Positions 1 to 64,000 of a stretch of 64,000 nucleotides of DNA are shown here, piece after piece (position 1 is the stretch's first letter; each line of letters opens with the position of its first letter). Made by a program: the position numbers and the translations under genes. Origin of the DNA: Psychrobacter cibarius (lineage in GTDB: Bacteria; Pseudomonadota; Gammaproteobacteria; Pseudomonadales; Moraxellaceae); NCBI RefSeq assembly GCF_016107535.1, contig NZ_JABASQ010000002.1, forward strand, positions 1-64,000, written 5' to 3'. Under the pieces are notes generated by a model. The model ran no database searches. It saw only the letters and a program-made list of their open reading frames with translations, and had not been told where the DNA came from.

Positions 1-268
1 CAGCCTCGATGCCCGACTTGCTACACCCAAAACGCTGTGCTCTCTCGTACAGGTACTCGTCTGGATGTTGTTCAACATCTTTTAATAATGCTTCGTTAGG
101 TATTTTACTGGGTGGTTTATTGCGAGTGAGTTTGATACTAGGATCTTTGAGCCAATTCTGTAGCGTGGCCTTACTAATGTCATAGAATGCAGAAGCGTGT
201 CTGATACTCATACCTTGTTGTTTAACACTTTTAATCACTTGAGCACGAAAATCTGCTGAATAAGTCAT
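1..268 (-). CDS. IS630-type transposase, N-terminal helix-turn-helix part (runs off window)
   Basis: The minus strand opens with an ATG at 268 and stays open for 89 codons to the window edge, so only the N-terminus is seen. It begins MTYSADFRAQVIKSVKQQGM and continues with a helix-turn-helix of the kind found in IS630-family first ORFs (SIRHASAFYDISKATLQNWL, about residues 21-40), which binds the element's ends. The catalytic DDE domain would lie left of the window. Family assignment rests on recognising the N-terminal pattern. An IS3 OrfA is the main alternative, but the wording of the HTH fits IS630 better. The gene points away from the truncated gene on its right. Confidence 0.7.
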   Translation of the reverse strand, partial: MTYSADFRAQVIKSVKQQGMSIRHASAFYDISKATLQNWLKDPSIKLTRNKPPSKIPNEALLKDVEQHPDEYLYERAQRFGCSKSGIEA

Positions 269-330
269 AATCTTTTTACTTTTCGCTTGTTTTAAAACTA
301 ATGTACCACTTTTATAAAGGCTCTACTATA
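1..330 (-). mobile_element. Right-hand end of an IS630-like insertion sequence
   Basis: The transposase start at 268 is followed by about 60 bp of non-coding AT-rich sequence. Around 320-332 the sequence then becomes the interior of an unrelated open frame that continues to 1079. The junction therefore lies near the TACTATAG tract at 324-331; IS630 elements insert at TA, which fits. The exact terminal inverted repeat cannot be fixed because the other end is outside the window. Confidence 0.55.
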
Positions 331-1079
331 GTAAAATTACTGATCTTCTAGTTGAGATAGAGCGTTACAACTTTTGTACATTTTCTTTGAGTAGACGACG
401 TGCTAATACGGGTGACACAGAGTTCTATAGAAATGCTAGCGAGCTTCTGTTGGAAAACAGAAGTATTGATTCAGTTATTAGTAATGTTAGAAGTTGGTGT
501 GATGAATATTTTAGTAAAGAAAAATTCTTGTCTTATGTTCAAGATAAATATGAGCTGCATTCTAAAGAAGGCTTTTATCGTTGGGATGATATAAGATATT
601 TTCTGTATGAGTATGAACAATATCTCAAAGATAAAAGTAAGACTAACGATAAAAAGCTATCTTGGGATGAGCTTAATACTCGTAAGACAGACTATATAAG
701 TGTAGAGCATATTTATCCTCAAACCGATACTGAACCTTACTGGCAAGCGCGTTTCAACACTTTTAATAACTATCAGAAGAATTTTTTAACTCATTCCTTA
801 GGTAATCTATTAGCTTTATCACGTCAAAAAAACTCTTCTTTGCAAAATATAGGTTTTGATGAAAAGAGTAAAAGAAATAATATTTCGAATAACTCAGTAG
901 AGTATTCGAATGGTTCATTTTCAGAAATAAGTGTGTCGAAATATGAGGAGTGGACTTCTAATGAAATATTGGATAGAGGTATGAATATGCTTAAATTTAT
1001 GGAGGAGAGATGGTCTATAGAATTAGGAGATGATAATTTCAAACTAAAGTTGCTTCATCTTGAATTTTTGGATGAATAA
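331..1079 (+). pseudogene. 3' remnant of a GmrSD-like (DUF262/DUF1524) type IV restriction protein, cut by the IS
   Basis: The frame is open from about 331, without a credible start. A TTG at 387 has no ribosome binding site, and the codons before it (reading KITDLLVEIERYNF) look like the inter-domain region of DUF262/DUF1524 proteins. The remaining part is the C-terminal DUF1524 nuclease-like domain: a VEHIYPQ segment supplies the HxxP motif, followed by a conserved SLGNLLALSRQKNSSL stretch. GmrSD-type proteins cleave modified phage DNA using an N-terminal DUF262 NTPase plus this HNH-like domain. The N-terminal half is missing, displaced by the IS630-type element, so the gene is probably dead. 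The codon use is AT-rich, typical of acquired defence genes. Confidence 0.75.
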
Positions 1080-1135
1080 CTGTTTTCTGTATGATTTGAT
1101 GTGCTGAAGTAAATCTAATCCAAACATAAGTAAAT

Positions 1136-1162
1136 GAAGAACACATACCAAATGTGTTCTTC
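1136..1162. other. Perfect 11-bp hairpin between converging genes
   Basis: GAAGAACACAT at 1136-1146 and its exact complement at 1152-1162 enclose a 5-base loop. It sits between the converging DUF1524 remnant and the GMC oxidoreductase gene. There is no T-tract on either side, so it is at best a weak or non-canonical terminator. Confidence 0.4.
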
Positions 1163-1186
1163 GTAAGTCTATAAACCTTTAATTTC

Positions 1187-2785
1187 TTATACAAAATCTT
1201 CCTTCAAAATAGTGGCCATATTACGCTCGGCAAGTCCGGTGATAAACACATACGGATTGACGCCAGCGCTACCGGGGATTAGCGCGCCATCTTGCACGTA
1301 GATATTTTCGTGTCCTTTGACGCGTCCAAATTCATCGGTCGCCAAGCCCAATACGCAGCCACCAAGCGGGTGATAGCAGAAGTCATCACCGAAGCCTTTG
1401 GTAAATAGTAAGCTTGAGGTAGAGCCGCCATTAGCTTTAGCGAGCTTATCTAACAGCTCTTTAGCCGCATTTACCGAATACTCATTTTGCTCACGTTTCC
1501 AGTTGAGTTTGACGGTTTTGGTAACTTTATCATAGTAATAGTTGCCACGTTCTGGATTGTCGGTGATGGCGAGATATAGCGTCGTCCAAGTCTCAAGTCC
1601 TAGCGGTAGTGGCGCAAGCTCAGCAAAGATTTTATATTTAGAATTGCCTCTATCGCCGTCCCACATATTAATAGCTTTGACAGGAATGGTAGATTGGATA
1701 GTACCAGCAGCGTGGACGAAATTGCGCCCAGTCATGATATTACCGTTGGGTCCCCAATGTTGTCCGATATGATCGTTTAGCTTAGTAAGCTTGCCCTCCG
1801 CTTGGCTTTTAAGCAGTAACTCTGAGGTTCCCGTACTGCCTGCATTAAGGAAGAGCTTATCGCAAGTGTAATGCTCCACTTCATCCACGCCGCCAGTTTT
1901 ATTGATGACATGCACTTCTAAACGCAGTTGGTCGTTATCGAGCGCTTGAATGCTATTGACTTTGCGCAAGGTTTTGACCATGACATTGCCTGTGGCTTCA
2001 GCGTTTTTTAGGTAGGTTAAATCCAGTGAAAACTTGCCCGCATTGTTGCCATAGATGACTTCACCGCCAAGGCCAGATTTATAGACTTCGCCCTTCGCTT
2101 CCTTTTGCATATAGTCAAAATCGTAGCTGTTGCCAAAGAATTCGGTTTTCATTCCCGCCCTTGAAGCTTGGCGTTCAGCTGAACGAGTAAATTCGTAGTG
2201 CTCGGATTGATTAAAAAACGACTCAGGAATTTGGCTGACTTTTAATTCTCGCATTGCGCGAGGGAAGTAGGTTTCGTACATCTCATCCGCATCAATCCAA
2301 GGGAACGTTTCTTCAAAGTGCGAGCGTCTCGGCTGAATGGCAATCGCGCCATTGACGATAGAGCCGCCGCCGTAAGCACGCCCAGCGAAGACTTTCATAT
2401 CCTCATATTCGATTAAATCTAAAACTCCAGGATATTTTCTGATAGGAATGGGTATCGGAATAGGAGCGTTTGGCATATTGCTAAACCAGCTTGAGCGTTT
2501 ATCAGCGTTAATCATTTTGCAAAAGGTATTATGTTTGGGGCTTCTATCCCAGCGCATCCCCATCTCAAGGATTAAAACCTTGTGACCTTTTTCACTCAAT
2601 CGCAGCGCCGATACCGCACCGCCATAGCCACTACCAACGATGATATTAGGAAAATGCCCAGCTTGAGTAATTTTGCTTGGTAGTTTTGGCTGCTTGGCAA
2701 GCGTTTGGCAACCACTCACCGCAGCGGAGGTGCTGATAGCGCCTAAGCTTAAACCCATGGCTTTAATCAGTTGGCGTCGTTGCAT
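1187..2785 (-). CDS. GMC-family (cholesterol-oxidase-like) FAD oxidoreductase, Tat-exported lipoprotein
   Basis: A flavoprotein of the glucose-methanol-choline group, closest in pattern to cholesterol oxidases. The Rossmann FAD-binding motif IVGSGYGGAVSALRL lies about 50 residues in, with a C-terminal GGCVLGLATDEFGRV-type segment and a final NPYVFITGLAERN block. The chosen start (ATG at 2785, MQRRQLIKAMG) has AGGA six bases upstream and gives a twin-arginine signal followed by a lipobox-like AAVSGC, so the product is probably exported folded and lipid-anchored. An upstream TTG at 2851 adds 22 residues without a ribosome binding site and is rejected. The substrate is unknown; sterol, alcohol or choline-like compounds are all possible. 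It is a single gene pointing towards the IS-damaged locus. Confidence 0.8.
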   Translation of the reverse strand: MQRRQLIKAMGLSLGAISTSAAVSGCQTLAKQPKLPSKITQAGHFPNIIVGSGYGGAVSALRLSEKGHKVLILEMGMRWDRSPKHNTFCKMINADKRSSWFSNMPNAPIPIPIPIRKYPGVLDLIEYEDMKVFAGRAYGGGSIVNGAIAIQPRRSHFEETFPWIDADEMYETYFPRAMRELKVSQIPESFFNQSEHYEFTRSAERQASRAGMKTEFFGNSYDFDYMQKEAKGEVYKSGLGGEVIYGNNAGKFSLDLTYLKNAEATGNVMVKTLRKVNSIQALDNDQLRLEVHVINKTGGVDEVEHYTCDKLFLNAGSTGTSELLLKSQAEGKLTKLNDHIGQHWGPNGNIMTGRNFVHAAGTIQSTIPVKAINMWDGDRGNSKYKIFAELAPLPLGLETWTTLYLAITDNPERGNYYYDKVTKTVKLNWKREQNEYSVNAAKELLDKLAKANGGSTSSLLFTKGFGDDFCYHPLGGCVLGLATDEFGRVKGHENIYVQDGALIPGSAGVNPYVFITGLAERNMATILKEDFV

Positions 2786-3177
2786 GGTGTATCCTAATTT
2801 GATATTTAAGCTAAAAAGCCCGTATGAAATAATATTAGCTTTAGACTGCAAAGGTGAGCTAAGTTAAGCGAGCATCATATTAGCAAACATAGGTTGCGTT
2901 ATTATTTCAGTCACACGATTGCTGTAATACTTATAGGCAAATCGGGCTTTCATTCTCCGATTATTCTTGCCAGCTTTTATTAAATGTCTTAGCCAGTTAC
3001 TTAGTCAATTATTTCTATAGTAAGGCGTAAACTTGACCGAATAGAGAATTTCGCTTATTATCTTGTTTCAATGTACTAGAACATAAATACATTCAATTAT
3101 TCTTATCCTTAAAAAAGCTAAATCATTTGGCAAAAATGCCAATACTAATACTCCATTTAAAATAATAAGGGTTAATT
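2786..3177. other. Intergenic region between divergent GMC oxidoreductase and trpB
   Basis: About 390 bp of AT-rich DNA between two divergent genes, presumably carrying both promoters. I see no convincing operator, repeat or RNA element. AAGGG just before 3178 is the trpB ribosome binding site. Confidence 0.5.
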
Positions 3178-4404
3178 ATGACAACGCAAAATACAGCAGC
3201 TGGCTACGGTTTACATCAATCAATACTACCGAATAACGATGGTTTATATGGCGAGTTCGGTGGCAAAATTGGTCATCCTGAGCTTGCCAAAGCCATGGCA
3301 GAAATCGAATTAGGCTTCCGTGCAATCATTAAAAATGACGATTTTATCGCTGAGATTAAGCGCTTGCGTGAGACCTATGTTGGTCGTCCAAGTCCTATTT
3401 ATCATGCGCAGCGTTTGACGGAGCATTGCGGTGGCGCGCAGATTTATTTTAAACGTGAAGATTTAAACCATACGGGCGCGCATAAGATTAATCACTGTTT
3501 GGGTGAAGTGTTATTGGCCAAGAAATTAGACAAAACCAAAGTGATTGCGGAGACGGGTGCGGGGCAACATGGCGTAGCATTGGCAACCGCAGCGGCCTTG
3601 ATGGGCTTAGAGTGTGAGATTCATATGGGTGTGGTCGATATTAAAAAGGAGCATCCAAACGTCAGCCGGATGAAGATTTTGGGCGCCAATATCGTACCAG
3701 TCTCGCGTGGTGCTGGTACGCTAAAAGAAGCGGTCGATAGCGCCTTTGAGACTTATTTGAATGAGCTTGATACCAGTATGTTTGCGATTGGCTCGGCACT
3801 GGGACCTGCGCCATATCCTGAAATGGTCAGCTACTTTCAGTCAGTGGTCGGACATGAAGCGCGGGCGCAGTTCTTAGCAACGACGGGTAAGCTGCCCAAT
3901 AAAGTGGTCGCTTGTATTGGCGGCGGCTCCAATGCTATTGGTATGTTTAGTGGCTTTTTTGATGATAAAAGTGTAGAAAAAATAGGCGTGGAACCCGCAG
4001 GTGAAGGTCTGGATACTCCTAATCATGCGGCGACAATGTCGCTCGGCGTCAAAGGCGAAATTCATGGGTTTAAGTGTTATGTATTGCTTGATGAAAAAGG
4101 CGAGCCAGCTCCTGTACATTCGATTGCCTCCGGTCTTGATTATCCTGGGGTTGGACCACAGCATTCGCATCTGCGAGATTTAAAACTGGCTACGTATGAA
4201 TCAGCGACTGATGCAGAATGTTTAGAAGCCTTTATGGCATTGTCGCGCCTTGAGGGTATCATTCCTGCTTTAGAGTCAGCACATGCCATCGCTTATGCGA
4301 TGAAAATTGCCAAAGATATGTCAGCGGATGAGACGATTTTGGTCAATTTGTCAGGGCGCGGCGATAAGGATATTGACTTTATTTTGGATAAAGTGAATTT
4401 GTAG
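3178..4404 (+). CDS. trpB: Stand-alone, divergent tryptophan synthase beta chain (TrpB-like)
   Basis: A 408-residue PLP enzyme of the TrpB fold. The cofactor lysine lies in HTGAHKIN (about residues 96-103), the catalytic glutamate in AETGAGQHG, the phosphate-binding loop is GGGSNAIG, and the C-terminal LSGRGDKD is present. Canonical TrpB makes tryptophan from indole and serine in complex with TrpA. Here no trpA, trpC or trpF lies nearby. The segment that in ordinary TrpB reads AEDxxRQxxNVxRM and contacts TrpA through the COMM domain is changed to [14 protein letters not shown]. The part after GVEPAGEG is also shorter than usual. It may be a paralogue acting without TrpA or on another indole-like or amino-acid substrate. 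The start is supported by AAGGG. Confidence 0.8.
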
Positions 4405-4622
4405 AAGAAATCAGCGATAAATACAGAAAATACAACATCAATCGAGCAATTAAAAAGTTATCATCGAGGTTTTTTTATCACACGATACTTTTTACGACTG
4501 AGCCTTTTATAACTGCGCTTTTATGATGAATTTATTGATAACAATCATTTCATAACGAGAAGTTCATAAATAGCCATTTTATAAGTAAGGAGCAATCGTC
4601 TAACGCTTGATAGGATCACCCC

Positions 4623-5525
4623 ATGTCTAACCGCGACCTCATTATTTTTATCACCTTATCCTTTATGTGGTCGCTGTCTTTTATTTTTTATCGTATCGGC
4701 GTGCCTGAGTTTGGCTCGTTAGCTTTTGCGAGCCTTCGTGTGGTCTTGGCTGGGCTGACCATGTTGGTTTTTGTTTTGATCAGCCCAAAAAATAGAGAGG
4801 GCATACGGGATAATTGGAAAGTGTTGACGCTGGTTGGATTATTTTCTGCGGCTATTCCCTTTATCCTGTTTGCCTTTTCAGCGCGCTCGGTAAACGCAGG
4901 GGTGTTGGCGGTGCTTAATGCGTCTGTGCCGATGATGAGCGGTTTCATCGCCAGTACCTTTTTTAAAGACAGACTGTCAAAAACACAGATTCTCGGTTTA
5001 GTCATCGGTGTTATCGGTGTGATTATTTTGATGAGTGAAAACTTATTTGGCGGTAGCGGGCAGGGCGCTGAGTCAAGTTCAGGGTTGCTACCAATGGGCT
5101 ATGCGTTATTGGCCTGTGTCGGTTATGCCGTCGGTGCCAATATCACCAGAAACTACTTATACAATGTCTCACCAGTCGCTATTACCGCAGGTTCGCTCAT
5201 CATTGCCAGTATTATCATGTTGCCGATAGCAGTCTACGAATTCCCGTATGGTAAAAGCATTAGCCTTACTGCTTGGGTTTCAGTCATTTGTATTGGCGTA
5301 TTTTCAACAGCCATTGCCTTGATTTTTATGAATCAATTGATAAAAAGTATTGGTCCTATGCGTGCAACCAGTATTACCTTGGTGATTCCGATTTTTGCGA
5401 TTATATTGGGTTACTTATTGCTTGGTGAAGCATTGGACACACCTGCGATCATCGGCTCGATGGTGATATTGTTTGGCACTTACTTGTCTTTAGAGTTGTC
5501 CATTAAAAAGATGCTCAAGTTGTAA
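4623..5525 (+). CDS. EamA/DMT-superfamily inner-membrane transporter
   Basis: A 300-residue protein with about ten hydrophobic helices arranged as two repeated EamA halves, the layout of drug/metabolite transporters (RhaT, YdcZ, amino-acid exporters). The first half begins IIFITLSFMWSLSFIFYRIG and the second starts near residue 155 (PMGYALLACVGYAVGANITR). The basic tail ends in KKMLKL. It lies 218 bp downstream of the trpB-like gene on the same strand, so co-transcription is possible but not shown. The substrate cannot be predicted; an exporter for small organic or amino compounds is the usual guess. Confidence 0.8.
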   Translation: MSNRDLIIFITLSFMWSLSFIFYRIGVPEFGSLAFASLRVVLAGLTMLVFVLISPKNREGIRDNWKVLTLVGLFSAAIPFILFAFSARSVNAGVLAVLNASVPMMSGFIASTFFKDRLSKTQILGLVIGVIGVIILMSENLFGGSGQGAESSSGLLPMGYALLACVGYAVGANITRNYLYNVSPVAITAGSLIIASIIMLPIAVYEFPYGKSISLTAWVSVICIGVFSTAIALIFMNQLIKSIGPMRATSITLVIPIFAIILGYLLLGEALDTPAIIGSMVILFGTYLSLELSIKKMLKL

Positions 5526-5866
5526 AAATCTCGATTGGGTCATCGTTCAACACGCCCTAAGTAGACTTTTGACTGAGAGGTTATGAGTACACGTTATTGA
5601 TAAATAATATTATTTTGCTATTTATGTTTTTAAATGATTAAAGCCATTCGCTTAATAGGCTAATAAGAGGCGTTGAATAATGAGTATTATCAATACCGAT
5701 ATCATGCCATATTGATATTTTTATTGGTCATTTTTCCTTGGAATTATCATGTTTGCCCCCTATAAAGACTACGGCTCATAAATAGCGTATTAAAAAACGA
5801 GCGCGCTATTTATTCATTAATAACAAACCAATCATTATGGTTTTATAACAACAAATAAGGCTTTTT
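5526..5866. other. Intergenic region upstream of the ene-reductase gene
   Basis: About 340 bp, AT-rich, with no open frame or recognised repeat. It should contain the promoter of the Old Yellow Enzyme gene. Redox regulators of the NemR type often act at such promoters, but I see no clear palindrome to support one. Confidence 0.4.
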
Positions 5867-6970
5867 ATGGCACATGATAATTTATTTGAACCCGTAAAAA
5901 TGGGTACGCAAACCCTAAAAAACCGCATCATCATGGCACCGTTGACACGTCTGCGTTCGATCGAACCTGGTGATGTACCGACGGCACTTGCTGGAGAGTA
6001 TTATTCACAGCGTGCGAGTGCTGGGCTTGTTATTACTGAAGCGACGCAGGTATCTTTTCAGGCAAAAGGCTATGCTGGCGCGCCGGGTATCCATACCCAA
6101 GATCAAATCACTGCGTGGAAAACCATCGTTGATAATGTCCATGCCAAAGGTGGCAAAATTGTCGTACAGCTATGGCACACAGGATTGGTTGCGCATGAAA
6201 GCGTGCAGCCTGATGGCAAAGCGCCGATCTCAGCGTCTGATGTGCATGTCGGTGTGCGTACGTCATTGCGTGATAGCAATAATCACGCCATCCGTGTTGA
6301 AGCGACCACGCCACGTCCAGCGACACTTGACGAGATTAAGCAAGTCATCGCTGATTTTGCCCAAGCGACCAAAAATGCTAAAGAAGCAGGCTTTGATGGG
6401 GTAGAGATTCATGGTGCGCACGGTTATCTATTGCATCAGTTTTGGGTTGAGCAAACCAACCAGCGTGATGATGAGTATGGCGGTAGCCGTGAGAATCGTG
6501 CGCGTCTGACTCTTGATGTTATCGATGCTTGTGTTGATGCGTGGGATGCTGATCATGTGGGTATTCGTATCTCGCCACTTGGCACGTTTAACAATGTAGA
6601 AGCAGGCTACAACGAAGACGAAAACATCTGGCTAGTTGAACAGATCAACAAGCGTGGTCTGATGTATTTGCATATCTCTGAGCCTGATTGGGCAGGTGGT
6701 ACGCCTTATAGTGATGCATTCCGTCAGCGTGTCCGTGATGCTTTTGATAATATGATCATCGCTGCTGGTGGCTATACGGCTGAAAAAGCGGAGAAAAATA
6801 TTAAGGAAGGCTATATCGATGCGGTTGCTTTTGGCCGTGATTATATCGCCAATCCTGATTTGGTTGAGCGTATCCGAGAAGGGGCGGCGCTTAATGAGCA
6901 GCATCCAGAGAGCTTTTATGGTGGTGGTACTGAAGGCTATACCGATTATCCATTCCTTAACCAAGCATAA
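5867..6970 (+). CDS. nemA: Old Yellow Enzyme family alkene reductase (NemA-like)
   Basis: A 367-residue FMN-dependent TIM-barrel enzyme that reduces activated C=C bonds (N-ethylmaleimide, enones, nitro esters) with NAD(P)H. Visible hallmarks are the N-terminal [15 protein letters not shown], the QLWHTG segment, the active-site helix [18 protein letters not shown] (substrate-binding His pair region) and [12 protein letters not shown] near the C-terminus, which binds FMN phosphate. Length and order match bacterial NemA/OYE. AAGG precedes the ATG. It is followed by a strong bidirectional terminator and converges with a pirin gene; both are often linked to electrophile or quinone stress, though the two are not co-transcribed. 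Confidence 0.88.
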
Positions 6971-7055
6971 TAGATAATCAGCTGCCTTTATGATTAGCTA
7001 ACCTTAAGGTGTGTTAAAAATACCCTCACCGTTAGCCGATACATAAGCACATAAT

Positions 7056-7092
7056 AAAAAGCCACCTGACGAAGACCGTCAGGTGGCTTTTT
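7056..7092. terminator. Bidirectional intrinsic terminator (OYE / pirin)
   Basis: A 10-bp perfect stem (GCCACCTGAC with GTCAGGTGGC) flanked by AAAAA on the left and TTTTT on the right. It can end both converging transcripts. Confidence 0.9.
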
Positions 7093-7108
7093 GATGCCTG
7101 TATTTTAA

Positions 7109-8080
7109 CTATTTAACAAAGTTGCCCGTTTGGTAATCCCGAAACGTTTGGCGGAGCTCTTCTTGGGTGTTCATGACAAAGGGTCCATAACCTGCGACTG
7201 GTTCGCCGATAGGTTCGCCGCTTAATAGTAAAAGCTTGACTGGTGCTTGCTTGCCATTTTCGGTAGCAGGATAATGCAGCTCAATGTTATCAGTAGCCAG
7301 TGTTTGCTGAGCTTGCCCATCAGTGCGGTGCTGAGTTGGCGCATCAAATTGAATCAAATTGCCAGCACTGACTGACGTACCATTGACCAGTAGCTCACCT
7401 TCTTGTACTAGCAGTAGCGTATTGTGGGTGTTGGGCACTTTTAGCGTCGTCGCACCCGCAGTATGCAGCTCAATATCCCATAAGTTAATCGGAGTAAAGG
7501 TATTTGCCGCGCCTCTGATTTCTTGCCACGCACCAGCAATGATAGCCGCCTTACCAATAATCGTCGTTTGGTGGTTAGGGTTGCTGCTGTCGATTAACTC
7601 AACGATAGGCAGATCTGCCCGTTTGATGCTTTGATAGTTTGGGTCGGTCAGTTTGTGCGCACTTGGCAAATTAACCCACAATTGCACCATACTAAAGACG
7701 CCACCACGTTGACCGAAAGCCTCCGAATGAAACTCTTCGTGCATGATGCCACGACCTGCGGTCATCCATTGCACATCGCCTTTTTGAATAATCCCTTGCC
7801 CGCCTACTGAATCGGCATGACTGATTTCACCTTCGTAGGCGATAGTGACGGTTTCAAAGCCTTTGTGTGGATGCTGTCCGACTCCATGCGGCTGTGTTTT
7901 ATAATTGGGGTTCGGATCAAAGGTTGTTGGTTTGCCATAATCAAATAACAAAAAAGGGTCGGTATGGCTATAATTAAAATGAGGATTATCGTCAAGATGG
8001 TTGATTAAGGTCTTTACATAAAAGCCGTCACCTACCCAGTGCGGCGCTTTATCACCATGAATATTTTTAATAGGACGCAT
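7109..8080 (-). CDS. Pirin family protein (bicupin)
   Basis: A 323-residue pirin with an N-terminal cupin bearing the metal-binding residues in GQHPHKGFETVTI (two His) and GRGIMHEE (His and Glu), then a C-terminal cupin. Bacterial pirins of the YhhW type act as quercetin-cleaving dioxygenases or as redox-sensing regulators. At 323 residues this one is longer than YhhW (about 230) and matches the pirin length class with a full C-terminal domain (PF05726). A GAGG sequence lies upstream of the ATG. It is a single gene with its own promoter region. Confidence 0.88.
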   Translation of the reverse strand: MRPIKNIHGDKAPHWVGDGFYVKTLINHLDDNPHFNYSHTDPFLLFDYGKPTTFDPNPNYKTQPHGVGQHPHKGFETVTIAYEGEISHADSVGGQGIIQKGDVQWMTAGRGIMHEEFHSEAFGQRGGVFSMVQLWVNLPSAHKLTDPNYQSIKRADLPIVELIDSSNPNHQTTIIGKAAIIAGAWQEIRGAANTFTPINLWDIELHTAGATTLKVPNTHNTLLLVQEGELLVNGTSVSAGNLIQFDAPTQHRTDGQAQQTLATDNIELHYPATENGKQAPVKLLLLSGEPIGEPVAGYGPFVMNTQEELRQTFRDYQTGNFVK

Positions 8081-8265
8081 TTATTACCTCGTCAGACAAA
8101 ACGTATTTTTTAATAAAAAAGTTCTGTTAAGTTACGCTACATTTATAGCCACCTATATTGTGTTTATTTTAATAATTTATCAAGGACTAATGTAGATAAA
8201 AGGCAACTTAAGTAGAATAAAAATAGGGATATCTCATTAGAGCGTGGTGGGCATTTAGCCATGGC

Positions 8266-8317
8266 GCTGTTTATAAATGCTGTTTATAAATGCTGTTTAT
8301 AAGTGCTGTTTATAAGT
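8266..8317. repeat. Four tandem copies of a 13-bp unit, GCTGTTTATAARt
   Basis: Units start at 8266, 8279, 8292 and 8305: two read GCTGTTTATAAAT and two GCTGTTTATAAGT. Decayed copies follow up to about 8352. The array sits between the divergently placed pirin promoter and the 3' end of the flavoprotein gene. Confidence 0.85.
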
Positions 8318-8364
8318 TCTATCTGTAAGCACTGCCGATAAGCACTGTTTATGATTAAATGAGG

Positions 8365-9681
8365 TTAAACCACTTCACCGCAGACAAAGCCACTGGCCCA
8401 TGCCCATTGGAAGTTATAGCCGCCAAGCCAACCAGTAACATCCAGCACTTCACCGATAAAGTATAAGCCCTCCTGCATGTTACTTTGCATGGTCTTTGAG
8501 GAGACTTCATCAGTTTTTACACCGCCGCGGGTCACCTCAGCGGTACGATAGCCTTCTGTACCAGAGGGTTTGAGCTGCCAGCCATTCAAAGTCGCGCCAA
8601 GCTCCGTCAGCCGCTCATCTTTAATATTGGCAAGTTCGGTGTCTTTGATATCGTCCCAAAGGTGCGTTTGTAGCGCGGCAAGCAGCTTTTTTGGTAGCTT
8701 ATTACTGTCATCGCCACTATCGGTATAATCCGCGACGACCGTCCGAATCAGTTGCTTTGGGTGCGATTTTTTGTGCGCAAGGAGCAGCGCTGTCATGTCG
8801 ATATTTGGCAGCAGGTTGATACTAATGGTCTCGCCAGTGTGCCAATAGCTTGATAGTTGTAGCATAGCAGGACCTGAGAGCCCGCGATGGGTAAACAACA
8901 TAGGCAATTTAAAAGAGATGCGCTCATTGCTAGCGATGACTGGCAAACTAATACCAGCCAAAGATCGGATAAGCTCACCCGTTTTATCCGTAAAGGTAAA
9001 AGGCACTAAGCTGGCATCGGTTGCAATCAGCGTGTGCCCAAATTGCTGCGCCAATTCATATCCTAAACCACTGGCTCCCATCGTTGGAATAGACAGTCCG
9101 CCCGTGGCGACCACGAGTGACTCACAGCGGTAGCCTGTTTGCGGCAGTTTGGTTTGATTGGCGGATTCTTTTCTCTCTTGCTTTTCTTTTTTACTAAACT
9201 GCTTGCTGGTCAGTAATTCAAATTTGGCGTTCTTGTCATTTTCGATAGCTTGTACACTGTCAATCTGCGCATTTAGCTTTACTTGTACACCAGCTGCCGT
9301 ACATTCCGCGAGGAGCATGGTCAAAATATCTTGCGCTGAATCATCACAAAATAGCTGACCATGTTCGCGCTCATGATAAGGGATTTTATGTGCTGCCACC
9401 ATACCGATAAATTCCCAGCTGGGATAACGACTGAGCGCGGATTTACAGAAATGTTGATTGGCACCGATAAAGTGCTCAGGCTCCACATAATAATTGGTAA
9501 AGTTGCAGCGTCCACCACCTGACATGAGGATTTTTTTGCCCGCTTTATTGGCATGGTCTAATACCAGTACGCGGCGACCACGGCGACCCGCTGTGAGCGC
9601 ACAGTATAGCCCTGACGCGCCAGCGCCGATGATGATGACATCATAGTGGGTGTATTGTGATGCATTGCGGTGATTGCTCAT
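8365..9681 (-). CDS. HI0933/YhiN-family NAD(P)/FAD-dependent oxidoreductase
   Basis: A 438-residue flavoprotein of the HI0933 (YhiN/BaiN) family, with the dinucleotide motif DVIIIGAGASGLYCALTAGR near the N-terminus, the family signature KKILMSGGGRCNFTN, and the C-terminal FAD-binding block GEVLDVTGWLGGYNFQWAWA. The family has a role in anaerobic bile-acid reduction in some gut bacteria (BaiN), but in proteobacteria its natural substrate is unknown. There is a modest lysine-rich insertion around residues 155-175 (SKKEKQERKESANQ). Single gene; GAGACG precedes the start. Confidence 0.85.
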   Translation of the reverse strand: MSNHRNASQYTHYDVIIIGAGASGLYCALTAGRRGRRVLVLDHANKAGKKILMSGGGRCNFTNYYVEPEHFIGANQHFCKSALSRYPSWEFIGMVAAHKIPYHEREHGQLFCDDSAQDILTMLLAECTAAGVQVKLNAQIDSVQAIENDKNAKFELLTSKQFSKKEKQERKESANQTKLPQTGYRCESLVVATGGLSIPTMGASGLGYELAQQFGHTLIATDASLVPFTFTDKTGELIRSLAGISLPVIASNERISFKLPMLFTHRGLSGPAMLQLSSYWHTGETISINLLPNIDMTALLLAHKKSHPKQLIRTVVADYTDSGDDSNKLPKKLLAALQTHLWDDIKDTELANIKDERLTELGATLNGWQLKPSGTEGYRTAEVTRGGVKTDEVSSKTMQSNMQEGLYFIGEVLDVTGWLGGYNFQWAWASGFVCGEVV

Positions 9682-9955
9682 GGTCGTCTCATAAAATAAT
9701 AGGTTTAAAAACCAGCCACCAAATCGGTCATCGAATCAACAACAGAGTCGATTGCTTATCTTTATAGCAGCAGGTCAATAAGAGGGTTTAGTGAAGGGTA
9801 TATTTTGGCGTCGTATTTCGCGTGTAGCTATTGTCCATATTTCATACAAGGTTACAAGGATTAAATGTCATATCATTATCTGATATCTGGACGGTGATGC
9901 CTTTGTTTATACCAAAATCAAAATTTGTGCCAAAATCAAACATGTTTTAAATTGG

Positions 9956-9979
9956 CCAATACCAATACCAATACCAATA
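9956..9979. repeat. Hexanucleotide repeat (CCAATA)x4 in the acs upstream region
   Basis: Four direct CCAATA units in the 537-bp gap between the flavoprotein gene and acs. An ACCAAAATCAAA half-repeat precedes them (9911 and 9930). The rest of this gap (9682-10218) shows no open frame and must hold the acs promoter. No CRP-type site with correct spacing was found. Confidence 0.7.
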
Positions 9980-10218
9980 GTAAAGGCGAGTAGATGCAAA
10001 ACCACACCTCGTCAATAAATTTTATCATGGGTGATCAAGTATACCGCTATATAGGCATATTGTTATGAATGGCTGTTGATACCTTGCAACCGTTCTGCTT
10101 ATTTGTCAAACTAACCGTGAGTGTCACACATTATGGAAGATGACCCTTATTACCTGTACAGGCAGTCGTTTTCGACCGTTATGCGTGCAGGTCATAATAA
10201 TTAAAAAGGACAAATACG

Positions 10219-12180
10219 ATGACTCAAAAATCATTTCCCATTGCAGCCGAATTTATCGCTGCTGCCAATACTACCGCTGAACAATACCGCGAAGACTATG
10301 AAAAATCTATCGAATCACCTCAGGCTAATGATGCTTTTTGGGCGAAGCGTGCCGAGCTGATCGATTGGATAAAAAAACCGACCAAAATCAGCGACGTTAA
10401 CTATGATTTGGATGATTTTCGCATAAAATGGTTTGAGGACGGCGAGTTGAATATCTCTGTCAACTGTCTCGACCGACATGTCAAAAAAAATCCTTACAAG
10501 CCTGCCATTATTTGGGAGGGCGATCACCCTTCACTGCACAAAATCATCTCCTTTAAAGAGCTGCATCAAGCGGTCTGTCGCTTGGGTAATTCTATGCGTA
10601 AGCTTGGGGTTAAAAAAGGCGATCGCGTGACCTTATATATGCCGATGATACCTGAAGCAATGATAGCGATGCTGGCATGTACGCGTATTGGCGCTGTACA
10701 TTCTGTGGTCTTTGGTGGCTTTTCTGCTGAGAGCTTGGGTAATCGCCTGATAGACAGTCGCTCAAAAATCATCATTACGGCTGATGAAGGCTTACGTGGT
10801 AATAAGCATACGCCGCTCAAAGCCAATGTCGATCGGGCACTAGATATGGATGGCACTGATAGCGTCACCAACGTCATTGTCGTTCATCGTACGGGTAATT
10901 CTGTACCGATGAGTGGTCGCCGCGATGTTTGGTATCATAACTTGGTCGATGGCGAGTCAGAACATTGCGAGCCAGAAGTCATGAATGCCGAAGACCCGCT
11001 ATTTTTATTGTATACCTCTGGCTCTACTGGCAAACCTAAAGGTGTGCTGCATACCACGGGCGGCTATATCACCTATGCACTCTCTACTTTTCGAGATGTG
11101 TTCGATATTAAAGACGATGACGTCTACTGGTGTACTGCGGACGTAGGCTGGATCACAGGTCATACCTATGCAACCTACGCACCGCTTGCCAATGGTACGA
11201 CGACGGTGATGTTCGAGGGTGTACCAGAATACCCCACATGGGCACGCATCGGTCATATTATCGATAAGCACGATGTGACCATTCTGTACACTGCACCGAC
11301 GGCGATTCGAGCGATGATGAAGGAGGGTGATGTCTTTGTGAGGGAGTCCGATCGTTCAAGTTTGCGACTACTCGGAACAGTCGGCGAGCCGATCAATCCA
11401 GAAGCATGGGACTGGTATTATCATGTCGTCGGCGGTGGCAAGTGTCCGATTGTAGATACTTGGTGGCAAACTGAGACAGGCGGCATCCTCATGGCACCGA
11501 TACCAGGCACGGTCGCCCTCAAGCCGGGTGCAGCGATGAATCCTTTGTACGGCATCAAGCCAGAGATTGTTGATAGTGACGGTACTATGCTAGAAGGCTC
11601 TGCTGAAGGAAACTTGGCAATTAACAGCAGTTGGCCGGGGCAAATGCGTACTATTTATAATGACCATGAGCGTTTTTTACAGACGTACTTTAGTGAGTAT
11701 CCCGGTTATTATTTCACTGGTGATGGGGCGCAGCGTGACGAAGATGGACATTACTGGATCACAGGTCGCGTCGATGATGTGCTTAACGTCGCAGGTCATC
11801 GTCTGGGAACAGCAGAAATTGAGAGCGCCGTGGTCGCGCATCCTGCGACAGCGGAGGCCGCCATTGTCGGGATGCCGCACGAGATTCGCGGCATGGGCGT
11901 TTGTGCCTTTATTATTCTAAAATCGGGTGAAAAAGAGACAGAGGCGCTAAAGGCTGAGCTGAATCGACATGTTCGCGCTGAGATTGGTCCGATTGCCAAT
12001 TTGGATGCTATTCATATCGTTGAAGCGTTACCCAAAACCCGCTCGGGCAAAATCATGCGCCGGATTTTACGTAACCTTGCGGCAGGTCAATATGTTGGTT
12101 TGGGTGATTTGTCTACTCTTGCGGATAGCTCGGTGATTAATCAGCTGGTTGAGGTAGTCAAAGCTGCGCGAGGAGAGTAG
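10219..12180 (+). CDS. acs: Acetyl-coenzyme A synthetase
   Basis: A 653-residue AMP-forming acetate-CoA ligase. It converts acetate, ATP and CoA to acetyl-CoA through acetyl-AMP, the high-affinity route for acetate use. The P-loop-like motif is [12 protein letters not shown], followed by WWQTETGG and the [15 protein letters not shown] hinge. The C-terminal [11 protein letters not shown] holds the lysine whose acetylation inactivates the enzyme in the family. The length equals the E. coli enzyme. It works opposite to, or alongside, the Pta-AckA pathway encoded at 33-36 kb. AAGGA precedes the ATG; it is a single gene closed by a terminator. Confidence 0.97.
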
Positions 12181-12233
12181 GCTAAATTATCGATTAAAAG
12201 CACGTTCAGTAAATAGACGATTAGCGTTCAGAA

Positions 12234-12266
12234 AAGTCATGTTATGAAAACTAGCATGGCTTTTTT
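12234..12266 (+). terminator. Intrinsic terminator of acs
   Basis: AAGTCATG at 12234-12241 pairs with CATGGCTT at 12255-12262 (one G-U pair), followed by TTTTTT. Confidence 0.8.
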
Positions 12267-12410
12267 ACGCAGACGATATTGATATCAACAAACTTTAAAG
12301 GTTCAATACTTTCTATAACCATCTTATCTAACGATAGCCATATTATCTAAAACATTCCTACTATTATCACTCCCTTTTTTATCCAACATTATATGAGGCC
12401 TGCTGTCATT

Positions 12411-13604
12411 ATGACCAATCACTCTTTGCCCGGTGTCGCTACAGAATCACCAAAAATTGCTATCATTGGTGGTGGTTTGACGGGGCTGTTTACCGCTACA
12501 TTATTAGAGCGCGCCTTTGCTCAGAACATAGTACAAGATAGTGCGCAAACACCCTTACCGCAAATCACTGTCTTTGAAAAGTCACGTAGCGTAGGGCGTT
12601 TAGCCACTCGATATCGTACTGATAGCCACACTGGCAAAAACTGGCAATGGGCATTTGGGGCGCAGTTTTTTACGGCTAAGACGGCAAGTTTTAAGCAATT
12701 CATTACGCCTTGGTTAGAGACGGGATTGCTACAGCCATGGTGCGCGCAGGTGATCGATTTAACACCAGCGAATCATGATACTCAATCGCCTGATATCCAA
12801 GCGCCCGATATTCAGAGTAAGGAGCAATGGAACACCACGCAAGCCCGCTATATCAGTACGCCAAAAATGACCAGTTGGGGGCGTACACTGGCTGATGAGT
12901 TGCAGTACAGCACCATAAAATTTAAAACCCGCGTTGCGCCATTGGCTCAATTTGACAGGTCTATAGCGGAAAAGGTTGATAAAAAAACTGAGCTATTTGA
13001 CGAGACTGGTGCGAGTCTAGGGCACTTTGACTGGGTGATATGTACCGCGCCAAACGGTCAGACCATAGAGTTAATGGCAGAGAGCGGCTTTGCTGAGCAA
13101 GCCAAGATTTCTGAGCCAAAAATGCTGGCGTGTTATACGCTGATGCTGGGTTGGGATAATTTTGATATATTACCAAAAATGTTAAGCGCTCAAGCAGCGC
13201 CACGCTGGGATGTGGCTTATCTGAATGACTCTATACTCGATAGAATATTTATCGAGCATCAAAAACCTGCTCGCGATGACCTGCTACCCAGTGTCACTAT
13301 TCATGCGCGCAACGACTGGTCAGAGCAGCATGTCGATGACGATATGGATAGGATCAAAGCGCAGTTATTAACAGCTGCCAAGCAAGCATTGAATTGGAAT
13401 GATGACCATGCTCCTAGCCAAATAGATTGCCATCGTTGGCGTTATGCCGCCACTGTCACTGATAGTGATAAAGAAGCATTAGGCATTTTGATAGACGAGT
13501 CTCATCAATGGATTGTCAGTGGTGATTGGTGCGGACAAGGCAATATCGAAAGCTGCTATCAAATGGCGCAACAGACGGTTGAGGCAATCAACAAAGCAAA
13601 ATAA
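12411..13604 (+). CDS. FAD-dependent, renalase-like amine-oxidase-fold protein
   Basis: About 397 residues starting MTNHSLPGV, with an early dinucleotide-binding motif IAIIGGGLTGLFTATLLERA and then FEKSRSVGRLATRY, which resembles the renalase/NAD(P)-binding_8 group. The C-terminal block WIVSGDWCGQGNIESCY is the usual FAD-contacting end. The family includes renalase, which oxidises wrongly reduced NAD(P)H isomers, but many bacterial members have unknown substrates. An ATG at 12393 would add six residues but has no ribosome binding site. GAGG at 12395-12398 favours 12411, although the 12-base spacing is long. It is possibly read together with the MgtC-like gene 78 bp downstream. Confidence 0.7.
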   Translation: MTNHSLPGVATESPKIAIIGGGLTGLFTATLLERAFAQNIVQDSAQTPLPQITVFEKSRSVGRLATRYRTDSHTGKNWQWAFGAQFFTAKTASFKQFITPWLETGLLQPWCAQVIDLTPANHDTQSPDIQAPDIQSKEQWNTTQARYISTPKMTSWGRTLADELQYSTIKFKTRVAPLAQFDRSIAEKVDKKTELFDETGASLGHFDWVICTAPNGQTIELMAESGFAEQAKISEPKMLACYTLMLGWDNFDILPKMLSAQAAPRWDVAYLNDSILDRIFIEHQKPARDDLLPSVTIHARNDWSEQHVDDDMDRIKAQLLTAAKQALNWNDDHAPSQIDCHRWRYAATVTDSDKEALGILIDESHQWIVSGDWCGQGNIESCYQMAQQTVEAINKAK

Positions 13605-13682
13605 TGGCCAAGTTTACTTAGCGACTGCGCTATCTGAAACTGGACTTTAAGGGCGTTTTCTTAATATGAAAAGGTGATAACG

Positions 13683-14111
13683 ATGTTTGGATTCGATATA
13701 GATTTAGAGCTGATGGGCTATCATTTTTTCCAGTTGGGCATCGCCTTTATATTGTCATTACCGATTGCCCTTAATCGTGAGATGAAAGACAACGGCGCGG
13801 GGTTAAGGACGTTTCCACTGGTAACCATTGCTTCATGCGCGTTTATGTTAGTTGGTATGGATATTTATGATGCTACTGGTGAAGCGAGAATCATGTATGC
13901 CATCATCACAGGTATGGGATTTATCGGTGGTGGGGCGATTTTTAAAAATGAAAAAGGCTCAAAAGGCACTGCCACGGCAGCGAGCTTATGGAATACAGGT
14001 GCCATCGGTATTTCGGTGGCTTACGGTCGTTATGAGATTGCCATTATATTATCGGTCGTTGGCTTTTTGATTTTGCAATTCTCAGAGCCCTTTAAAGTTA
14101 AAAAACACTAA
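13683..14111 (+). CDS. MgtC/SapB family inner-membrane protein
   Basis: A 142-residue membrane protein with four hydrophobic segments. The conserved MgtC/SapB pattern includes ALNREMKDNGAGLRTFPLV (about residues 25-43) and GMGFIGGGAIFKNEKGSKG followed by TAASLWNTGAIG. Family members help growth at low magnesium or regulate the F1Fo ATPase in pathogens. This one is short, consisting of the membrane domain only without the C-terminal ACT-like domain of Salmonella MgtC. A GTG at 13674 is in frame, but the AAGG at 13671-13674 is correctly spaced for the ATG at 13683. Confidence 0.85.
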   Translation: MFGFDIDLELMGYHFFQLGIAFILSLPIALNREMKDNGAGLRTFPLVTIASCAFMLVGMDIYDATGEARIMYAIITGMGFIGGGAIFKNEKGSKGTATAASLWNTGAIGISVAYGRYEIAIILSVVGFLILQFSEPFKVKKH

Positions 14112-14244
14112 GCGATGGGTGCGACGAGTTAACCTGCATATACACTTAAATACTAAAGAGACTATAAATCAATACTATATAGTATCTCTATATCTATATG
14201 ATATAGCAAGAAATCTATGAATTGTTGAAAATAAAGGATAGTTT

Positions 14245-14496
14245 ATGAGTACCAGATTGAGAGGAAGTGGGCTGACTTGTGCCATGCTCGCACGAGGGGA
14301 TAAGCAGGTTTTATGTGCGGTCAGTAATGAGAGCGACGAGCAAGCGATGGCTAGTATCGATAGCACTGAATATGATTCGCTAAGGCACATTATTTCTTTT
14401 GATAACGATAAATTCTCCTGTAAAGAAGGCGTTGAATGGCAATGCGCCATACCAGTAAAAAAAGTAGAACTTTTTTATGATGATATAAATCTATAG
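14245..14496 (+). CDS. Small protein of unknown function, paralogue 1
   Basis: An 83-residue soluble, acidic protein with no family I recognise. It is clearly homologous to the next gene. Shared positions include RGS-LT--ML near the N-terminus, a CAV then SDE-AM motif, a central DS pair, an I-S--N--F-C segment, and W--A-P-K towards the end. AAGGA stands six bases before the ATG, which with the paralogy argues that it is a real gene. It has no signal peptide or membrane segment. The repeated Cys and Trp positions suggest a small compact fold. It lies just downstream of the MgtC-like gene but has its own ribosome binding site and a 133-bp spacer. Confidence 0.7.
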   Translation: MSTRLRGSGLTCAMLARGDKQVLCAVSNESDEQAMASIDSTEYDSLRHIISFDNDKFSCKEGVEWQCAIPVKKVELFYDDINL

Positions 14497-14628
14497 TCGC
14501 TTATAACTGAAAATTTGTGTATTAATTTGTAATACTTTAATTGAAAATAAAGCTACCCAAATTGCTAATAAACAGTTATATTCGTATAACATAATATACA
14601 AAATAGTACGAAGTTAGAGGTGAATATA

Positions 14629-14865
14629 GTGCTTAGAGGAAGTGAGCTGACTCGTGTAATGCTTGAGCATGGCTGCCATGAGATATGGTGTGCGGTAGAT
14701 GATAATAGTGATGAAGAAGCTATGTGTGATCAAGATTCAAACGATTTTACTGCCCAAATCGTGTCTTATCATAACAACAGATTCTATTGTACTGCTGGTA
14801 CTGCGTGGCTATTCGCTGTGCCAATCAAAATAACGGCGATGACACTGAGTGATGTAAAGCTCTAA
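14629..14865 (+). CDS. Small protein of unknown function, paralogue 2
   Basis: A 78-residue homologue of the preceding gene, sharing RGSELT, CAV, SDEEAM, a DS pair, I-S--NN-F-C and W--A-P-K. The start taken is the GTG at 14629 (LRGSELT), with GAGGTG about seven bases upstream. A GTG at 14620 would add three residues but overlaps that ribosome binding site. The pair is a tandem duplication that has diverged considerably yet kept the motif positions, which implies selection on the protein. A strong terminator follows. The function is unknown; the small size and pairing would fit an immunity or regulatory protein, but nothing shows that. Confidence 0.65.
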   Translation: MLRGSELTRVMLEHGCHEIWCAVDDNSDEEAMCDQDSNDFTAQIVSYHNNRFYCTAGTAWLFAVPIKITAMTLSDVKL

Positions 14866-14917
14866 ATACCTTTCTTTGTATTATTAAGCCATCGCCGACT
14901 CATCATTTGTATTATAA

Positions 14918-14942
14918 AAACCCACCTTATGGTGGGTTTTTC
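14918..14942. terminator. Intrinsic terminator after the small paralogue pair
   Basis: AAAACCCACC and GGTGGGTTTT form a 10-bp perfect stem with a 4-base loop; T- and A-tracts are part of the stem. Confidence 0.85.
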
Positions 14943-15051
14943 CTTGTAAGCAATATGCCGCTTTTTAGATTATTGCTCAAACAATACAGATTTTTGCAGA
15001 TAGTCATACTTGTATATGACAAGAACCTTTAACTAAGCATAAATTACAGGC

Positions 15052-15146
15052 AAAAAAAGAGCCCACAGAGGAGGAACTGTGGGCCGAGGAAAACTGATCG
15101 TGTAAAGGAACTACAGAGGCAGTGGTTGTGACCTATTGTTATTATG
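15052..15146 (-). ncRNA. Candidate small RNA with anti-Shine-Dalgarno terminator loop
   Basis: On the minus strand a perfect 8-bp stem (GCCCACAG and CTGTGGGC, 15061-15084) is followed by TC and seven T (15058-15052): a textbook intrinsic terminator with no protein gene upstream of it. The loop reads TTCCTCCT, complementary to a strong ribosome binding site. A possible promoter lies upstream: TATAGA at 15158-15153 with a TTGAAT at about 15192-15187, though the spacing is long. The predicted transcript is about 95 nt and holds further pyrimidine-rich CCTC/TTCC patches. C-rich-loop sRNAs of this style are known in other bacteria. I do not recognise a named family. The rest of 14943-15655 shows nothing else I can support. 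Confidence 0.45.
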
Positions 15147-15655
15147 AGTGTTTCTATATTAATTAATATTAGGGTGGTGGTGATTAATTCAATAACTGCA
15201 TATATTTACTTACATATTTAAGTGTACAAGTGTTTTTATCAGAATCGCTATCATAGCGCAATTGGCAGCGGTTTGGCTATTTTGGTTACAGGACATTACG
15301 TTTAGAGCTTATGAGAGAGAAAATTAATGTCGTATTTCCTCTCCAGTAGATGAGTCTTTTAGTTGTGTCATATCTAACATTGAAAAATGCGTAGCAAAGT
15401 TTTGTAGTTATATATGAAAGATTGATTAATTTTAATAGTCATTCCACTATAAAAATATTACTGCGTTAACCTCGCTTGAAGTATTAGATATACATCTACA
15501 CTGCGATGCCTTGTACTAGGTTTAAATTCAACCGACTGTTTTTAAATGCAACTAACTATATCGATAACTGAATAGCTAAAGAGATGGCATGACGACCTGC
15601 GTGAAAAATGCTAAGCTATCTACCATCAATATGTCTATATGAAACTGGGTTTGCC

Positions 15656-16327
15656 ATGACTGAGAATACGCATTTGCATACGCAGGATCCGCAAAATACC
15701 AAGAGTATTTTTAACTTGCCTAATAACCTTACTATCGCGCGGATTTTAATGATTCCGCTATTTGTCGCGATTGCTTATTGGCCACCTGCTATGGGAATTG
15801 GCATGCCTGCCATCTCAGACAATGTGATTGCGCGGGTCGGCATGAGCGAATTTAGTGATAGCTTATTACGTCATTTACTTTTGACTAGCGTTTTTATTAT
15901 TGCAGCGATTACTGATTGGCTTGATGGATATTTTGCCCGTAAGCTTAACGTTATGTCAGCCTTTGGTCGTTTTCTAGACCCTGTCGCTGATAAGTTAATG
16001 GTGGCGGCGGCGCTTATTATCTTGGTGCAATGGCATCCCAATATTATTATGGCAATCGCCGCGATTGTGATTATCTCGCGTGAGATTGCGGTGTCAGCGC
16101 TGCGTGAATGGATGGCAGAGCTGGGCAAAAGTACCAGTGTGGCGGTGTCGTATGTCGGCAAGCTAAAAACGACGTTTCAAATGGTGGCTATTACGGTACT
16201 TTTATTAAACTGGGAGTCGCTCGAAACAATCGGTTATGTGCTGATGGTTGCTGCTGTTATTTTGACACTATGGTCGATGATGATTTATCTCAAAGCGGCT
16301 TGGCCGTACCTAAAGCAAAGCGGGTAA
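15656..16327 (+). CDS. pgsA: CDP-diacylglycerol--glycerol-3-phosphate 3-phosphatidyltransferase
   Basis: An integral membrane enzyme of phospholipid synthesis. It makes phosphatidylglycerol phosphate from CDP-diacylglycerol and glycerol-3-phosphate. The CDP-alcohol phosphotransferase signature D-G-x2-A-R-x8-G-x3-D-x3-D is complete in DWLDGYFARKLNVMSAFGRF and the following LDPVADK. The family-typical start NLPNNLTIARILMIPLFV lies after a short polar N-terminus. An ATG at 15608 would extend it by 16 residues; neither start has a strong ribosome binding site, and 15656 is chosen because the extension is not needed by the family. It is longer than E. coli PgsA (182 residues) mainly through an insert after the first helix. 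Essential in most proteobacteria. Confidence 0.9.
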   Translation: MTENTHLHTQDPQNTKSIFNLPNNLTIARILMIPLFVAIAYWPPAMGIGMPAISDNVIARVGMSEFSDSLLRHLLLTSVFIIAAITDWLDGYFARKLNVMSAFGRFLDPVADKLMVAAALIILVQWHPNIIMAIAAIVIISREIAVSALREWMAELGKSTSVAVSYVGKLKTTFQMVAITVLLLNWESLETIGYVLMVAAVILTLWSMMIYLKAAWPYLKQSG

Positions 16328-16369
16328 ATATATAACGCAGATATGGTCAACAAATAACATAGACAACAA

Positions 16370-16402
16370 AAAACGCCAGTCGCATTAGCCGCTGGCGTTT
16401 TT
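16370..16402 (+). terminator. Intrinsic terminator of pgsA
   Basis: AACGCCAG at 16372-16379 pairs with CTGGCGTT at 16392-16399, followed by a T-run. Stem and loop are nearly identical to the terminator at 17612-17643. Confidence 0.88.
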
Positions 16403-16483
16403 TATGGTCTGTTTGAAATACGGCTGATGTTGCCTATTTGCCTTAGACATTGTTTGTATGGTTAATATATACTTAAAATTATT

Positions 16484-16750
16484 AGGGTCTGTTGAACATT
16501 CAAATATTAGGGCTGCTGATTGCTAAAATTGCACCAAACTAGGCGCAAACCGACGATAATGTCGAGACCTTAGCTAGGCTTGCAACAACGTTTGGGGTGA
16601 TTTTAGCATCAGCCTTTCAGGCCAATACTCTTTTTTGCCAATATATAGCGAAATTGTTTAACCTAGAATGACTAGGCATCAAAAATTTCACTGCATATTG
16701 TCTAAAAAATAATGACTGCCAGCACCACATTTGAATGTTCAACAGACCCT
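16484..16750. mobile_element. 267-bp MITE with perfect 22-bp terminal inverted repeats
   Basis: AGGGTCTGTTGAACATTCAAAT at 16484-16505 is repeated exactly in inverse at 16729-16750. The element has no open frame of its own. Inside, GGCTGCTGATTGCTAAAATT near the left and an imperfect complement ending in AGCATCAGCC around 16600-16620 give a nested inverted repeat. No clear target-site duplication is visible at the outer edges. It is a non-autonomous element, presumably moved by a transposase encoded elsewhere. Its right end lies 61 bp before the start of the following lipoprotein gene and creates an artificial upstream TTG start. Confidence 0.75.
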
Positions 16751-16811
16751 GAACAAAATACAAGAAATTGGTCAAGCTATCATGAGACGTCATTCAAATA
16801 AGGAAATAGGC

Positions 16812-17585
16812 ATGACATCATATCAGGCACAGTCGGGCGTTGCCGTATTATTGTTGGCATTATTAACGGGGTGTTCTTCTGGCTCAAACATGCAGGAAGA
16901 GACCACCTCAACCATTCAGCGAGAAAAATCTATTCAAACAGACGCTACTGCAGAACGTTCCACTCAGGACGCGGCAGAATCGGAGCGTTTGGGCACAAAG
17001 TGGGGCGATGACGTTAATTCAGAAGTGACAACGGTTGATCTGCGCCGTACGAGCAGTGAGCCTATCGAGCAGATGCAAGTCCGTTATGCTGATAAATCTT
17101 ATAATGGACGTGCGGTTAATAGCATATCACTACTGGCGGGCAAGGTGGATTTTTCGATGGAAACTGACACAGATACGTTATCGATCTATCGAGATTCGGG
17201 CAATTACTACGTGCAAGGTCAAGCGGGTCAGGCCTACCGTTTGGTGTATCATAATAACAGCGACAACACTTATGAAGTCGTCGCTAGTATCGATGGAATA
17301 AATGTCCTCAATGGCAGTGCTGCCAGTCGCTATGATAGTGGATATGTGCTAAATCCACATGATAATTTGGTGATTGAAGGTTTCCGTAAGAGCCAAAGCT
17401 CAGTAGCTTCCTTTATATTTAGCAAGCCAGAAAGTGCCTATGCTGCCAATACCAGATCAGGTTCTATCAATAACACCGGTGTAATAGGTACAGCAGTTTA
17501 TGGTCTATATGATCCATCTAAGCCGAAGCCTCAAAAGCCGCAAGCTTACCCTGCGGACAATGGTTATGCAAAACCGCCACAGTAA
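16812..17585 (+). CDS. Lipoprotein of unknown function
   Basis: About 257 residues starting MTSYQAQSG, with a hydrophobic stretch and lipobox LLTGC-SSG, so predicted to be lipid-anchored in the envelope. The mature part is polar and acidic (many Glu, Thr, Ser), has a predicted beta-rich centre (SISLLAGKVDFSMETDTDTL) and a proline/lysine-rich tail ending in NGYAKPPQ. The start at 16812 has AAGGAAATAGG directly upstream; longer readings begin inside the MITE and are rejected. No domain is recognised. Terminators bound the gene downstream and, beyond the MITE, upstream, so it is probably monocistronic. Confidence 0.7.
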   Translation: MTSYQAQSGVAVLLLALLTGCSSGSNMQEETTSTIQREKSIQTDATAERSTQDAAESERLGTKWGDDVNSEVTTVDLRRTSSEPIEQMQVRYADKSYNGRAVNSISLLAGKVDFSMETDTDTLSIYRDSGNYYVQGQAGQAYRLVYHNNSDNTYEVVASIDGINVLNGSAASRYDSGYVLNPHDNLVIEGFRKSQSSVASFIFSKPESAYAANTRSGSINNTGVIGTAVYGLYDPSKPKPQKPQAYPADNGYAKPPQ

Positions 17586-17611
17586 TGCCTATCAATAGAT
17601 AAAACATAAAG

Positions 17612-17643
17612 AAACGCCAGTCGCATTAGCCACTGGCGTTTTT
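17612..17643. terminator. Bidirectional intrinsic terminator
   Basis: AACGCCAG at 17613-17620 pairs with CTGGCGTT at 17633-17640, followed by TTT. It lies between the converging lipoprotein and PNPOx-fold genes, and its loop (TCGCATTAGCCA) nearly repeats that at 16380. Confidence 0.85.
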
Positions 17644-17670
17644 AATTTTGCTATTTCTGGTTTAGATAAC

Positions 17671-18165
17671 TTATAACGTCACTGAGTTATTTTCACCCAG
17701 ATTGGTCGCTTTTTTGCCGTCCATTACAGCAGCAGTGGTCATCTTAAACATATTGACGACCGAGCTACCACTGAGCCAATATTCAGCGCCATGTGGTACG
17801 ACTTTAATCAGCTGTACATTTGGATCTTCTTTACCTTGCTCATAAAAAGCATTGTAGATCGGCGACCATAGCTCGTCTAATTTCTCTTGGTCTTCGACCA
17901 GTTCCGCTTTACCATTAATTGAGACATAATTTTTGGCGTCTTGACTGACATAAGCCAAGTTTACTTGCGGATCTTTCTCAATGTCGCTGACGGTTTCGGT
18001 ACTCTTGTCACCGATGAACCAAATCTCTTTTGCACCGATGCTCGTCTCGCTCGTTGTCATTGGGCAGGCATGCAAATGGCCTTCGTGAGTACGAGTTGTC
18101 ATCATGGCAAACTTGATGTCTTTTACCAATTCTTGCACTTTATTGATATGGTCTTGTCTACTCAT
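17671..18165 (-). CDS. Pyridoxamine 5'-phosphate oxidase-fold (general stress protein 26-like) protein
   Basis: A 164-residue split-barrel flavin-binding protein. The N-terminal part (ELVKDIKFAMMTTRTHEGHL then ACPMT) and the WFIGDKSTETVSDIEKDPQV segment match the GSP26/PF16242 group of the PNPOx-like superfamily, whose members bind FMN, FAD or F420-like cofactors rather than making pyridoxal phosphate. The function is usually annotated as stress-related. An AGGG is upstream of the ATG. The gene is transcribed alone, divergent from purL. Confidence 0.8.
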   Translation of the reverse strand: MSRQDHINKVQELVKDIKFAMMTTRTHEGHLHACPMTTSETSIGAKEIWFIGDKSTETVSDIEKDPQVNLAYVSQDAKNYVSINGKAELVEDQEKLDELWSPIYNAFYEQGKEDPNVQLIKVVPHGAEYWLSGSSVVNMFKMTTAAVMDGKKATNLGENNSVTL

Positions 18166-18206
18166 AGTAAATTTCCCTTTCTTTATTTTGATTAAGTCGT
18201 AGTGAT

Positions 18207-18240
18207 TAAATAGTTGATTGTTTTAAATAGTTGATTGTTT
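18207..18240. repeat. Two tandem copies of a 17-bp unit
   Basis: TAAATAGTTGATTGTTT occurs at 18207-18223 and again at 18224-18240, upstream of the PNPOx-fold gene. The rest of the 466-bp gap to purL holds no gene I can support. Confidence 0.75.
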
Positions 18241-18631
18241 ATAGTAGTTTTTATTCAGGCTAAGCATTTTCCAAGTATCGAAAACCAGATGAATTTAGAA
18301 AAACAATCGTCGCCTTAATAACTGAAACTAGAATACCTAGTTGTGACCTTGTGTTTATATAGGTTGCCCGTAAGGCGATGTGAGGGTTTGTAAGGATTAT
18401 AAGCTTTAGGTAAAAATTGTGACGACATCGCTGTTAAGTTTCTGTTGTGAAAGTAGCCTGTTGTAAAAGTAACAAGGGTTGCAACGATGGCGAAGATTTC
18501 ACTATTATTGAATAGCAACCATCAGCAATTTATCTTGGTTTTGACCTGCTTATTACAGGGCTTCTTGTTATAATACCCAGACCATTTACTTTGCATGGCA
18601 GAGATGCCTTGATCTTACGGATTATGCCTTT

Positions 18632-21600
18632 ATGATGACCATCGCCGGACAACCGTTTCTTACCGATTTTCAGACGCAGCAACTCATCAGTCAGTTTCAG
18701 CAAAAAACCGAGCTAAATGTCAGCCAAATCCATACCCAGCAAGTGTATGTGTTATCACGAGAACTAGAAGGTGATGAGCATAAAAAAGCGCTAGACTTAC
18801 TTGCTGTCGATAGTAGCACTGTCCTTGAAGCCCCAAAAAGCAATCAATTACAAGTCATCGTAGGTCCACGTTTTGGCACTATATCGCCATGGGCAAGTAA
18901 AGCGACCGATATCTTTAATAACTGTGAAATTGCGATCAATCGCGTCGAGCGTGTCGTTGTCTATACGCTGACCATCGATAGCAAGATCAGTGAAAAGCTG
19001 TCTACTGCCGCTGAGCAAGTATTGTTTGACCGTATGACGCAGAGCTTGGTCTATGACTTGAGCGATGTCAGTAAATTGTTCGACGATCAAGCGCCAGCAT
19101 CACTGAATCATATCGATGTCATCGGACAAGGTCGTACGGCACTAGAATTAGCCAACACCCAGTTTGGTTTTGCGCTATCTGTCGAAGATATTGATTATTT
19201 GATGAATGCGTATGTCAATGAGCTAAAGCGCAATCCAACGGACGTTGAGCTAATGATGTTTGCACAGGCCAACTCAGAGCATTGCCGTCATAAGATTTTC
19301 AACGCTGAGTGGACAGTCGATGGTGCTGTACAGCCAAAGTCATTGTTCCAAATGATTAAGAACACTTACAAAGCCAATCCACAAGGTATCTTGTCAGCGT
19401 ATAAAGACAATGCCGCGGTAATGGCAGGTTCTGAGGGTATGCGTTTTTATCCAATTCCTACCGACGCGATGGATGCCAATTCAATTCACCCTTATGACTT
19501 TCATCAAGAAGAAATCGACATTTTAATGAAGGTCGAAACCCATAACCATCCAACCGCGATTGCCCCTTATTCTGGTGCAGCGACGGGTGCTGGTGGCGAG
19601 ATTCGTGATGAAGGCGCGACTGGTCGTGGCGGTAAGCCAAAAGCAGGTCTGACAGGCTTCCATGTATCACACTTGCATATCCCAGAGCTCGCTGAGAAGT
19701 GGGAGCAGTCAGGTCAGTTGAGTACTCAGGCTTATGGCACGCCAGATCGTATGGCAACCAGTCTTGAGATTATGACTGAAGCGCCTCTCGGTTCAGCCAA
19801 CTTCTCAAACGAATTTGGTCGTCCAAACCTATGCGGTTATTTCCGTAGTTTTCAGCTTGATACCTCAGCGGCAAAAGACGGCAGCGAAATGCGCGGCTAT
19901 CATAAGCCAATCATGCTGGCAGGTGGTTATGGCAATATCAAACGCAACCTCATTGAAAAAAACACCATTCAGCAAGGTGATTTATTAATCGTCCTTGGTG
20001 GCCCTGCGATGCAGATTGGTCTAGGCGGTGGTGCAGCCTCTTCGGTTGATAGTGGTGACCTTGATGAAGGCTTGGATTTTGCCTCAGTTCAGCGCGATAA
20101 CGCTGAGATGGAGCGTCGTTGCCAAGAAGTTTTAGATCGCTGCTGGGCACTTGCTGGTAATGATGTCGATGCGAGTAACAATAGTAAAGATGGTAACCCT
20201 ATCGTGTCATTGCATGATGTGGGCGCGGGCGGTATCTCTAATGCAATGCCTGAACTGGTCAATGACCATGAGATGGGCGCGATACTAAATCTGCGTAAAA
20301 TACCATCGTTAGAAGCTGGCATGTCGCCAATGGCTATTTGGTCAAACGAAGCGCAAGAGCGTTATGTCCTCGCGATTCGTCCAGACAGCGAAGCCCAATT
20401 CGATGCGATCTGTGCGCGTGAGCGTTGCCCGTATGCCATCTTGGGAACAGCCACGGATGTCCGTCAGCTAGTTGTTAATGATACGCTGCTAGAAGACCAA
20501 CCTGTCGATATGCCGATGCAAGTATTGCTCGGTGGCACGCCGAAGATGAAGCGTAGCTTTGACCGTCATGACACCAGCTTACCTGCATTAGAGTTAGGTG
20601 AGGTCAATTTAGCTGAGTCAATCAAAGACGTGTTGCGTCACCCAACGGTCGCTAGCAAATCATTCTTGATCAGCATTGGTGACCGCTCTATCACGGGTAT
20701 GGTCGTGCGTGATCAGTATGTGGGTCGCTATCAAGTGCCTGTATCAGATTGTGCGGTGACAGCGTCAGGCTTGATTGCGCTCGATGGTCAGGTGATGAGC
20801 GGTGAAGCCATGAGTATTGGTGAACGTACGCCAGTTGCGCTCATCAGCCCACAAGCCTCAGCACGACTTGCCATTGGCGAAGCGATTACCAACATCGCTG
20901 GTGCGCGCATTGCTCAGTTGTCTGATATCACGATGTCAGCGAACTGGATGGCTGCCTGTGGTGATGATGCAGAAGATGCAGCATTGTTTGACGCTGTATA
21001 TACAGTCGGCGAAGAGCTATGCCCAGCATTGGGTATCGCGATTCCAGTTGGTAAAGACTCGCTATCGATGCGTGCCAACTGGACTGATAGCAGTGAAGAA
21101 GGCGAAACGGATAAATCAGTCGTATCACCAATGAGCTTGGTGATTACTGCCTTTGCTCCTGTCGTTGATGTGGCAAAAACGCTAACGCCTGAGCTAATCA
21201 ATGGCGACAGCGCGTTCTACCGTATCGACTTGTCTAAAGGTAAGCTACGTTTAGGCGGCTCAATCCTTGCGCAAACGCTTAGCCAATTGGGTAACGACTG
21301 CCCAGATTTGGCACAGCCAAGCGACTTGGTAGACTTCTTTAACTTTGTCCAAGCGGGCAACGCGCAAGGCGTCATCAGTGCCTATCACGATATCGGTGAT
21401 GGCGGTCTATTGGCAACTATCGCTGAGATGCAATTCACCAGCCGTCAGGGTATCAAGCTGTCATTAAATGATGATAACTTACTTGGTCAGCTGTTCAGTG
21501 AAGAGTTGGGTGCAGTTATCCAAGTATTGCCAGAAAACGTTGCGGCGCTCATGCAATTGGCAGAAGAATTTAACGTCAGCGATATGCTCAGCCTAGTTGG

Positions 21601-22642
21601 TCAAAGCTCGGAAGAAGACAGCTTAATTATCCAAACGCCTTTGCACATGGGTAATGAAACTCTAAGCTTTAGCCGTAGCGAATTACAACAAGAATGGAGT
21701 CAGGTCAGCTATCAAATCGCGCGTCGTCGTGACAATCCAGCTTGCGTACAGCAAGAATATGACTTGATTAGCGATGCTAGCCACCAAGGTCTTATCGCAG
21801 CGCCAAACTTTGACCTCAATCAAAAAGTCGAAGCACCCTACTTAAACAGCCGTGCTGATTCTGATAACAGCAAACCAAGAGTTGCTATCCTACGTGAGCA
21901 AGGCGTCAACGGTCAGACAGAAATGGCAGCAGGCTTTACTCAAGCAGGCTTTGAAGCGGTAGACGTACATATGAGCGACCTGCTAGAAGGTCGCATCAAT
22001 CTACGTGACTTCGATGGTTTGGTCGCTTGTGGTGGCTTTAGTTACGGTGATGTCCTTGGCGCAGGCTCTGGTTGGGCAAATTCTATCTTGTTCCATGACG
22101 AGCTACGCATGCAGTTTGTCCGCTTCTTTGCCCGTCCGGATACCTTCTCACTTGGTGTCTGTAACGGTTGTCAGATGATGGCGCAGTTAAAAGACCTCAT
22201 CCCCGGCGCGGAGAATTTCCCACGCTTTATCGCCAATAAGTCAGCTCGCTTTGAAGCGCGTACGGTCAACGTAAAAGTCGAGCGTACCAAGTCTATCTTG
22301 TTTAAAGGTATGCAAGACAGTATCTTACCAATCGCTGTTGCTCATGGTGAAGGTTATGCCACATTGAATACCACTGAAATTGATGGTATGGCAAAACACG
22401 GTCAGCTCGCCATGCGTTATGTCGATAGTCAAGGTCATCCAACTGAGACTTATCCGCTCAATCCAAACGGTTCGGTTGGCGGTGTCACGGGTCTGTGTAG
22501 CACTGACGGTCGCGTCACCCTTATGATGCCGCATCCTGAGCGTAACTTAAAAGCCTATAACCACAGCTGGAAACCAGAAGCGTGGGATGAGGACGGTGCG
22601 TGGATGCGTATGTTCCGCAATGCGCGTGCTTGGTTGAGATAG
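18632..22642 (+). CDS. purL: Phosphoribosylformylglycinamidine synthase, large single-chain form
   Basis: A 1336-residue enzyme of purine synthesis that converts FGAR, glutamine and ATP to FGAM. In order it has an N-terminal PurS-like part, a linker, two AIR-synthase-like ATP-grasp-related halves (the first with METHNHPTAIAPYSGAATGA, about residues 300-320), and a C-terminal class I glutamine amidotransferase. In the latter the nucleophile is the Cys of LGVCNGCQMM and the His/Glu pair is in MPHPERN. Its length fits the E. coli-type single protein rather than the split PurSQL form. No strong ribosome binding site is seen before the tandem ATGATG. It is monocistronic, ended by a terminator. Confidence 0.97.
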   Translation: MMTIAGQPFLTDFQTQQLISQFQQKTELNVSQIHTQQVYVLSRELEGDEHKKALDLLAVDSSTVLEAPKSNQLQVIVGPRFGTISPWASKATDIFNNCEIAINRVERVVVYTLTIDSKISEKLSTAAEQVLFDRMTQSLVYDLSDVSKLFDDQAPASLNHIDVIGQGRTALELANTQFGFALSVEDIDYLMNAYVNELKRNPTDVELMMFAQANSEHCRHKIFNAEWTVDGAVQPKSLFQMIKNTYKANPQGILSAYKDNAAVMAGSEGMRFYPIPTDAMDANSIHPYDFHQEEIDILMKVETHNHPTAIAPYSGAATGAGGEIRDEGATGRGGKPKAGLTGFHVSHLHIPELAEKWEQSGQLSTQAYGTPDRMATSLEIMTEAPLGSANFSNEFGRPNLCGYFRSFQLDTSAAKDGSEMRGYHKPIMLAGGYGNIKRNLIEKNTIQQGDLLIVLGGPAMQIGLGGGAASSVDSGDLDEGLDFASVQRDNAEMERRCQEVLDRCWALAGNDVDASNNSKDGNPIVSLHDVGAGGISNAMPELVNDHEMGAILNLRKIPSLEAGMSPMAIWSNEAQERYVLAIRPDSEAQFDAICARERCPYAILGTATDVRQLVVNDTLLEDQPVDMPMQVLLGGTPKMKRSFDRHDTSLPALELGEVNLAESIKDVLRHPTVASKSFLISIGDRSITGMVVRDQYVGRYQVPVSDCAVTASGLIALDGQVMSGEAMSIGERTPVALISPQASARLAIGEAITNIAGARIAQLSDITMSANWMAACGDDAEDAALFDAVYTVGEELCPALGIAIPVGKDSLSMRANWTDSSEEGETDKSVVSPMSLVITAFAPVVDVAKTLTPELINGDSAFYRIDLSKGKLRLGGSILAQTLSQLGNDCPDLAQPSDLVDFFNFVQAGNAQGVISAYHDIGDGGLLATIAEMQFTSRQGIKLSLNDDNLLGQLFSEELGAVIQVLPENVAALMQLAEEFNVSDMLSLVGQSSEEDSLIIQTPLHMGNETLSFSRSELQQEWSQVSYQIARRRDNPACVQQEYDLISDASHQGLIAAPNFDLNQKVEAPYLNSRADSDNSKPRVAILREQGVNGQTEMAAGFTQAGFEAVDVHMSDLLEGRINLRDFDGLVACGGFSYGDVLGAGSGWANSILFHDELRMQFVRFFARPDTFSLGVCNGCQMMAQLKDLIPGAENFPRFIANKSARFEARTVNVKVERTKSILFKGMQDSILPIAVAHGEGYATLNTTEIDGMAKHGQLAMRYVDSQGHPTETYPLNPNGSVGGVTGLCSTDGRVTLMMPHPERNLKAYNHSWKPEAWDEDGAWMRMFRNARAWLR

Positions 22643-22667
22643 GCTGGTTTGAGTTGTTTTAGATAAT

Positions 22668-22698
22668 AAAAAAGGTGGGCTTAAAGCTCACCTTTTTT
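22668..22698 (+). terminator. Intrinsic terminator of purL
   Basis: AAAAAAGGTGGGC and GCTCACCTTTTTT form a stem (one G-U) around TTAAA. It marks the left edge of the AT-rich defence-like island. Confidence 0.88.
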
Positions 22699-22894
22699 GT
22701 GTTTCCATTCAGAATGTATAGTCAAACCTAACAAACATTAAGAACTAAAAACTGAGTTTTAGCCTCGTAACCTTGAAGTAGTTATAAAATTTATGTGAAT
22801 CGAATATAATTATCTTTGGACCACTGCTTTTACCGATACTCTCTTAGCGAAACATGATATTGATTTTGCTAATAAATACTTAACCTTAACTAAG

Positions 22895-22922
22895 TTATGA
22901 TACATTGGTACAACATTATACT
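22895..22922 (+). promoter_or_regulatory. Possible sigma-70 promoter of the TIR-SLATT operon
   Basis: TATACT at 22917-22922 is a near-consensus -10 box; TTATGA at 22895-22900, 16 bp upstream, is a weak -35. The ATG of the first gene follows at 22947 with AGGGA as ribosome binding site. Prediction by eye only. Confidence 0.35.
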
Positions 22923-22946
22923 AACCAATAATACAGGGATTTTTTT

Positions 22947-23420
22947 ATGGGATTACCTCGTGCATTCGTTGGATTTAGCTCAACTGATATTCATTATTTT
23001 AGATTAATGAAAGCTTGGAAAGCTAATACAAGATTTGACTTTAATTTTGCAGATTTTCAGATTGAAAAGGCAATCAACTCTGAAAATGAAGAGTATATTA
23101 AGAGCTTAATTAGAAAAAGAATAAATATGTCCGGCACATTCATATCTTTAATAGGTGCAGATACCAAAAATAAGCATAAGTTTGTAAGGTGGGAAATGGA
23201 AGTTGCTTTAGAGAAAAAATGTAGAATTATTGGTGTTAACCTAAATGGTAGCAGAGTTTTCGATGATTTACTATGCCCTCCAATTCTAAAAGATAAAGGA
23301 GCTATATTTTTACCTTTCTCTCCTACCATTATCGCATATGCACTCGAAAACTTTCAGAAAGAAGAAAAAAGTAACTGGTATTATGGAGATAGCGTATATA
23401 AAGAATTAGGTTATGAGTGA
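22947..23420 (+). CDS. TIR-like (DUF1863 / ThsB-type) protein
   Basis: A 157-residue protein consisting of one flavodoxin-like TIR domain. The N-terminal strand RAFVGFSSTD and helix DIHYFRLMKAWK are followed by FNFADFQIEKAINSENEEYI and by a conserved FISLIGADTKNKHKFVRWEM. The last resembles the WE-containing strand-helix in TIR NADases, with Trp82-Glu83 the candidate catalytic position, and then CRIIGVNL. The family (MTH538/ThsB TIR-like) includes the Thoeris sensor, which on phage infection converts NAD+ to a signalling nucleotide. Here it heads an operon with membrane proteins rather than a SIR2-SLOG ThsA. AT-rich codon use differs sharply from flanking purL and tdh. Its last 8 bases overlap the next gene, indicating translational coupling. 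Confidence 0.75.
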   Translation: MGLPRAFVGFSSTDIHYFRLMKAWKANTRFDFNFADFQIEKAINSENEEYIKSLIRKRINMSGTFISLIGADTKNKHKFVRWEMEVALEKKCRIIGVNLNGSRVFDDLLCPPILKDKGAIFLPFSPTIIAYALENFQKEEKSNWYYGDSVYKELGYE

Positions 23421-24312
23421 ATCTTTTGAAGATAAGGATTTCCCTAGTATTTTTAATATGGCAGATAAATGCTCTATTGACAGTCAAAAGGAATATCTAA
23501 AAAAAATTAAATTGAATGCTTTTTTAGGTACAGTTTCCATAGGGTTGGCTCTTTTTACTGATACTTCTAGAATATCTTTAGCATTATTAATTATATCATT
23601 AATATTTTGTGTTATTTCAATGTGGTCATTAGTATCTGAACAAAAGGAGAAAGCATGGTATAAGAGCAGAGCGCTAGCTGAATCGGTGAAATCTCTTACT
23701 TGGAAATATATAATTGGGGGAGAGCCTTTCATACACAGTCTTGATATGGATAAGGTTAATAAAGACTTTATTATTAAAATTAAAGGACTAAGAGAAGAAC
23801 ATAAATCAATTTTCCGAGATATGATAATAAGCGATGATAGCTTATCGATAATAACTGAAAAGATGAAAAAAATTAGAATTTTGTCAGATAAGCAGAGAGC
23901 AGAATACTATTTGAAAGAAAGAATAAGATCTCAAAAAGAATGGTATATTAAAAAATCTAAATATAATGGTCAAAGAAGTAAATTTTGGAGTCGTACAATA
24001 GTGTTATTATTAGTATGCGCATTAGTTTTCGCTGTTCTAAAAGCTATATTTCCTGAATATAAATATTATCCCATAGAACTATGCATATTTCTGTCAACAT
24101 GCTCTTTTACATGGCTACAGACTAAAAAGTTTAATGAACTCAATGCTGCATATAATTTAACAGCTCATGAAATTGCTGATATAGAAATTGAGATGATTAG
24201 AATTATTGATAATAATGTATTTGAAAATTATCCAGAGTTTATATCTGATTGTGAAACTGCATTCTCAAGAGAACATACTCAATGGCTTGCTAGAAGAGAT
24301 TCTTTGAGTTAG
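23413..24312 (+). CDS. Double SLATT-like (DUF4231-type) membrane protein, predicted effector
   Basis: A 299-residue protein with two similar modules. Each has a hairpin of two transmembrane helices followed by a long charged helical part. Helices lie at about residues 33-50 and 54-75, and again at 195-213 and 220-238. The C-terminal module ends with LNAAYNLTAHEIADIEIEMIR, a pattern typical of SLATT proteins. SLATT domains were defined by comparative genomics as two-helix, probably pore-forming effectors linked to nucleotide-signal (SMODS, SLOG) and TIR defence operons. Paired SLATT_3 plus SLATT_1 modules in one chain are known. The overlap with the TIR gene argues for joint function. Assignment is by pattern; an unrelated 4TM protein is possible. 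Confidence 0.7.
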   Translation: MSESFEDKDFPSIFNMADKCSIDSQKEYLKKIKLNAFLGTVSIGLALFTDTSRISLALLIISLIFCVISMWSLVSEQKEKAWYKSRALAESVKSLTWKYIIGGEPFIHSLDMDKVNKDFIIKIKGLREEHKSIFRDMIISDDSLSIITEKMKKIRILSDKQRAEYYLKERIRSQKEWYIKKSKYNGQRSKFWSRTIVLLLVCALVFAVLKAIFPEYKYYPIELCIFLSTCSFTWLQTKKFNELNAAYNLTAHEIADIEIEMIRIIDNNVFENYPEFISDCETAFSREHTQWLARRDSLS

Positions 24313-24374
24313 CTCTATAAAATAATTGTTAGTTGTTTTATTAAATCAGAAAATATTGCTCTATAGGGTTAAAT

Positions 24375-25439
24375 ATGTTTACATTTTTCATGGTTTTTGC
24401 TGTTTACCGTGGGAGTATGTATTATCTTGAAAAATACGCAGGTCGACAAAATCCTTCATGGGGGCTGAGTTTTTCTTTATTTAGCTTTGTAACACTATTT
24501 GTTCTAACTATTTTTATTATGGCACCATTCAAAAAATGTAGAATAGATGTTACAAGTTGTAATATTTTTATAATTTTAGCTCACTTTTTAAACGCTATTA
24601 TAATAATTGCTATTGCACTAAAAGTTAGTAAGAAAATAAAAAAAATAGACATTAGAAGCCGAGAAAAAGTAACATGGATCAACTTCAAGTGGTCAACAAT
24701 TGGATTTTTACTGCTTCTATCAGTATGGCCATTATTTATTTATTATAAAACTGAAATCAAAAGTTTATGGATCTTAGGGCTTATTCCAATACTAGCCGTT
24801 AGAGGTCTAAATATGCATCGGCGATCTTTGTCTTCTATTGAAAAAATTGAAAGTATCAATATTGAGGATGAAAAATATATTATTTTTTTGAGAGATTTTA
24901 AGATTGATAAAATTAAAGCAAGACCTAAAAATGTAAAATTAAATTTTTTTGATTCAGTATTGGGAATTAATGTTGAGCAATACTTAGAAAAATACTTACC
25001 AAAACATATTGTCTTTATTGCTTTAGGTAGCCCTAATGACTACATACCAACACTTGGTGCAAAAAAAATATATTTATCTGATAAGGAATGGAAGGATTAC
25101 GCAGCTAATTATATACAGAATGCAACTCTAATAGTTATTTTAGAAGGTATTTCTGAAGGTCTTCAATGGGAGTTGAGTTATATTAGAGAAAATATCTCAC
25201 CAAACCAAGTCAAAATTATTTCTTTACCTAAAGAATTTAAAAAATACAGCTTACTTACTGGAAAACAGAAAAAACAAGTATTTAAAAGATTTTTAGCCAA
25301 ATATAATTATGTGGTTGAAAATGAAATTGAAGAAGGTAAACTAATATCTTTCGATAAAAACTGGAAAGCAGATAAATACGAAAGTTATGAAAAAATATTA
25401 AATTATTTGCCTTTATATGATGCTGTTGAGAAAAAGTGA
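24375..25439 (+). CDS. Membrane protein with C-terminal Rossmann/TIR-like domain, third gene of the island
   Basis: A 354-residue protein whose N-terminal 145 residues contain four clear hydrophobic helices (about 30-51, 62-84, 106-124, 130-145) and a weaker one at the very start. The rest is cytoplasmic. From about residue 168 it shows alternating strands and helices: YIIFLRDF, then a helix NVEQYLEKYL, HIVFIALGSPNDYIPTLGA, KIYLSDKEWKDYAANYI, ATLIVILEG and GLQWELSYI. The W-E-L near residues 260-262 is placed like the catalytic glutamate strand-helix of TIR domains. I do not recognise a named family. It may be a membrane-bound second TIR-like sensor or effector. It is 62 bp after the SLATT gene, with AGGG before the ATG. 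Confidence 0.65.
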   Translation: MFTFFMVFAVYRGSMYYLEKYAGRQNPSWGLSFSLFSFVTLFVLTIFIMAPFKKCRIDVTSCNIFIILAHFLNAIIIIAIALKVSKKIKKIDIRSREKVTWINFKWSTIGFLLLLSVWPLFIYYKTEIKSLWILGLIPILAVRGLNMHRRSLSSIEKIESINIEDEKYIIFLRDFKIDKIKARPKNVKLNFFDSVLGINVEQYLEKYLPKHIVFIALGSPNDYIPTLGAKKIYLSDKEWKDYAANYIQNATLIVILEGISEGLQWELSYIRENISPNQVKIISLPKEFKKYSLLTGKQKKQVFKRFLAKYNYVVENEIEEGKLISFDKNWKADKYESYEKILNYLPLYDAVEKK

Positions 25440-25522
25440 ACAAGTATAATATTTCAGTTTAAGATGTTATCTAACTGTATACAAACTAATATTCTTAAGT
25501 TTTACATCATTTAACCAACATT

Positions 25523-25702
25523 CTAAATAAAAACTTTAACCTTTTTTTTAGATTTATACATCGATTCACGCATCTTAGCACTTTCCTTTAACACGCAAGC
25601 ATCATAAGCAGAAAGAGGCTCAGGTTCTTGCTCCTTTTCCTGTGCTTGCTTGGCTTTTTCTTATAGATAATTTTGCAGGTTATCTTGCTCAGAGTTACTC
25701 AT
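25523..25702 (-). pseudogene. Small broken frame with one internal stop
   Basis: Reading the minus strand from ATG at 25702 gives MSNSEQDNLQNYL, a TAA stop at codon 14, then an in-frame Lys/Glu-rich stretch (EKAKQAQEKEQEPEPLSAYD onwards) to a stop at 25523. It looks like a small charged protein inactivated by a single nonsense change, or two chance frames. It lies between the defence-like island and tdh and may be debris of the island boundary. There is no ribosome binding site strong enough to be decisive. Confidence 0.35.
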
Positions 25703-25732
25703 CCTTTATCTTTTTCATCACTTTTTAACCTC

Positions 25733-25764
25733 AAAAAAAACGGCACTGAAACCAGCGCCGTTTT
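25733..25764 (-). terminator. Intrinsic terminator of the kbl-tdh transcript
   Basis: On the minus strand CGGCGCTG pairs with CAGTGCCG (one mismatch), flanked by AAAA and an eight-T run (plus-strand A-run at 25733-25740). Confidence 0.8.
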
Positions 25765-25821
25765 ATGAGTCATAACAGGGTAAAAGCTAACCACGACTTA
25801 TCAAATGCTGAATCGCCAAAA

Positions 25822-26847
25822 TTAATCCCAGCTTAAAATTACCTTACCGCATTGCCCACTTTCCATGATATCAAAGCCTTCTTGAAAATCATCGATATGC
25901 ATGCGATGGGTAATGATTGGCGTCAAATCAATACCGCTAATCAGCATTTGCTCCATCTGATACCACGTCTCCCACATCTCGCGCCCATAAATACCTTTTA
26001 GGGTTAACGCCTTGAAGATAATCTTGCTCCAATCCACCGTGGTAGTGTTAGGTAAAATGCCCAAGAGCGCAATTTTAGAGCCGTTATACATATTACTAAT
26101 CATCGAATCAAAGGCCTGAGGCGAGCCTGACATCTCAAGCCCAATGTCAAATCCGTGCATTTTTAACGTATCGATAGCGCCTTCGATGGTTTCACCTTTG
26201 GCTGGGTTGATGGTCATCGTCGCGCCCATTTTTTTGGCAAGCTCCAGACGATAATCACTGATATCGCTGACCACGATATTACGTGCCCCTGCGAAGCGGC
26301 AAATCGCTGTTGCCATGGAACCAATCAGACCTGCACCCGTAATCAGTACATCCTCACCAAGGACAGGAAACGAAAGGGCAGTATGCGTGGCATTGCCAAA
26401 GGGGTCCATAATGGCTGCCATCTCATCGCTGATACGCTCATCGAGTTTGATGACATTATCGGCAGGTATCACCAAATATTCGGCAAATGCGCCATCGCGA
26501 TCAACGCCCACGCCGATGGTGTTTTCGCACACATGTAGCTTACCACGGCGACAGTTACGGCAATGCCCGCAAGCGATATGTCCTTCGCCAGTGACTCGAT
26601 CACCCACTTCGAAATGCTTTACGCCATCGCCCATCTCACTAATGATACCGACGTATTCATGTCCGATGATCATAGGTGTCTTGATGGTTCTTTCTGACCA
26701 CTCATCCCACTTATAAATGTGCAAATCCGTACCACAAATGGCGGTTTTTTTAATTTTAATTTTAACGTCATTGATGCCAACCGTAGGTTCTGGCATGTCT
26801 TGCATCCAGATGCCTTTTTTGGCATGGGCTTTAACCAGTGCTTTCAT
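25822..26847 (-). CDS. tdh: L-threonine 3-dehydrogenase
   Basis: A 341-residue zinc-dependent medium-chain dehydrogenase that oxidises L-threonine to 2-amino-3-oxobutyrate with NAD+. The catalytic zinc ligands are in ICGTDLHIY and GHEYVG, the structural zinc cysteines in [15 protein letters not shown], and the NAD-binding loop is [11 protein letters not shown]. The length equals E. coli Tdh. It follows kbl with a 58-bp gap on the same strand, the standard kbl-tdh pair that breaks threonine down to glycine and acetyl-CoA. AGAG precedes the ATG. Confidence 0.97.
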
Positions 26848-26905
26848 ACTTTTCTCTTATTTAGCTGCATTTTATGGTTGAATTTAGATCAATACCGAAC
26901 GACGC

Positions 26906-28096
26906 TTAATCAATCACTTTCATTTGCTTGGCGACTTTGATAAAGGCGGCGATACATTGGTCGAGCTGTTCGCGAGTATGAGCAGCAGAGAGCTGGACAC
27001 GAATGCGAGCCTCGTCTTTGGGTACGACAGGGTAGAAGAAGCCAATCACATAAATGCCTTCTTCAAGCAGTGCGTCTGCCATTTGTTGCGAGACATTGGC
27101 GTCATAGAGCATCACCGCACAGATGGCCGATTCGGTAGGCTTGATATCGAAGCCCGCGTCTTGCATTTGCTTCACAAAGTAGGCGGTATTTTCATGCAAT
27201 TGGTCTTGTAGTGTATTGTCTTGCGATAGCATTTCAAACGCTTTTACCCCAGCGGCAGCCACCATAGGAGGAATAGAGTTTGAAAATAAGTACGGGCGTG
27301 AGCGTTGACGCAGCATCTCAATCATTTCTTTTTTACCCGTGGTAAAGCCGCCAATAGCACCGCCAAATGCCTTGCCTAACGTACCCGTGATCAGCTCAAT
27401 ATCGCCACGTAGATCAAACAATTCAGTCACGCCGCCACCAGTGCGACCGACCACACCTGCTGAATGCGATTCGTCAATCATGACCATGGCATCATATTTT
27501 TGTGCCAACGCATAGATCTCATCCATTGGTGCCACGTTACCGTCCATTGAAAACACACCGTCGGTGACAATCAAACGAAAACGCTGTGCTTGCGCTGCTT
27601 GTAATTGCGTTTCTAAATCTTGCATATCTGCATTGGCGTAGCGATAGCGCACGGCTTTACACAAGCGCACACCATCAATGATTGAGGCATGATTTAGCGA
27701 ATCAGAAATGATGGCATCTTCGCTGGTCAGCAGTGGCTCAAAGGCACCACCATTGGCATCGAAACAGGCGGCATAAAGAATCGTATCTTCGGTATTAAAA
27801 AACTTGGAAATCGCCGCTTCTAATTGCTTATGCAAATTTTGCGTACCACAAATAAAACGCACCGATGACATGCCATAACCTGAGTCTTCAATGGCTTGGA
27901 TAGCCGCCTTTTTAATCTCAGGATGATCAGACAGTCCAAGATAATTATTGGCACAGAAGTTAAGCATCTCACGGCCATCGGCGATCTTGATGAGCGCATC
28001 TTGCGGAGAGGTAATAATGCGCTCGTTTTTATACAGGCCTGCCTCGCGTATATCGCTGATTTCTTGTTGTAGGTGTTTTTGAAAGGTTTGATACAT
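26906..28096 (-). CDS. kbl: Glycine C-acetyltransferase (2-amino-3-ketobutyrate CoA ligase)
   Basis: A 396-residue PLP enzyme of the alpha-oxoamine synthase family, cleaving 2-amino-3-oxobutyrate with CoA to glycine and acetyl-CoA. Hallmarks are MLNFCANNYLGLSDHPEI near the start, MVMIDESHSAGVVGRTGGG and the PLP lysine segment ELITGTLGKAFGGAIGG. Length and order match E. coli Kbl. It is the first gene of the kbl-tdh pair. AAGGA precedes the ATG. The upstream pdxJ makes the precursor of the PLP cofactor this enzyme uses, which may be meaningful or chance. Confidence 0.97.
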   Translation of the reverse strand: MYQTFQKHLQQEISDIREAGLYKNERIITSPQDALIKIADGREMLNFCANNYLGLSDHPEIKKAAIQAIEDSGYGMSSVRFICGTQNLHKQLEAAISKFFNTEDTILYAACFDANGGAFEPLLTSEDAIISDSLNHASIIDGVRLCKAVRYRYANADMQDLETQLQAAQAQRFRLIVTDGVFSMDGNVAPMDEIYALAQKYDAMVMIDESHSAGVVGRTGGGVTELFDLRGDIELITGTLGKAFGGAIGGFTTGKKEMIEMLRQRSRPYLFSNSIPPMVAAAGVKAFEMLSQDNTLQDQLHENTAYFVKQMQDAGFDIKPTESAICAVMLYDANVSQQMADALLEEGIYVIGFFYPVVPKDEARIRVQLSAAHTREQLDQCIAAFIKVAKQMKVID

Positions 28097-28188
28097 AAAT
28101 ATTCCTTTTTTAGTATTATTGGTGTTCGTTTGATAATAGAAATATTGGGACTGGTAATAGAACTAAGCTATTTGCGTATTAATACGGA

Positions 28189-28935
28189 TTAACCACAAAT
28201 TGCTAAATACTGACGCACCACATTATCCATGCCTTGCTCCAGTGATTCAATCGTAAATGCATGACCAATCGACACTTCAGCGATATCACTAAGCGCGAGC
28301 AAGTCAGCCAAATTATCCAAATTTAAATCATGACCCGCATTGACGCGGATGCCGTTTTGATTGGCTAGATTAATACAGTCGCTAAAGCGTTGCTTGACCT
28401 CATCGAAATCAAACTTGTCATCGCTCTTACCATTACTGTAGGCGCGTGCCCATTCTTCGGTATACATCTCTATCGTCTGTACCTCACTCTCGATGACCGC
28501 TTTGATTTGTTCGATATCAGGGTCGATAAATACTGCGCAGCGTGTACCAAAGGCTTGTAGCTCTTTGCTTAACGTTGATAAAAACTCATGGTGAGTGATG
28601 ATATCAAAGCCATGATCAGAGGTCAGCTGATCGTCGCTGTCTGGCACGAGCGTACATTGATGCGGCTTTACCTCACGGATAATCTTTAAGAACTGCTCGT
28701 TTGGATTCCCTTCGATATTGAACTCAATCTCTGGATAGTCCTTTAAGAATGCACTGATATCATAGACATCTTGGTATCTGATATGTCGCTCATCGGGTCT
28801 CGGGTGTACGGTAAAGCCTTTGACACCTAGGTCAATCAGCTTTTTCACAAAGGTCAACAGGTTAGGGTAGTCAGTACCGCGAGAGTTACGGATTAAAGCC
28901 AATTTATTCAAATTTACGCTAAACAATGTGCTCAT
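28189..28935 (-). CDS. pdxJ: Pyridoxine 5'-phosphate synthase, of the Bacteroidetes-like type
   Basis: A 248-residue TIM-barrel enzyme that condenses 1-deoxyxylulose 5-phosphate with 3-amino-2-oxopropyl phosphate to give pyridoxine phosphate. The substrate-binding start SVNLNKLALIRNSRG and TVHPRPDERHIRYQDVYD (about residues 41-58), EFNIEGNP, and the C-terminal VNAGHDLNLDNL and EVSIGHAF are present. Typical gammaproteobacterial PdxJ reads VNIDHIATLRNARG and VHLREDRRHI. The VHPRPDERHIR form is the one I associate with Bacteroidetes and some others, so this may be an acquired or second copy. It is 92 bp upstream of kbl on the same strand, with AAGGA before the ATG. Confidence 0.88.
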   Translation of the reverse strand: MSTLFSVNLNKLALIRNSRGTDYPNLLTFVKKLIDLGVKGFTVHPRPDERHIRYQDVYDISAFLKDYPEIEFNIEGNPNEQFLKIIREVKPHQCTLVPDSDDQLTSDHGFDIITHHEFLSTLSKELQAFGTRCAVFIDPDIEQIKAVIESEVQTIEMYTEEWARAYSNGKSDDKFDFDEVKQRFSDCINLANQNGIRVNAGHDLNLDNLADLLALSDIAEVSIGHAFTIESLEQGMDNVVRQYLAICG

Positions 28936-28979
28936 AAAATTCCTTGTACAGCTTGTTTATTATTGATGATATGAAAGGG

Positions 28980-29855
28980 TTAATAAAAATCGTTGGTATC
29001 AGCATACTTCTTATTCAATGCCTTTAAAATAGCATAAGTCTCTAAATCTACCGTTCCTGTTGGGTTACGGGGTCTAAAGTGCAGTTGAAATGCATAGACG
29101 ACATCACGACTGGTTTTATCCCACTCGTCACTACTGTTAATCTGATAGCCATAATCACGAAACTGCTGCTTCAGCTCAGGTATCGTGGCCGCTGCAAATG
29201 CGTTTGTATCCATAAAAGCAAGCTTATCAGTGTCATCATACCAAGCACCGATGCCATACTCTTTATATAGCTGCTGCCAAGGGAACTTTGCACCGGGGTC
29301 TATTTTGCGCGAGGGTGCCATATCAGAATGACCGATGATATTTTTCGGTGAAATGTCATATCTCGCCGTGATATCTTGCACCAACTCTGCGACTTTTTTA
29401 ATCTGTAACTCGTCAAACGACACATAATGGTCATAAGGATGATAGTCGAGTTTGCCATTTTTTAGTGCATTCTGATATTCAGGCGCAATCCCTGCATTGA
29501 CGATTTCTATGCCGATAGAGGTATCGTTCAAGATGGTTCTACCTGCAAAGCCGCCGTCACCTGCATGCCAAGCGCGCTCGTTTTCTGGTACGAGATTATA
29601 GATTTTATCATCGTCATTATCTAACACTAGATAGTGTGCGCTGACCTTGCCTGTGGTCAGTGTTTTAATGGATCGGTCATTGTCTGACACCGTATAGTGC
29701 AGCACAATGGTTTTGATGCGTTCGCTTTTGCCAGTGGCTTGGTAGGTTTTACTATCCACGATGTAGCTTTCGGTGGTCGCTACTGGAGAGGTCGTGGTCA
29801 CGCAGCCAATCAAGGGCAGTGTTAAGCCAAACGCTAAGAAGATGTTTTTTACCAT
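28980..29855 (-). CDS. amiD: N-acetylmuramoyl-L-alanine amidase, lipoprotein (AmiD-like)
   Basis: About 291 residues starting MVKNIFLAFGLTLPLIGC, a lipoprotein signal with cysteine at position 18. The mature protein is an Amidase_2 (AmpD/PGRP fold) domain. Zinc ligands are the His of IVLHYTVS, the later IIGHSDMAPSRKIDPG (His, Asp) and HAGDGGF nearby. A C-terminal peptidoglycan-binding helical domain follows (ELKQQFRDYGYQIN onwards). It cleaves the MurNAc-L-Ala bond in periplasmic cell-wall recycling or turnover, like E. coli AmiD. A start at 29918 adds 21 residues before the signal peptide and is rejected; GAG precedes 29855. The gap to pdxJ is 44 bp, so they may share a transcript. Confidence 0.88.
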   Translation of the reverse strand: MVKNIFLAFGLTLPLIGCVTTTSPVATTESYIVDSKTYQATGKSERIKTIVLHYTVSDNDRSIKTLTTGKVSAHYLVLDNDDDKIYNLVPENERAWHAGDGGFAGRTILNDTSIGIEIVNAGIAPEYQNALKNGKLDYHPYDHYVSFDELQIKKVAELVQDITARYDISPKNIIGHSDMAPSRKIDPGAKFPWQQLYKEYGIGAWYDDTDKLAFMDTNAFAAATIPELKQQFRDYGYQINSSDEWDKTSRDVVYAFQLHFRPRNPTGTVDLETYAILKALNKKYADTNDFY

Positions 29856-29887
29856 GAAATGCTCTGTATGAAAAAAGGTAAGCTTTG

Positions 29888-29997
29888 ATATAGTCGTTTC
29901 AATATAATTTGGATACAAGGAAGGCGAGCGAAAGTACTACAAATAGTAGACTAAGCGAGCCTGACACCGTATCTGATTTATATAGGATTGACTATAC
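29888..29997. repeat. ~108-bp dispersed repeat, copy A
   Basis: TATAGTC at 29889 and GACTATA at 29990 bound the unit. The centre (GGATACAAGGAAGGCGAGC, then AGTACTAC-AAATAGTAGACT, then GAGCCTGACACC) is shared almost base for base with 47680-47786. The middle forms an imperfect hairpin. It sits between the divergent amidase region and the MOSC gene's 3' end. Confidence 0.7.
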
Positions 29998-30057
29998 TTG
30001 CCTTTATTTTTTTATTGATAGTAGATAGATGAGTTCGAGATATCTTTGAAAGCTTTT

Positions 30058-30852
30058 TTAATCCTTGCGAATCTTCTTCGCCAACACTTTTTTCCAACTC
30101 TCTTCCAAGCACTCAATCGACAGCCACGGCTCAATCACCTCGGCATCGTATTTTTCTTTTGAATTGGCCAGTTGCCACAGCCTCTCTAACGTGGCAAACG
30201 GATAAGGGCGTTCTATCAAGTAAACTGGCAAATCAGCGCTAACCATGCCATCACGTACCACTTTGAAATACCAACCAGCGATACCTTGTTTACTTACCCA
30301 TGCTGCGATATTTGGCACTTTGGTAAACTGTCCGATTTGATCATTGATTTTGTAGCAGGGGCGTCGTGGTTGGACGATACGCAGTTGTAAATTATCAACA
30401 TCATCCGTACTAGTAGCCGTATCACCATACTCTCCTCCATACTGATAAACATCACCAATGCAAACCGTAGACTCAGTCATTTCAGGTAGACCATTGACGG
30501 CTTCGGTCGTGAGGTTTTCGCCCAGCGTACCGACGCGTACCTTTAGACTGAACTCTGTATTGATTCTCTCATAAGTTGCAGGTGCCAGTTGATGCACGGC
30601 TTTGAGTGGGCCGCCATGATGCTTGCGATCGGCTTGCTCATCAGTTATCAGTCCCATAAAATTGACCGCAACAGGTGCGTTAATTGGCGCTTTATCAATG
30701 GCACTCATTTCTTCACGGGTAAATGGCATGGCTTTGCCAGCGCGGACGCAGATTAGATTGGCGATATGTAGCGGCAGTGTTTGGTTAAAGTCGGCTACAT
30801 CTTTTTGGGTAGAGGATGTTAGCGTTGCTACATTTATAGGTTCTAAGCTCAT
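30058..30852 (-). CDS. MOSC-domain protein (YiiM-like)
   Basis: A 264-residue protein with a MOSC domain, a beta-strand sulphur-carrier fold related to the molybdenum-cofactor sulphurase C-terminus. Recognisable are GGPLKAVHQLAP, VGTLGENLTTEAVNGLPE, the IGDVYQYG strand and the LRIVQPRRPCYKIND block, whose cysteine is the conserved sulphur-handling residue. YiiM of E. coli is a related Moco protein that reduces N-hydroxylated compounds. This one has an extra N-terminal part of about 35 residues (TLTSSTQKDVADFNQTLPLH). AGGA precedes the ATG. It is a single gene. Confidence 0.82.
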   Translation of the reverse strand: MSLEPINVATLTSSTQKDVADFNQTLPLHIANLICVRAGKAMPFTREEMSAIDKAPINAPVAVNFMGLITDEQADRKHHGGPLKAVHQLAPATYERINTEFSLKVRVGTLGENLTTEAVNGLPEMTESTVCIGDVYQYGGEYGDTATSTDDVDNLQLRIVQPRRPCYKINDQIGQFTKVPNIAAWVSKQGIAGWYFKVVRDGMVSADLPVYLIERPYPFATLERLWQLANSKEKYDAEVIEPWLSIECLEESWKKVLAKKIRKD

Positions 30853-31013
30853 AAGTTTTCCTAATCTATAGGGATTTATTAGGGGAGAGGCTACTTTGAT
30901 ACTGGTATTAATAATGCGTATTATCTTAGCTTAATCATTCATCTAATGCTAAGCATTCAGCCGCTTAATATTTAGCAGTAGGTGAAAGAGTATTAGAACG
31001 GTAAATTTTAGAC

Positions 31014-31046
31014 AAAAAAAGACCAGAATAGATATCTGGTCTTTTT
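31014..31046. terminator. Bidirectional-looking terminator downstream of rsfS
   Basis: GACCAGA at 31021-31027 pairs with TCTGGTC at 31035-31041. AAAAAAA on the left and TTTTT on the right allow it to act for the minus-strand nadD-rsfS transcript. Confidence 0.82.
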
Positions 31047-31077
31047 GGTTTTCACAGCGTTATAAAAATAAATAAAA

Positions 31078-31491
31078 TTATTTATTTTTATTGCGGCGAC
31101 CAGCGGTTTTCTTTTCACGCGGTACAGCGACCAGCTCAGCCAATTGCTCAGGTGATGACCATAGACCTTCTAAGTCATAGAACTCACGGGCTTGTGGCGT
31201 CATTACATGAACGACGACAGCGCCCAGATCAATCAATGTCCAATCAGAGTCGATACCGCCTTCGCGACCAAGTGGCATAAAGCCCGCTTGCTTCGCTTCA
31301 GCACCGACATTGTCAGCCATCGCGCGTACATGGCGCTTAGAAGTACCGTCAGCGATAACGATGCGTTCGGTTACGTCAGTCAAATCTTCTACATTCATTA
31401 CGGTGATGTTCTTCGCTTTCATATCATCTAGAGCGGTCTCAACAACGGCTAAGCATTCTTTTAAGCGTTCTTCAGTCATGGTGTTGGTCAT
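31078..31491 (-). CDS. rsfS: Ribosomal silencing factor RsfS
   Basis: A 137-residue member of the RsfS/Iojap family, which binds ribosomal protein L14 and blocks subunit joining in starved cells. The core motif is KAKNITVMNVEDLTDVTERI, then VIADGTSKRHVRAMADNV, and SDWTLIDLGAVVVHVMTPQA followed by REFYDLEGLW. The basic tail (KKTAGRRNKNK) is longer than in E. coli (105 residues). It lies 141 bp after nadD on the same strand, the classic nadD-rsfS pair. In-frame ATGs at codons 1 and 5 are both possible starts. Confidence 0.93.
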   Translation of the reverse strand: MTNTMTEERLKECLAVVETALDDMKAKNITVMNVEDLTDVTERIVIADGTSKRHVRAMADNVGAEAKQAGFMPLGREGGIDSDWTLIDLGAVVVHVMTPQAREFYDLEGLWSSPEQLAELVAVPREKKTAGRRNKNK

Positions 31492-31632
31492 AAATTTTGA
31501 TCTCTTGAATCGTCAATATTAAAAATAAAAAGGTAAATCGTCAATTTGCATGCGTTGGCATTGTCGAATGGACTAGATGTCGCCAGTCAGCTGTAGAGAC
31601 TGGATGGGCAAAATGACAAAGATAAGGCGATT

Positions 31633-32547
31633 TTAACGGAATTGAGCAGCAGAATATAGCTGATGGGCGATAATATATTGATAAACAGCAGGATTTAGCC
31701 ATTTAGTTAATGGATTGGGTGCAGTATTGTCTATGATATCATTTATTGGTGCGATAGATGTCATTTGCCTTGCCGCTGCCGATATTATATTCGATCGATT
31801 GTCTGTCGGTTGCAACTGTTGGCGTATCTGTGTACTGGATATCGTGGCGATAGGACGAGAGTCTATATAAATGTGGCCTTGATGGGTGTTTTTCAAGAGA
31901 CGGCTATCGGTCGATGCTTGAGAGGTGGGCTGTAATAAATCAATAGGCGCATCGATGCGTAAAGATTGCAGCTGCGCAGGTAATTGGGTGTGCAAGTTCA
32001 TCGCATCCTGCGCGACTAACGTTTTGTTCGCGCAATGAGTCGTGGTTGCCAACAGGTGATTATTTTTATGATTAATATCAGACAGATCATCACGATTAAA
32101 CACCCAAAGATTGACGTAATCCGTAAGCTCTAAACCATTTTTCCATTTGCTCAAACTCAGCGCGCTATCCATACCGATGATGAATATTAGACTGTCATTT
32201 GGATAACGCTGGCGCAACGTGCGTACACTATCGATGGTATAAACAGGCGGTGTTTGCCACAGCTCAAGCTCATTAATTTGTAGCGGTGTGTTGAGTGTCG
32301 CAAGCTTTAACATCGCCAGACGGTGTTTAGGAGCTGTACTTTTTTCTTTAAAGGGAGAGCGTGCATTGGGCAATAGTGACACGTGCAGCGCGCGCTGTTG
32401 CTGCTTGGCTATCGGTAGCAAACGCTGATAAACAGTCATTGCCATTTGCAGATGACCCTCATGTACGGGATCAAATGAGCCGCCAAGATAAGCACGAATG
32501 GCTGGCGCAGGTGTATTTTTTTGAGGATTTTTGCTGGTATTTGGCAT
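31633..32547 (-). CDS. nadD: Nicotinate-nucleotide adenylyltransferase, long form
   Basis: A 304-residue nucleotidyltransferase that adenylates nicotinate mononucleotide in NAD synthesis. The N-terminal ATP-binding motif is YLGGSFDPVHEGHLQMA, the middle FIIGMDSALSLSKWKNG fits the family, and ISSTQIRQQL is the C-terminal ISSTxIR motif. The usual length is about 215 residues. The excess is a polar insertion of roughly 70-80 residues between the NRDDLSD strand and the ISSTQIR motif. No ribosome binding site is obvious before the ATG at 32547. Confidence 0.92.
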   Translation of the reverse strand: MPNTSKNPQKNTPAPAIRAYLGGSFDPVHEGHLQMAMTVYQRLLPIAKQQQRALHVSLLPNARSPFKEKSTAPKHRLAMLKLATLNTPLQINELELWQTPPVYTIDSVRTLRQRYPNDSLIFIIGMDSALSLSKWKNGLELTDYVNLWVFNRDDLSDINHKNNHLLATTTHCANKTLVAQDAMNLHTQLPAQLQSLRIDAPIDLLQPTSQASTDSRLLKNTHQGHIYIDSRPIATISSTQIRQQLQPTDNRSNIISAAARQMTSIAPINDIIDNTAPNPLTKWLNPAVYQYIIAHQLYSAAQFR

Positions 32548-32762
32548 AAATAAATGCGTAAAAATAGATAAGAGGTACGTTGTCGTTGATGCCTTTTACC
32601 CTTTTATCAGCGGACCTTTTTAGGTTAAATGCTTCGATGGTAGCGCTATTGTAGAGGGCAAGCGGGCATCTGTCATTAAAAGCGCTGAAATACTAGGTAA
32701 AATGAGCGCTTAGCTATCCGTGATGAAAATTTTTTAAAAAGTCAGTTGTAAACGTAGCCAAT

Positions 32763-32794
32763 AAAAAACCGACCATCATGTTGATAGTCGGTTA
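32763..32794 (-). terminator. Intrinsic terminator of ackA-pta
   Basis: On the minus strand AACCGACTATCA pairs with TGATGGTCGGTT (one G-T) around a 3-base loop, followed by TTTT; plus-strand A-run at 32763-32768. Confidence 0.85.
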
Positions 32795-32828
32795 CCTATA
32801 GCGCAATTAGTCCTACATTTTAATGCAA

Positions 32829-34985
32829 TTAAATTGCGTCGCTATGAGCTTGAATAGCGGTAAGGGCGATGGTGTAGATAATATCATCGACCAAGGCTCC
32901 GCGAGACAAGTCGTTTACTGGCTTATTCAAACCTTGCAGCATTGGGCCAACACTCACTACATTGGCGCTACGTTGTACGGCTTTATAAGTGGTATTGCCC
33001 GTATTGAGGTCTGGGAAAATAAAGACATTGGCTTGCCCAGCGACAGGTGAGTCAGGCGCTTTTTGCTTGCCGACGCTCATGACAGAAGCGGCGTCATACT
33101 GTAGCGGCCCATCGACTTTTAGGTGTGGCGCACGCTCGCGGACGATTTGGGTCGCACGAGTGACTTTTTCGACATCTGCGCCAGTTCCTGATGAGCCTGT
33201 AGAATAGCTAATCATCGCGACTTTTGGATCAATACCGAAGGCAGCAGCAGACTGTGCTGATTGAATGGCAATCTCAGCCAGTTCTTCGGCATTTGGATCA
33301 GGATTAATGGCACAGTCACCGTAGACCACCACTTGCTCAGGCAGCAGCATAAAAAATACTGATGATACGAGCGAGTATTGCGGTGCGGTCTTAATCAACT
33401 GAAACGCTGGACGGACAGTATTGGCAGTGGTATGAATCGCGCCAGAAACGAGGCCGTCGACTTCGTCCATCTGTAGCATGGTCGTGCCTAGATATACGGT
33501 GTCTTTTAAGTATTCAGCCGCGACTTCTGCGCTGGTTTTGCCTTTACGGCGTTCGACCACTGCAGCGATATACTTATCCATATCAAGCGTATCGGGGTCA
33601 ATTATTTCAAGACCTTCTGGTAAAACTAAGTCAAGATTTTTAGCCACTTGCTCGACATCGCTACGCTTAGCGAGTAGTACACAGTTGGCGATGCCGCGGC
33701 TTTGACAGATACAAGCGGCTTCAACCGTACGCGGCTCGGAACCCTCTGGTAGCACGATGCGTTTTTTGGCGTTTTGTGCTTTTTTAACCACTTGATGACG
33801 GAATGCAGATGGTGAGAGGCGCGGCTCATGATTTTGACTAAAATAGTCTTTAATCCAGCTAAGATTTAAATGAGCGGCGACATAACGAGCCACTTCTTCA
33901 GCACGTTCGGTATCATCACTTGGAATCTCTGCGCTCATGTGCATGAGGCTTTGTACGGTCTCATAGCTGTCCCTTTCGACACTCATGACAGGGATACCTG
34001 TTTTGAGGGCAGATTGCCATAGCTCAGCGACGGTTGCACTCGGCTCGACGCCGCCGGTTAATACCAATCCTGCCAGCGGGATACCATTGATACAAGCCAG
34101 TCCAGCTGCTAATAGTAAATCATCTCGATCGCCCGGTACGACGATAAGGGTGCCACGTTTAAACACCTCATCGACGCGTGCGACCGAGCGTGCGGTTAGG
34201 CTAATGCGGTTAATACGGCGTGACTTAGCTTCACCGACATTGAGCCATTTGGCATCAAGCTCAGTGGCGATATCCCACGTACGAGGCACGGACAGTGAAT
34301 CACTGAATGGCACTACCCCGATTAAACGGAACGCATCAGTATTAAAATGTGGTGATAGGCGCTGGACTTCTTGCATAAAGCCTTCATCTAAACTCACAAC
34401 TGCTTCGCCAGGGGCAACGATTTGATTTTCTACGGTGCTTTGTGCATTTGGCAAGTCATGTACACGCATCAAAATCGCGCCGAGCGTGCGCTCATGGGCG
34501 ATGCCGCCAAACTCACGAGCGTGAACGTCAAGCTTATCAGCCAGATAGGCCGGTTTACTGGTATCAGCAGTGCTAACAAAGATTATTCTAGCATCTAATG
34601 CATGGGCAATCGCACGGTTGATTTGTGAGGCATAAGAGGTCTCTGTGGTCGGTACTAAGCCTTCACAGATCACCACATCATAATCATCGCCAAGAGTATG
34701 ATAATTGACGACCACTTCTTCCATTAAGTCATCAAGATTACCATCACCAATCATACGCTCGACACGCTGCCGACTGATAGATTTAGGTGGCGTCAGACCA
34801 AAAGCATGCATTGCTAACGCGCTTGAGCTATCTAAACTGTTTTGCTTATCAAGTGTATCATCTTGCAAAAATGGCTTCATAAAGCCCGCTTTGATACCGT
34901 TGTAATCAAGAGCGCGGATCAATCCAAGCGCTGCTGACGTTACGCCGATACCACGGCTGATGGGAACTAGTAAAATGGTTTGCAT
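32829..34985 (-). CDS. pta: Phosphate acetyltransferase
   Basis: A 718-residue long-form Pta interconverting acetyl-CoA and acetyl phosphate. It has an N-terminal P-loop-like BioD/CobQ domain (ILLVPISRGIGVTSAALGL), a central DRTGG domain (about residues 215-330) and the C-terminal catalytic PTA_PTB domain (RIVLPEGSEPRTVEAACICQ, later SYSTGSSGTGADVEKVTRAT and FIFPDLNTGN). The N-terminal parts mediate regulation by NADH and pyruvate in E. coli. The gene lies 214 bp downstream of ackA on the same strand. AGGA precedes the ATG. Confidence 0.97.
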   Translation of the reverse strand: MQTILLVPISRGIGVTSAALGLIRALDYNGIKAGFMKPFLQDDTLDKQNSLDSSSALAMHAFGLTPPKSISRQRVERMIGDGNLDDLMEEVVVNYHTLGDDYDVVICEGLVPTTETSYASQINRAIAHALDARIIFVSTADTSKPAYLADKLDVHAREFGGIAHERTLGAILMRVHDLPNAQSTVENQIVAPGEAVVSLDEGFMQEVQRLSPHFNTDAFRLIGVVPFSDSLSVPRTWDIATELDAKWLNVGEAKSRRINRISLTARSVARVDEVFKRGTLIVVPGDRDDLLLAAGLACINGIPLAGLVLTGGVEPSATVAELWQSALKTGIPVMSVERDSYETVQSLMHMSAEIPSDDTERAEEVARYVAAHLNLSWIKDYFSQNHEPRLSPSAFRHQVVKKAQNAKKRIVLPEGSEPRTVEAACICQSRGIANCVLLAKRSDVEQVAKNLDLVLPEGLEIIDPDTLDMDKYIAAVVERRKGKTSAEVAAEYLKDTVYLGTTMLQMDEVDGLVSGAIHTTANTVRPAFQLIKTAPQYSLVSSVFFMLLPEQVVVYGDCAINPDPNAEELAEIAIQSAQSAAAFGIDPKVAMISYSTGSSGTGADVEKVTRATQIVRERAPHLKVDGPLQYDAASVMSVGKQKAPDSPVAGQANVFIFPDLNTGNTTYKAVQRSANVVSVGPMLQGLNKPVNDLSRGALVDDIIYTIALTAIQAHSDAI

Positions 34986-35199
34986 AAAGTATCCTACGGT
35001 TTATTATATTTTTAAAGCTCACTTCATCCTTGCTGGAATGAGTAAAACGTCGCGCTTCTCATCATAGGCTATGTATAAGAAGCGCTGGGCAAAAAACAAT
35101 CCAAAACGTCTAATGAATAAAAGCTTATAAGGCGACTAGAAGTTTATGAGAAAATTATAAGCAATTTATAATATAAGCAACTTATAAAAAATCTCGAGC

Positions 35200-36432
35200 T
35201 TAGAGTAAGCCCAATGCTTCACGTGTTTCTTGAGCAATACGGCACTCTTCATCAGTTGGCACAACCCACAGCTCGATGCTGCTATCGTCTGCGTGGAAGC
35301 TGCCTTCGCTACCACCAAACAAGCTCGCATTTTTGTCAGCGTCTACTTTTATGCCGAAATGACGCATCACTTCTAGGATACTGGTTCGGGTGGTTACTGA
35401 GTTTTCGCCGATACCACCTGTAAAGACAATGCCTGTGAATTCTGGCAGCGCGCAGCTTAAGCTGGCAAGATATTTACCGACGCGGTAACAGAACATCTCG
35501 ATAGCGAGTTTGGCATCTGCATGACCTTCGTTCGCCGCTTGTTCGACGGTACGTAAATCATTAGACAATCCTGAGACACCCAATAGACCACTTTCATTAT
35601 TGAGCATGGCATCAATCTCTTCCAAGCTCATACCGAGCTGGCGCTTTAGGTGTATGTGTAGACTTGGGTCAACATCACCACTACGCGTACCCATCATGAG
35701 CCCCTCAAGCGGGGTCAGACCCATACTGGTATCGAAACTTTTGCCATCATAAACGGCAGTTGCCGAGCAGCCATTACCCAGATGCGCTGTAAGCCAGCCA
35801 TGTGGGCCTTTAGACTCAGTAATTTCACTGGCACGCTCTGAGACATAGGCATGAGACGTACCATGAAAGCCATAACGGCGGATTTTGTGTTCTTCGTATA
35901 GGGCTTTTGGTAGTGGGTAGCGAAAAGCAACAGGAGGCATGGTTTGGTGAAAGGCTGTATCAAAGACGACGACTTGAGGAATATCAGGATAAATCGCCTG
36001 TACCGCTTCGATACCTAAAGCATGGGCAGGGTTATGTAGGGGTGCGAGTATTTTTAAGCGTTTTACTTCGTCTAGCACATGCTCATCGACACGGACCGCT
36101 GCAGAGTACTCACGGCCACCATGAACCACGCGATGACCAACGGCGATGAAATGATACTGTTCTAATAGCTCAAGGATTTTTTGTAATGCTAACTGATGAC
36201 GACCACCTGAGATAGAGATTTCCAGCTTATCACCATTCAACGTCGTGTGTTTGATACGAGCAGTATCGAGTCCTAAGTTTTCGGCCAAACCAGTGATACG
36301 AATAGAATTGTCTTCGCTAATCAGCGCGTATTTGATAGAAGAGGAACCACAGTTGAGGACTAAGGTGGGATTGATTAGATTCGATGTTTCGGTATTTTTG
36401 TCATCAAAAGTGGTGGTTAGGCTGGCGCTCAT
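35200..36432 (-). CDS. ackA: Acetate kinase
   Basis: A 410-residue ASKHA-fold kinase converting acetyl phosphate and ADP to acetate and ATP. Motifs present are VLNCGSSSIKYALI at the start, GHRVVHGGREYS, FDTAFHQTMPP, RYGFHGTSHAYVSERA (catalytic His), AHLGNGCSATAV and FTGGIGENSVTTR. A polar N-terminal extension of about 20 residues precedes the first strand. Together with Pta it allows overflow and low-affinity acetate uptake, complementing Acs at 10-12 kb. AAGGAC precedes the ATG. This is the promoter-proximal gene of ackA-pta. Confidence 0.97.
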   Translation of the reverse strand: MSASLTTTFDDKNTETSNLINPTLVLNCGSSSIKYALISEDNSIRITGLAENLGLDTARIKHTTLNGDKLEISISGGRHQLALQKILELLEQYHFIAVGHRVVHGGREYSAAVRVDEHVLDEVKRLKILAPLHNPAHALGIEAVQAIYPDIPQVVVFDTAFHQTMPPVAFRYPLPKALYEEHKIRRYGFHGTSHAYVSERASEITESKGPHGWLTAHLGNGCSATAVYDGKSFDTSMGLTPLEGLMMGTRSGDVDPSLHIHLKRQLGMSLEEIDAMLNNESGLLGVSGLSNDLRTVEQAANEGHADAKLAIEMFCYRVGKYLASLSCALPEFTGIVFTGGIGENSVTTRTSILEVMRHFGIKVDADKNASLFGGSEGSFHADDSSIELWVVPTDEECRIAQETREALGLL

Positions 36433-37106
36433 ACTCTGTCCTTAGATTGTATTTTGTAAAGGGTGACTCATCACAGACGAGTACCGGTTGAATAAACAAA
36501 AACCAGCCGCATCCATGCCGACATAGGTCAAGCAAGTACATTGCTGATTCTGGTCACTCTTGGGCTGGCACTATTGATCAGTGCTTGTTAAGTCGCATGC
36601 TAGCGCCTCAACACAGTCGCAAGGTCTACACATAATGTACCATAGTTTTATGGCTATACCACGATAACTATAAGGGTTAAATTGATAGAATGTGGTATAG
36701 ACAATACAACTGTACACCGAGTGTCGCTAGGGTTTGTCGGCTGCTACAGCCAAATATAGTAGTTAATAATAAATTGTAAGAAAATTTGTCTAAGTAAATA
36801 TAATAGGCTGTTTTACCATTATAGCGATACATTAAGACCGCTAGTATCAACGCTCGCTTAGTAAATGGCAGTCGCACGGTCTAGTAAAGCTTAGCAAAAC
36901 CAAACTCGTCCAAATTTATTGATTAGGGATATTCAGTATGCACACAGCATTATGTAATAATGCTATTATCCAAAGCAGTCATATTGTCATTTTTTAGCGA
37001 TGGCGATAGCTTTTATTTAGCTGTCTATAGGGTTTGATCTATCGACTTTATGACTCGTGTTTTTTATCATTTTCATGCCATTGCAAAGTCACAGGTTCTC
37101 TATTCT
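36433..37106. other. Long intergenic region between divergent ackA and lptM
   Basis: About 670 bp with no supported gene. Short frames on the minus strand lack ribosome binding sites and resemblance to proteins. The sequence is AT-rich, presumably holds both promoters, and shows no MITE ends. In enterobacteria cyaY lies opposite lysA; it is not here. Confidence 0.5.
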
Positions 37107-37391
37107 ATGTTTACTATTAACCGCTTTTCGAAAACTGAGCACACTAATGTCGCTGATCTTGGTCGCCGTGTTATCTCCACTTTTATTATTAGTGGGGTGA
37201 TGATGATGGGTTTGACGGGTTGCGGTCAAAAAGGCAATCTATACCTCGCCGACGCTAGTAGCCAGACGGTTCAAGGAGCTACGGATAGCGCTGGCATACA
37301 GGGTAGTACCTATTCGACACAAGATGATGGTCATCAAGAAATGGATGATTTTAAGCTACCGGAACCTAGTGAAGACCCTAATGATTATTGA
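37107..37391 (+). CDS. lptM: LPS translocon maturation chaperone LptM (YifL-like lipoprotein)
   Basis: A small lipoprotein of about 94 residues. The region MMMGLTGCGQKGNLYLADAS contains the lipobox cysteine followed by GQKGNLYL, the signature of LptM/YifL (GQKGPLYLP), which assists oxidative folding of the LptDE outer-membrane LPS translocon. The N-terminus before the hydrophobic segment is long. An ATG at 37107 is chosen over 37050, which adds 19 residues, but neither has a clear ribosome binding site. It lies directly upstream of lysA, its usual place in gammaproteobacteria. Confidence 0.82.
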   Translation: MFTINRFSKTEHTNVADLGRRVISTFIISGVMMMGLTGCGQKGNLYLADASSQTVQGATDSAGIQGSTYSTQDDGHQEMDDFKLPEPSEDPNDY

Positions 37392-37483
37392 TTCTGATTA
37401 AAGAATCAATGCCGTCAACGAGATTTCGGTGTACACCCTAAGATTTTTTAACTTTGTAACCTGATGAAATTAGAGATGTTTAT

Positions 37484-38839
37484 ATGAGTCATTCTGAGCA
37501 ACAAACTGGCGAATCTGTCACGATCCAAACTGAGCAAGGCTTGTATGTTAATCCTCAAGCTTTAACCGTCCATTTACCCGCGCTAGATTATCACAATGGC
37601 GCATTGTATATGGAGCAGGTGAGCATTGATGATGTGGTTAAACACTATGGTACGCCATGCTATGTCTACTCAAAACAAGCCATTTTGGATGTCTATCAAG
37701 CTTATAGCGATAGCTTTGCCAGTTTAACGCACCAGATTTGTTATGCTGTAAAAGCCAATTCTAATCTTGCGGTACTTGGTATATTGGCGCAAGCAGGCGC
37801 AGGATTTGATATCGTCTCTCGTGGCGAGCTCATGCGGGTATTGGCGGCAGGGGGCGAAGCTGCACGTGTGGTATTCTCAGGCGTCGGCAAAACCTATAGC
37901 GATATTGAATATGCCCTGACCCAAGGTATTGGTTGTTTTAACGTAGAGTCAATCAGCGAGCTGACTTTGATTAATGATGTGGCACAGAAATTGGATAAAC
38001 CTGCGCCAATTTCACTACGGGTTAATCCCAATGTCGACGCCAAGACGCATCCGTATATTTCAACAGGGCTAAAAGACAATAAATTTGGTATCACCCACGA
38101 AGACGCAGTTGCCGTCTATGAGCAAGCGGCGCAATTATCTCATATTGATATCGTCGGTATTGACTGTCATATTGGCTCGCAGTTGACTGAAGTTGCGCCA
38201 TTTGTCGCGGCTTTGGATAAAGTGATTGAGCTGATACACAACCTACGTGATAAAGGTATCGAGCTGCGTCATATCGATTTGGGCGGTGGTTTGGGTGTGC
38301 GTTATATCGATGAGACACCAGTATCTATCGACGAGTTTGCTCAAGCGTTATTACCGAAACTTAGCGAGCTTGGCTTAACGGTATTCTTTGAGCCGGGTCG
38401 CAGTATTGTGGCAAATGCTGGGGTATTATTGACCAAGGTTGATGTGCTAAAACCAACGGAACATAAGAACTTTGCCATTGTTGACGCAGCAATGAATGAC
38501 TTGATTCGTCCGGCGTTATATCAAGCTGAAATGGCAGTCATTCCAAGTGTCTTGCCTGATAATGGCATCGACACTGATGGCACACAGGCATGGGATATCG
38601 TTGGCGCTATTTGCGAAACGGGTGATTTTTTAGCGAAAGACCGTTTATTGTCGCTCGCGGCAGACGATATTTTAGCAATCACAGGCGCTGGTGCGTACGG
38701 CTTTACCATGAGTAGCAATTATAATTCACGCCCGCGTGCTAGTGAAGTAATGGTCGCCGATGATAGCCATCAACTGATTCGCAAACGCGAAACCATTGAA
38801 GCGCTATATGCAGACGAAGTATTGTGGCAAGGTAAATAA
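37484..38839 (+). CDS. lysA: Diaminopimelate decarboxylase
   Basis: A 451-residue PLP enzyme of fold III making L-lysine from meso-diaminopimelate. The PLP lysine is in ICYAVKANSNLAVL (about residue 87), with the HIDLGGGLGVRY glycine loop, FEPGRSIVANAG, and GAICETGDFLAKDR holding the catalytic cysteine. The chain has an extra N-terminal stretch of about 30 residues (SHSEQQTGESVTIQTEQ). It follows lptM by 92 bp, with GAGATG before the ATG. A terminator follows, so lysA and dapF may be separate transcripts. Confidence 0.96.
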   Translation: MSHSEQQTGESVTIQTEQGLYVNPQALTVHLPALDYHNGALYMEQVSIDDVVKHYGTPCYVYSKQAILDVYQAYSDSFASLTHQICYAVKANSNLAVLGILAQAGAGFDIVSRGELMRVLAAGGEAARVVFSGVGKTYSDIEYALTQGIGCFNVESISELTLINDVAQKLDKPAPISLRVNPNVDAKTHPYISTGLKDNKFGITHEDAVAVYEQAAQLSHIDIVGIDCHIGSQLTEVAPFVAALDKVIELIHNLRDKGIELRHIDLGGGLGVRYIDETPVSIDEFAQALLPKLSELGLTVFFEPGRSIVANAGVLLTKVDVLKPTEHKNFAIVDAAMNDLIRPALYQAEMAVIPSVLPDNGIDTDGTQAWDIVGAICETGDFLAKDRLLSLAADDILAITGAGAYGFTMSSNYNSRPRASEVMVADDSHQLIRKRETIEALYADEVLWQGK

Positions 38840-38895
38840 ATCGATGACCAACGGATTTAGCCATTTTTAGCCCATTTAGGCGCTTTCGTTCAGAT

Positions 38896-38910
38896 TGAGG
38901 ACATGCCCTA
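38896..38910. repeat. Solo end of the TAGGGCGTGTCCTCA MITE family
   Basis: TGAGGACATGCCCTA matches the right terminal repeat of the elements at 47341, 51988 and 59419, with no partner end nearby. It directly precedes the lysA terminator. Confidence 0.5.
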
Positions 38911-38913
38911 GAT

Positions 38914-38948
38914 AAAAAGCCCGTTGTCTTTGATGATGGGCTTTTTTA
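38914..38948 (+). terminator. Intrinsic terminator of lysA
   Basis: AAAAAGCCC and GGGCTTTTTT at the two sides of a 14-base loop region; the T-run continues to 38947. Confidence 0.8.
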
Positions 38949-39099
38949 TGGCCTGCTCTAATAAGAGATATCAGTTTGACTGTACAAGATGGATTCAGCA
39001 TCGTGTTAACTTAGTATTCGATAGCGGTGATAGTTATGATTGTATCTGACAGCGTGCTAATATAAGACATACATAAAAATAGGATAGGATAACAAGGAT

Positions 39100-39987
39100 A
39101 TGCTAATAGAATTTACGAAGATGCATGGTCTGGGCAATGATTTTATGGTCATCGATTTGGTGACTCAGCGCTTAGATTTGACCAAGGATTTGGTACAGTT
39201 ACTGGGTGACCGTCATTTGGGTATTGGCTTTGATCAGCTGCTCGTCGTTGAGCCACCGATGCGTCCTGACGTTGATTTTAGTTATCGCATTTTTAATGCT
39301 GATGGGTCAGAAGTTGAGCAGTGCGGTAATGGTGCGCGTTGTTTTGCCCGTTTTGTGCAAGCGCGTAAACTGTCATTTAAACAGCGTTTGCGTGTTGAGA
39401 CGGCAAGCGGCATCATTTCATTGACCACTGATCGTTACGGCTGGGTCGAAGTCGATATGGGTAAGCCGAAATTTGAACCAAGCGAGATTCCTTTTACCCC
39501 CAGAGCCACAACCAAAATTCAAAACGCCTATCATCTCGATGTAAATGGCACTCCTGTACAGCTTTATGTTGCCAATATGGGCAACCCGCATGCCGTTATC
39601 AAAGTTGATAACGTGCTCGATGCCGACGTTGAAACCTTAGGCAAAGCCATCGAATCGCATCCCGCCTTTCCCGACCGTGTCAATGTCGGCTTTATGCAAG
39701 TGATGAATCAGCGTCATATTCGTCTGCGTGTCTATGAGCGCGGTGTCGGTGAGACACAAGCCTGTGGTACTGGCGCTTGTGCCGCAGTAGCGGTTGGTAT
39801 CCGCGAAGGCTGGCTCGATGAAGGCGAAGACGTGCGTGCGCAGCTTTATGGTGGCAGTATGATCATCAAATGGCAGCCGGGTTATTCAGTGATGATGACC
39901 GGTCCGACCGCCTTTGTTTACGAAGGCGTATTTAGCCCAGATGGTCTGATGGCGCAAGCGGGCATCAAGCCCAATCCAGAAGGCTAA
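39100..39987 (+). CDS. dapF: Diaminopimelate epimerase
   Basis: A 295-residue PLP-independent epimerase converting LL- to meso-diaminopimelate for lysine and peptidoglycan. Hallmarks are FTKMHGLGNDFMVID at the start, the first catalytic cysteine in EVEQCGNGARCFARF and the second in ETQACGTGACAAVAVG. The C-terminus is somewhat long (LMAQAGIKPNPEG). AAGG precedes the ATG. Its stop codon overlaps the xerC start (TAATG), so the two are translationally coupled. Confidence 0.97.
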   Translation: MLIEFTKMHGLGNDFMVIDLVTQRLDLTKDLVQLLGDRHLGIGFDQLLVVEPPMRPDVDFSYRIFNADGSEVEQCGNGARCFARFVQARKLSFKQRLRVETASGIISLTTDRYGWVEVDMGKPKFEPSEIPFTPRATTKIQNAYHLDVNGTPVQLYVANMGNPHAVIKVDNVLDADVETLGKAIESHPAFPDRVNVGFMQVMNQRHIRLRVYERGVGETQACGTGACAAVAVGIREGWLDEGEDVRAQLYGGSMIIKWQPGYSVMMTGPTAFVYEGVFSPDGLMAQAGIKPNPEG

Positions 39988-41036
39988 TGGATAATAGGGC
40001 TATGTCCAATAAAAACAATCATACGATGGAGCCTACCTCAGATTCTGAGGCAGAAGCATGGCTATCAGTCGAGCACGCCGCAGCTATAGAGTCGGATGAT
40101 GCGTTACGTGATTTGTTAGCGCCCGTGCATCGTTGGCTTAATGTCTTGTCGGTGCGCAATCACTCGCCGCATACGTTGACCGCCTATTTTGCAGGACTGA
40201 ATCAATTGGCACTATTTTTACGTGGGAAACGCCTGACGTGGACGCGCTGCGATAAGCGCCAATTAGCCCAGCATATTAGTCAACGCTTGGATGAAGACAA
40301 GCTGGCACTTGCCAGCGTCCAGCAAGAGCTGTCAGCCATTCGCCATTTTTATGGCTGGTTGATAGAAGAGAACTTGGCACGTATCAATCCAACGACTGGC
40401 TATCAGCTCAAACGTAGTCCTCGACCGCTGCCGTCTATCGCTGATGTTGATTTGCTCACTCAGCTGCTTGACCAAGAGATGCCTGACACACCCGAACAAG
40501 CGCGCTTATGGCTCCGTGATAAGGCGATGTTTGAATTGCTATACAGCAGCGGTCTGCGCGTAGGCGAGTTGGTCGCGTTGGATATGGCCGATGTGGATTT
40601 GTCAGACCTGCGCGTGCGCGTGACAGGTAAAGGCAATAAAACGCGTTTGGTGCCGTTAGGTATCAAGGCAGCAGAAGCGATTAGCCGTTATCTACCGCAT
40701 CGTAATCTGTGGGTGGAGCAAATGGACAGCGCATTATTTATTAGTGAAAAATTGGGTACGCGTTTATCGACACGGGCAGTGCAGCAGCGTCTCAAGGTTG
40801 CGGCTACCCGTGCCGGCATCGCACAAAATATGTATCCGCATCTATTGCGTCATTGTTTTGCCTCGCACATGCTGTCGGGCAGTGGCGATTTGCGCGCGGT
40901 GCAAGAAATGCTTGGGCATAGCGATATCAGTACCACGCAAATTTATACCCATGTCGATTTTGCTAAGCTCACGCAAGTCTATGATCGCGCTCATCCGCGC
41001 TCGACTCATACACGGACCGAAGAAAACAACACCTAA
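39987..41036 (+). CDS. xerC: Tyrosine recombinase XerC
   Basis: A 349-residue site-specific recombinase that with XerD resolves chromosome dimers at dif. The N-terminal SAM-like core-binding domain includes RNHSPHTLTAYFAGLNQLAL. The catalytic domain includes SGLRVGELVALD (first Arg), GKGNKTRLVPLG (Lys), HLLRHCFASHML (His-x2-Arg), LGHSDISTTQIYTHVDF (His and nucleophilic Tyr). It has about 45 extra polar residues at the N-terminus compared with E. coli XerC (298), so an internal start is possible. The gene overlaps dapF by one base. The DUF484 gene (yigA) that separates dapF and xerC in many gammaproteobacteria is absent. Confidence 0.95.
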   Translation: MDNRAMSNKNNHTMEPTSDSEAEAWLSVEHAAAIESDDALRDLLAPVHRWLNVLSVRNHSPHTLTAYFAGLNQLALFLRGKRLTWTRCDKRQLAQHISQRLDEDKLALASVQQELSAIRHFYGWLIEENLARINPTTGYQLKRSPRPLPSIADVDLLTQLLDQEMPDTPEQARLWLRDKAMFELLYSSGLRVGELVALDMADVDLSDLRVRVTGKGNKTRLVPLGIKAAEAISRYLPHRNLWVEQMDSALFISEKLGTRLSTRAVQQRLKVAATRAGIAQNMYPHLLRHCFASHMLSGSGDLRAVQEMLGHSDISTTQIYTHVDFAKLTQVYDRAHPRSTHTRTEENNT

Positions 41037-41077
41037 TATTCGATATTCAATACTTACTATTCAATATTGAAATTGAC

Positions 41078-41977
41078 TTACGCCAAACGATGACAATCAA
41101 AAATGGGCATTTTTTGGCGGCCTTGCTGTTGAGTCTGTTTATCTAAGGTTGCCAAGATCAAAGCATAATCTTGGTTTTTTTCGTTACCCGTGGTTTTATC
41201 TAGTGCACTCGCATCATAGCTGTTAATAATCGTGCCATCAAAAGCTGTGATAGTGGTATGCCCCCACGTTTGACGGATATCACCGTTTTTATAAACATGG
41301 TCGCCGCCTTGTGCTGCACCAATGACCATGCACTGACTGTCTAACGCCCGTGCGCGAAGTAACAGCGACCAGTGTGCTTGCCCCGTTAAATAAGTAAATG
41401 CCGATGGCGCACTTAATATGTCAGCGCCTGCTTGACGTAAGCGCTGTGGCAATGCAGGAAAGCGTAGATCAAAGCAAATCATCATACCCAGTTGATAGAC
41501 AGCATGATCACTCTCTACTGTTGCAACTACAGTCTGTGTACCGGGCTCAAACGTCGCCGCTTCATTATAGCTGCCATGTTTATCTGCTACCGTCGCCGTG
41601 AATAGGTGAATTTTGTCATAGCGTGCCACTCGCGTACCATCAGGGGCAAATAGCTGACTGACTTGGCGCAGTCTGCCATCAGGCACGATGACGCCATCAG
41701 GGCGATAAGGGCAGGGCAGTGAGCCTGCCAGCACATAGACACCGTAAGTACTGGCATAGTCTGCTATCGTCGCTGATAGCGAATCAAAGCGTTCTGCGGT
41801 GGCAAATTGCTCGCCCATGCTACAGCAGTTTTCTGGTAAGACAACAAGGTGAGCACCTTGATGACTGGCATCGCTGATGGCAGCTTTTATAGCCGCTACG
41901 TTTTTTTCGATGTCTTGCTGGCTATTCATTTGAATCGCAGCAGTGACAAGGTGCAGTTTATTTGCTTGGTCATTCAT
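41078..41977 (-). CDS. Carbon-nitrogen hydrolase (Nit2-like omega-amidase / deaminated glutathione amidase group)
   Basis: A 299-residue nitrilase-superfamily enzyme. The Glu-Lys-Cys triad is visible in VVLPENCCSMG, ARYDKIHLF and GMMICFDLRFP. The CSM after the Glu and the FDLRFP after the nucleophile are typical of the Nit1/Nit2 and YbeM group. These hydrolyse deaminated glutathione or omega-amides, so the gene is probably a metabolite-repair amidase rather than a nitrilase. It converges with xerC with only about 40 bp between the stop codons and no visible terminator. Confidence 0.85.
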   Translation of the reverse strand: MNDQANKLHLVTAAIQMNSQQDIEKNVAAIKAAISDASHQGAHLVVLPENCCSMGEQFATAERFDSLSATIADYASTYGVYVLAGSLPCPYRPDGVIVPDGRLRQVSQLFAPDGTRVARYDKIHLFTATVADKHGSYNEAATFEPGTQTVVATVESDHAVYQLGMMICFDLRFPALPQRLRQAGADILSAPSAFTYLTGQAHWSLLLRARALDSQCMVIGAAQGGDHVYKNGDIRQTWGHTTITAFDGTIINSYDASALDKTTGNEKNQDYALILATLDKQTQQQGRQKMPIFDCHRLA

Positions 41978-42290
41978 CGTATTATTCTCGGTTAATGTTA
42001 AGAGTGATTCAATTTGCTCAAAGGTTTTGTGTCATGTACCTTGTGTTTTTTATACAGTCTTATTATGATCAACAAGATTTGGTTATTTATTCTTTAGCAG
42101 TTCATGCTAAAACGGTCAAATTTATAGGATTTTATAAGTAGAGAGCAATAAGCGTATTGGGTCGTCTATAAATTATCATAGCAAAATTGCCACGAAAAAT
42201 GCTATCGTCATGTCCTGATAACGTTAAATCGCTACTTTAAGTGGCAACATATATAGACTATCACCAGTATCGGAGTGTAATAAGCCACCC
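41978..42290. other. Intergenic region upstream of rpoN
   Basis: About 310 bp between the divergent amidase and rpoN genes. No frame, repeat or hairpin stands out. GGAGTG at 42273-42278 is a possible but distant ribosome binding site for rpoN. Confidence 0.4.
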
Positions 42291-43946
42291 ATGAGTATGT
42301 CTTTCGGATTGGCGACCACGCTGAGCACCTCACAAAAACTGACCCCGCAAATGCAGCAAGCCATTAAATTGCTGCAACTCTCTAGTCTTGAGCTTGCGCA
42401 AGAGGTTCAGGCCAAGCTGGATAGTAATCCATTGCTTGAACGTATTGAGGATGATGAAGATGAATACGATTATGGCAGCGGCGATAGAGTAGATGAGTCA
42501 TTGACACTTGATAGCTGGAACCAGAGTACTGATACTGATTCATTTAGCGTAACCTCTGAGAGTAATACCCACAACTCTGAACAAGATGAAGACTTTAGTG
42601 ACAGCTTGGACAAATTACAGCAAGCCAGTATCGATGATGGTGCCATAGATAATCATATTATGGATAGTGACGACTATAGTAGCTTTGAAAATAGTACTGA
42701 TAGCAGCAATTATGCATCTACGGCAAGCAGTTCGGGGAGCAAAAGTGACGAGGATTTTGACAGTTATCAAGGTGGCACTTCTGCCACCATACAAGACCAT
42801 GTGCGCTGGCAGCTGAACTTTAAGCATCTCTCAGAAGCGGACATGTTGATTGCAACCTATCTGATGGACTCTATGGATGACATGGGTTTTGTGCGGCTTG
42901 ATATCGATGAGCTGTTGCAAAGCTTCGATACGATGGCAAGTTTTTATCAATGGGATGAATCTGTTGAGCACGATGAAGTCATGGCTGTTTTACGTGTTAT
43001 TCAGTCTTGCGATCCGCTGGGTGTCGGGGCGCGAAATCTCAGTGAGTGCCTAGCGATTCAGTTGTCCAAGCTCGATGCAAATACTGACCATCTAAAAGAA
43101 GCGCAAGCATTATTGTCAGCCAGTGAGCATTTGGTGAGCAATAACATCAAAGCATTGACTGAGCGGACTGGACTCGCGCCTGCACAGATTACCCCCGCGC
43201 TTAACTTACTGCGTACTTTGAATCCGTCACCTGGATTGCTGTTTCAAAGCAGTCAACCAGACTATACTCAGTCGCCAGCCAGCTATGATATTCCTGATGT
43301 TTTGGTCACGCCTATACGTCACTATCAGAGTCAGACGAGTTCAGATACATCGACGCAGGAGGACGGCTGGAATGTGCGCCTCAATCCTGACACCATGCCA
43401 AAGCTAAGAGTCAATCAAGAATATGCCAATTTGGTGAAGCGCGGTGATGACAGCCCCGACAATCAATATCTGCGTGAAAACCTCACCGATGCCCGCTTGT
43501 TTATTCGTAGTATCGAAGAGCGTAATCAAAACCTATTAAAAGTGGCAACCAGTATCGTGCGTTATCAGCAAGATTTCTTGCAGCATGGCGCAACTGCCAT
43601 GCAACCCCTTATTCTAAAAGCCATTGCGGAAGAAGTGGATTTGCACGAATCGACCGTTTCACGTCTAACCACCAGTAAAACAATTTTGACGCCGCAGGGA
43701 TTGTTTTCACTCAAGCATTTCTTTTCATCTCATGTTAGCAGTACCGACGGCGATATTTCATCGACTGCCATTAGCGCCATGATTAAGCAACTGATAGCCG
43801 ATGAAGATGCCAAAAAGCCATTATCTGACAGTCGGATAAAAGATTGTTTATTATCCGAAGGTATCGATATCGCCAGAAGAACCGTGGCCAAATATCGTGA
43901 AGCAATGAATATTGGCTCGTCTACTCAGCGTAAACAGAAATATTAA
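42291..43946 (+). CDS. rpoN: RNA polymerase sigma-54 factor
   Basis: A 551-residue RpoN. The N-terminal activator-interacting region I (SQKLTPQMQQAIKLLQLSSL) is followed by a very acidic, Ser/Asp/Asn-rich region II (about residues 55-160), the core-binding region and the C-terminal helix-turn-helix. The RpoN box is ARRTVAKYREAM, with a short tail SSTQRKQKY. In many proteobacteria rpoN follows lptB and precedes hpf and ptsN. Here the hpf gene follows, but the lptB and ptsN partners are missing. The start may be the ATG at 42291 or at 42297. Confidence 0.96.
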   Translation: MSMSFGLATTLSTSQKLTPQMQQAIKLLQLSSLELAQEVQAKLDSNPLLERIEDDEDEYDYGSGDRVDESLTLDSWNQSTDTDSFSVTSESNTHNSEQDEDFSDSLDKLQQASIDDGAIDNHIMDSDDYSSFENSTDSSNYASTASSSGSKSDEDFDSYQGGTSATIQDHVRWQLNFKHLSEADMLIATYLMDSMDDMGFVRLDIDELLQSFDTMASFYQWDESVEHDEVMAVLRVIQSCDPLGVGARNLSECLAIQLSKLDANTDHLKEAQALLSASEHLVSNNIKALTERTGLAPAQITPALNLLRTLNPSPGLLFQSSQPDYTQSPASYDIPDVLVTPIRHYQSQTSSDTSTQEDGWNVRLNPDTMPKLRVNQEYANLVKRGDDSPDNQYLRENLTDARLFIRSIEERNQNLLKVATSIVRYQQDFLQHGATAMQPLILKAIAEEVDLHESTVSRLTTSKTILTPQGLFSLKHFFSSHVSSTDGDISSTAISAMIKQLIADEDAKKPLSDSRIKDCLLSEGIDIARRTVAKYREAMNIGSSTQRKQKY

Positions 43947-44312
43947 ATGTCACAATTCAATGACTTAAGAGAAAAATCGTGCTATCGCTAATATATTTGT
44001 TGGTAAATATAAAAAATAAAATTTTCTGATTATATAGAAACATTAAGGAAACAACCGTTTTTATTACATTTAATTACACTTTACTGTCTTGCTACTATTC
44101 GATATTCATGACAAATTAGAGTCATACCAACAACGAAATCTAAGTGTCGATTTAGCGTATTTACTTATCTCATTAATCAAAATGACAACGAAAGGACACG
44201 TTCGATTTTTGCTAAAAGTATCGATTACTAAAGGCGCTGATCAATAAAGACACACCATTCATTGTTGGTAAGGCAGGGTGAAAAAGCAGGAATGCTGGCT
44301 CATCTGTTGATT

Positions 44313-44348
44313 GTAAGTAACAACGCAAGCAACAACGTAGGCAACAAT
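44313..44348 (+). repeat. Three degenerate 12-bp direct repeats in the hpf leader
   Basis: GTAAGTAACAAC, GCAAGCAACAAC and GTAGGCAACAAT follow one another just before the hpf ribosome binding site. The rest of the 428-bp rpoN-hpf gap shows nothing else I can support. Confidence 0.65.
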
Positions 44349-44374
44349 GTAAGTCATAATAAAAGGACAACAAT

Positions 44375-44743
44375 ATGAATGTTTCTATCAGTGGTCACCA
44401 TATCAGTGTTACCGACGCTATGAACGCAGCTGTTCAAGAAAAACTTGATAAAATTGGTCGTCATTTTGATCAAATTCAAAGTATTCAAGTCATTTTATCA
44501 TTAGATAACAGCGGTGCTATAAAGAGCCATAAGGCTGAAGCGATTATGCGAGTCTCGGGTAAAGAGATGTTTGTCCAAGCGCTTGACGATGATATGTATA
44601 AAGCCATTAACGAGATGGCAGACAAACTTGATAGACAAGTACGCAAGTACAAAACCAAGTTGGAGAGCAAAAAGACTCAGGGTGCTGGGCGTGATGGACG
44701 CTATGAAGAGCTGATGACAGACGATGCTGCTCCAGCAGTTTAA
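44375..44743 (+). CDS. hpf: Ribosome hibernation promoting factor, short form
   Basis: A 122-residue RaiA/HPF family protein that binds the 30S decoding site and promotes 100S dimers in stationary phase. The start MNVSISGHHISVTDAMN and the central KAEAIMRVSGKEMFVQALDD followed by MYKAINEMADKLDRQVRKYK fit the family. It is slightly longer than E. coli HPF (95), with an acidic tail ending in DDAAPAV, and it lacks the C-terminal dimerisation domain of long HPF. It lies downstream of rpoN as in many proteobacteria. AAAGGA precedes the ATG. Confidence 0.93.
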   Translation: MNVSISGHHISVTDAMNAAVQEKLDKIGRHFDQIQSIQVILSLDNSGAIKSHKAEAIMRVSGKEMFVQALDDDMYKAINEMADKLDRQVRKYKTKLESKKTQGAGRDGRYEELMTDDAAPAV

Positions 44744-44853
44744 TGTTATAGAGTTTAGGATATTTAAAGGTTAATGATTACTGGCTGATGAAATAATAAA
44801 TAGTATAAGTAGCCGCATTTTTAGATATCTCTAAATGACATTGCCTAAAACGG

Positions 44854-44893
44854 AAAAAGACCTCGAACATTTGCTATGTTGAGGTCTTTTTTA
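44854..44893. terminator. Bidirectional terminator between hpf and thiS
   Basis: AGACCTC-G-AACAT and ATGTT-GAGGTCT form a long stem with one bulge, flanked by AAAAA and TTTTTT. Confidence 0.88.
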
Positions 44894-44981
44894 TGAGCAA
44901 TTATTTTTTTAAAAACTCACCTTTAAATACATTTCTTTAAGCACATTTGTTTTCAAATCAACAGATCATCATTTTAGCTAA

Positions 44982-45182
44982 TTAGCCACCACCGACTGCT
45001 TGCACCACTTCGATATTCATACCTTCAGCGATACTTAATTGAGCAAGCTCACTCTTTGGAATCAGTTCACCATCGACTTCTACTGCATAACGACCTTGGC
45101 TAAGACCAAGCTCATTGATGACCAATTGCACGGTCTGATGGGTAGTCTGTAGTGTCTTACCATTAACGATAATGGTACTCAT
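44982..45182 (-). CDS. thiS: Sulfur carrier protein ThiS
   Basis: A 66-residue ubiquitin-fold protein starting MSTIIVNGKTLQT and ending in the diglycine tail VQAVGGG. The C-terminal glycine is activated by ThiF and carries sulphur as a thiocarboxylate for the thiazole ring of thiamine. Neither thiG nor thiF is adjacent here on the visible side; the upstream gene on the same strand is a DUF423 protein. AAGGAG precedes the ATG. Confidence 0.93.
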   Translation of the reverse strand: MSTIIVNGKTLQTTHQTVQLVINELGLSQGRYAVEVDGELIPKSELAQLSIAEGMNIEVVQAVGGG

Positions 45183-45223
45183 AAAATATACTCCTTAATG
45201 ATTTTTTATCCTTTTGTGCGTAC

Positions 45224-45272
45224 TAAGGCGTGTTCTCATTTTTATCTCTATTTTCAAAATGAGGATATGCTA
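45224..45272. mobile_element. Internally deleted MITE, TAGGGCGTGTCCTCA family
   Basis: TAAGGCGTGTTCTCAT at 45224 and TGAGGATATGCTAT to 45272 match the two ends of the 174-bp family but are only about 20 bp apart. The intervening TTTTATCTCTATTTTCAAAA fits the family's right-hand interior. It is a decayed deletion derivative lying upstream of thiS. Confidence 0.6.
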
Positions 45273-45306
45273 TAGAGTGCAACTTACTTATCGTTTGATC
45301 GATTGA

Positions 45307-45684
45307 TTATTTTGTGACCAATTTGTTCATCTTAAATGATGACACTGCTAACCATAGCCAACCTGCAATCATTAGTACGCCGCCGATAGGCGTAATCGCG
45401 CCAAACCAAAGTGGTGCGCCAAGTGTCATTGCATATAAGCTACCAGCAAATATTATAATGCCAATTTGTAGTAGCCATGCAGTAGTTTGCGTGGCATATC
45501 TCAGGCGAATCAACAGACCAACCAGTAATAAACCCAGCGCGTGTATAAATAAATACAGTGTTGCAGTGTGCCACCATTCGAGTTGTTGCAAACTGGCGAT
45601 ATTTTTTAAGCCATGCGCTCCAAACGCTCCTAAAGCGACGGCGATGGCCATATTGATCGCCGCAATACCTATCCAATTTAACAT
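45307..45684 (-). CDS. DUF423 (YgdD-like) inner-membrane protein
   Basis: A 125-residue protein with four hydrophobic helices. The N-terminal IAAINMAIAVALGAFGAHGLK and the later ALGLLLVGLLIRL and ITPIGGVLMIAGWLWLA are the DUF423/YgdD pattern. It is a widely conserved but uncharacterised membrane protein. It lies 63 bp downstream of rpoH on the same strand and may be read from it. A GAG is present just before the ATG. Confidence 0.87.
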   Translation of the reverse strand: MLNWIGIAAINMAIAVALGAFGAHGLKNIASLQQLEWWHTATLYLFIHALGLLLVGLLIRLRYATQTTAWLLQIGIIIFAGSLYAMTLGAPLWFGAITPIGGVLMIAGWLWLAVSSFKMNKLVTK

Positions 45685-45747
45685 GACAAACTCGTATTAT
45701 CTAAAAACTACCGCTGGTGAAAGACAGGCACTACTGATAGGTAATTG

Positions 45748-46773
45748 CTACTGAATATCGTCTGGCAAAATAACGCTATCAATGGTCATTGCCTCGCGGA
45801 TTTTGTCCATGGCATTTTTTTCGATTTGGCGTACGCGTTCTGCTGAGATAGAGTAGACGGCTGCCAATTCGTGTAAGGTTGATTTTTGCTCAGAGAGCCA
45901 GCGTTGCTCCACGATATCGCGTGAGCGCTCATCAAGGGTATCCATTGCCGCGATCAATGCAGATGAGTTACTTTCTTCCCAATCTGCTTCTTCTAACTGC
46001 TCGGCAGGATCGATACCATCTTCTAAAAATAGCTGCGGTGCATAACGTCCATCGTCGTCATCGCTAGATTGCGCCTCAAACGAGGCGTCATAAGAGGTAA
46101 GCCGCGACTCCATTTCTAACACTTGCTTGCGTGTGACATTTAAGTCTTTGGCAATGGCATCAGCCTCTTCTAGCGTGAGCTGGTTGTTGGTTTTTTTGAG
46201 ACTACGTAAGTTAAAGAACAATTTACGGTGCGCTTTGGTGGTCGCGACTTTGACAATGCGCCAGTTACGAATCACAAATTCATGAATTTCTGCTTTAATC
46301 CAATGCACTGCAAATGACACCAAACGCACGCCCTTATTCGGGTCAAAGCGTTTTACAGCCTTCATTAGTCCCAGATTGCCCTCTTGGATTAAGTCTGCTT
46401 GCGGCAAACCATAACCCGAGTAGCTGCGGGCAATATGAATCACAAAACGCAGGTGCGACATCACGAGCAAACGCGCTGCTTCTACATCGCCTTCGTCATA
46501 ATAGCGATGCGCCAGCTCTTGCTCTTGGATTGGTGTCAAAATTGGGATTTGGTGCACCGTGTTGATATAAGCGCCCAAATTGACCCCAGGCGCTGACAAA
46601 TGAGTCGGCATCGCTGGCACTAAGTCGCGCGTACTGGTATCACCTAAGGCGCTAGCATCATAAGGTGGACGTTGGGCGGCAGCTTTTAATGCGGCATCAC
46701 GTGCTTCGTTTTTTATAGGAGCTGCCTCATCTTTTTTATTCGTTTTTGCCGTATCAGTAGAATTATTAGCCAT
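45748..46773 (-). CDS. rpoH: RNA polymerase heat-shock sigma factor sigma-32
   Basis: About 341 residues starting MANNSTDTAKTNKKDE. Region 2 (LRFVIHIARSYSGYGLPQAD followed by LIQEGNLGLMKAVKRFDP) and the RpoH box around the segment after VRNWRIVKVATTKAHRKLF identify sigma-32. Region 4.2 is in STLHELAAVYSISAERVRQI. It directs heat-shock chaperone and protease genes. The N-terminal extension of about 55 residues before the conserved part is longer than in E. coli. The start at 46803 is rejected; AAGG stands nine bases before 46773. The usual upstream ftsEX genes are not here. Confidence 0.96.
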   Translation of the reverse strand: MANNSTDTAKTNKKDEAAPIKNEARDAALKAAAQRPPYDASALGDTSTRDLVPAMPTHLSAPGVNLGAYINTVHQIPILTPIQEQELAHRYYDEGDVEAARLLVMSHLRFVIHIARSYSGYGLPQADLIQEGNLGLMKAVKRFDPNKGVRLVSFAVHWIKAEIHEFVIRNWRIVKVATTKAHRKLFFNLRSLKKTNNQLTLEEADAIAKDLNVTRKQVLEMESRLTSYDASFEAQSSDDDDGRYAPQLFLEDGIDPAEQLEEADWEESNSSALIAAMDTLDERSRDIVEQRWLSEQKSTLHELAAVYSISAERVRQIEKNAMDKIREAMTIDSVILPDDIQ

Positions 46774-46852
46774 ATTCTTGACCTTGATTAAATAGTGACG
46801 CAAATAGTCAGATAAAAATCTTTATAGTTGTAATTGTAAAGGATAGCGACAC

Positions 46853-47308
46853 TTAGTTGCTATCAGTTTTAGTAATGATGAAGTGATATATTGTATCGAA
46901 ACGCTGTGCTGATAAGCTATCCGCTGATGGCTGATCCGTCATGCTATTAACGATTAATCGCAGTTGACTTGCGGCATTTGCTTGCTGGCTTTGTTGACAA
47001 AAAGCGGTGATATCAGCCTGTGAGTTGGCATCAGTTGCGACCACATATAATGAACCGCCAGCTGTGACGTCACGTAGTGCTACTTTGGTTTTTAACAGCG
47101 GCATTGGACAAGCAAGTCCGCGACCATCGACGAAACGTTGGAGATGAATGGGCTGCGTTTCATTCGCCTCATGATCTATAGTGACAGTATGCGCTGGTAA
47201 CAAGTCTAACAGGTTGTTGATGTCTTGCTGCTCAGTATCAGACAAATCTGCTGATAAGTTTATAGAATAAGGCGAATATACGGTGGTTGACTGACGATCA
47301 GCAGACAT
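46853..47308 (-). CDS. TusA-type sulfurtransferase-like protein with extended termini
   Basis: About 151 residues starting MSADRQSTTVYS. In the middle is a TusA/SirA fold (FVDGRGLACPMPLLKTKVAL) with the Cys-Pro-x-Pro motif that carries sulphur in 2-thiouridine and related pathways. VVATDANSQADITAFCQQS follows. TusA itself is about 80 residues, so this carries about 60 extra N-terminal and 25 extra C-terminal residues. The longer reading to 47356 begins inside a MITE end; AAGG eight bases before 47308 supports the shorter start. It precedes rpoH on the same strand by 79 bp. Confidence 0.78.
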   Translation of the reverse strand: MSADRQSTTVYSPYSINLSADLSDTEQQDINNLLDLLPAHTVTIDHEANETQPIHLQRFVDGRGLACPMPLLKTKVALRDVTAGGSLYVVATDANSQADITAFCQQSQQANAASQLRLIVNSMTDQPSADSLSAQRFDTIYHFIITKTDSN

Positions 47309-47340
47309 AAAATAAACCTTATAAATATTTTGGTTTGTAC

Positions 47341-47514
47341 TAGGGCGTGTCCTCAATTCAATCGATTACTTTCTAAATGGGCTAAAAATAGCTAAATTTT
47401 GCCAAACATCGTCAAATAGCTTCTTAATATCTCGATATTATGTGCGCTATCTTCCTTGTTTGACGGCAATTTATCTCATTTTTATCACCATTTTTAAAAT
47501 GAGGACACGCCCTA
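47341..47514. mobile_element. 174-bp MITE, copy 1 (TAGGGCGTGTCCTCA ends)
   Basis: It begins TAGGGCGTGTCCTCA and ends TGAGGACACGCCCTA, terminal inverted repeats of 15 bp. The interior is non-coding, with a nested inverted pair (CGTCAAA near 47407 and TTTGACG near 47458). It is almost identical to 59419-59592 and similar to 51988-52174. TA at the outer ends fits a TA-targeting transposase, but no autonomous partner is in the window. Confidence 0.85.
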
Positions 47515-47679
47515 GATTGTATTGAACATTCACAAACACGCAATGACAGTGCCTGTTATTCCTAAAAGACACTCGGCAGTGACCAGATCCTATAGTCGTG
47601 AAATGCCATTATACCAAATAGCCGATATGTAGTTGAAGTTGAATATAGTCAACGTCACATTCAGTTCATTAGAATCACA

Positions 47680-47786
47680 TATAGTGTGTTCAAGATAATT
47701 TAGATACAAGGAAGGCGAGCAAAAGTACTAAAAATAGTAGACTGCGCGCGCCTGACACCACGCCCATTTTATATGGGATTGACTAA
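47680..47786. repeat. ~107-bp dispersed repeat, copy B
   Basis: It shares AGATACAAGGAAGGCGAGC, AGTACTA-AAATAGTAGACT and GCCTGACACC, plus a TATGGGATTGACTA end, with copy A at 29888-29997. The rest of the 47515-47957 gap holds nothing further that I can support. Confidence 0.7.
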
Positions 47787-47957
47787 AGCCATGTTGCACA
47801 ATAGTGACGGACAGCTGAGTTATTGGTAGTCGAATGCAGACTAGAATTGACCTTATATCAGCAAGCTCGTATAGTCGAAAAACGTTTAGTCAAAAAATCA
47901 GTCGAAAAGACCTTACTTCAAAAACAGTATCATTACTCACTTGCATAGGATACGTAC

Positions 47958-49628
47958 TTGAACCATTTTAATAGACAATCGATACTTGGTAATGCGCCCA
48001 TGACTCAGGAAAAAAAATGTAAAAGTGCAGCGCGTTCGATGGCATTATCGAGCGCTATTAAATTGGCGTTGTCGGCGATACTAATGACGATGACCACTGC
48101 TGCCATGAGCGAGGATAGTCTTAATAATGCTAATACGAGCAGCAAAGCGATGGCATCCAATTATAATTCATGGCAAACCACCGGCTCAGAAGAGTTAAAT
48201 CTGCCCAATTTGCGCGGACAAGGCTTGAGCTTCGCTGAGCAATATCAAAACAAATTGCTTGGCGAATGGTCGTTACGGAATGTCAATGGTCGTATCAAAA
48301 TGGAGCATGATCCTTGGATTCAAGAAACGGTCAAAGACATGACTTGGCGTCTCAATGCGCAAGCAAGGCAGCAAGCGCCGATGGGTTTGGTTATCATTGA
48401 TAACCCAAGTATCAATGCCTTTGCAGCACCAGGCGGTGTCATTGGACTCAATACAGGGACGATTCTGGCCGCCAGCAGTATGGATGAGCTTGCCAGTGTG
48501 GTGGCGCATGAAGTTGCTCACATCAGTCAGCGCCATTACGAAAGTGGTGCTGATGAGCGCAAAAAGGCCTTGCTGATGCAGATAGGCGGTATGCTGGCAG
48601 CGATTGCAGCATCAGCGGTCGATGGTGATGCAGCGGCGGCAGTGATGATGGGTAGCCAAACGGCAACGATGAACAGCACGATGGCATTTAGTCGAAATAA
48701 TGAGCGCGAGGCCGATCGGGTGGGCATGCAAATAATGACCCAAGCAGGCTATGACCCAAGGGCGATGCCGCGATTCTTTGCCACAATGAATCAACGCAGC
48801 CAGCTCAACCAAGTTGAAAATCGATTTTTACCAAGCTTCGTACGCTCGCATCCACTCAGTAACGAGCGCTTAAGTGAAGCACAAAGTCGTGCCCAGCATT
48901 ATCCCTCATTGTCACTAAATCAGCAGCAACGCCATCAGGCTTTATTTGATCTGCTCTACTGGCGTGTCCAAAGTACGGGTAAACATGCCTCAGAGACAGT
49001 GCTAATGACGGCTGCTAAAAATAGCGTAGGTGCCAAATTGGCTCTGATGAACTGGTATGGCGAACAGCAACGCTTTACAGAGGCAAGCGATTTACTGGCT
49101 GAAATCAATCGACTGCCGCCTACGCAGCGCCAAAATTTAGAGCCTTTACTATCGATTACTCATAGCCAAATTCTAACGGAGCAGAATAAATGGTCACAAG
49201 CGGCGGACGTATTAGCCAGCCAGCAGCGTGTTTACCCTGAGCGTCGTGATCTGCGTCTTTATTTGGCAGAAGCGCTCACCAATAGCAATCAGCCAATCAA
49301 AGCCCAAGCACTACTCAAGCCACTGACCGAGCAGCAGCCAAGCGACCGTTATGCTTGGCAAAGTCTGCAACTGGCCAATGAAAAACTGGCAAAAACGACC
49401 GACTCTGCGTCCCTGAAAAATATTGCCACTATTAACGCGCTACGCTATCGCAGTCATGACCAACTATGGAGTAGTCGTTACGAGAGTGCATTGACGTCAC
49501 TCACCCAAGCCAAACAACTGGCGGAAAAACTACAAACCACGGCTCAAGCCAGTAGCGCCCGTCCATTACTTGCCAATATTAATGCAGAAATCAAAGCAGT
49601 AAAAACCGCCAAAGACTTTGAGCCTTAG
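47958..49628 (+). CDS. bepA: M48-family periplasmic metalloprotease with TPR tail (BepA/YfgC-like)
   Basis: A 556-residue protease. A signal peptide (LALSAILMTMTTAAMS) is followed by a peptidase M48 domain. The zinc motif is VVAHEVAHISQRH (HExxH, about residue 186) and the third ligand Glu is in RNNEREADRVGMQIM. The C-terminal half contains TPR-like helices (about residues 330-540). BepA is a periplasmic chaperone-protease that assists or clears LptD and BAM substrates at the outer membrane. The TTG start at 47958 has AGGA seven bases upstream; an ATG at 48000 gives a shorter signal and is the alternative. Confidence 0.9.
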   Translation: MNHFNRQSILGNAPMTQEKKCKSAARSMALSSAIKLALSAILMTMTTAAMSEDSLNNANTSSKAMASNYNSWQTTGSEELNLPNLRGQGLSFAEQYQNKLLGEWSLRNVNGRIKMEHDPWIQETVKDMTWRLNAQARQQAPMGLVIIDNPSINAFAAPGGVIGLNTGTILAASSMDELASVVAHEVAHISQRHYESGADERKKALLMQIGGMLAAIAASAVDGDAAAAVMMGSQTATMNSTMAFSRNNEREADRVGMQIMTQAGYDPRAMPRFFATMNQRSQLNQVENRFLPSFVRSHPLSNERLSEAQSRAQHYPSLSLNQQQRHQALFDLLYWRVQSTGKHASETVLMTAAKNSVGAKLALMNWYGEQQRFTEASDLLAEINRLPPTQRQNLEPLLSITHSQILTEQNKWSQAADVLASQQRVYPERRDLRLYLAEALTNSNQPIKAQALLKPLTEQQPSDRYAWQSLQLANEKLAKTTDSASLKNIATINALRYRSHDQLWSSRYESALTSLTQAKQLAEKLQTTAQASSARPLLANINAEIKAVKTAKDFEP

Positions 49629-49675
49629 GCGGTTATTTTTACGATGTCGTCATTAGCTTTTGAGGACACTAATTA

Positions 49676-50125
49676 CTAGCCTTGCAGCGCATCTTTCACC
49701 AGCTTAGAGATGAGCGCAGGGTCTGCGCGTCCTGCGGTTTTGTTCTTTAATACACCCATCACACTGCCCATGTCACGCATAGAGGTTGCGCCTTGTGCCA
49801 CGATTTCCGCATTGACCAAGGCCGCAAGTTCAGCATCATCCATTTGTTTTGGCATAAACTCATTGATGATATCAATCTCAAACTGCTCTTTGGTCGCTAA
49901 ATCATCACGATTGTTTTCGTTAAAAATAGTCAATGACTCATGGCGTTGTTTTAGCTGCTTTTGCAGTATATCTAAGACTTGCGCATCATCAAGCTCTATT
50001 TGACGGTCAATCTCAATTTGCTTGATAACCGCTTGCACGTTACGCAGTACTTTGACACGCTCAAGCTCACGCGCTTTCATAGACACTTTGACATTGTCTG
50101 ATAAAGTCTGTTTAAGTTGGCTCAT
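49676..50125 (-). CDS. yqeY: GatB/YqeY domain protein
   Basis: A 149-residue helical protein of the YqeY family, homologous to the tRNA-binding tail domain of GatB. It starts MSQLKQTLSDNVKVSMKARE and has LEIDRQIELDD-like and MRDMGSVMGVLKNKTAGRAD segments. The family is thought to bind tRNA, but its exact job is unknown. It follows rpsU on the same strand across a terminator, the common rpsU-yqeY order near tsaD. AAGGA precedes the ATG. Confidence 0.92.
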   Translation of the reverse strand: MSQLKQTLSDNVKVSMKARELERVKVLRNVQAVIKQIEIDRQIELDDAQVLDILQKQLKQRHESLTIFNENNRDDLATKEQFEIDIINEFMPKQMDDAELAALVNAEIVAQGATSMRDMGSVMGVLKNKTAGRADPALISKLVKDALQG

Positions 50126-50195
50126 TGTTATTATCCTTATTTGTTAAGAGGTATTTATTCAAATTTTTAAGCAATAATAATAAAAATTGTAGCAT

Positions 50196-50233
50196 AAAAA
50201 ACGCCACTGATATCAATGGATAACAGTGGCGTT
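50196..50233 (-). terminator. Intrinsic terminator after rpsU
   Basis: On the minus strand ACGCCACTG pairs with CAGTGGCGT, then TTTTTT (plus-strand A-run at 50196-50201). It lies between rpsU and yqeY and would lower yqeY expression relative to rpsU. Confidence 0.85.
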
Positions 50234-50269
50234 AATGTAGCACTTGTACTTAATTAATCGAATTATCGA

Positions 50270-50485
50270 TTAGTACATACGAGTGGTACGAATAGTTTCG
50301 CGTTGTAATTTTTTCTTATAACGCTTTACGGCAGCAGCTTTTTTACGCTTACGTACTTGCGTTGGTTTTTCATAAAACTCACGCTTACGTACGTCTGATA
50401 ATACGCCAGCTTTTTCGCAAGCACGCTTGAAACGACGGATAGCGATGTCAACTGGTTCGTTTTCTTTAACCTTAACTGCAGGCAT
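50270..50485 (-). CDS. rpsU: Small ribosomal subunit protein bS21
   Basis: A 71-residue very basic protein starting [20 protein letters not shown], with [20 protein letters not shown], the typical S21 sequence. It sits on the 30S subunit near the anti-Shine-Dalgarno region and aids initiation. The length equals the E. coli protein. GAGGAG is eight bases before the ATG. In many proteobacteria rpsU is next to tsaD; here two lipoprotein genes and a MITE lie between them. Confidence 0.97.
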
Positions 50486-50894
50486 GAAGACTCCTCGATT
50501 AGGATGAGATATAAGGGCATTAGTCTGGCTGTGTATTAGTATTTAGCCGTAATATCTCAAGATTACAGGCATCAGCTCAAACTAGGATAATCTTGCGCAT
50601 GAGCACAAGGGCAAGTATTTTAATAAAAAATGTCAGTTAAGTCAATGATTTTAGCACATTAATCCATATTTATCATTAAGTTGCAAGGGGCAATGCGCAG
50701 AGACAATTTTAAAAGTAGTTAGAACGCAGGTTTTTGCTCCAGCTTTAATGAAACTATAAATGCAAAGTATAAAATTACTATGAATAAAAAACCCTACTGT
50801 CTATAACGGTTTGGTTGGAGTTTATGCTATGATAATTTGCATATAATAGTCAGCATATTAACCATTTTATGTGTATTTTATTGAGGATGTTGGA
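50486..50894. other. Intergenic region between divergent rpsU and a lipoprotein gene
   Basis: About 410 bp without a supported gene or repeat, probably holding the rpsU promoter and a promoter for the lipoprotein gene. GAGGATGTTGGA at 50882-50893 is the latter's ribosome binding region. Confidence 0.4.
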
Positions 50895-51293
50895 ATGAAA
50901 AAAACAGGACTAAATACAGCGCTAAGCACCGCATTTATCATTGCTCTTGGCTTTGGCATTAGCGCTTGTAGTGGTGAAAAAGAAGGCGAATCACACGAAG
51001 TATTGGCAAAAGATCGCGTTGATGAAGCCGCTGAGCTGGCTCGCAAAAACGCACCTGAAGCTGAAAAAATGGAGTTCCCAGAAACGGCTCCAGCGCCAGT
51101 AACTGAAGCTGAGGGCACAGTAGATGGTGCTGCAACTGCTGAAGCAGGGACGACTGCTACTGATATGACAGATGCAACGGATAGCGATGTTGCTGTCGCT
51201 GACAGTGCAGATATGCCAGCTAGTAGTGCAGATGTGCCAGCTGCTGCTACGGCGGCAACGCCTACTGCTGACGCTGAACCAGCTACGAACTAA
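50895..51293 (+). CDS. Small acidic, alanine-rich lipoprotein
   Basis: About 132 residues starting MKKTGLNTALSTAFIIALGF, with lipobox ISAC-S at about residue 26. The mature part is low-complexity, rich in Ala, Glu, Asp and Thr (for example ATAEAGTTATDMTDATDSD), probably unstructured. No domain is recognised. The start at 50871 is rejected because the ribosome binding sequence GAGGATG lies between it and 50895. It is 84 bp before the cytochrome lipoprotein, with a similar composition in its linker, so the two may be co-transcribed. Confidence 0.7.
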   Translation: MKKTGLNTALSTAFIIALGFGISACSGEKEGESHEVLAKDRVDEAAELARKNAPEAEKMEFPETAPAPVTEAEGTVDGAATAEAGTTATDMTDATDSDVAVADSADMPASSADVPAAATAATPTADAEPATN

Positions 51294-51377
51294 TCACGGT
51301 TTGTGTGTTGATAGGTTTTGAATTTATGCGCTGTCATAAACAGTCGCTAACATGAAATATCGAATAGAGGTGTGATC

Positions 51378-51887
51378 ATGATAAGTAAACAGCAGCGTAT
51401 GAATAAACTGGTCTTATCTGCTATCAGTTTAAGTGCGCTATTAGCAATCACTGCTTGTAGTAGTGACAATGCAGCGGTCGAAGAGCCAGCTGTTGCCAGT
51501 GAATCTGCCGATACAACGGTAGTGGTAGAAGACGCGCCTATAGTCGAACCTGAGGTCGTTACGCCTGAACCTGTGGCAGATACCGAGACGACGGTCATTG
51601 AAGATAAGCCAGTGCAGGAAATCTCTGCGGAGCCAGAAGTGTTGGCTGCGGATGCAGGCGCCAAACTTTATGAGACCAACTGTAAGGTTTGTCATGAAGG
51701 CGGGCTGCTGAACGCGCCTAAATACGGTGATAAAGCCGCGTGGGAGCCGCGTCTGGCTAAAGGCACAGAGACGCTGCACATGCATTCGGCAAAAGGCTTT
51801 AATAAGATGCCAGCCCAAGCCACCGATAAGGTCAGTGAAGCCCAAGTTTACGCAGCTGTAGATTACATGATTGAAGCAGTTAGTTGA
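51378..51887 (+). CDS. Cytochrome c5-like lipoprotein
   Basis: About 169 residues. A lipoprotein signal (LSALLAITACSS) is followed by a Glu/Val/Pro-rich linker (residues about 30-90) and a mono-haem cytochrome c domain with CKVCH haem attachment. GGLLNAPKYGDKAAWEPRL and the axial-Met region FNKMPAQ are the class of cytochrome c5. It is probably an electron carrier tethered in the periplasm by the linker. GAGGTG is directly upstream of the ATG at 51378; a GTG at 51372 is rejected. An intrinsic terminator follows. Confidence 0.87.
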   Translation: MISKQQRMNKLVLSAISLSALLAITACSSDNAAVEEPAVASESADTTVVVEDAPIVEPEVVTPEPVADTETTVIEDKPVQEISAEPEVLAADAGAKLYETNCKVCHEGGLLNAPKYGDKAAWEPRLAKGTETLHMHSAKGFNKMPAQATDKVSEAQVYAAVDYMIEAVS

Positions 51888-51931
51888 TCCGGTATATTAA
51901 GAGATATTGACCATTGAAATTTGTTAAACTG

Positions 51932-51965
51932 ACCGTCATTGTGTCTGACAATGGCGGTTTTTTTT
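51932..51965 (+). terminator. Intrinsic terminator of the cytochrome lipoprotein gene
   Basis: ACCGTCATTGT pairs with ACAATGGCGGT (one G-U) around a 5-base loop, followed by eight T. Confidence 0.88.
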
Positions 51966-51987
51966 ATGCACGTTTTTTGGCAGATAC

Positions 51988-52174
51988 TAGGGCGTGTCCT
52001 CAATAATTCAATCGATTAACCTCTAAATGGGCTAGAAATGGCTAAACTTTGTCAAACATCGCCAAACATTGTCAAATAGCTTATTAATATCTCGATAGTA
52101 TTTACGCTGCTTTCCTTGTTTGACGGCAATTTATCTCATTTTTATCACCATTTTTAAAAAGACGACACGACCTA
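51988..52174. mobile_element. 187-bp MITE, copy 2 (TAGGGCGTGTCCTCA family, diverged)
   Basis: It starts TAGGGCGTGTCCTCA. The right end is decayed (GACGACACGACCTA). The interior matches copies 1 and 3 but has a small duplication (CATCGCCAAACATTGTCAAA), making it 13 bp longer. It lies between a terminator and tsaD. Short frames on both strands here belong to the repeat. Confidence 0.8.
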
Positions 52175-52231
52175 AAAGATAGCAGCGTTGTAAAAATAAT
52201 ACGCAGACCAAAGTATGATAAAGGCAAAAAT

Positions 52232-53290
52232 ATGAAAGTATTGGGTTTAGAGACTTCTTGTGATGAGACAGGTCTGGCGATTTTTGACAGTGAGCAGATG
52301 AATAGTGGCAATCAAGGGCTGGTTGGACAAGTTCTGTATTCACAAATAGAGCTGCACGCACTGTATGGTGGCGTTGTGCCTGAGCTTGCCAGCCGCGATC
52401 ATATTCGTAAGTTGGTGCCTTTGCTTAATGAGTTGTTAGAGCAGTGTAATGTGAAGAAAAGCGAGATTGATGCCATTGCTTATACCAAGGGACCCGGACT
52501 CATTGGCGCTCTGATGACGGGCGCATTATTTGGGCGAAGTTTGGCGTATGGTTTGGATATCCCTGCCATTGGCATCCATCATATGGAAGGACATCTGCTC
52601 GCACCGCTGATGGGTGCCAATCCACCCGCCTTTCCGTTTGTTTCGTTATTGGTCTCAGGTGGGCATACATTACTCATCGCCGCACGTGGTGTCGGGCAAT
52701 ATGAGATACTGGGTGAGTCGATCGATGATGCCGCAGGTGAATGCTTTGATAAAGCCGCCAAAATGTTAGGTTTGCCCTATCCGGGTGGTCCCAATATTGC
52801 CAGATTGGCTGAAACAGGCAACCCAACTGCTTACAATTTGCCAAGACCCATGCTACATCGCGGATTAGATTTTTCTTTTAGTGGTATGAAAACCGCCGTG
52901 CATAACCTTATTAAAGACACCGATGGTTCAGGTGGCTCAGGGAATAATACGGACAGCGATCCGCAAGTTCGCGCCGATATCGCCGCCAGCTTTCAGCATG
53001 CAGTCGTCGATACGCTAGTGCGAAAGTGCGTGAAAGCACTAAAGCAAGTAGAGATGAGTCGATTGGTGATTGCGGGCGGTGTCAGTGCCAACACTCATTT
53101 GCGTGAAACTTTGGAGAGTGAGCTTGCCAAGATAAATGCCACTGTGCATTATGCGCCGCCTGCATTATGTACTGATAATGGGGCGATGATTGCTTATGCT
53201 GGTTATGAGCGCTTGCAGGCAGGGCAGTCTGATGATTTAGCGGTGAGCTGTGTGCCGCGTTGGCCGATGACTGAGCTACCAGCAGTGTAA
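52232..53290 (+). CDS. tsaD: tRNA N6-threonylcarbamoyladenosine synthase subunit TsaD
   Basis: A 352-residue ASKHA-fold protein that transfers threonylcarbamoyl to A37 of ANN-decoding tRNAs with TsaB, TsaC and TsaE. Motifs are [17 protein letters not shown], the metal-binding [36 protein letters not shown] and [11 protein letters not shown]. Length and order are standard. It has a glycine/serine insert near residue 230 ([13 protein letters not shown]). Essential in most bacteria. AAAGG precedes the ATG. Confidence 0.97.
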
Positions 53291-53351
53291 GACGGCTTTG
53301 CTCAATACTAATACTATCTCCGTTAACCTTTATTAAACCTAAGGATGAACT

Positions 53352-53723
53352 ATGCAGTGGCTTGCTATTGGACTAGGGGCTGCCATTGGGGCTTGCCTGC
53401 GGGCATGGTTGGCTCGCTTTAATCCGCTGCACCACTGGATACCCCTTGGGACGCTTGGTGCTAATGTATTGGGTGGACTATTAATAGGGTTGGCACTGGT
53501 GTGGTTTGAGCGCGTGGGCAGCAGTTTATCGCCCAATGTCCGACTATTTGTGATTACCGGTTTTTTGGGCGGATTGACCACTTTTAGTACTTTTAGTGCA
53601 GAAGTTTTTACCTTTATCAATGCTGGTAAACTACTAGCAGGTTTGGGATTGGTTGGGCTACATGTGGGACTGACGTTACTAGCAACCGCTATCGGATTTT
53701 ACTTCTTTAAGCTGGTTTTATAA
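53352..53723 (+). CDS. crcB: Fluoride ion channel CrcB (Fluc)
   Basis: A 123-residue four-helix membrane protein. Fluc proteins dimerise in antiparallel fashion and expel fluoride. The conserved [25 protein letters not shown] and the [17 protein letters not shown] segment, with the central sodium-binding TTFSTFS break, are all present. It follows tsaD by 61 bp, too short for a fluoride riboswitch, and none is visible. AAGGA precedes the ATG. Confidence 0.93.
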
Positions 53724-53850
53724 GCTTTGATAGATGCCATTCGCATAATGGTCTAATATAAGTGGTTCCATTATACCAGTCTGTTTTAAGTGGTCTATTA
53801 ATTGATTAATCAGCCTAATTAGGTGGTTCCGTTGGGGTATACCCAGAACT

Positions 53851-54822
53851 CTATTCTTGGTTCAGTAGTCGATAGTTATCACATCCAGCTTGATTTCCAC
53901 CATCACAGGTCTTACCAAATATTTCTTTAGCTTTAGCCTTGTTTTGGCGAACCCCATAGCCTTTGAAGTACATCCGACCAAGGTTGTTTTGCCCATCAAA
54001 ATTTCCTTGATTAGCTGCTTTTTGATACCACTTAAATGCCTTTTTATAATCTTGACGGACGCCAAGACCCTCGAAATACATAAAACCAAGATTATTTTGT
54101 GAGCTGGCTGCCCCTTGATTAGCTGCTTTTTGATACCATTCAAGTGCCTTTTTATAATCCTTACCTGCGCCATAAGTACCATAACCTTTGTGATATGTCA
54201 CACCAAGATTATGTTGAGCTTTAACATTTCCTTGATTAGCTGCTTTCTCCCACCATTCAATCCCCCTTTTATAATTCTTAGTGGTTCCATCGCCATGAAA
54301 ATACATTCCTCCAAGATCAGATTGAGCATCAATATTTCCTTGACTGGCTGACTTCTGCCACCACTCAAACGCCTTTTTAGAATCCTTGACACTACCAAAA
54401 CCACCGAAATACTCTGCTCCAACAAGATACTGAGCCTTAGCATCACCTTGCTCTGCTAGTACTTCCAGTGGATTGCTAATATTTTTAAATTTCATAGATG
54501 TAGCTAGCTCTTGAGCTAAACTTGCTTGATCTTGAGCTAAATCTGCTTGATATTGAGCTAAATGTATTTCGTCTTCATTAGCTGTATTTGCTTGCGCTTG
54601 GGCTATATCTGCCTCAGCCCGAGCTATATCTGCATCTGTTTTTGGGTACGTTACAGGTTTCACAGGATTAAATATCGTTGAACCTTCAGCCGGTATGGTC
54701 GCTGATGCGAAGGCTAATATTTCAGCATCTGATAATGGTGAGGCAGTGGCTAATATAGAAAAAAATACTGATACTATAAAAATTACTAGCTTGTATATGA
54801 CTGAGTTTTTCAGCAGTGACAT
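53851..54822 (-). CDS. Secreted Sel1-repeat protein with coiled-coil-like linker
   Basis: A 323-residue protein. The N-terminal signal peptide (IFIVSVFFSILATASP) and a linker of repeated Ala/Asp/Gln units (ARAEADIAQAQANT, then LAQYQADLAQDQASLAQE) are probably a short coiled coil. At least five Sel1-like repeats of about 36 residues follow from about residue 125 (pattern A--G---AQ--LG--Y--G-G---D--KA--W--KAA-QG). The end has paired cysteines (CDGGNQAGC). Sel1 repeats form solenoids for protein binding, often in envelope stress or host interaction. No enzyme domain is present. The promoter region and a GAG-type ribosome binding site are upstream. Confidence 0.85.
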   Translation of the reverse strand: MSLLKNSVIYKLVIFIVSVFFSILATASPLSDAEILAFASATIPAEGSTIFNPVKPVTYPKTDADIARAEADIAQAQANTANEDEIHLAQYQADLAQDQASLAQELATSMKFKNISNPLEVLAEQGDAKAQYLVGAEYFGGFGSVKDSKKAFEWWQKSASQGNIDAQSDLGGMYFHGDGTTKNYKRGIEWWEKAANQGNVKAQHNLGVTYHKGYGTYGAGKDYKKALEWYQKAANQGAASSQNNLGFMYFEGLGVRQDYKKAFKWYQKAANQGNFDGQNNLGRMYFKGYGVRQNKAKAKEIFGKTCDGGNQAGCDNYRLLNQE

Positions 54823-55143
54823 GGCAAGTCTCTATTTATAAAGTTGGAAGGTTGTAAAGTTAATAACATGTTAGCAGGTATATTTTAGAGCTGTCGGCTC
54901 GGTGGCTTTTTTGTGCTAATTTTCATTTAATATAAGACCCATTATTGGAATATGTTCAATGCCTGTTATGTACACTACGAAGTACACTGGAATTATTTCC
55001 ATAATTCAAACTCTTATTATCATTAGCACACAGCCGAACCTTCAAGTCCTCACTAGGGTACCGTTATTTACCATAACGCTCGTCATAGCGTAAGAGAGCG
55101 GATGATATTTCTTAACTGGAATAATTTAGTAGATAGTGAAATA
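54823..55143. other. Intergenic region with no recognised feature
   Basis: About 320 bp between the Sel1 and LysR-type genes, both on the minus strand. There is no open frame, clear terminator or repeat that I can support. Confidence 0.4.
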
Positions 55144-56034
55144 CTACACCGGCTTCACAATACCTTCTAACAAATTCGCAAATCCTTGCATATAAGCGGT
55201 ATCTTGGCTTGATGTGCGCGTCGCTGCATATAGCTGACAATGCACACCCGTACCCAATGGACGCGAGACGACCCAGCCTTTTTTCTCATATTCAGCAACC
55301 ACCCAATCAGGTAACGCCGCCACACCGCGTTCACTAGCAACCAATTGAATCAGCATCGCCGTCAACTCTGTAGTGCGAATACTATCAAAGCTTACTTGCG
55401 CAGGGGTCATAAAGTTGGCAATAATATCGAGACGCTTGGCTTCCACTGGATACGCAATCAGGGTTTCATTGGTTAAGTCATCTGGCTCAATAAATTTCTG
55501 CGCCGCCAAATCATGCGTTGGTGATAGCACCAAGCGACTTTCATACTCAAATAACGGCTGATAGCTGATACCGTCTATCGGTAAATCGCTGGTGGTAATG
55601 AGTAAATCAATATCACCTTCCATCAATAAGTGGTGCGGCTCTGGCTCAAAACCAGTCGCAAAATCTAGCTCTACATCAGACCATTCGCGGCGGTAATGAT
55701 TGAGTATCGGCATTAGCCAATCGAAGCAACTGTGACATTCAGAGGCTAGCCGTAATCTACCCGCTTGACCGTGAGCTAAGCGTTTAAGGTTGGATTTGGT
55801 ACGAGTGACCTGCGGCATGATGCTATCTGCCAATGCCAATACCGTCTTGCCAGCTGGCGTAAAAGTCAGCGGGCGTGTTCGGCGATTGACCAAGCTGATA
55901 TCGTAATAATTTTCCAGCTCTTTTAGCTGATGCGAGACCGCAGACGCTGTGACGTGCAATTCATCGGCAGCCGCCGCCAATGAGCCATGCGCTCGTAGCG
56001 CGGTTAAGGTATTGAGATGACGAAGCTCTAACAT
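55144..56034 (-). CDS. metR: LysR-type regulator, MetR-like
   Basis: A 296-residue regulator. The N-terminal winged helix-turn-helix (HLNTLTALRAHGSLAAAADE then VTASAVSHQLKELE) and the effector domain agree closely with MetR: RLRLASECHSCFDWLMPILN, MEGDIDLLITTSDLP, YESRLVLSPTHDLA, ETLIAYPVEAKRLDI and RGVAALPDWVV. MetR activates methionine genes such as metE and metH with homocysteine as co-regulator. No met gene is adjacent on either side. It lies 108 bp downstream of the polyamine permease on the same strand. Confidence 0.78.
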   Translation of the reverse strand: MLELRHLNTLTALRAHGSLAAAADELHVTASAVSHQLKELENYYDISLVNRRTRPLTFTPAGKTVLALADSIMPQVTRTKSNLKRLAHGQAGRLRLASECHSCFDWLMPILNHYRREWSDVELDFATGFEPEPHHLLMEGDIDLLITTSDLPIDGISYQPLFEYESRLVLSPTHDLAAQKFIEPDDLTNETLIAYPVEAKRLDIIANFMTPAQVSFDSIRTTELTAMLIQLVASERGVAALPDWVVAEYEKKGWVVSRPLGTGVHCQLYAATRTSSQDTAYMQGFANLLEGIVKPV

Positions 56035-56142
56035 AAGACAACCTAACCGCTAAAGTGAGAAAAATTCATTATAATCGATATAGCGCTGATTTTCATTCAA
56101 AGTCCGATTTTTAATCAGCAATATTAAATGAGCAGCGATAAA

Positions 56143-56973
56143 TTAGCGTCGACGCAATAATAGCTGCGAAATAATGACCAATATCAGCGAGGCAACCAAT
56201 AAAATCGTCCCAATGGCATTGACCTCTGGTTTGAGTCCTACCCGTACCATCGAATAAATTCGTAGCGGTAAAATCTCATAACTGGGCCCCGTGACAAAGG
56301 TAGAAACCACTACATCATCAAGCGATAAGGTAAAGGCGAGCAACCAACCTGCCATCACTGCGGGCAGAATGACAGGAATGAGCACGGTACGCACCATCGT
56401 TGATTCACTAGCACCCAAGTCGCGTGCGGCTTCCATCAAGCGTTCATCCAGACTGCTCAATCGTGCAAACACCGTGATGACTACAAACGGTAAGCAAAAA
56501 GTAATGTGCGCAAGTAACAGCGAGACGAACCCTAATTGCAACCCTATTAATAAGAATAATGCCAATAATGAAATAGCGAGTACAATTTCAGGCGACATCA
56601 TTAATACAAATAACAACCCATTTAATAAGCCTTTACCGCGAAAGTTATACCGATGTAGCGCGAGAGCAGTTAGCGTTCCTATCAAAGTTGAGACGGTGGC
56701 TGCGACCAATCCTAATACAATAGAATGCCAAAAAGAATCGAGCATCGCTTGGTTATTCAACAGCGACTCATACCACTTTAAGCTAAAGCCGCCCCAGTTA
56801 TAGCCGACTTTTGATTTATTAAAGGACATGACGACTAAGACGATAATTGGCAAATACAGCATGGTATAAATGAGACCAAGATAGCCTTTAGCCGCGATAC
56901 TGCCAATCTTAATAGACGATCTTTTTTTAGTTGCCGAGCTATTCAGTTGATGATTCAGTGAAATATCAGACAT
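56143..56973 (-). CDS. potI: Polyamine ABC transporter permease (PotI/PotC-like)
   Basis: A 276-residue inner-membrane permease with about six helices. The cytoplasmic EAA loop (MEAARDLGASESTMVRTVLI) contacts the ATPase. Start features MLYLPIIVLVVMSFNKSKVG and the SLDDVVVSTFVTGPSYEILP segment are typical of PotC/PotI. It is the third gene of the potGHI-like operon, overlapping the preceding permease gene by one base (ATGA arrangement). Confidence 0.9.
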   Translation of the reverse strand: MSDISLNHQLNSSATKKRSSIKIGSIAAKGYLGLIYTMLYLPIIVLVVMSFNKSKVGYNWGGFSLKWYESLLNNQAMLDSFWHSIVLGLVAATVSTLIGTLTALALHRYNFRGKGLLNGLLFVLMMSPEIVLAISLLALFLLIGLQLGFVSLLLAHITFCLPFVVITVFARLSSLDERLMEAARDLGASESTMVRTVLIPVILPAVMAGWLLAFTLSLDDVVVSTFVTGPSYEILPLRIYSMVRVGLKPEVNAIGTILLVASLILVIISQLLLRRR

Positions 56974-57851
56974 TAGGCCACCTCATTAAAGTCGGTCTTG
57001 CCAATGCGGCGACTACTGGCACGGTAGGCGAGTAATAATACTGCCATTGCTAGTGTTAATAACACGCTGGCAGCTGCGCCAAATGGCCAGTCACGCGCAT
57101 CCAAGAATTGGTTTTTGATGATATTGCCGACCAATAAATTGCGTGAACCACCCAAAATATCTGCCACATAAAACATACCCATTGCAGGCAGCAGCACCAA
57201 TAATACCCCTGAGATAATGCCAGGCGTCGTCAATGGCAATATGATATGCCAAAAAGTCTGGGTCTTTGATGCGCCCAAATCCTGTGAAGCGAGTAGCATG
57301 TCATTACGCAAATCGGTAAATACTGCGTATAACGGCAACACCATAAATGGGAACAATAAGTACGTCAAACCAGCAATCACCGCCACTTGCGTGTATAAAA
57401 TATCAATCGGGGCATCAATGATACCGATTGCCAGCAGCGATTTATTAATCAAACCATTATTGGCAAACAGTAACTTGAGTGCATAAGTACGCACCAAAGA
57501 GTTGGTCCAAAATGGTAGGATTAACAGCATCATGAGTAGCGGCTGCCAACGCGTTTTGGCCTTGGCTATCAGCCAAGCAAAAGGGTAGCCAAGTAACAAG
57601 CAGATGATGGTTGTGATACCTGCCATCCATAACGAGTGAATAAATACGCCAAAATATAGCGGATCAATCATGCGTATATAGCTGTCGATGCTGACAGGTA
57701 AGCTAATAAAAGCACTGCTATCGCGGCTCAAAAAACTGACAGCGATGACTAAGATATTTGGCAATAGCGCAAATACCAGTAACCAACCCCAAATCAGCCA
57801 GAGCGTTACGGTACGAAAAGGACTCTTGCTGCCTAAGCTATGACCTGCCAT
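56973..57851 (-). CDS. potH: Polyamine ABC transporter permease (PotH/PotB-like)
   Basis: A 292-residue permease with six hydrophobic helices, an EAA loop (LLASQDLGASKTQTFWHIIL) and the FWTNSLVRTYAL segment typical of PotB/PotH. It pairs with PotI to form the channel for putrescine or spermidine uptake. It overlaps the ATPase gene upstream and the second permease downstream by one base each, showing translational coupling. Confidence 0.9.
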   Translation of the reverse strand: MAGHSLGSKSPFRTVTLWLIWGWLLVFALLPNILVIAVSFLSRDSSAFISLPVSIDSYIRMIDPLYFGVFIHSLWMAGITTIICLLLGYPFAWLIAKAKTRWQPLLMMLLILPFWTNSLVRTYALKLLFANNGLINKSLLAIGIIDAPIDILYTQVAVIAGLTYLLFPFMVLPLYAVFTDLRNDMLLASQDLGASKTQTFWHIILPLTTPGIISGVLLVLLPAMGMFYVADILGGSRNLLVGNIIKNQFLDARDWPFGAAASVLLTLAMAVLLLAYRASSRRIGKTDFNEVA

Positions 57852-59113
57852 CAGCTAATATCCTTTTGAGCAGCTAAACTGGCAGCTTGATGATTGGCTT
57901 CATCATCAAGCGTACCGTCTTCTGGTAGTACCCACTCCCAGCCATCGACCCATGATACTTTGACACCTTCATATAACTTGTAATCAAAGCTTGGATCATC
58001 CTCATCAAAGAATTCAGAAGCCTTAATAATGTGACCGTTTGCTAATTCAATAATCGAATCTAAGGTGCTACCTTTATAGTTGCTTTCAATCACTCGCCCG
58101 AGTAAGCCACCATGTTCTTTATCATTGGGGTCATAAATTCGTAAATCTTCAGGACGTAGCAATAAATTAACGATATCGCCCACTTGTACATCGTTAGCAA
58201 AATCAGGGCGGCGTAAATTGCGTAAGGTGGTCGGACCATCTTGCGCTTGTGCTTCACAAACTTCGACTTCGATACGGCCATTGGTCACGCGACCGTCGCG
58301 ATCTGGTTGCTCAGGGTAAACGCCTTTGACTTCCGCTTTAAACAAATTGGTCTCACCGATAAACTTGGCGGTAAATAAATTCGCCGGCGTTTCATAAATC
58401 TCAATAGGCGTGCCGATTTGCTGAAAAGTGCCATCTTTCATCACGGCGATACGATCTGACATCGATAGCGCTTCTTCTTGATCATGGGTGACAAATACAA
58501 AAGTGATGCCAAGCTCTCGTTGCAGCCGTTTAAGCTCAGATTGCATTTGTAAACGCAGCTTATGATCGAGCGCAGATAGGGGCTCATCAAGTAGCAACAG
58601 TTTAGGACGATTGATGACGGCTCGTGCAATGGCGACACGCTGCTGCTGACCACCAGACAAGTCTTGTGGTCTGCGATTGGCTAAATGCTCCAGCTGTACC
58701 ATGGCGAGCATCTCGCGCACGCGGGTTTGAATCTCATCTTTCGGTACTTTTTTGAGCTTAAGCCCGTAAGCAACGTTTTGCGCGACACTCATATGTGGAA
58801 ACAAGGCGTACTGCTGAAATACTGTGTTCACGGGACGTTTATCCGCTGGCAAGCCTGCCATCTGCACGCCGTCTAGATAAATTGCCCCAGCATTTGGCTG
58901 CTCAAAACCAGCGATTAGGCGCAGTAAGGTTGTTTTACCGCAGCCTGATGGACCAAGTAGCGTCAAAAATTCACCGTGCTTGATATCAAGATTGATGTCT
59001 TTTAATACTTCAGTTTGATCATAGGTTTTTTTTAGACCAGTCAGTTGCAGTAGTACTTTGTCATCTTGAGCTGATGCAGAGGCTCTGTGCATATTTGGCG
59101 GTGAATTGGTCAT
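57851..59113 (-). CDS. potG: Polyamine ABC transporter ATP-binding protein (PotG/PotA-like)
   Basis: A 420-residue ATPase. The Walker A is [10 protein letters not shown], the signature [14 protein letters not shown], Walker [13 protein letters not shown] and the switch His in [12 protein letters not shown]-terminal TOBE domain includes [14 protein letters not shown]. Compared with E. coli PotG (377) it has extra residues in the TOBE part and a polar tail. It is the first gene of the operon. No binding protein gene (potF or potD) is attached at either side, so it must lie elsewhere. AGGA precedes the ATG. Confidence 0.92.
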
Positions 59114-59418
59114 AATATTTATTCCTACGTGTCCGACATCGCAGTACAGCTATTTATTTAGGACACTGTGGTCAAGGTGATTTGATATGGATATAAGCGA
59201 TGGGTGTAAACCCGATTTGGTCGCCGCGTATTATAACAAACCCTTGGTATAAATCAGTGCAAGTTCGTTATAAGTTCTGCGAGCAACACGGTTATGCTGT
59301 CAATGGCTGTCAATGGCTGTTGATGCTTGATAGTTCGGTGTTGTCTGTTTGATGCTCGGTTTTGGCTAATGCATTTCTGTTTTTCAGTTTCACTTCCAAC
59401 TTTATAATTCTGTATGAT

Positions 59419-59592
59419 TAGGGCGTGTCCTCAATTCAATCGATTACTTTCTAAATGGGCTAAAAATAGCTAAATTTTGCCAAACATCGTCAAATAGCTT
59501 CTTAATATCTTGATATTATGTGCGCTATTTTCCTTGTTTGACGGCAATTTATCTCATTTTTATCACCATTTTTAAAATGAGGACAAGCCCTA
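59419..59592. mobile_element. 174-bp MITE, copy 3 (TAGGGCGTGTCCTCA ends)
   Basis: It runs from TAGGGCGTGTCCTCA to TGAGGACAAGCCCTA and differs from copy 1 (47341-47514) by only a few bases, including the terminal ones. It lies between the divergent potG and carbonic anhydrase genes. Near 59303 a small TGTCAATGGC tandem also occurs upstream of it. Confidence 0.85.
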
Positions 59593-59787
59593 GTAATAAC
59601 TGCCATTCTATGACGATATTTAAACAAAATTTTTTATCATTTTTTGGTTTTTATTCCTATACAATCACGGTATGGCAGACAAACACAATGCGCCTGATAG
59701 GTTGGTAGCCATTCGCAAATCTATGTTTGAATACATGTGTGTAAAGCTGTTTATAACGCTAATATTATTAATGATAAAGGATGTCTT

Positions 59788-60426
59788 ATGCCTAACGATA
59801 CACGCCCGAAAACCGGTCAAGAAGCTCTTGCGCTTTTAAAAGAAGGCAATATGCGCTACATAGATAGTTTGACCACCACTGACCCAACAATGCAAAGACG
59901 ACCTGAATTGGTTAAAGATCAAGATCCCTTGGCCATTATTTTGGGTTGCTCGGATGCACGAGTACCAGTTGAGATTGTATTTGATCAAGGCTTGGGTGAT
60001 TTGTTCGTTATTCGAGTCGCTGGTAATGTCGTCGCGCCTTCACAGATTGGCTCGATTGAGTTTGCGGCCGAAAAGTTCGGTACAAAATTGGTGGTCGTGC
60101 TTGGGCACTCACATTGCGGCGCTGTTACGGCTTGTGTTGAGACACTGATCAATCCTGAGAAAAACTATTCGCCCAACTTGCAGTCGATTGTCGATCGCAT
60201 TCGCCCAAGCGTTTATAACTTGCATGAGCTTGCCACTGCCAATGGTCAAGATGTCGATGCCGACGAGTTGGTCGATCGCTCTATCCGCGCCAACGTCCGT
60301 ATGTCAGTTAGCCAGCTCAAACATGGCTCGCGGGCATTAGAGGACCTAACCAATAGCGGTCAATTGCTGGTCGTGGGTGCAGAGTATGATTTGGAGACAG
60401 GAAAAGTACGTTTCTTAGACAGCTAA
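59788..60426 (+). CDS. can: Beta-carbonic anhydrase
   Basis: About 212 residues starting MPNDTRPKTGQEALALLKEG. It interconverts CO2 and bicarbonate. The zinc motifs are IILGCSDARVPVEIVFDQ (Cys and the Asp-Arg pair) and VVLGHSHCGAVTAC (His and Cys), with DLFVIRVAGNVVAPSQIGSI between them. The start at 59737 adds 17 residues with no ribosome binding site, while AAGGA is seven bases before 59788. Single gene with a terminator. Confidence 0.94.
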   Translation: MPNDTRPKTGQEALALLKEGNMRYIDSLTTTDPTMQRRPELVKDQDPLAIILGCSDARVPVEIVFDQGLGDLFVIRVAGNVVAPSQIGSIEFAAEKFGTKLVVVLGHSHCGAVTACVETLINPEKNYSPNLQSIVDRIRPSVYNLHELATANGQDVDADELVDRSIRANVRMSVSQLKHGSRALEDLTNSGQLLVVGAEYDLETGKVRFLDS

Positions 60427-60513
60427 TTAATCGGTTAAATGGGTAGCACCCAGTGTGCGCTCTTACAAAATCCACTCAATGCTTTCGCGATTTTTTATTA
60501 TGATAAAAGGGTC

Positions 60514-60546
60514 AAGCGCGTAAAAAGCATTCACGCGCTTGTTTTT
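60514..60546 (+). terminator. Intrinsic terminator of the carbonic anhydrase gene
   Basis: AAGCGCGT pairs perfectly with ACGCGCTT around an 11-base loop, followed by GTTTTT. Confidence 0.82.
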
Positions 60547-60578
60547 AAACTCTCTATTTTGTCAATATTAGGATGACT

Positions 60579-61160
60579 ATGTCTACAGCAAATACTGGCT
60601 CAGCCACTGATAATAATAACGAAGTACTTATCGCTCAACCAACGAGCAGCGTCAATACCGATGGTGTGCAGCCTATCTCAGCACAGACGACAGGTTTTAC
60701 TTTTAACCACACCATGCTACGTGTCAAAGATCCTGCCAAGTCGTTAGCGTTTTATACCGGTGTCCTTGGTATGACTTTGCTGGCAGTCAAAAAATTCCCT
60801 GATATGGGTTTTGATTTATATTTTTTAGCCAAGTTAACCGAAAGCGAGCGCGACAATTTGCCCGCGGGTAATGATTTGGAAATCTTTGCCTTCCGTCAAC
60901 GCGGCATCTTAGAATTGACCCATAATTATGGTACTGAAACGAAAGCTGACTTTAGTTATCATGATGGTAATGGTGAGCCACAAGGTTTTGGACATATTTG
61001 CTTTAGCGTACCTAGTCTCGATGAAGCGGTTGCTTGGTTTGATAAAAACAATGTCGAATTCAAAAAACGTCCAGAAGATGGCAGCATGAAAAACATTGCC
61101 TTTATCAAAGATGTTGATGGCTACTGGATTGAAATTGTACAAGCAGATTTAATGGGCTAG
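60579..61160 (+). CDS. gloA: Glyoxalase I (lactoylglutathione lyase), long zinc-type
   Basis: About 193 residues starting MSTANTGSATDNNN. It isomerises the methylglyoxal-glutathione hemithioacetal to S-lactoylglutathione. Metal ligands are the His of FNHTMLRVKDP, the Glu of ILELTHNYGTE, the His of GFGHICFSV and the Glu of GYWIEIVQ. The loop before GFGHI (SYHDGNGEPQ) and the overall length match the eukaryotic and Pseudomonas GloA3 zinc-dependent class rather than the short nickel class of E. coli GloA. A polar N-terminal tail of about 40 residues precedes the domain. AGGA before 60579 decides against the ATG at 60573. Confidence 0.93.
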   Translation: MSTANTGSATDNNNEVLIAQPTSSVNTDGVQPISAQTTGFTFNHTMLRVKDPAKSLAFYTGVLGMTLLAVKKFPDMGFDLYFLAKLTESERDNLPAGNDLEIFAFRQRGILELTHNYGTETKADFSYHDGNGEPQGFGHICFSVPSLDEAVAWFDKNNVEFKKRPEDGSMKNIAFIKDVDGYWIEIVQADLMG

Positions 61161-61275
61161 CTTGACAGGCTGGTATGTCAATACGTCAGTTAATCTAGGA
61201 CATGCCCCAGTCAAACAATCAATTAATCGAGTGAATGGAAGCATAAAGCCAACCAACCAAAGGAGTGACATCTAG

Positions 61276-62262
61276 ATGCCTACCTCTGAGGCAGAAACGA
61301 CAGTAAATACCAATATAGCGGCTGAACCAGTGACAACAGATGTGCTGACATATCAAAGCATCATTGATTCAGCAAATGGGATAGTGGTTGGCTTTGTTGA
61401 ACGCATTCCCTATTTTGTCGCATCAATTATTGTTATTCTGATTTTTTGGTTTCTATCGATTGTCTTCAAAAAAGTGGTATACAAACTTTTAGGCAGTCGC
61501 AGTCGGCATCAGAACTTGGTTAAAGTGTTTCAGCGAGTAGGCGGCGCACTCATCATTTTTATCGGTTTTATGATTGCTATGGTGATTGCCGTGCCCGAAT
61601 TTACGCCTGCTAAGCTGATTGGCGCACTCGGTATTGGTTCCGTCGCTATTGGTTTTGCTTTTAAAGATATTTTTCAAAACTTGCTCTCTGGTATTTTGCT
61701 GCTGATCTCAGAGCCGTTTCGTATCGGTGATCAGATTGTCTCAGGCGACTATGAAGGGACGGTTGAGGATATTAAGATACGTGCCACGACTATCAAGACG
61801 TATGACGGTCGGCAAGTGGTTATTCCCAACTCTGATTTGTATACCTCAGCATTGACTGTCAATACCGCCTATAAGCAGCGCCGTTTGCAAGTGGCTGTCG
61901 GTATTGGCTATGAAGATGATATCGAGGCAGCAAAAGCTGAGATTCTACAAGCGTTAAATAAAGTCGAAAGCGTATCGAAGAAAGCGCAGCCAAGTGTGAT
62001 TGCTACGGGCTTTGGTGATTCAACGATAGATTTGATGGTACGTTGGTTTATCGAAGATGGCACTCAAGCCAACAAAGTGACGTCGATTCATCAAGTGATC
62101 GTTGAGATTAAGAGCGCACTCGATGCAGCAGGTGTCAACATTCCATTCCCGATACGCACGATAGATTTGAGTGACCCATCAGTGACATCGATTGTGAATA
62201 AATTGCATGAGCAAAAGGCGATCGATGTTAATAACGATGTTAATAAAGCTGTAGCAGAGTAA
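61276..62262 (+). CDS. mscS: Small-conductance mechanosensitive channel (MscS family)
   Basis: A 328-residue membrane channel opened by membrane tension on hypo-osmotic shock. Helices lie at about residues 45-65, 82-104 and 112-145. The pore-lining third helix and hinge are in ALGIGSVAIGFAFKDIFQNL, followed by the conserved ISEPFRIGDQI and the beta domain with RATTIKTYDGRQVVIPNSDL. A C-terminal alpha/beta domain forms the cytoplasmic cage. It is slightly longer than E. coli MscS (286), with a polar N-terminal tail. AAAGGAG lies upstream at about 11 bases spacing. A solo MITE-like end (AGGACATGCCCC) is at 61197-61208. Confidence 0.92.
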   Translation: MPTSEAETTVNTNIAAEPVTTDVLTYQSIIDSANGIVVGFVERIPYFVASIIVILIFWFLSIVFKKVVYKLLGSRSRHQNLVKVFQRVGGALIIFIGFMIAMVIAVPEFTPAKLIGALGIGSVAIGFAFKDIFQNLLSGILLLISEPFRIGDQIVSGDYEGTVEDIKIRATTIKTYDGRQVVIPNSDLYTSALTVNTAYKQRRLQVAVGIGYEDDIEAAKAEILQALNKVESVSKKAQPSVIATGFGDSTIDLMVRWFIEDGTQANKVTSIHQVIVEIKSALDAAGVNIPFPIRTIDLSDPSVTSIVNKLHEQKAIDVNNDVNKAVAE

Positions 62263-62315
62263 TTTGTTTAGCGCGTTATTTTAAAAAACTACCTTTTACA
62301 CAATATTTTCGAAAT

Positions 62316-62352
62316 AAAAATCCGCCCTATCAAATGACATGGCGGATTTTTT
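62316..62352. terminator. Bidirectional intrinsic terminator
   Basis: AAATCCGCC pairs with GGCGGATTT, flanked by an A-run and by TTTTTTT, between the converging mscS and cytochrome genes. Confidence 0.88.
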
Positions 62353-62374
62353 TACGATATCAATTTATGATAAT

Positions 62375-62845
62375 TTAGTCAGTTTTGACTTTAAAGTCAG
62401 TATGACATGATTTACAGCTAGCGCCGACTTCACCAAAGGCTGGTTTAACATCGTCGATGCTAGTGGCTGTTTGTGCAGCAGCGTTCAGCTCAGCAGTGAC
62501 TTTTTGAAAGTTTTCTGCTTCTGCGCGAAAACCATCGGCATTTGACCAAACGGCATCAGTCGCATTGCCAACGGCTTCTTTATTTTCAAAATGACTCCAA
62601 GGCGTAGCAGCGTCTTCTGCTAAAAATGCGGCTTGCTCTTTGAATACGGCGGCATCAAAGGTGTCAGGTGCTTTCATCATATCACCCATGACACCCATCG
62701 CATCACCATAGCTTTTCATGCTATCTTGGCGGGCTTTTACATCAGGGTCAGTGGCAGTGCTACACGCTGTTAGACCTAGGGCGGCTGCCATCAATGTGAT
62801 ACCAAAGATAGATTTTAATGATTGGTTGGTATGAACCTGTGCCAT
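62375..62845 (-). CDS. Cytochrome c'-like lipoprotein
   Basis: A 156-residue protein with a lipoprotein signal (LMAAALGLTACST). The mature protein is a helical bundle with a C-terminal haem motif CKSCHTDFK, the arrangement of cytochrome c' and cytochrome c-556 (haem near the C-terminus of a four-helix bundle). Other conserved parts are the N-terminal RQDSMKSYGDAMGVMGDMMK and the ASCKSCH. Such proteins bind NO or carry electrons; function here is unproven. AGGAG is eight bases before the ATG. Confidence 0.88.
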   Translation of the reverse strand: MAQVHTNQSLKSIFGITLMAAALGLTACSTATDPDVKARQDSMKSYGDAMGVMGDMMKAPDTFDAAVFKEQAAFLAEDAATPWSHFENKEAVGNATDAVWSNADGFRAEAENFQKVTAELNAAAQTATSIDDVKPAFGEVGASCKSCHTDFKVKTD

Positions 62846-63172
62846 GTGAATTACTCCTGTAAAATTGGTTAGTAGTAGGCGCGCTTATAAACGCTGGCTT
62901 TACATACTGTTTTTAAGTATCTGCCCTTAAGGGCTTCTTCTAAATTAAAAGGTTTCTTTTAAATACTGCTTTTAAATAAAGCGTATTGTTATAAAAATTA
63001 CCTCATCATCTTTTGGAAACGCATTCGCTTCTAAAGGATTTTTCCAACAATAGTTTTCATTGTAACGGTTATCTGTGCGGTGGACGTAAATTTAGTTGTT
63101 ATATCATCGTAATTTTTGAGTCAGTGACTATCGTTCATATACATTTGCGCTCATATAAATTTGCGCCCATAT
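62846..63172. other. Intergenic region upstream of the cytochrome gene
   Basis: About 330 bp, AT-rich, with loosely repeated TACTGTTTTTAAGTA / TACTGCTTTTAAATA-like words around 62908-62980. No gene or clear regulatory site is supported. Confidence 0.4.
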
Positions 63173-63200
63173 AAAAAGGTCAGCATGGATAGCTGACCTT
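63173..63200 (-). terminator. Intrinsic terminator of hemF
   Basis: On the minus strand AAGGTCAGC pairs with GCTGACCTT around a 7-base loop, then TTTT. Confidence 0.82.
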
Positions 63201-63259
63201 CTGGATACTCTCTAAAGACAAGCTAATAAATACCTTAGCCTTTATTATATTCACACAAA

Positions 63260-64000
<741 letters not shown>

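Follow-up and report, generated by a model that had tools for sequence, protein, structure and literature searches.

A putative pgsA-linked small RNA of Psychrobacter with conserved anti-Shine-Dalgarno elements and RstA/BfmR-like promoter boxes

The small RNAs (sRNAs) LhrC1-5 of Listeria monocytogenes carry CU-rich anti-Shine-Dalgarno motifs in a linker and the terminator loop, require the envelope-stress response regulator LisR and block a Shine-Dalgarno site (PMC4132741). NmsRA and NmsRB of Neisseria meningitidis likewise carry a pair of anti-Shine-Dalgarno motifs, of which one lies in a loop and the other between stem-loops (PMC5362039). A U-rich stretch followed by a terminator and a U-tail is a known Hfq module, for which that paper lists a reference. 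Aar of Acinetobacter, about 100 nt long and from the same bacterial family as Psychrobacter, is described as blocking Shine-Dalgarno sites with a CUCC seed (PMC11472050, PMC12802169), and its paper calls it exclusive to Acinetobacter (PMC11472050). The analysis of a 64,000-nucleotide stretch of Psychrobacter DNA, hereafter the window, points to an RNA of similar design, encoded on the minus strand next to pgsA. Among the titles and abstract openings listed by searches of open-license papers, some of which named Psychrobacter or Moraxella, this RNA is unnamed, and Rfam 15 gave no match at gathering score across the whole 64-kb window, only weak lines. The suhB/mmgR RNAs of alphaproteobacteria have CCUCC-type loops like that of the new sRNA. 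Membership in their family (RF00519) was rejected, as the window reaches 18.6 bits against a gathering score of 41, and that model gave no line at E ≤ 2 with 10 homologous loci.

The locus ends in an intrinsic terminator on the minus strand (15060-15085), in which the arms 15085-15077 and 15068-15060 form eight Watson-Crick pairs and an outer G-U pair around the loop TTCCTCCT (15076-15069). The stem is followed by TC, the T of which is the outer wobble partner, and by seven T at 15058-15052, the U-tail of the RNA. The hairpin of the original prediction, an 8-bp stem with its loop, TC and seven T, is therefore present, with the outer pair to be added, and its description as an orphan agrees with the finding that no minus-strand open reading frame of at least 60 aa overlaps 14451-15870. 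The 95-nt stretch 15146-15052 folds unusually stably (z -5.18; 0 of 200 dinucleotide shuffles as stable), whereas a longer 194-nt form does not stand out (z -1.47; 12 of 200 shuffles as stable), and a simple scan over 3.5 kb found 2 terminators against 2.8 in shuffles. The scan and the longer fold speak against anything beyond chance; conservation was taken as decisive.

Two alternatives bear directly on this hairpin. It might merely terminate the pgsA-side region or an unseen gene and yield no RNA of its own, in keeping with the roughly one quarter of nearby scanned terminators that look chance-like by simple criteria; this is very improbable given the missing minus-strand reading frame, the conserved promoters that belong to the locus itself and an invariant linker outside the hairpin. 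The other alternative, already raised in the original prediction, is transcription from the plus strand, with GGA motifs in that RNA acting to titrate CsrA. The plus-strand hairpin loop does read AGGAGGAA, but the T-run and the conserved promoters lie on the minus strand, and this account is almost certainly wrong. Membership among CsrA-titrating RNAs was likewise rejected, because the GGA hairpins are not on the transcribed strand. The comparisons thus point, with a very high probability, to a minus-strand sRNA gene whose 3' end is the hairpin.

The distribution of the gene was traced with several searches. A 501-bp region gave matches in 22 of 38 genomes, the window's own included, all from the single genus Psychrobacter. 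A covariance model of the conserved 3' module (R1, 88 positions, minus-strand window positions 15139-15052), built from 20 rows, matched 94 of 105 Psychrobacter genomes at E ≤ 0.01, with a single match in each except G096, whose two weak matches were both kept among the 95 genus loci. The objection anticipated at the outset, that stem and loop might be unconserved in related genomes, is thereby answered: conservation and paired changes were both found. Of the 11 genus genomes without a match, eight have a more distant pgsA (83-84% identity) with no TTTCCTC within 1.5 kb upstream, one (G041) has a pgsA of 95% identity but no TTTCCTC, one (G104) has the locus cut by a contig end with a P1-like box still in place, and in the last (G099) a search for pgsA found none. 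In a sample of 299 genomes of the family, R1 at E ≤ 0.1 matched 131, 94 of them in the genus and 37 outside it (g20, 5; g23, Moraxella, 9; g24, 1; g28, 22). An exact gapped pattern retrieved 62 stretches from 84,980 species, 59 from Psychrobacter and 3 from Moraxella, in a collection from which records very near the window's genome may be left out. These matches suggest a gene that is single-copy in Psychrobacter and has relatives in Moraxella-type genera.

Outside the genus, the matches in the 22 genomes of g28, putatively Acinetobacter, have E-values of 0.0006-0.1, and several of the seven g28 loci fetched share the design GTTTTCCAAGCC...GACCTTC. In four of these (L064, L067, L069, L070) a recurrent terminator with GTTTTCCAAGCC ahead of it and GACCTTC in its loop stands away from pgsA; it is perhaps a separate sRNA. 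No pgsA lies near the g28 matches in the five loci checked (the same four and L065), and six g28 genomes hold no TTTCCTC module adjoining pgsA; the g28 matches were left unassigned. Two g20 loci (L052, L053) have a terminator with a ACCTCCTT CCUCC-type loop that stands behind a coding frame and lacks TTTCCTC; they were excluded as orthologues. A separate hairpin with a CCTCC loop was also seen close to pgsA in genome G168 (L312).

The genomic setting adds to this picture. The divergent neighbor pgsA (15656-16327, plus strand; TIGR00560, 176.7 bits against a cut-off of 109.1) lies outside the RNA, and in 92 of the 95 genus loci it is found upstream of the module and oriented away from it; two of the remaining three (L025, L081) stop at contig ends, and the third (L073) is the second weak G096 match. 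Beyond the terminator the neighbors vary and include small open reading frames, an mgtC-like gene, a Rossmann-type oxidoreductase-like gene and acs. The sRNA accordingly travels with pgsA in this genus and is no leader or 3' UTR of any one neighbor. Thirteen g20 and g23 loci were fetched; six of them adjoin pgsA (L055, L058, L060-L063) and seven lie away from it (L051-L054, L056, L057, L059). In the window, a symmetric hairpin at 14917-14943, AAAACCCACC-TTAT-GGTGGGTTTT, is likely a two-way terminator beyond the sRNA, and the plus strand encodes two similar small proteins in tandem (14245-14496 and 14620-14865; 83 and 81 aa), both with an RGS-LT-ML start. The two proteins have no match in Pfam or NCBIfam and are next to the sRNA in some genus loci but not in others.

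Paired changes were assessed in two alignments. The larger one (A2; 95 loci, 72 distinct rows) overstates support, because R1 guided its fitting and its rows share ancestry; in it, 90.5% of the pair cells are paired over the 72 distinct rows, 12 of 14 pairs show two-sided changes, and 74 cells are changed on both sides against a shuffle mean of 19.9, with 0 of 500 shuffles as high, while sliding the partners lowers pairing to 54% or less. Two-sided changes affect seven of the nine pairs of the terminator stem and all five pairs of a small variable hairpin, TGTAG-TTCCT-TTACA (15101-15115, minus strand), in which 80.8% of cells are paired. Support is weaker in the unfitted alignment (A1, 20 rows). 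Here the covariation score and the cells changed on both sides were equaled in 0 of 500 shuffles and the cells paired in 1 of 500, whereas two weaker measures, the pairs changed on both sides and the pair types, were equaled in 38 and 214 of 500, respectively. Sister-genus copies retain the design although their stems are spelled differently: CCCATTGC..GCAATGGG in L060, L062 and L063, and CCCACTG..CAGTGGG in L054, L056 and L057.

As far as the aligned copies go, the most constant element of the RNA is the linker UUUCCUC and not the loop. The single-stranded linker TTTTCCTC (15086-15093, minus strand) places TTTCCTC directly before the stem in all 72 distinct genus copies, and it is predicted to be unpaired with a mean probability of 0.82 (65 of 75 sequences exceed 0.7). 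The loop (15069-15076, minus strand), complementary to AGGAGGAA, contains CTCC in 67 of 72 distinct copies, predicted unpaired above 0.7 in 70 of 70 sequences, and the longer CCTCC in 56 of 72 when the loops alone are read, or in 58 if the next two columns are counted. In the five copies that have lost CTCC, L072 and L074 among them, TTTCCTC stays, and it is also retained in the Moraxella-group loci L055, L058 and L061, whose loops are without CTCC. Among 237 terminator-like hairpins in the fetched DNA, a redundant sample consisting mostly of flanks of this same locus, 48 follow TTTCCTC and 44 of these have CTCC in the loop; CTCC occurs in two of the other 189, both at weak R1 matches (L052, L089). 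The constancy and accessibility of the linker, together with the losses of CTCC from the loop, suggest that the linker matters at least as much as the loop. The loop that had first drawn attention as an anti-Shine-Dalgarno sequence is indeed predicted to be accessible and is well kept, but it is not the sole key element. The RNA accordingly offers, by predicted accessibility, the kind of conserved and accessible anti-Shine-Dalgarno element expected of trans-acting sRNAs in general.

The constancy of the linker could have another origin, in that UUUCCUC may be kept as a U-rich Hfq module and not as a seed, which would leave the CCUCC loop alone to meet targets. The U-rich stretch, the terminator and the U-tail do match the known Hfq module. 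Against this unlikely explanation, the CCUC part of the linker is as invariant as its U part, although Hfq alone would not need CCUC, and some orthologues without CTCC in the loop still keep UUUCCUC. The linker TTTTCCTC is likely to be both seed and U-rich Hfq module.

Upstream of the module, conserved elements were counted in all 95 loci or, once duplicates were removed, in 91 upstreams, and compared with single-nucleotide shuffles. The nearer promoter, P2 (15165-15192, minus strand), consists of TTGAAT at 15192-15187, a 16-nt spacer and AATATT at 15170-15165; its pattern (TTGAAT-like, 16 nt, TATCTT-like) recurs in 59 of 91 distinct upstreams, compared with 3.6 on average and at most 9 in shuffles. 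The window's own copy matches 8 of 12 consensus letters, which explains its absence from the simple scan, and is predicted to start transcription near 15158, giving an RNA of about 106 nt. It is preceded by a repeat box, TGTAAGTAAATATA (15201-15214, minus strand), which is weak in the window; the strict form is present in 19 of 91 distinct upstreams, and the strong boxes of other species read TGTAAGCAGATGTAAG. An illustrative survey of the box covers 54 loci and leaves out 47 with none or several regex matches. The element TTGTACAC (15222-15229, minus strand) is very constant. It is present in 67 of 91 distinct upstreams, against an average of 0.5 in shuffles, and stands 37 nt before the P2 -35 in 31 of the 51 that have both; to our knowledge it resembles no promoter element. 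The farther promoter, P1, combines a direct repeat, CGTAATGTCCTGTAAC (15285-15300, minus strand), with the -10 element TATGAT (15250-15255, minus strand), and is predicted to start near 15243 and to yield an RNA of about 192 nt. CGTAA-N5-TGTAA is found in 64 of 91 distinct upstreams and in none of 50 shuffles, the P1 box in 67 of 95 loci, and TATSAT follows the box start by 45 nt in 47 upstreams and by 44 nt in six; the window's repeat is the only exact match to its pattern in the genome. Over the 91 upstreams, 57 have the P1 box only, 12 the P2 box only, seven both and 15 neither.

These patterns describe two conserved, predicted promoter regions whose GTA-type direct repeats resemble RstA/BfmR boxes. 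The TATAGA proposed earlier as a -10 exists at 15158-15153, but the conserved promoter elements lie elsewhere, in P1 and P2; the proposed length of about 95 nt stays close to the 106 nt expected from P2, even though the promoter is now assigned differently. As such, the original prediction of a minus-strand sRNA holds for the gene itself, with its orphan terminator and accessible anti-Shine-Dalgarno loop, which conservation, paired changes and synteny support, but not for its emphasis on the loop as the one key element and on TATAGA. Comparison of sequences accordingly describes an independent, conserved RNA gene that has its own promoter and ends in an intrinsic terminator.

The form of the boxes raises the question of the regulator. 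The genome encodes eight OmpR-type effector domains. One protein, L195, scores 231 bits against BfmR (5hm6); against 2naz, deposited as RstA, it reaches 201 bits within residues 133-238. Its best NCBIfam model is RstA, at 271.6 bits and thus under the cut-off of 330. By these scores L195 is the BfmR orthologue, and BfmR and RstA are used as names of one regulator in PMC4888885. The Escherichia coli RstA consensus is given as TACATNTNGTTACA in PMC4117788. Of the 12 defined positions in its reverse complement, TGTAACNANATGTA, the strong P2 boxes depart from only 1, while the window's own boxes fit it poorly (mismatches at 2 of 12 positions for P2 and 4 of 12 for P1). The spacing of P1 equals that of the Pseudomonas aeruginosa BfmR motif, CGTAC(N0,5)CGTAC (PMC10924945), that protein being taken by its name. 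The tandem TGTA-N6-TGTA occurs in 22 of 91 upstreams, against 0.8 on average in shuffles, and the looser YGTA-N6-YGTA in 79 of 91. Genome-wide, the P1 motif with at most two mismatches shows no enrichment (48 matches against 94 in the reversed control), and the exact P2 box is found in six genomes, in each at the sRNA only.

The likeness of the boxes and the presence of a BfmR orthologue make BfmR the first regulator candidate, no more, and control of the sRNA by BfmR is a tentative proposal that has a good chance of proving wrong. The RNA may instead be driven from a housekeeping promoter or by a different OmpR-family regulator (CpxR-, OmpR- or PhoB-like), with the mode of pairing unchanged; this alternative falls somewhat short of an even chance. 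It gains from the number of OmpR-type effector domains in the genome, from the binding of similar tandem repeats by related regulators and from a box that is nearly unique in each genome, with a P1 form that is not enriched; the closeness of the strong P2 boxes to the published RstA box weighs against it.

The search for partners of the sRNA returned no conserved mRNA target. Sites of the form TGAGGAAA-N-ATG number 12, one counted twice, and hardly exceed the nine in the reversed control. The TGAGGAAA matches listed for 40 genomes include the sRNA's own antisense sites; also among the matches listed, TGAGGAAA stands directly before the ATG of MscL-, CbpA-, HtpX- and LolB-like frames (L304, L305, L310, L311; putative names). 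The best complement in the window's own genome lies at the ribosome-binding site (RBS) of a 53-aa protein, a site that is unconserved, with GAGGA in four of nine RBSs read from 16 genomes matched. For an entericidin-like lipoprotein gene (L326-L345), 21 places were matched and 18 copies read, and the RBS contains TGAGGA in 15 of these. It is a possible target with only 6-7 pairs allowed, and the TGAGGA may be an ordinary Shine-Dalgarno site. Such pairing sites are not found everywhere: among 50 crudely called window genes, for which the first ATG was taken as the start, at least six contiguous pairs form with the linker region in one and with the loop region in none.

The absence of a conserved target among those searched would fit a sponge or a protein-binding RNA that pairs with no mRNA; this is quite improbable, as two accessible anti-Shine-Dalgarno elements are kept genus-wide. 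A bolder idea starts from the loops CACCUCCU or UACCUCCU, present in 19 of 72 distinct copies, which presumably resemble the 3' tail of 16S rRNA. By imitating that tail, the loop might let the RNA, under envelope stress, act as a decoy that captures strong Shine-Dalgarno sites in general and broadly reshapes translation, with UUUCCUC serving specific targets; we regard this as a long shot. Repression of mRNAs by pairing at Shine-Dalgarno sites is the probable mode of action.

On balance, the analysis favors a response-regulator-driven sRNA that represses mRNAs by Shine-Dalgarno pairing. In such a model, the sRNA would be switched on by a response regulator of the OmpR family, for which the BfmR/RstA orthologue is the likeliest candidate, and Hfq would bind the U-rich linker together with the terminator and the U-tail. 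UUUCCUC and the CCUCC loop could then pair with Shine-Dalgarno regions such as GAGGAAA and AGGAGG and block translation of a restricted group of mRNAs, perhaps related to the envelope. The locus adds a genus-wide, vertically kept sRNA for bacteria whose sRNAs are scarce in the literature searched, and its defined 3' design and two promoter regions make regulator and targets directly testable. If BfmR drives the sRNA, BfmR/RstA would gain a post-transcriptional arm in Psychrobacter and perhaps in Moraxella.

The described systems nevertheless differ from the Psychrobacter RNA in several respects. LhrC has five copies, a UCCC motif and a Gram-positive host (PMC4132741), and the likeness considered is one of design; as to LisR, the upstream boxes seen in Psychrobacter are only RstA/BfmR-like. 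NmsR is a tandem pair acting on TCA-cycle mRNAs and, according to its paper, seemingly lacks the U-rich stretch that precedes the terminator in Psychrobacter (PMC5362039). Aar, compared by description only, has its seed at nucleotides 29-32 of 103, outside the terminator linker and loop (PMC11472050). By analogy, the sRNA would work most like LhrC and NmsR and resembles Aar in size and CUCC seed. Filed under none of these, it is best viewed as a putative sRNA family, uncatalogued and specific to its lineage, that would work in a manner already known from other sRNAs.
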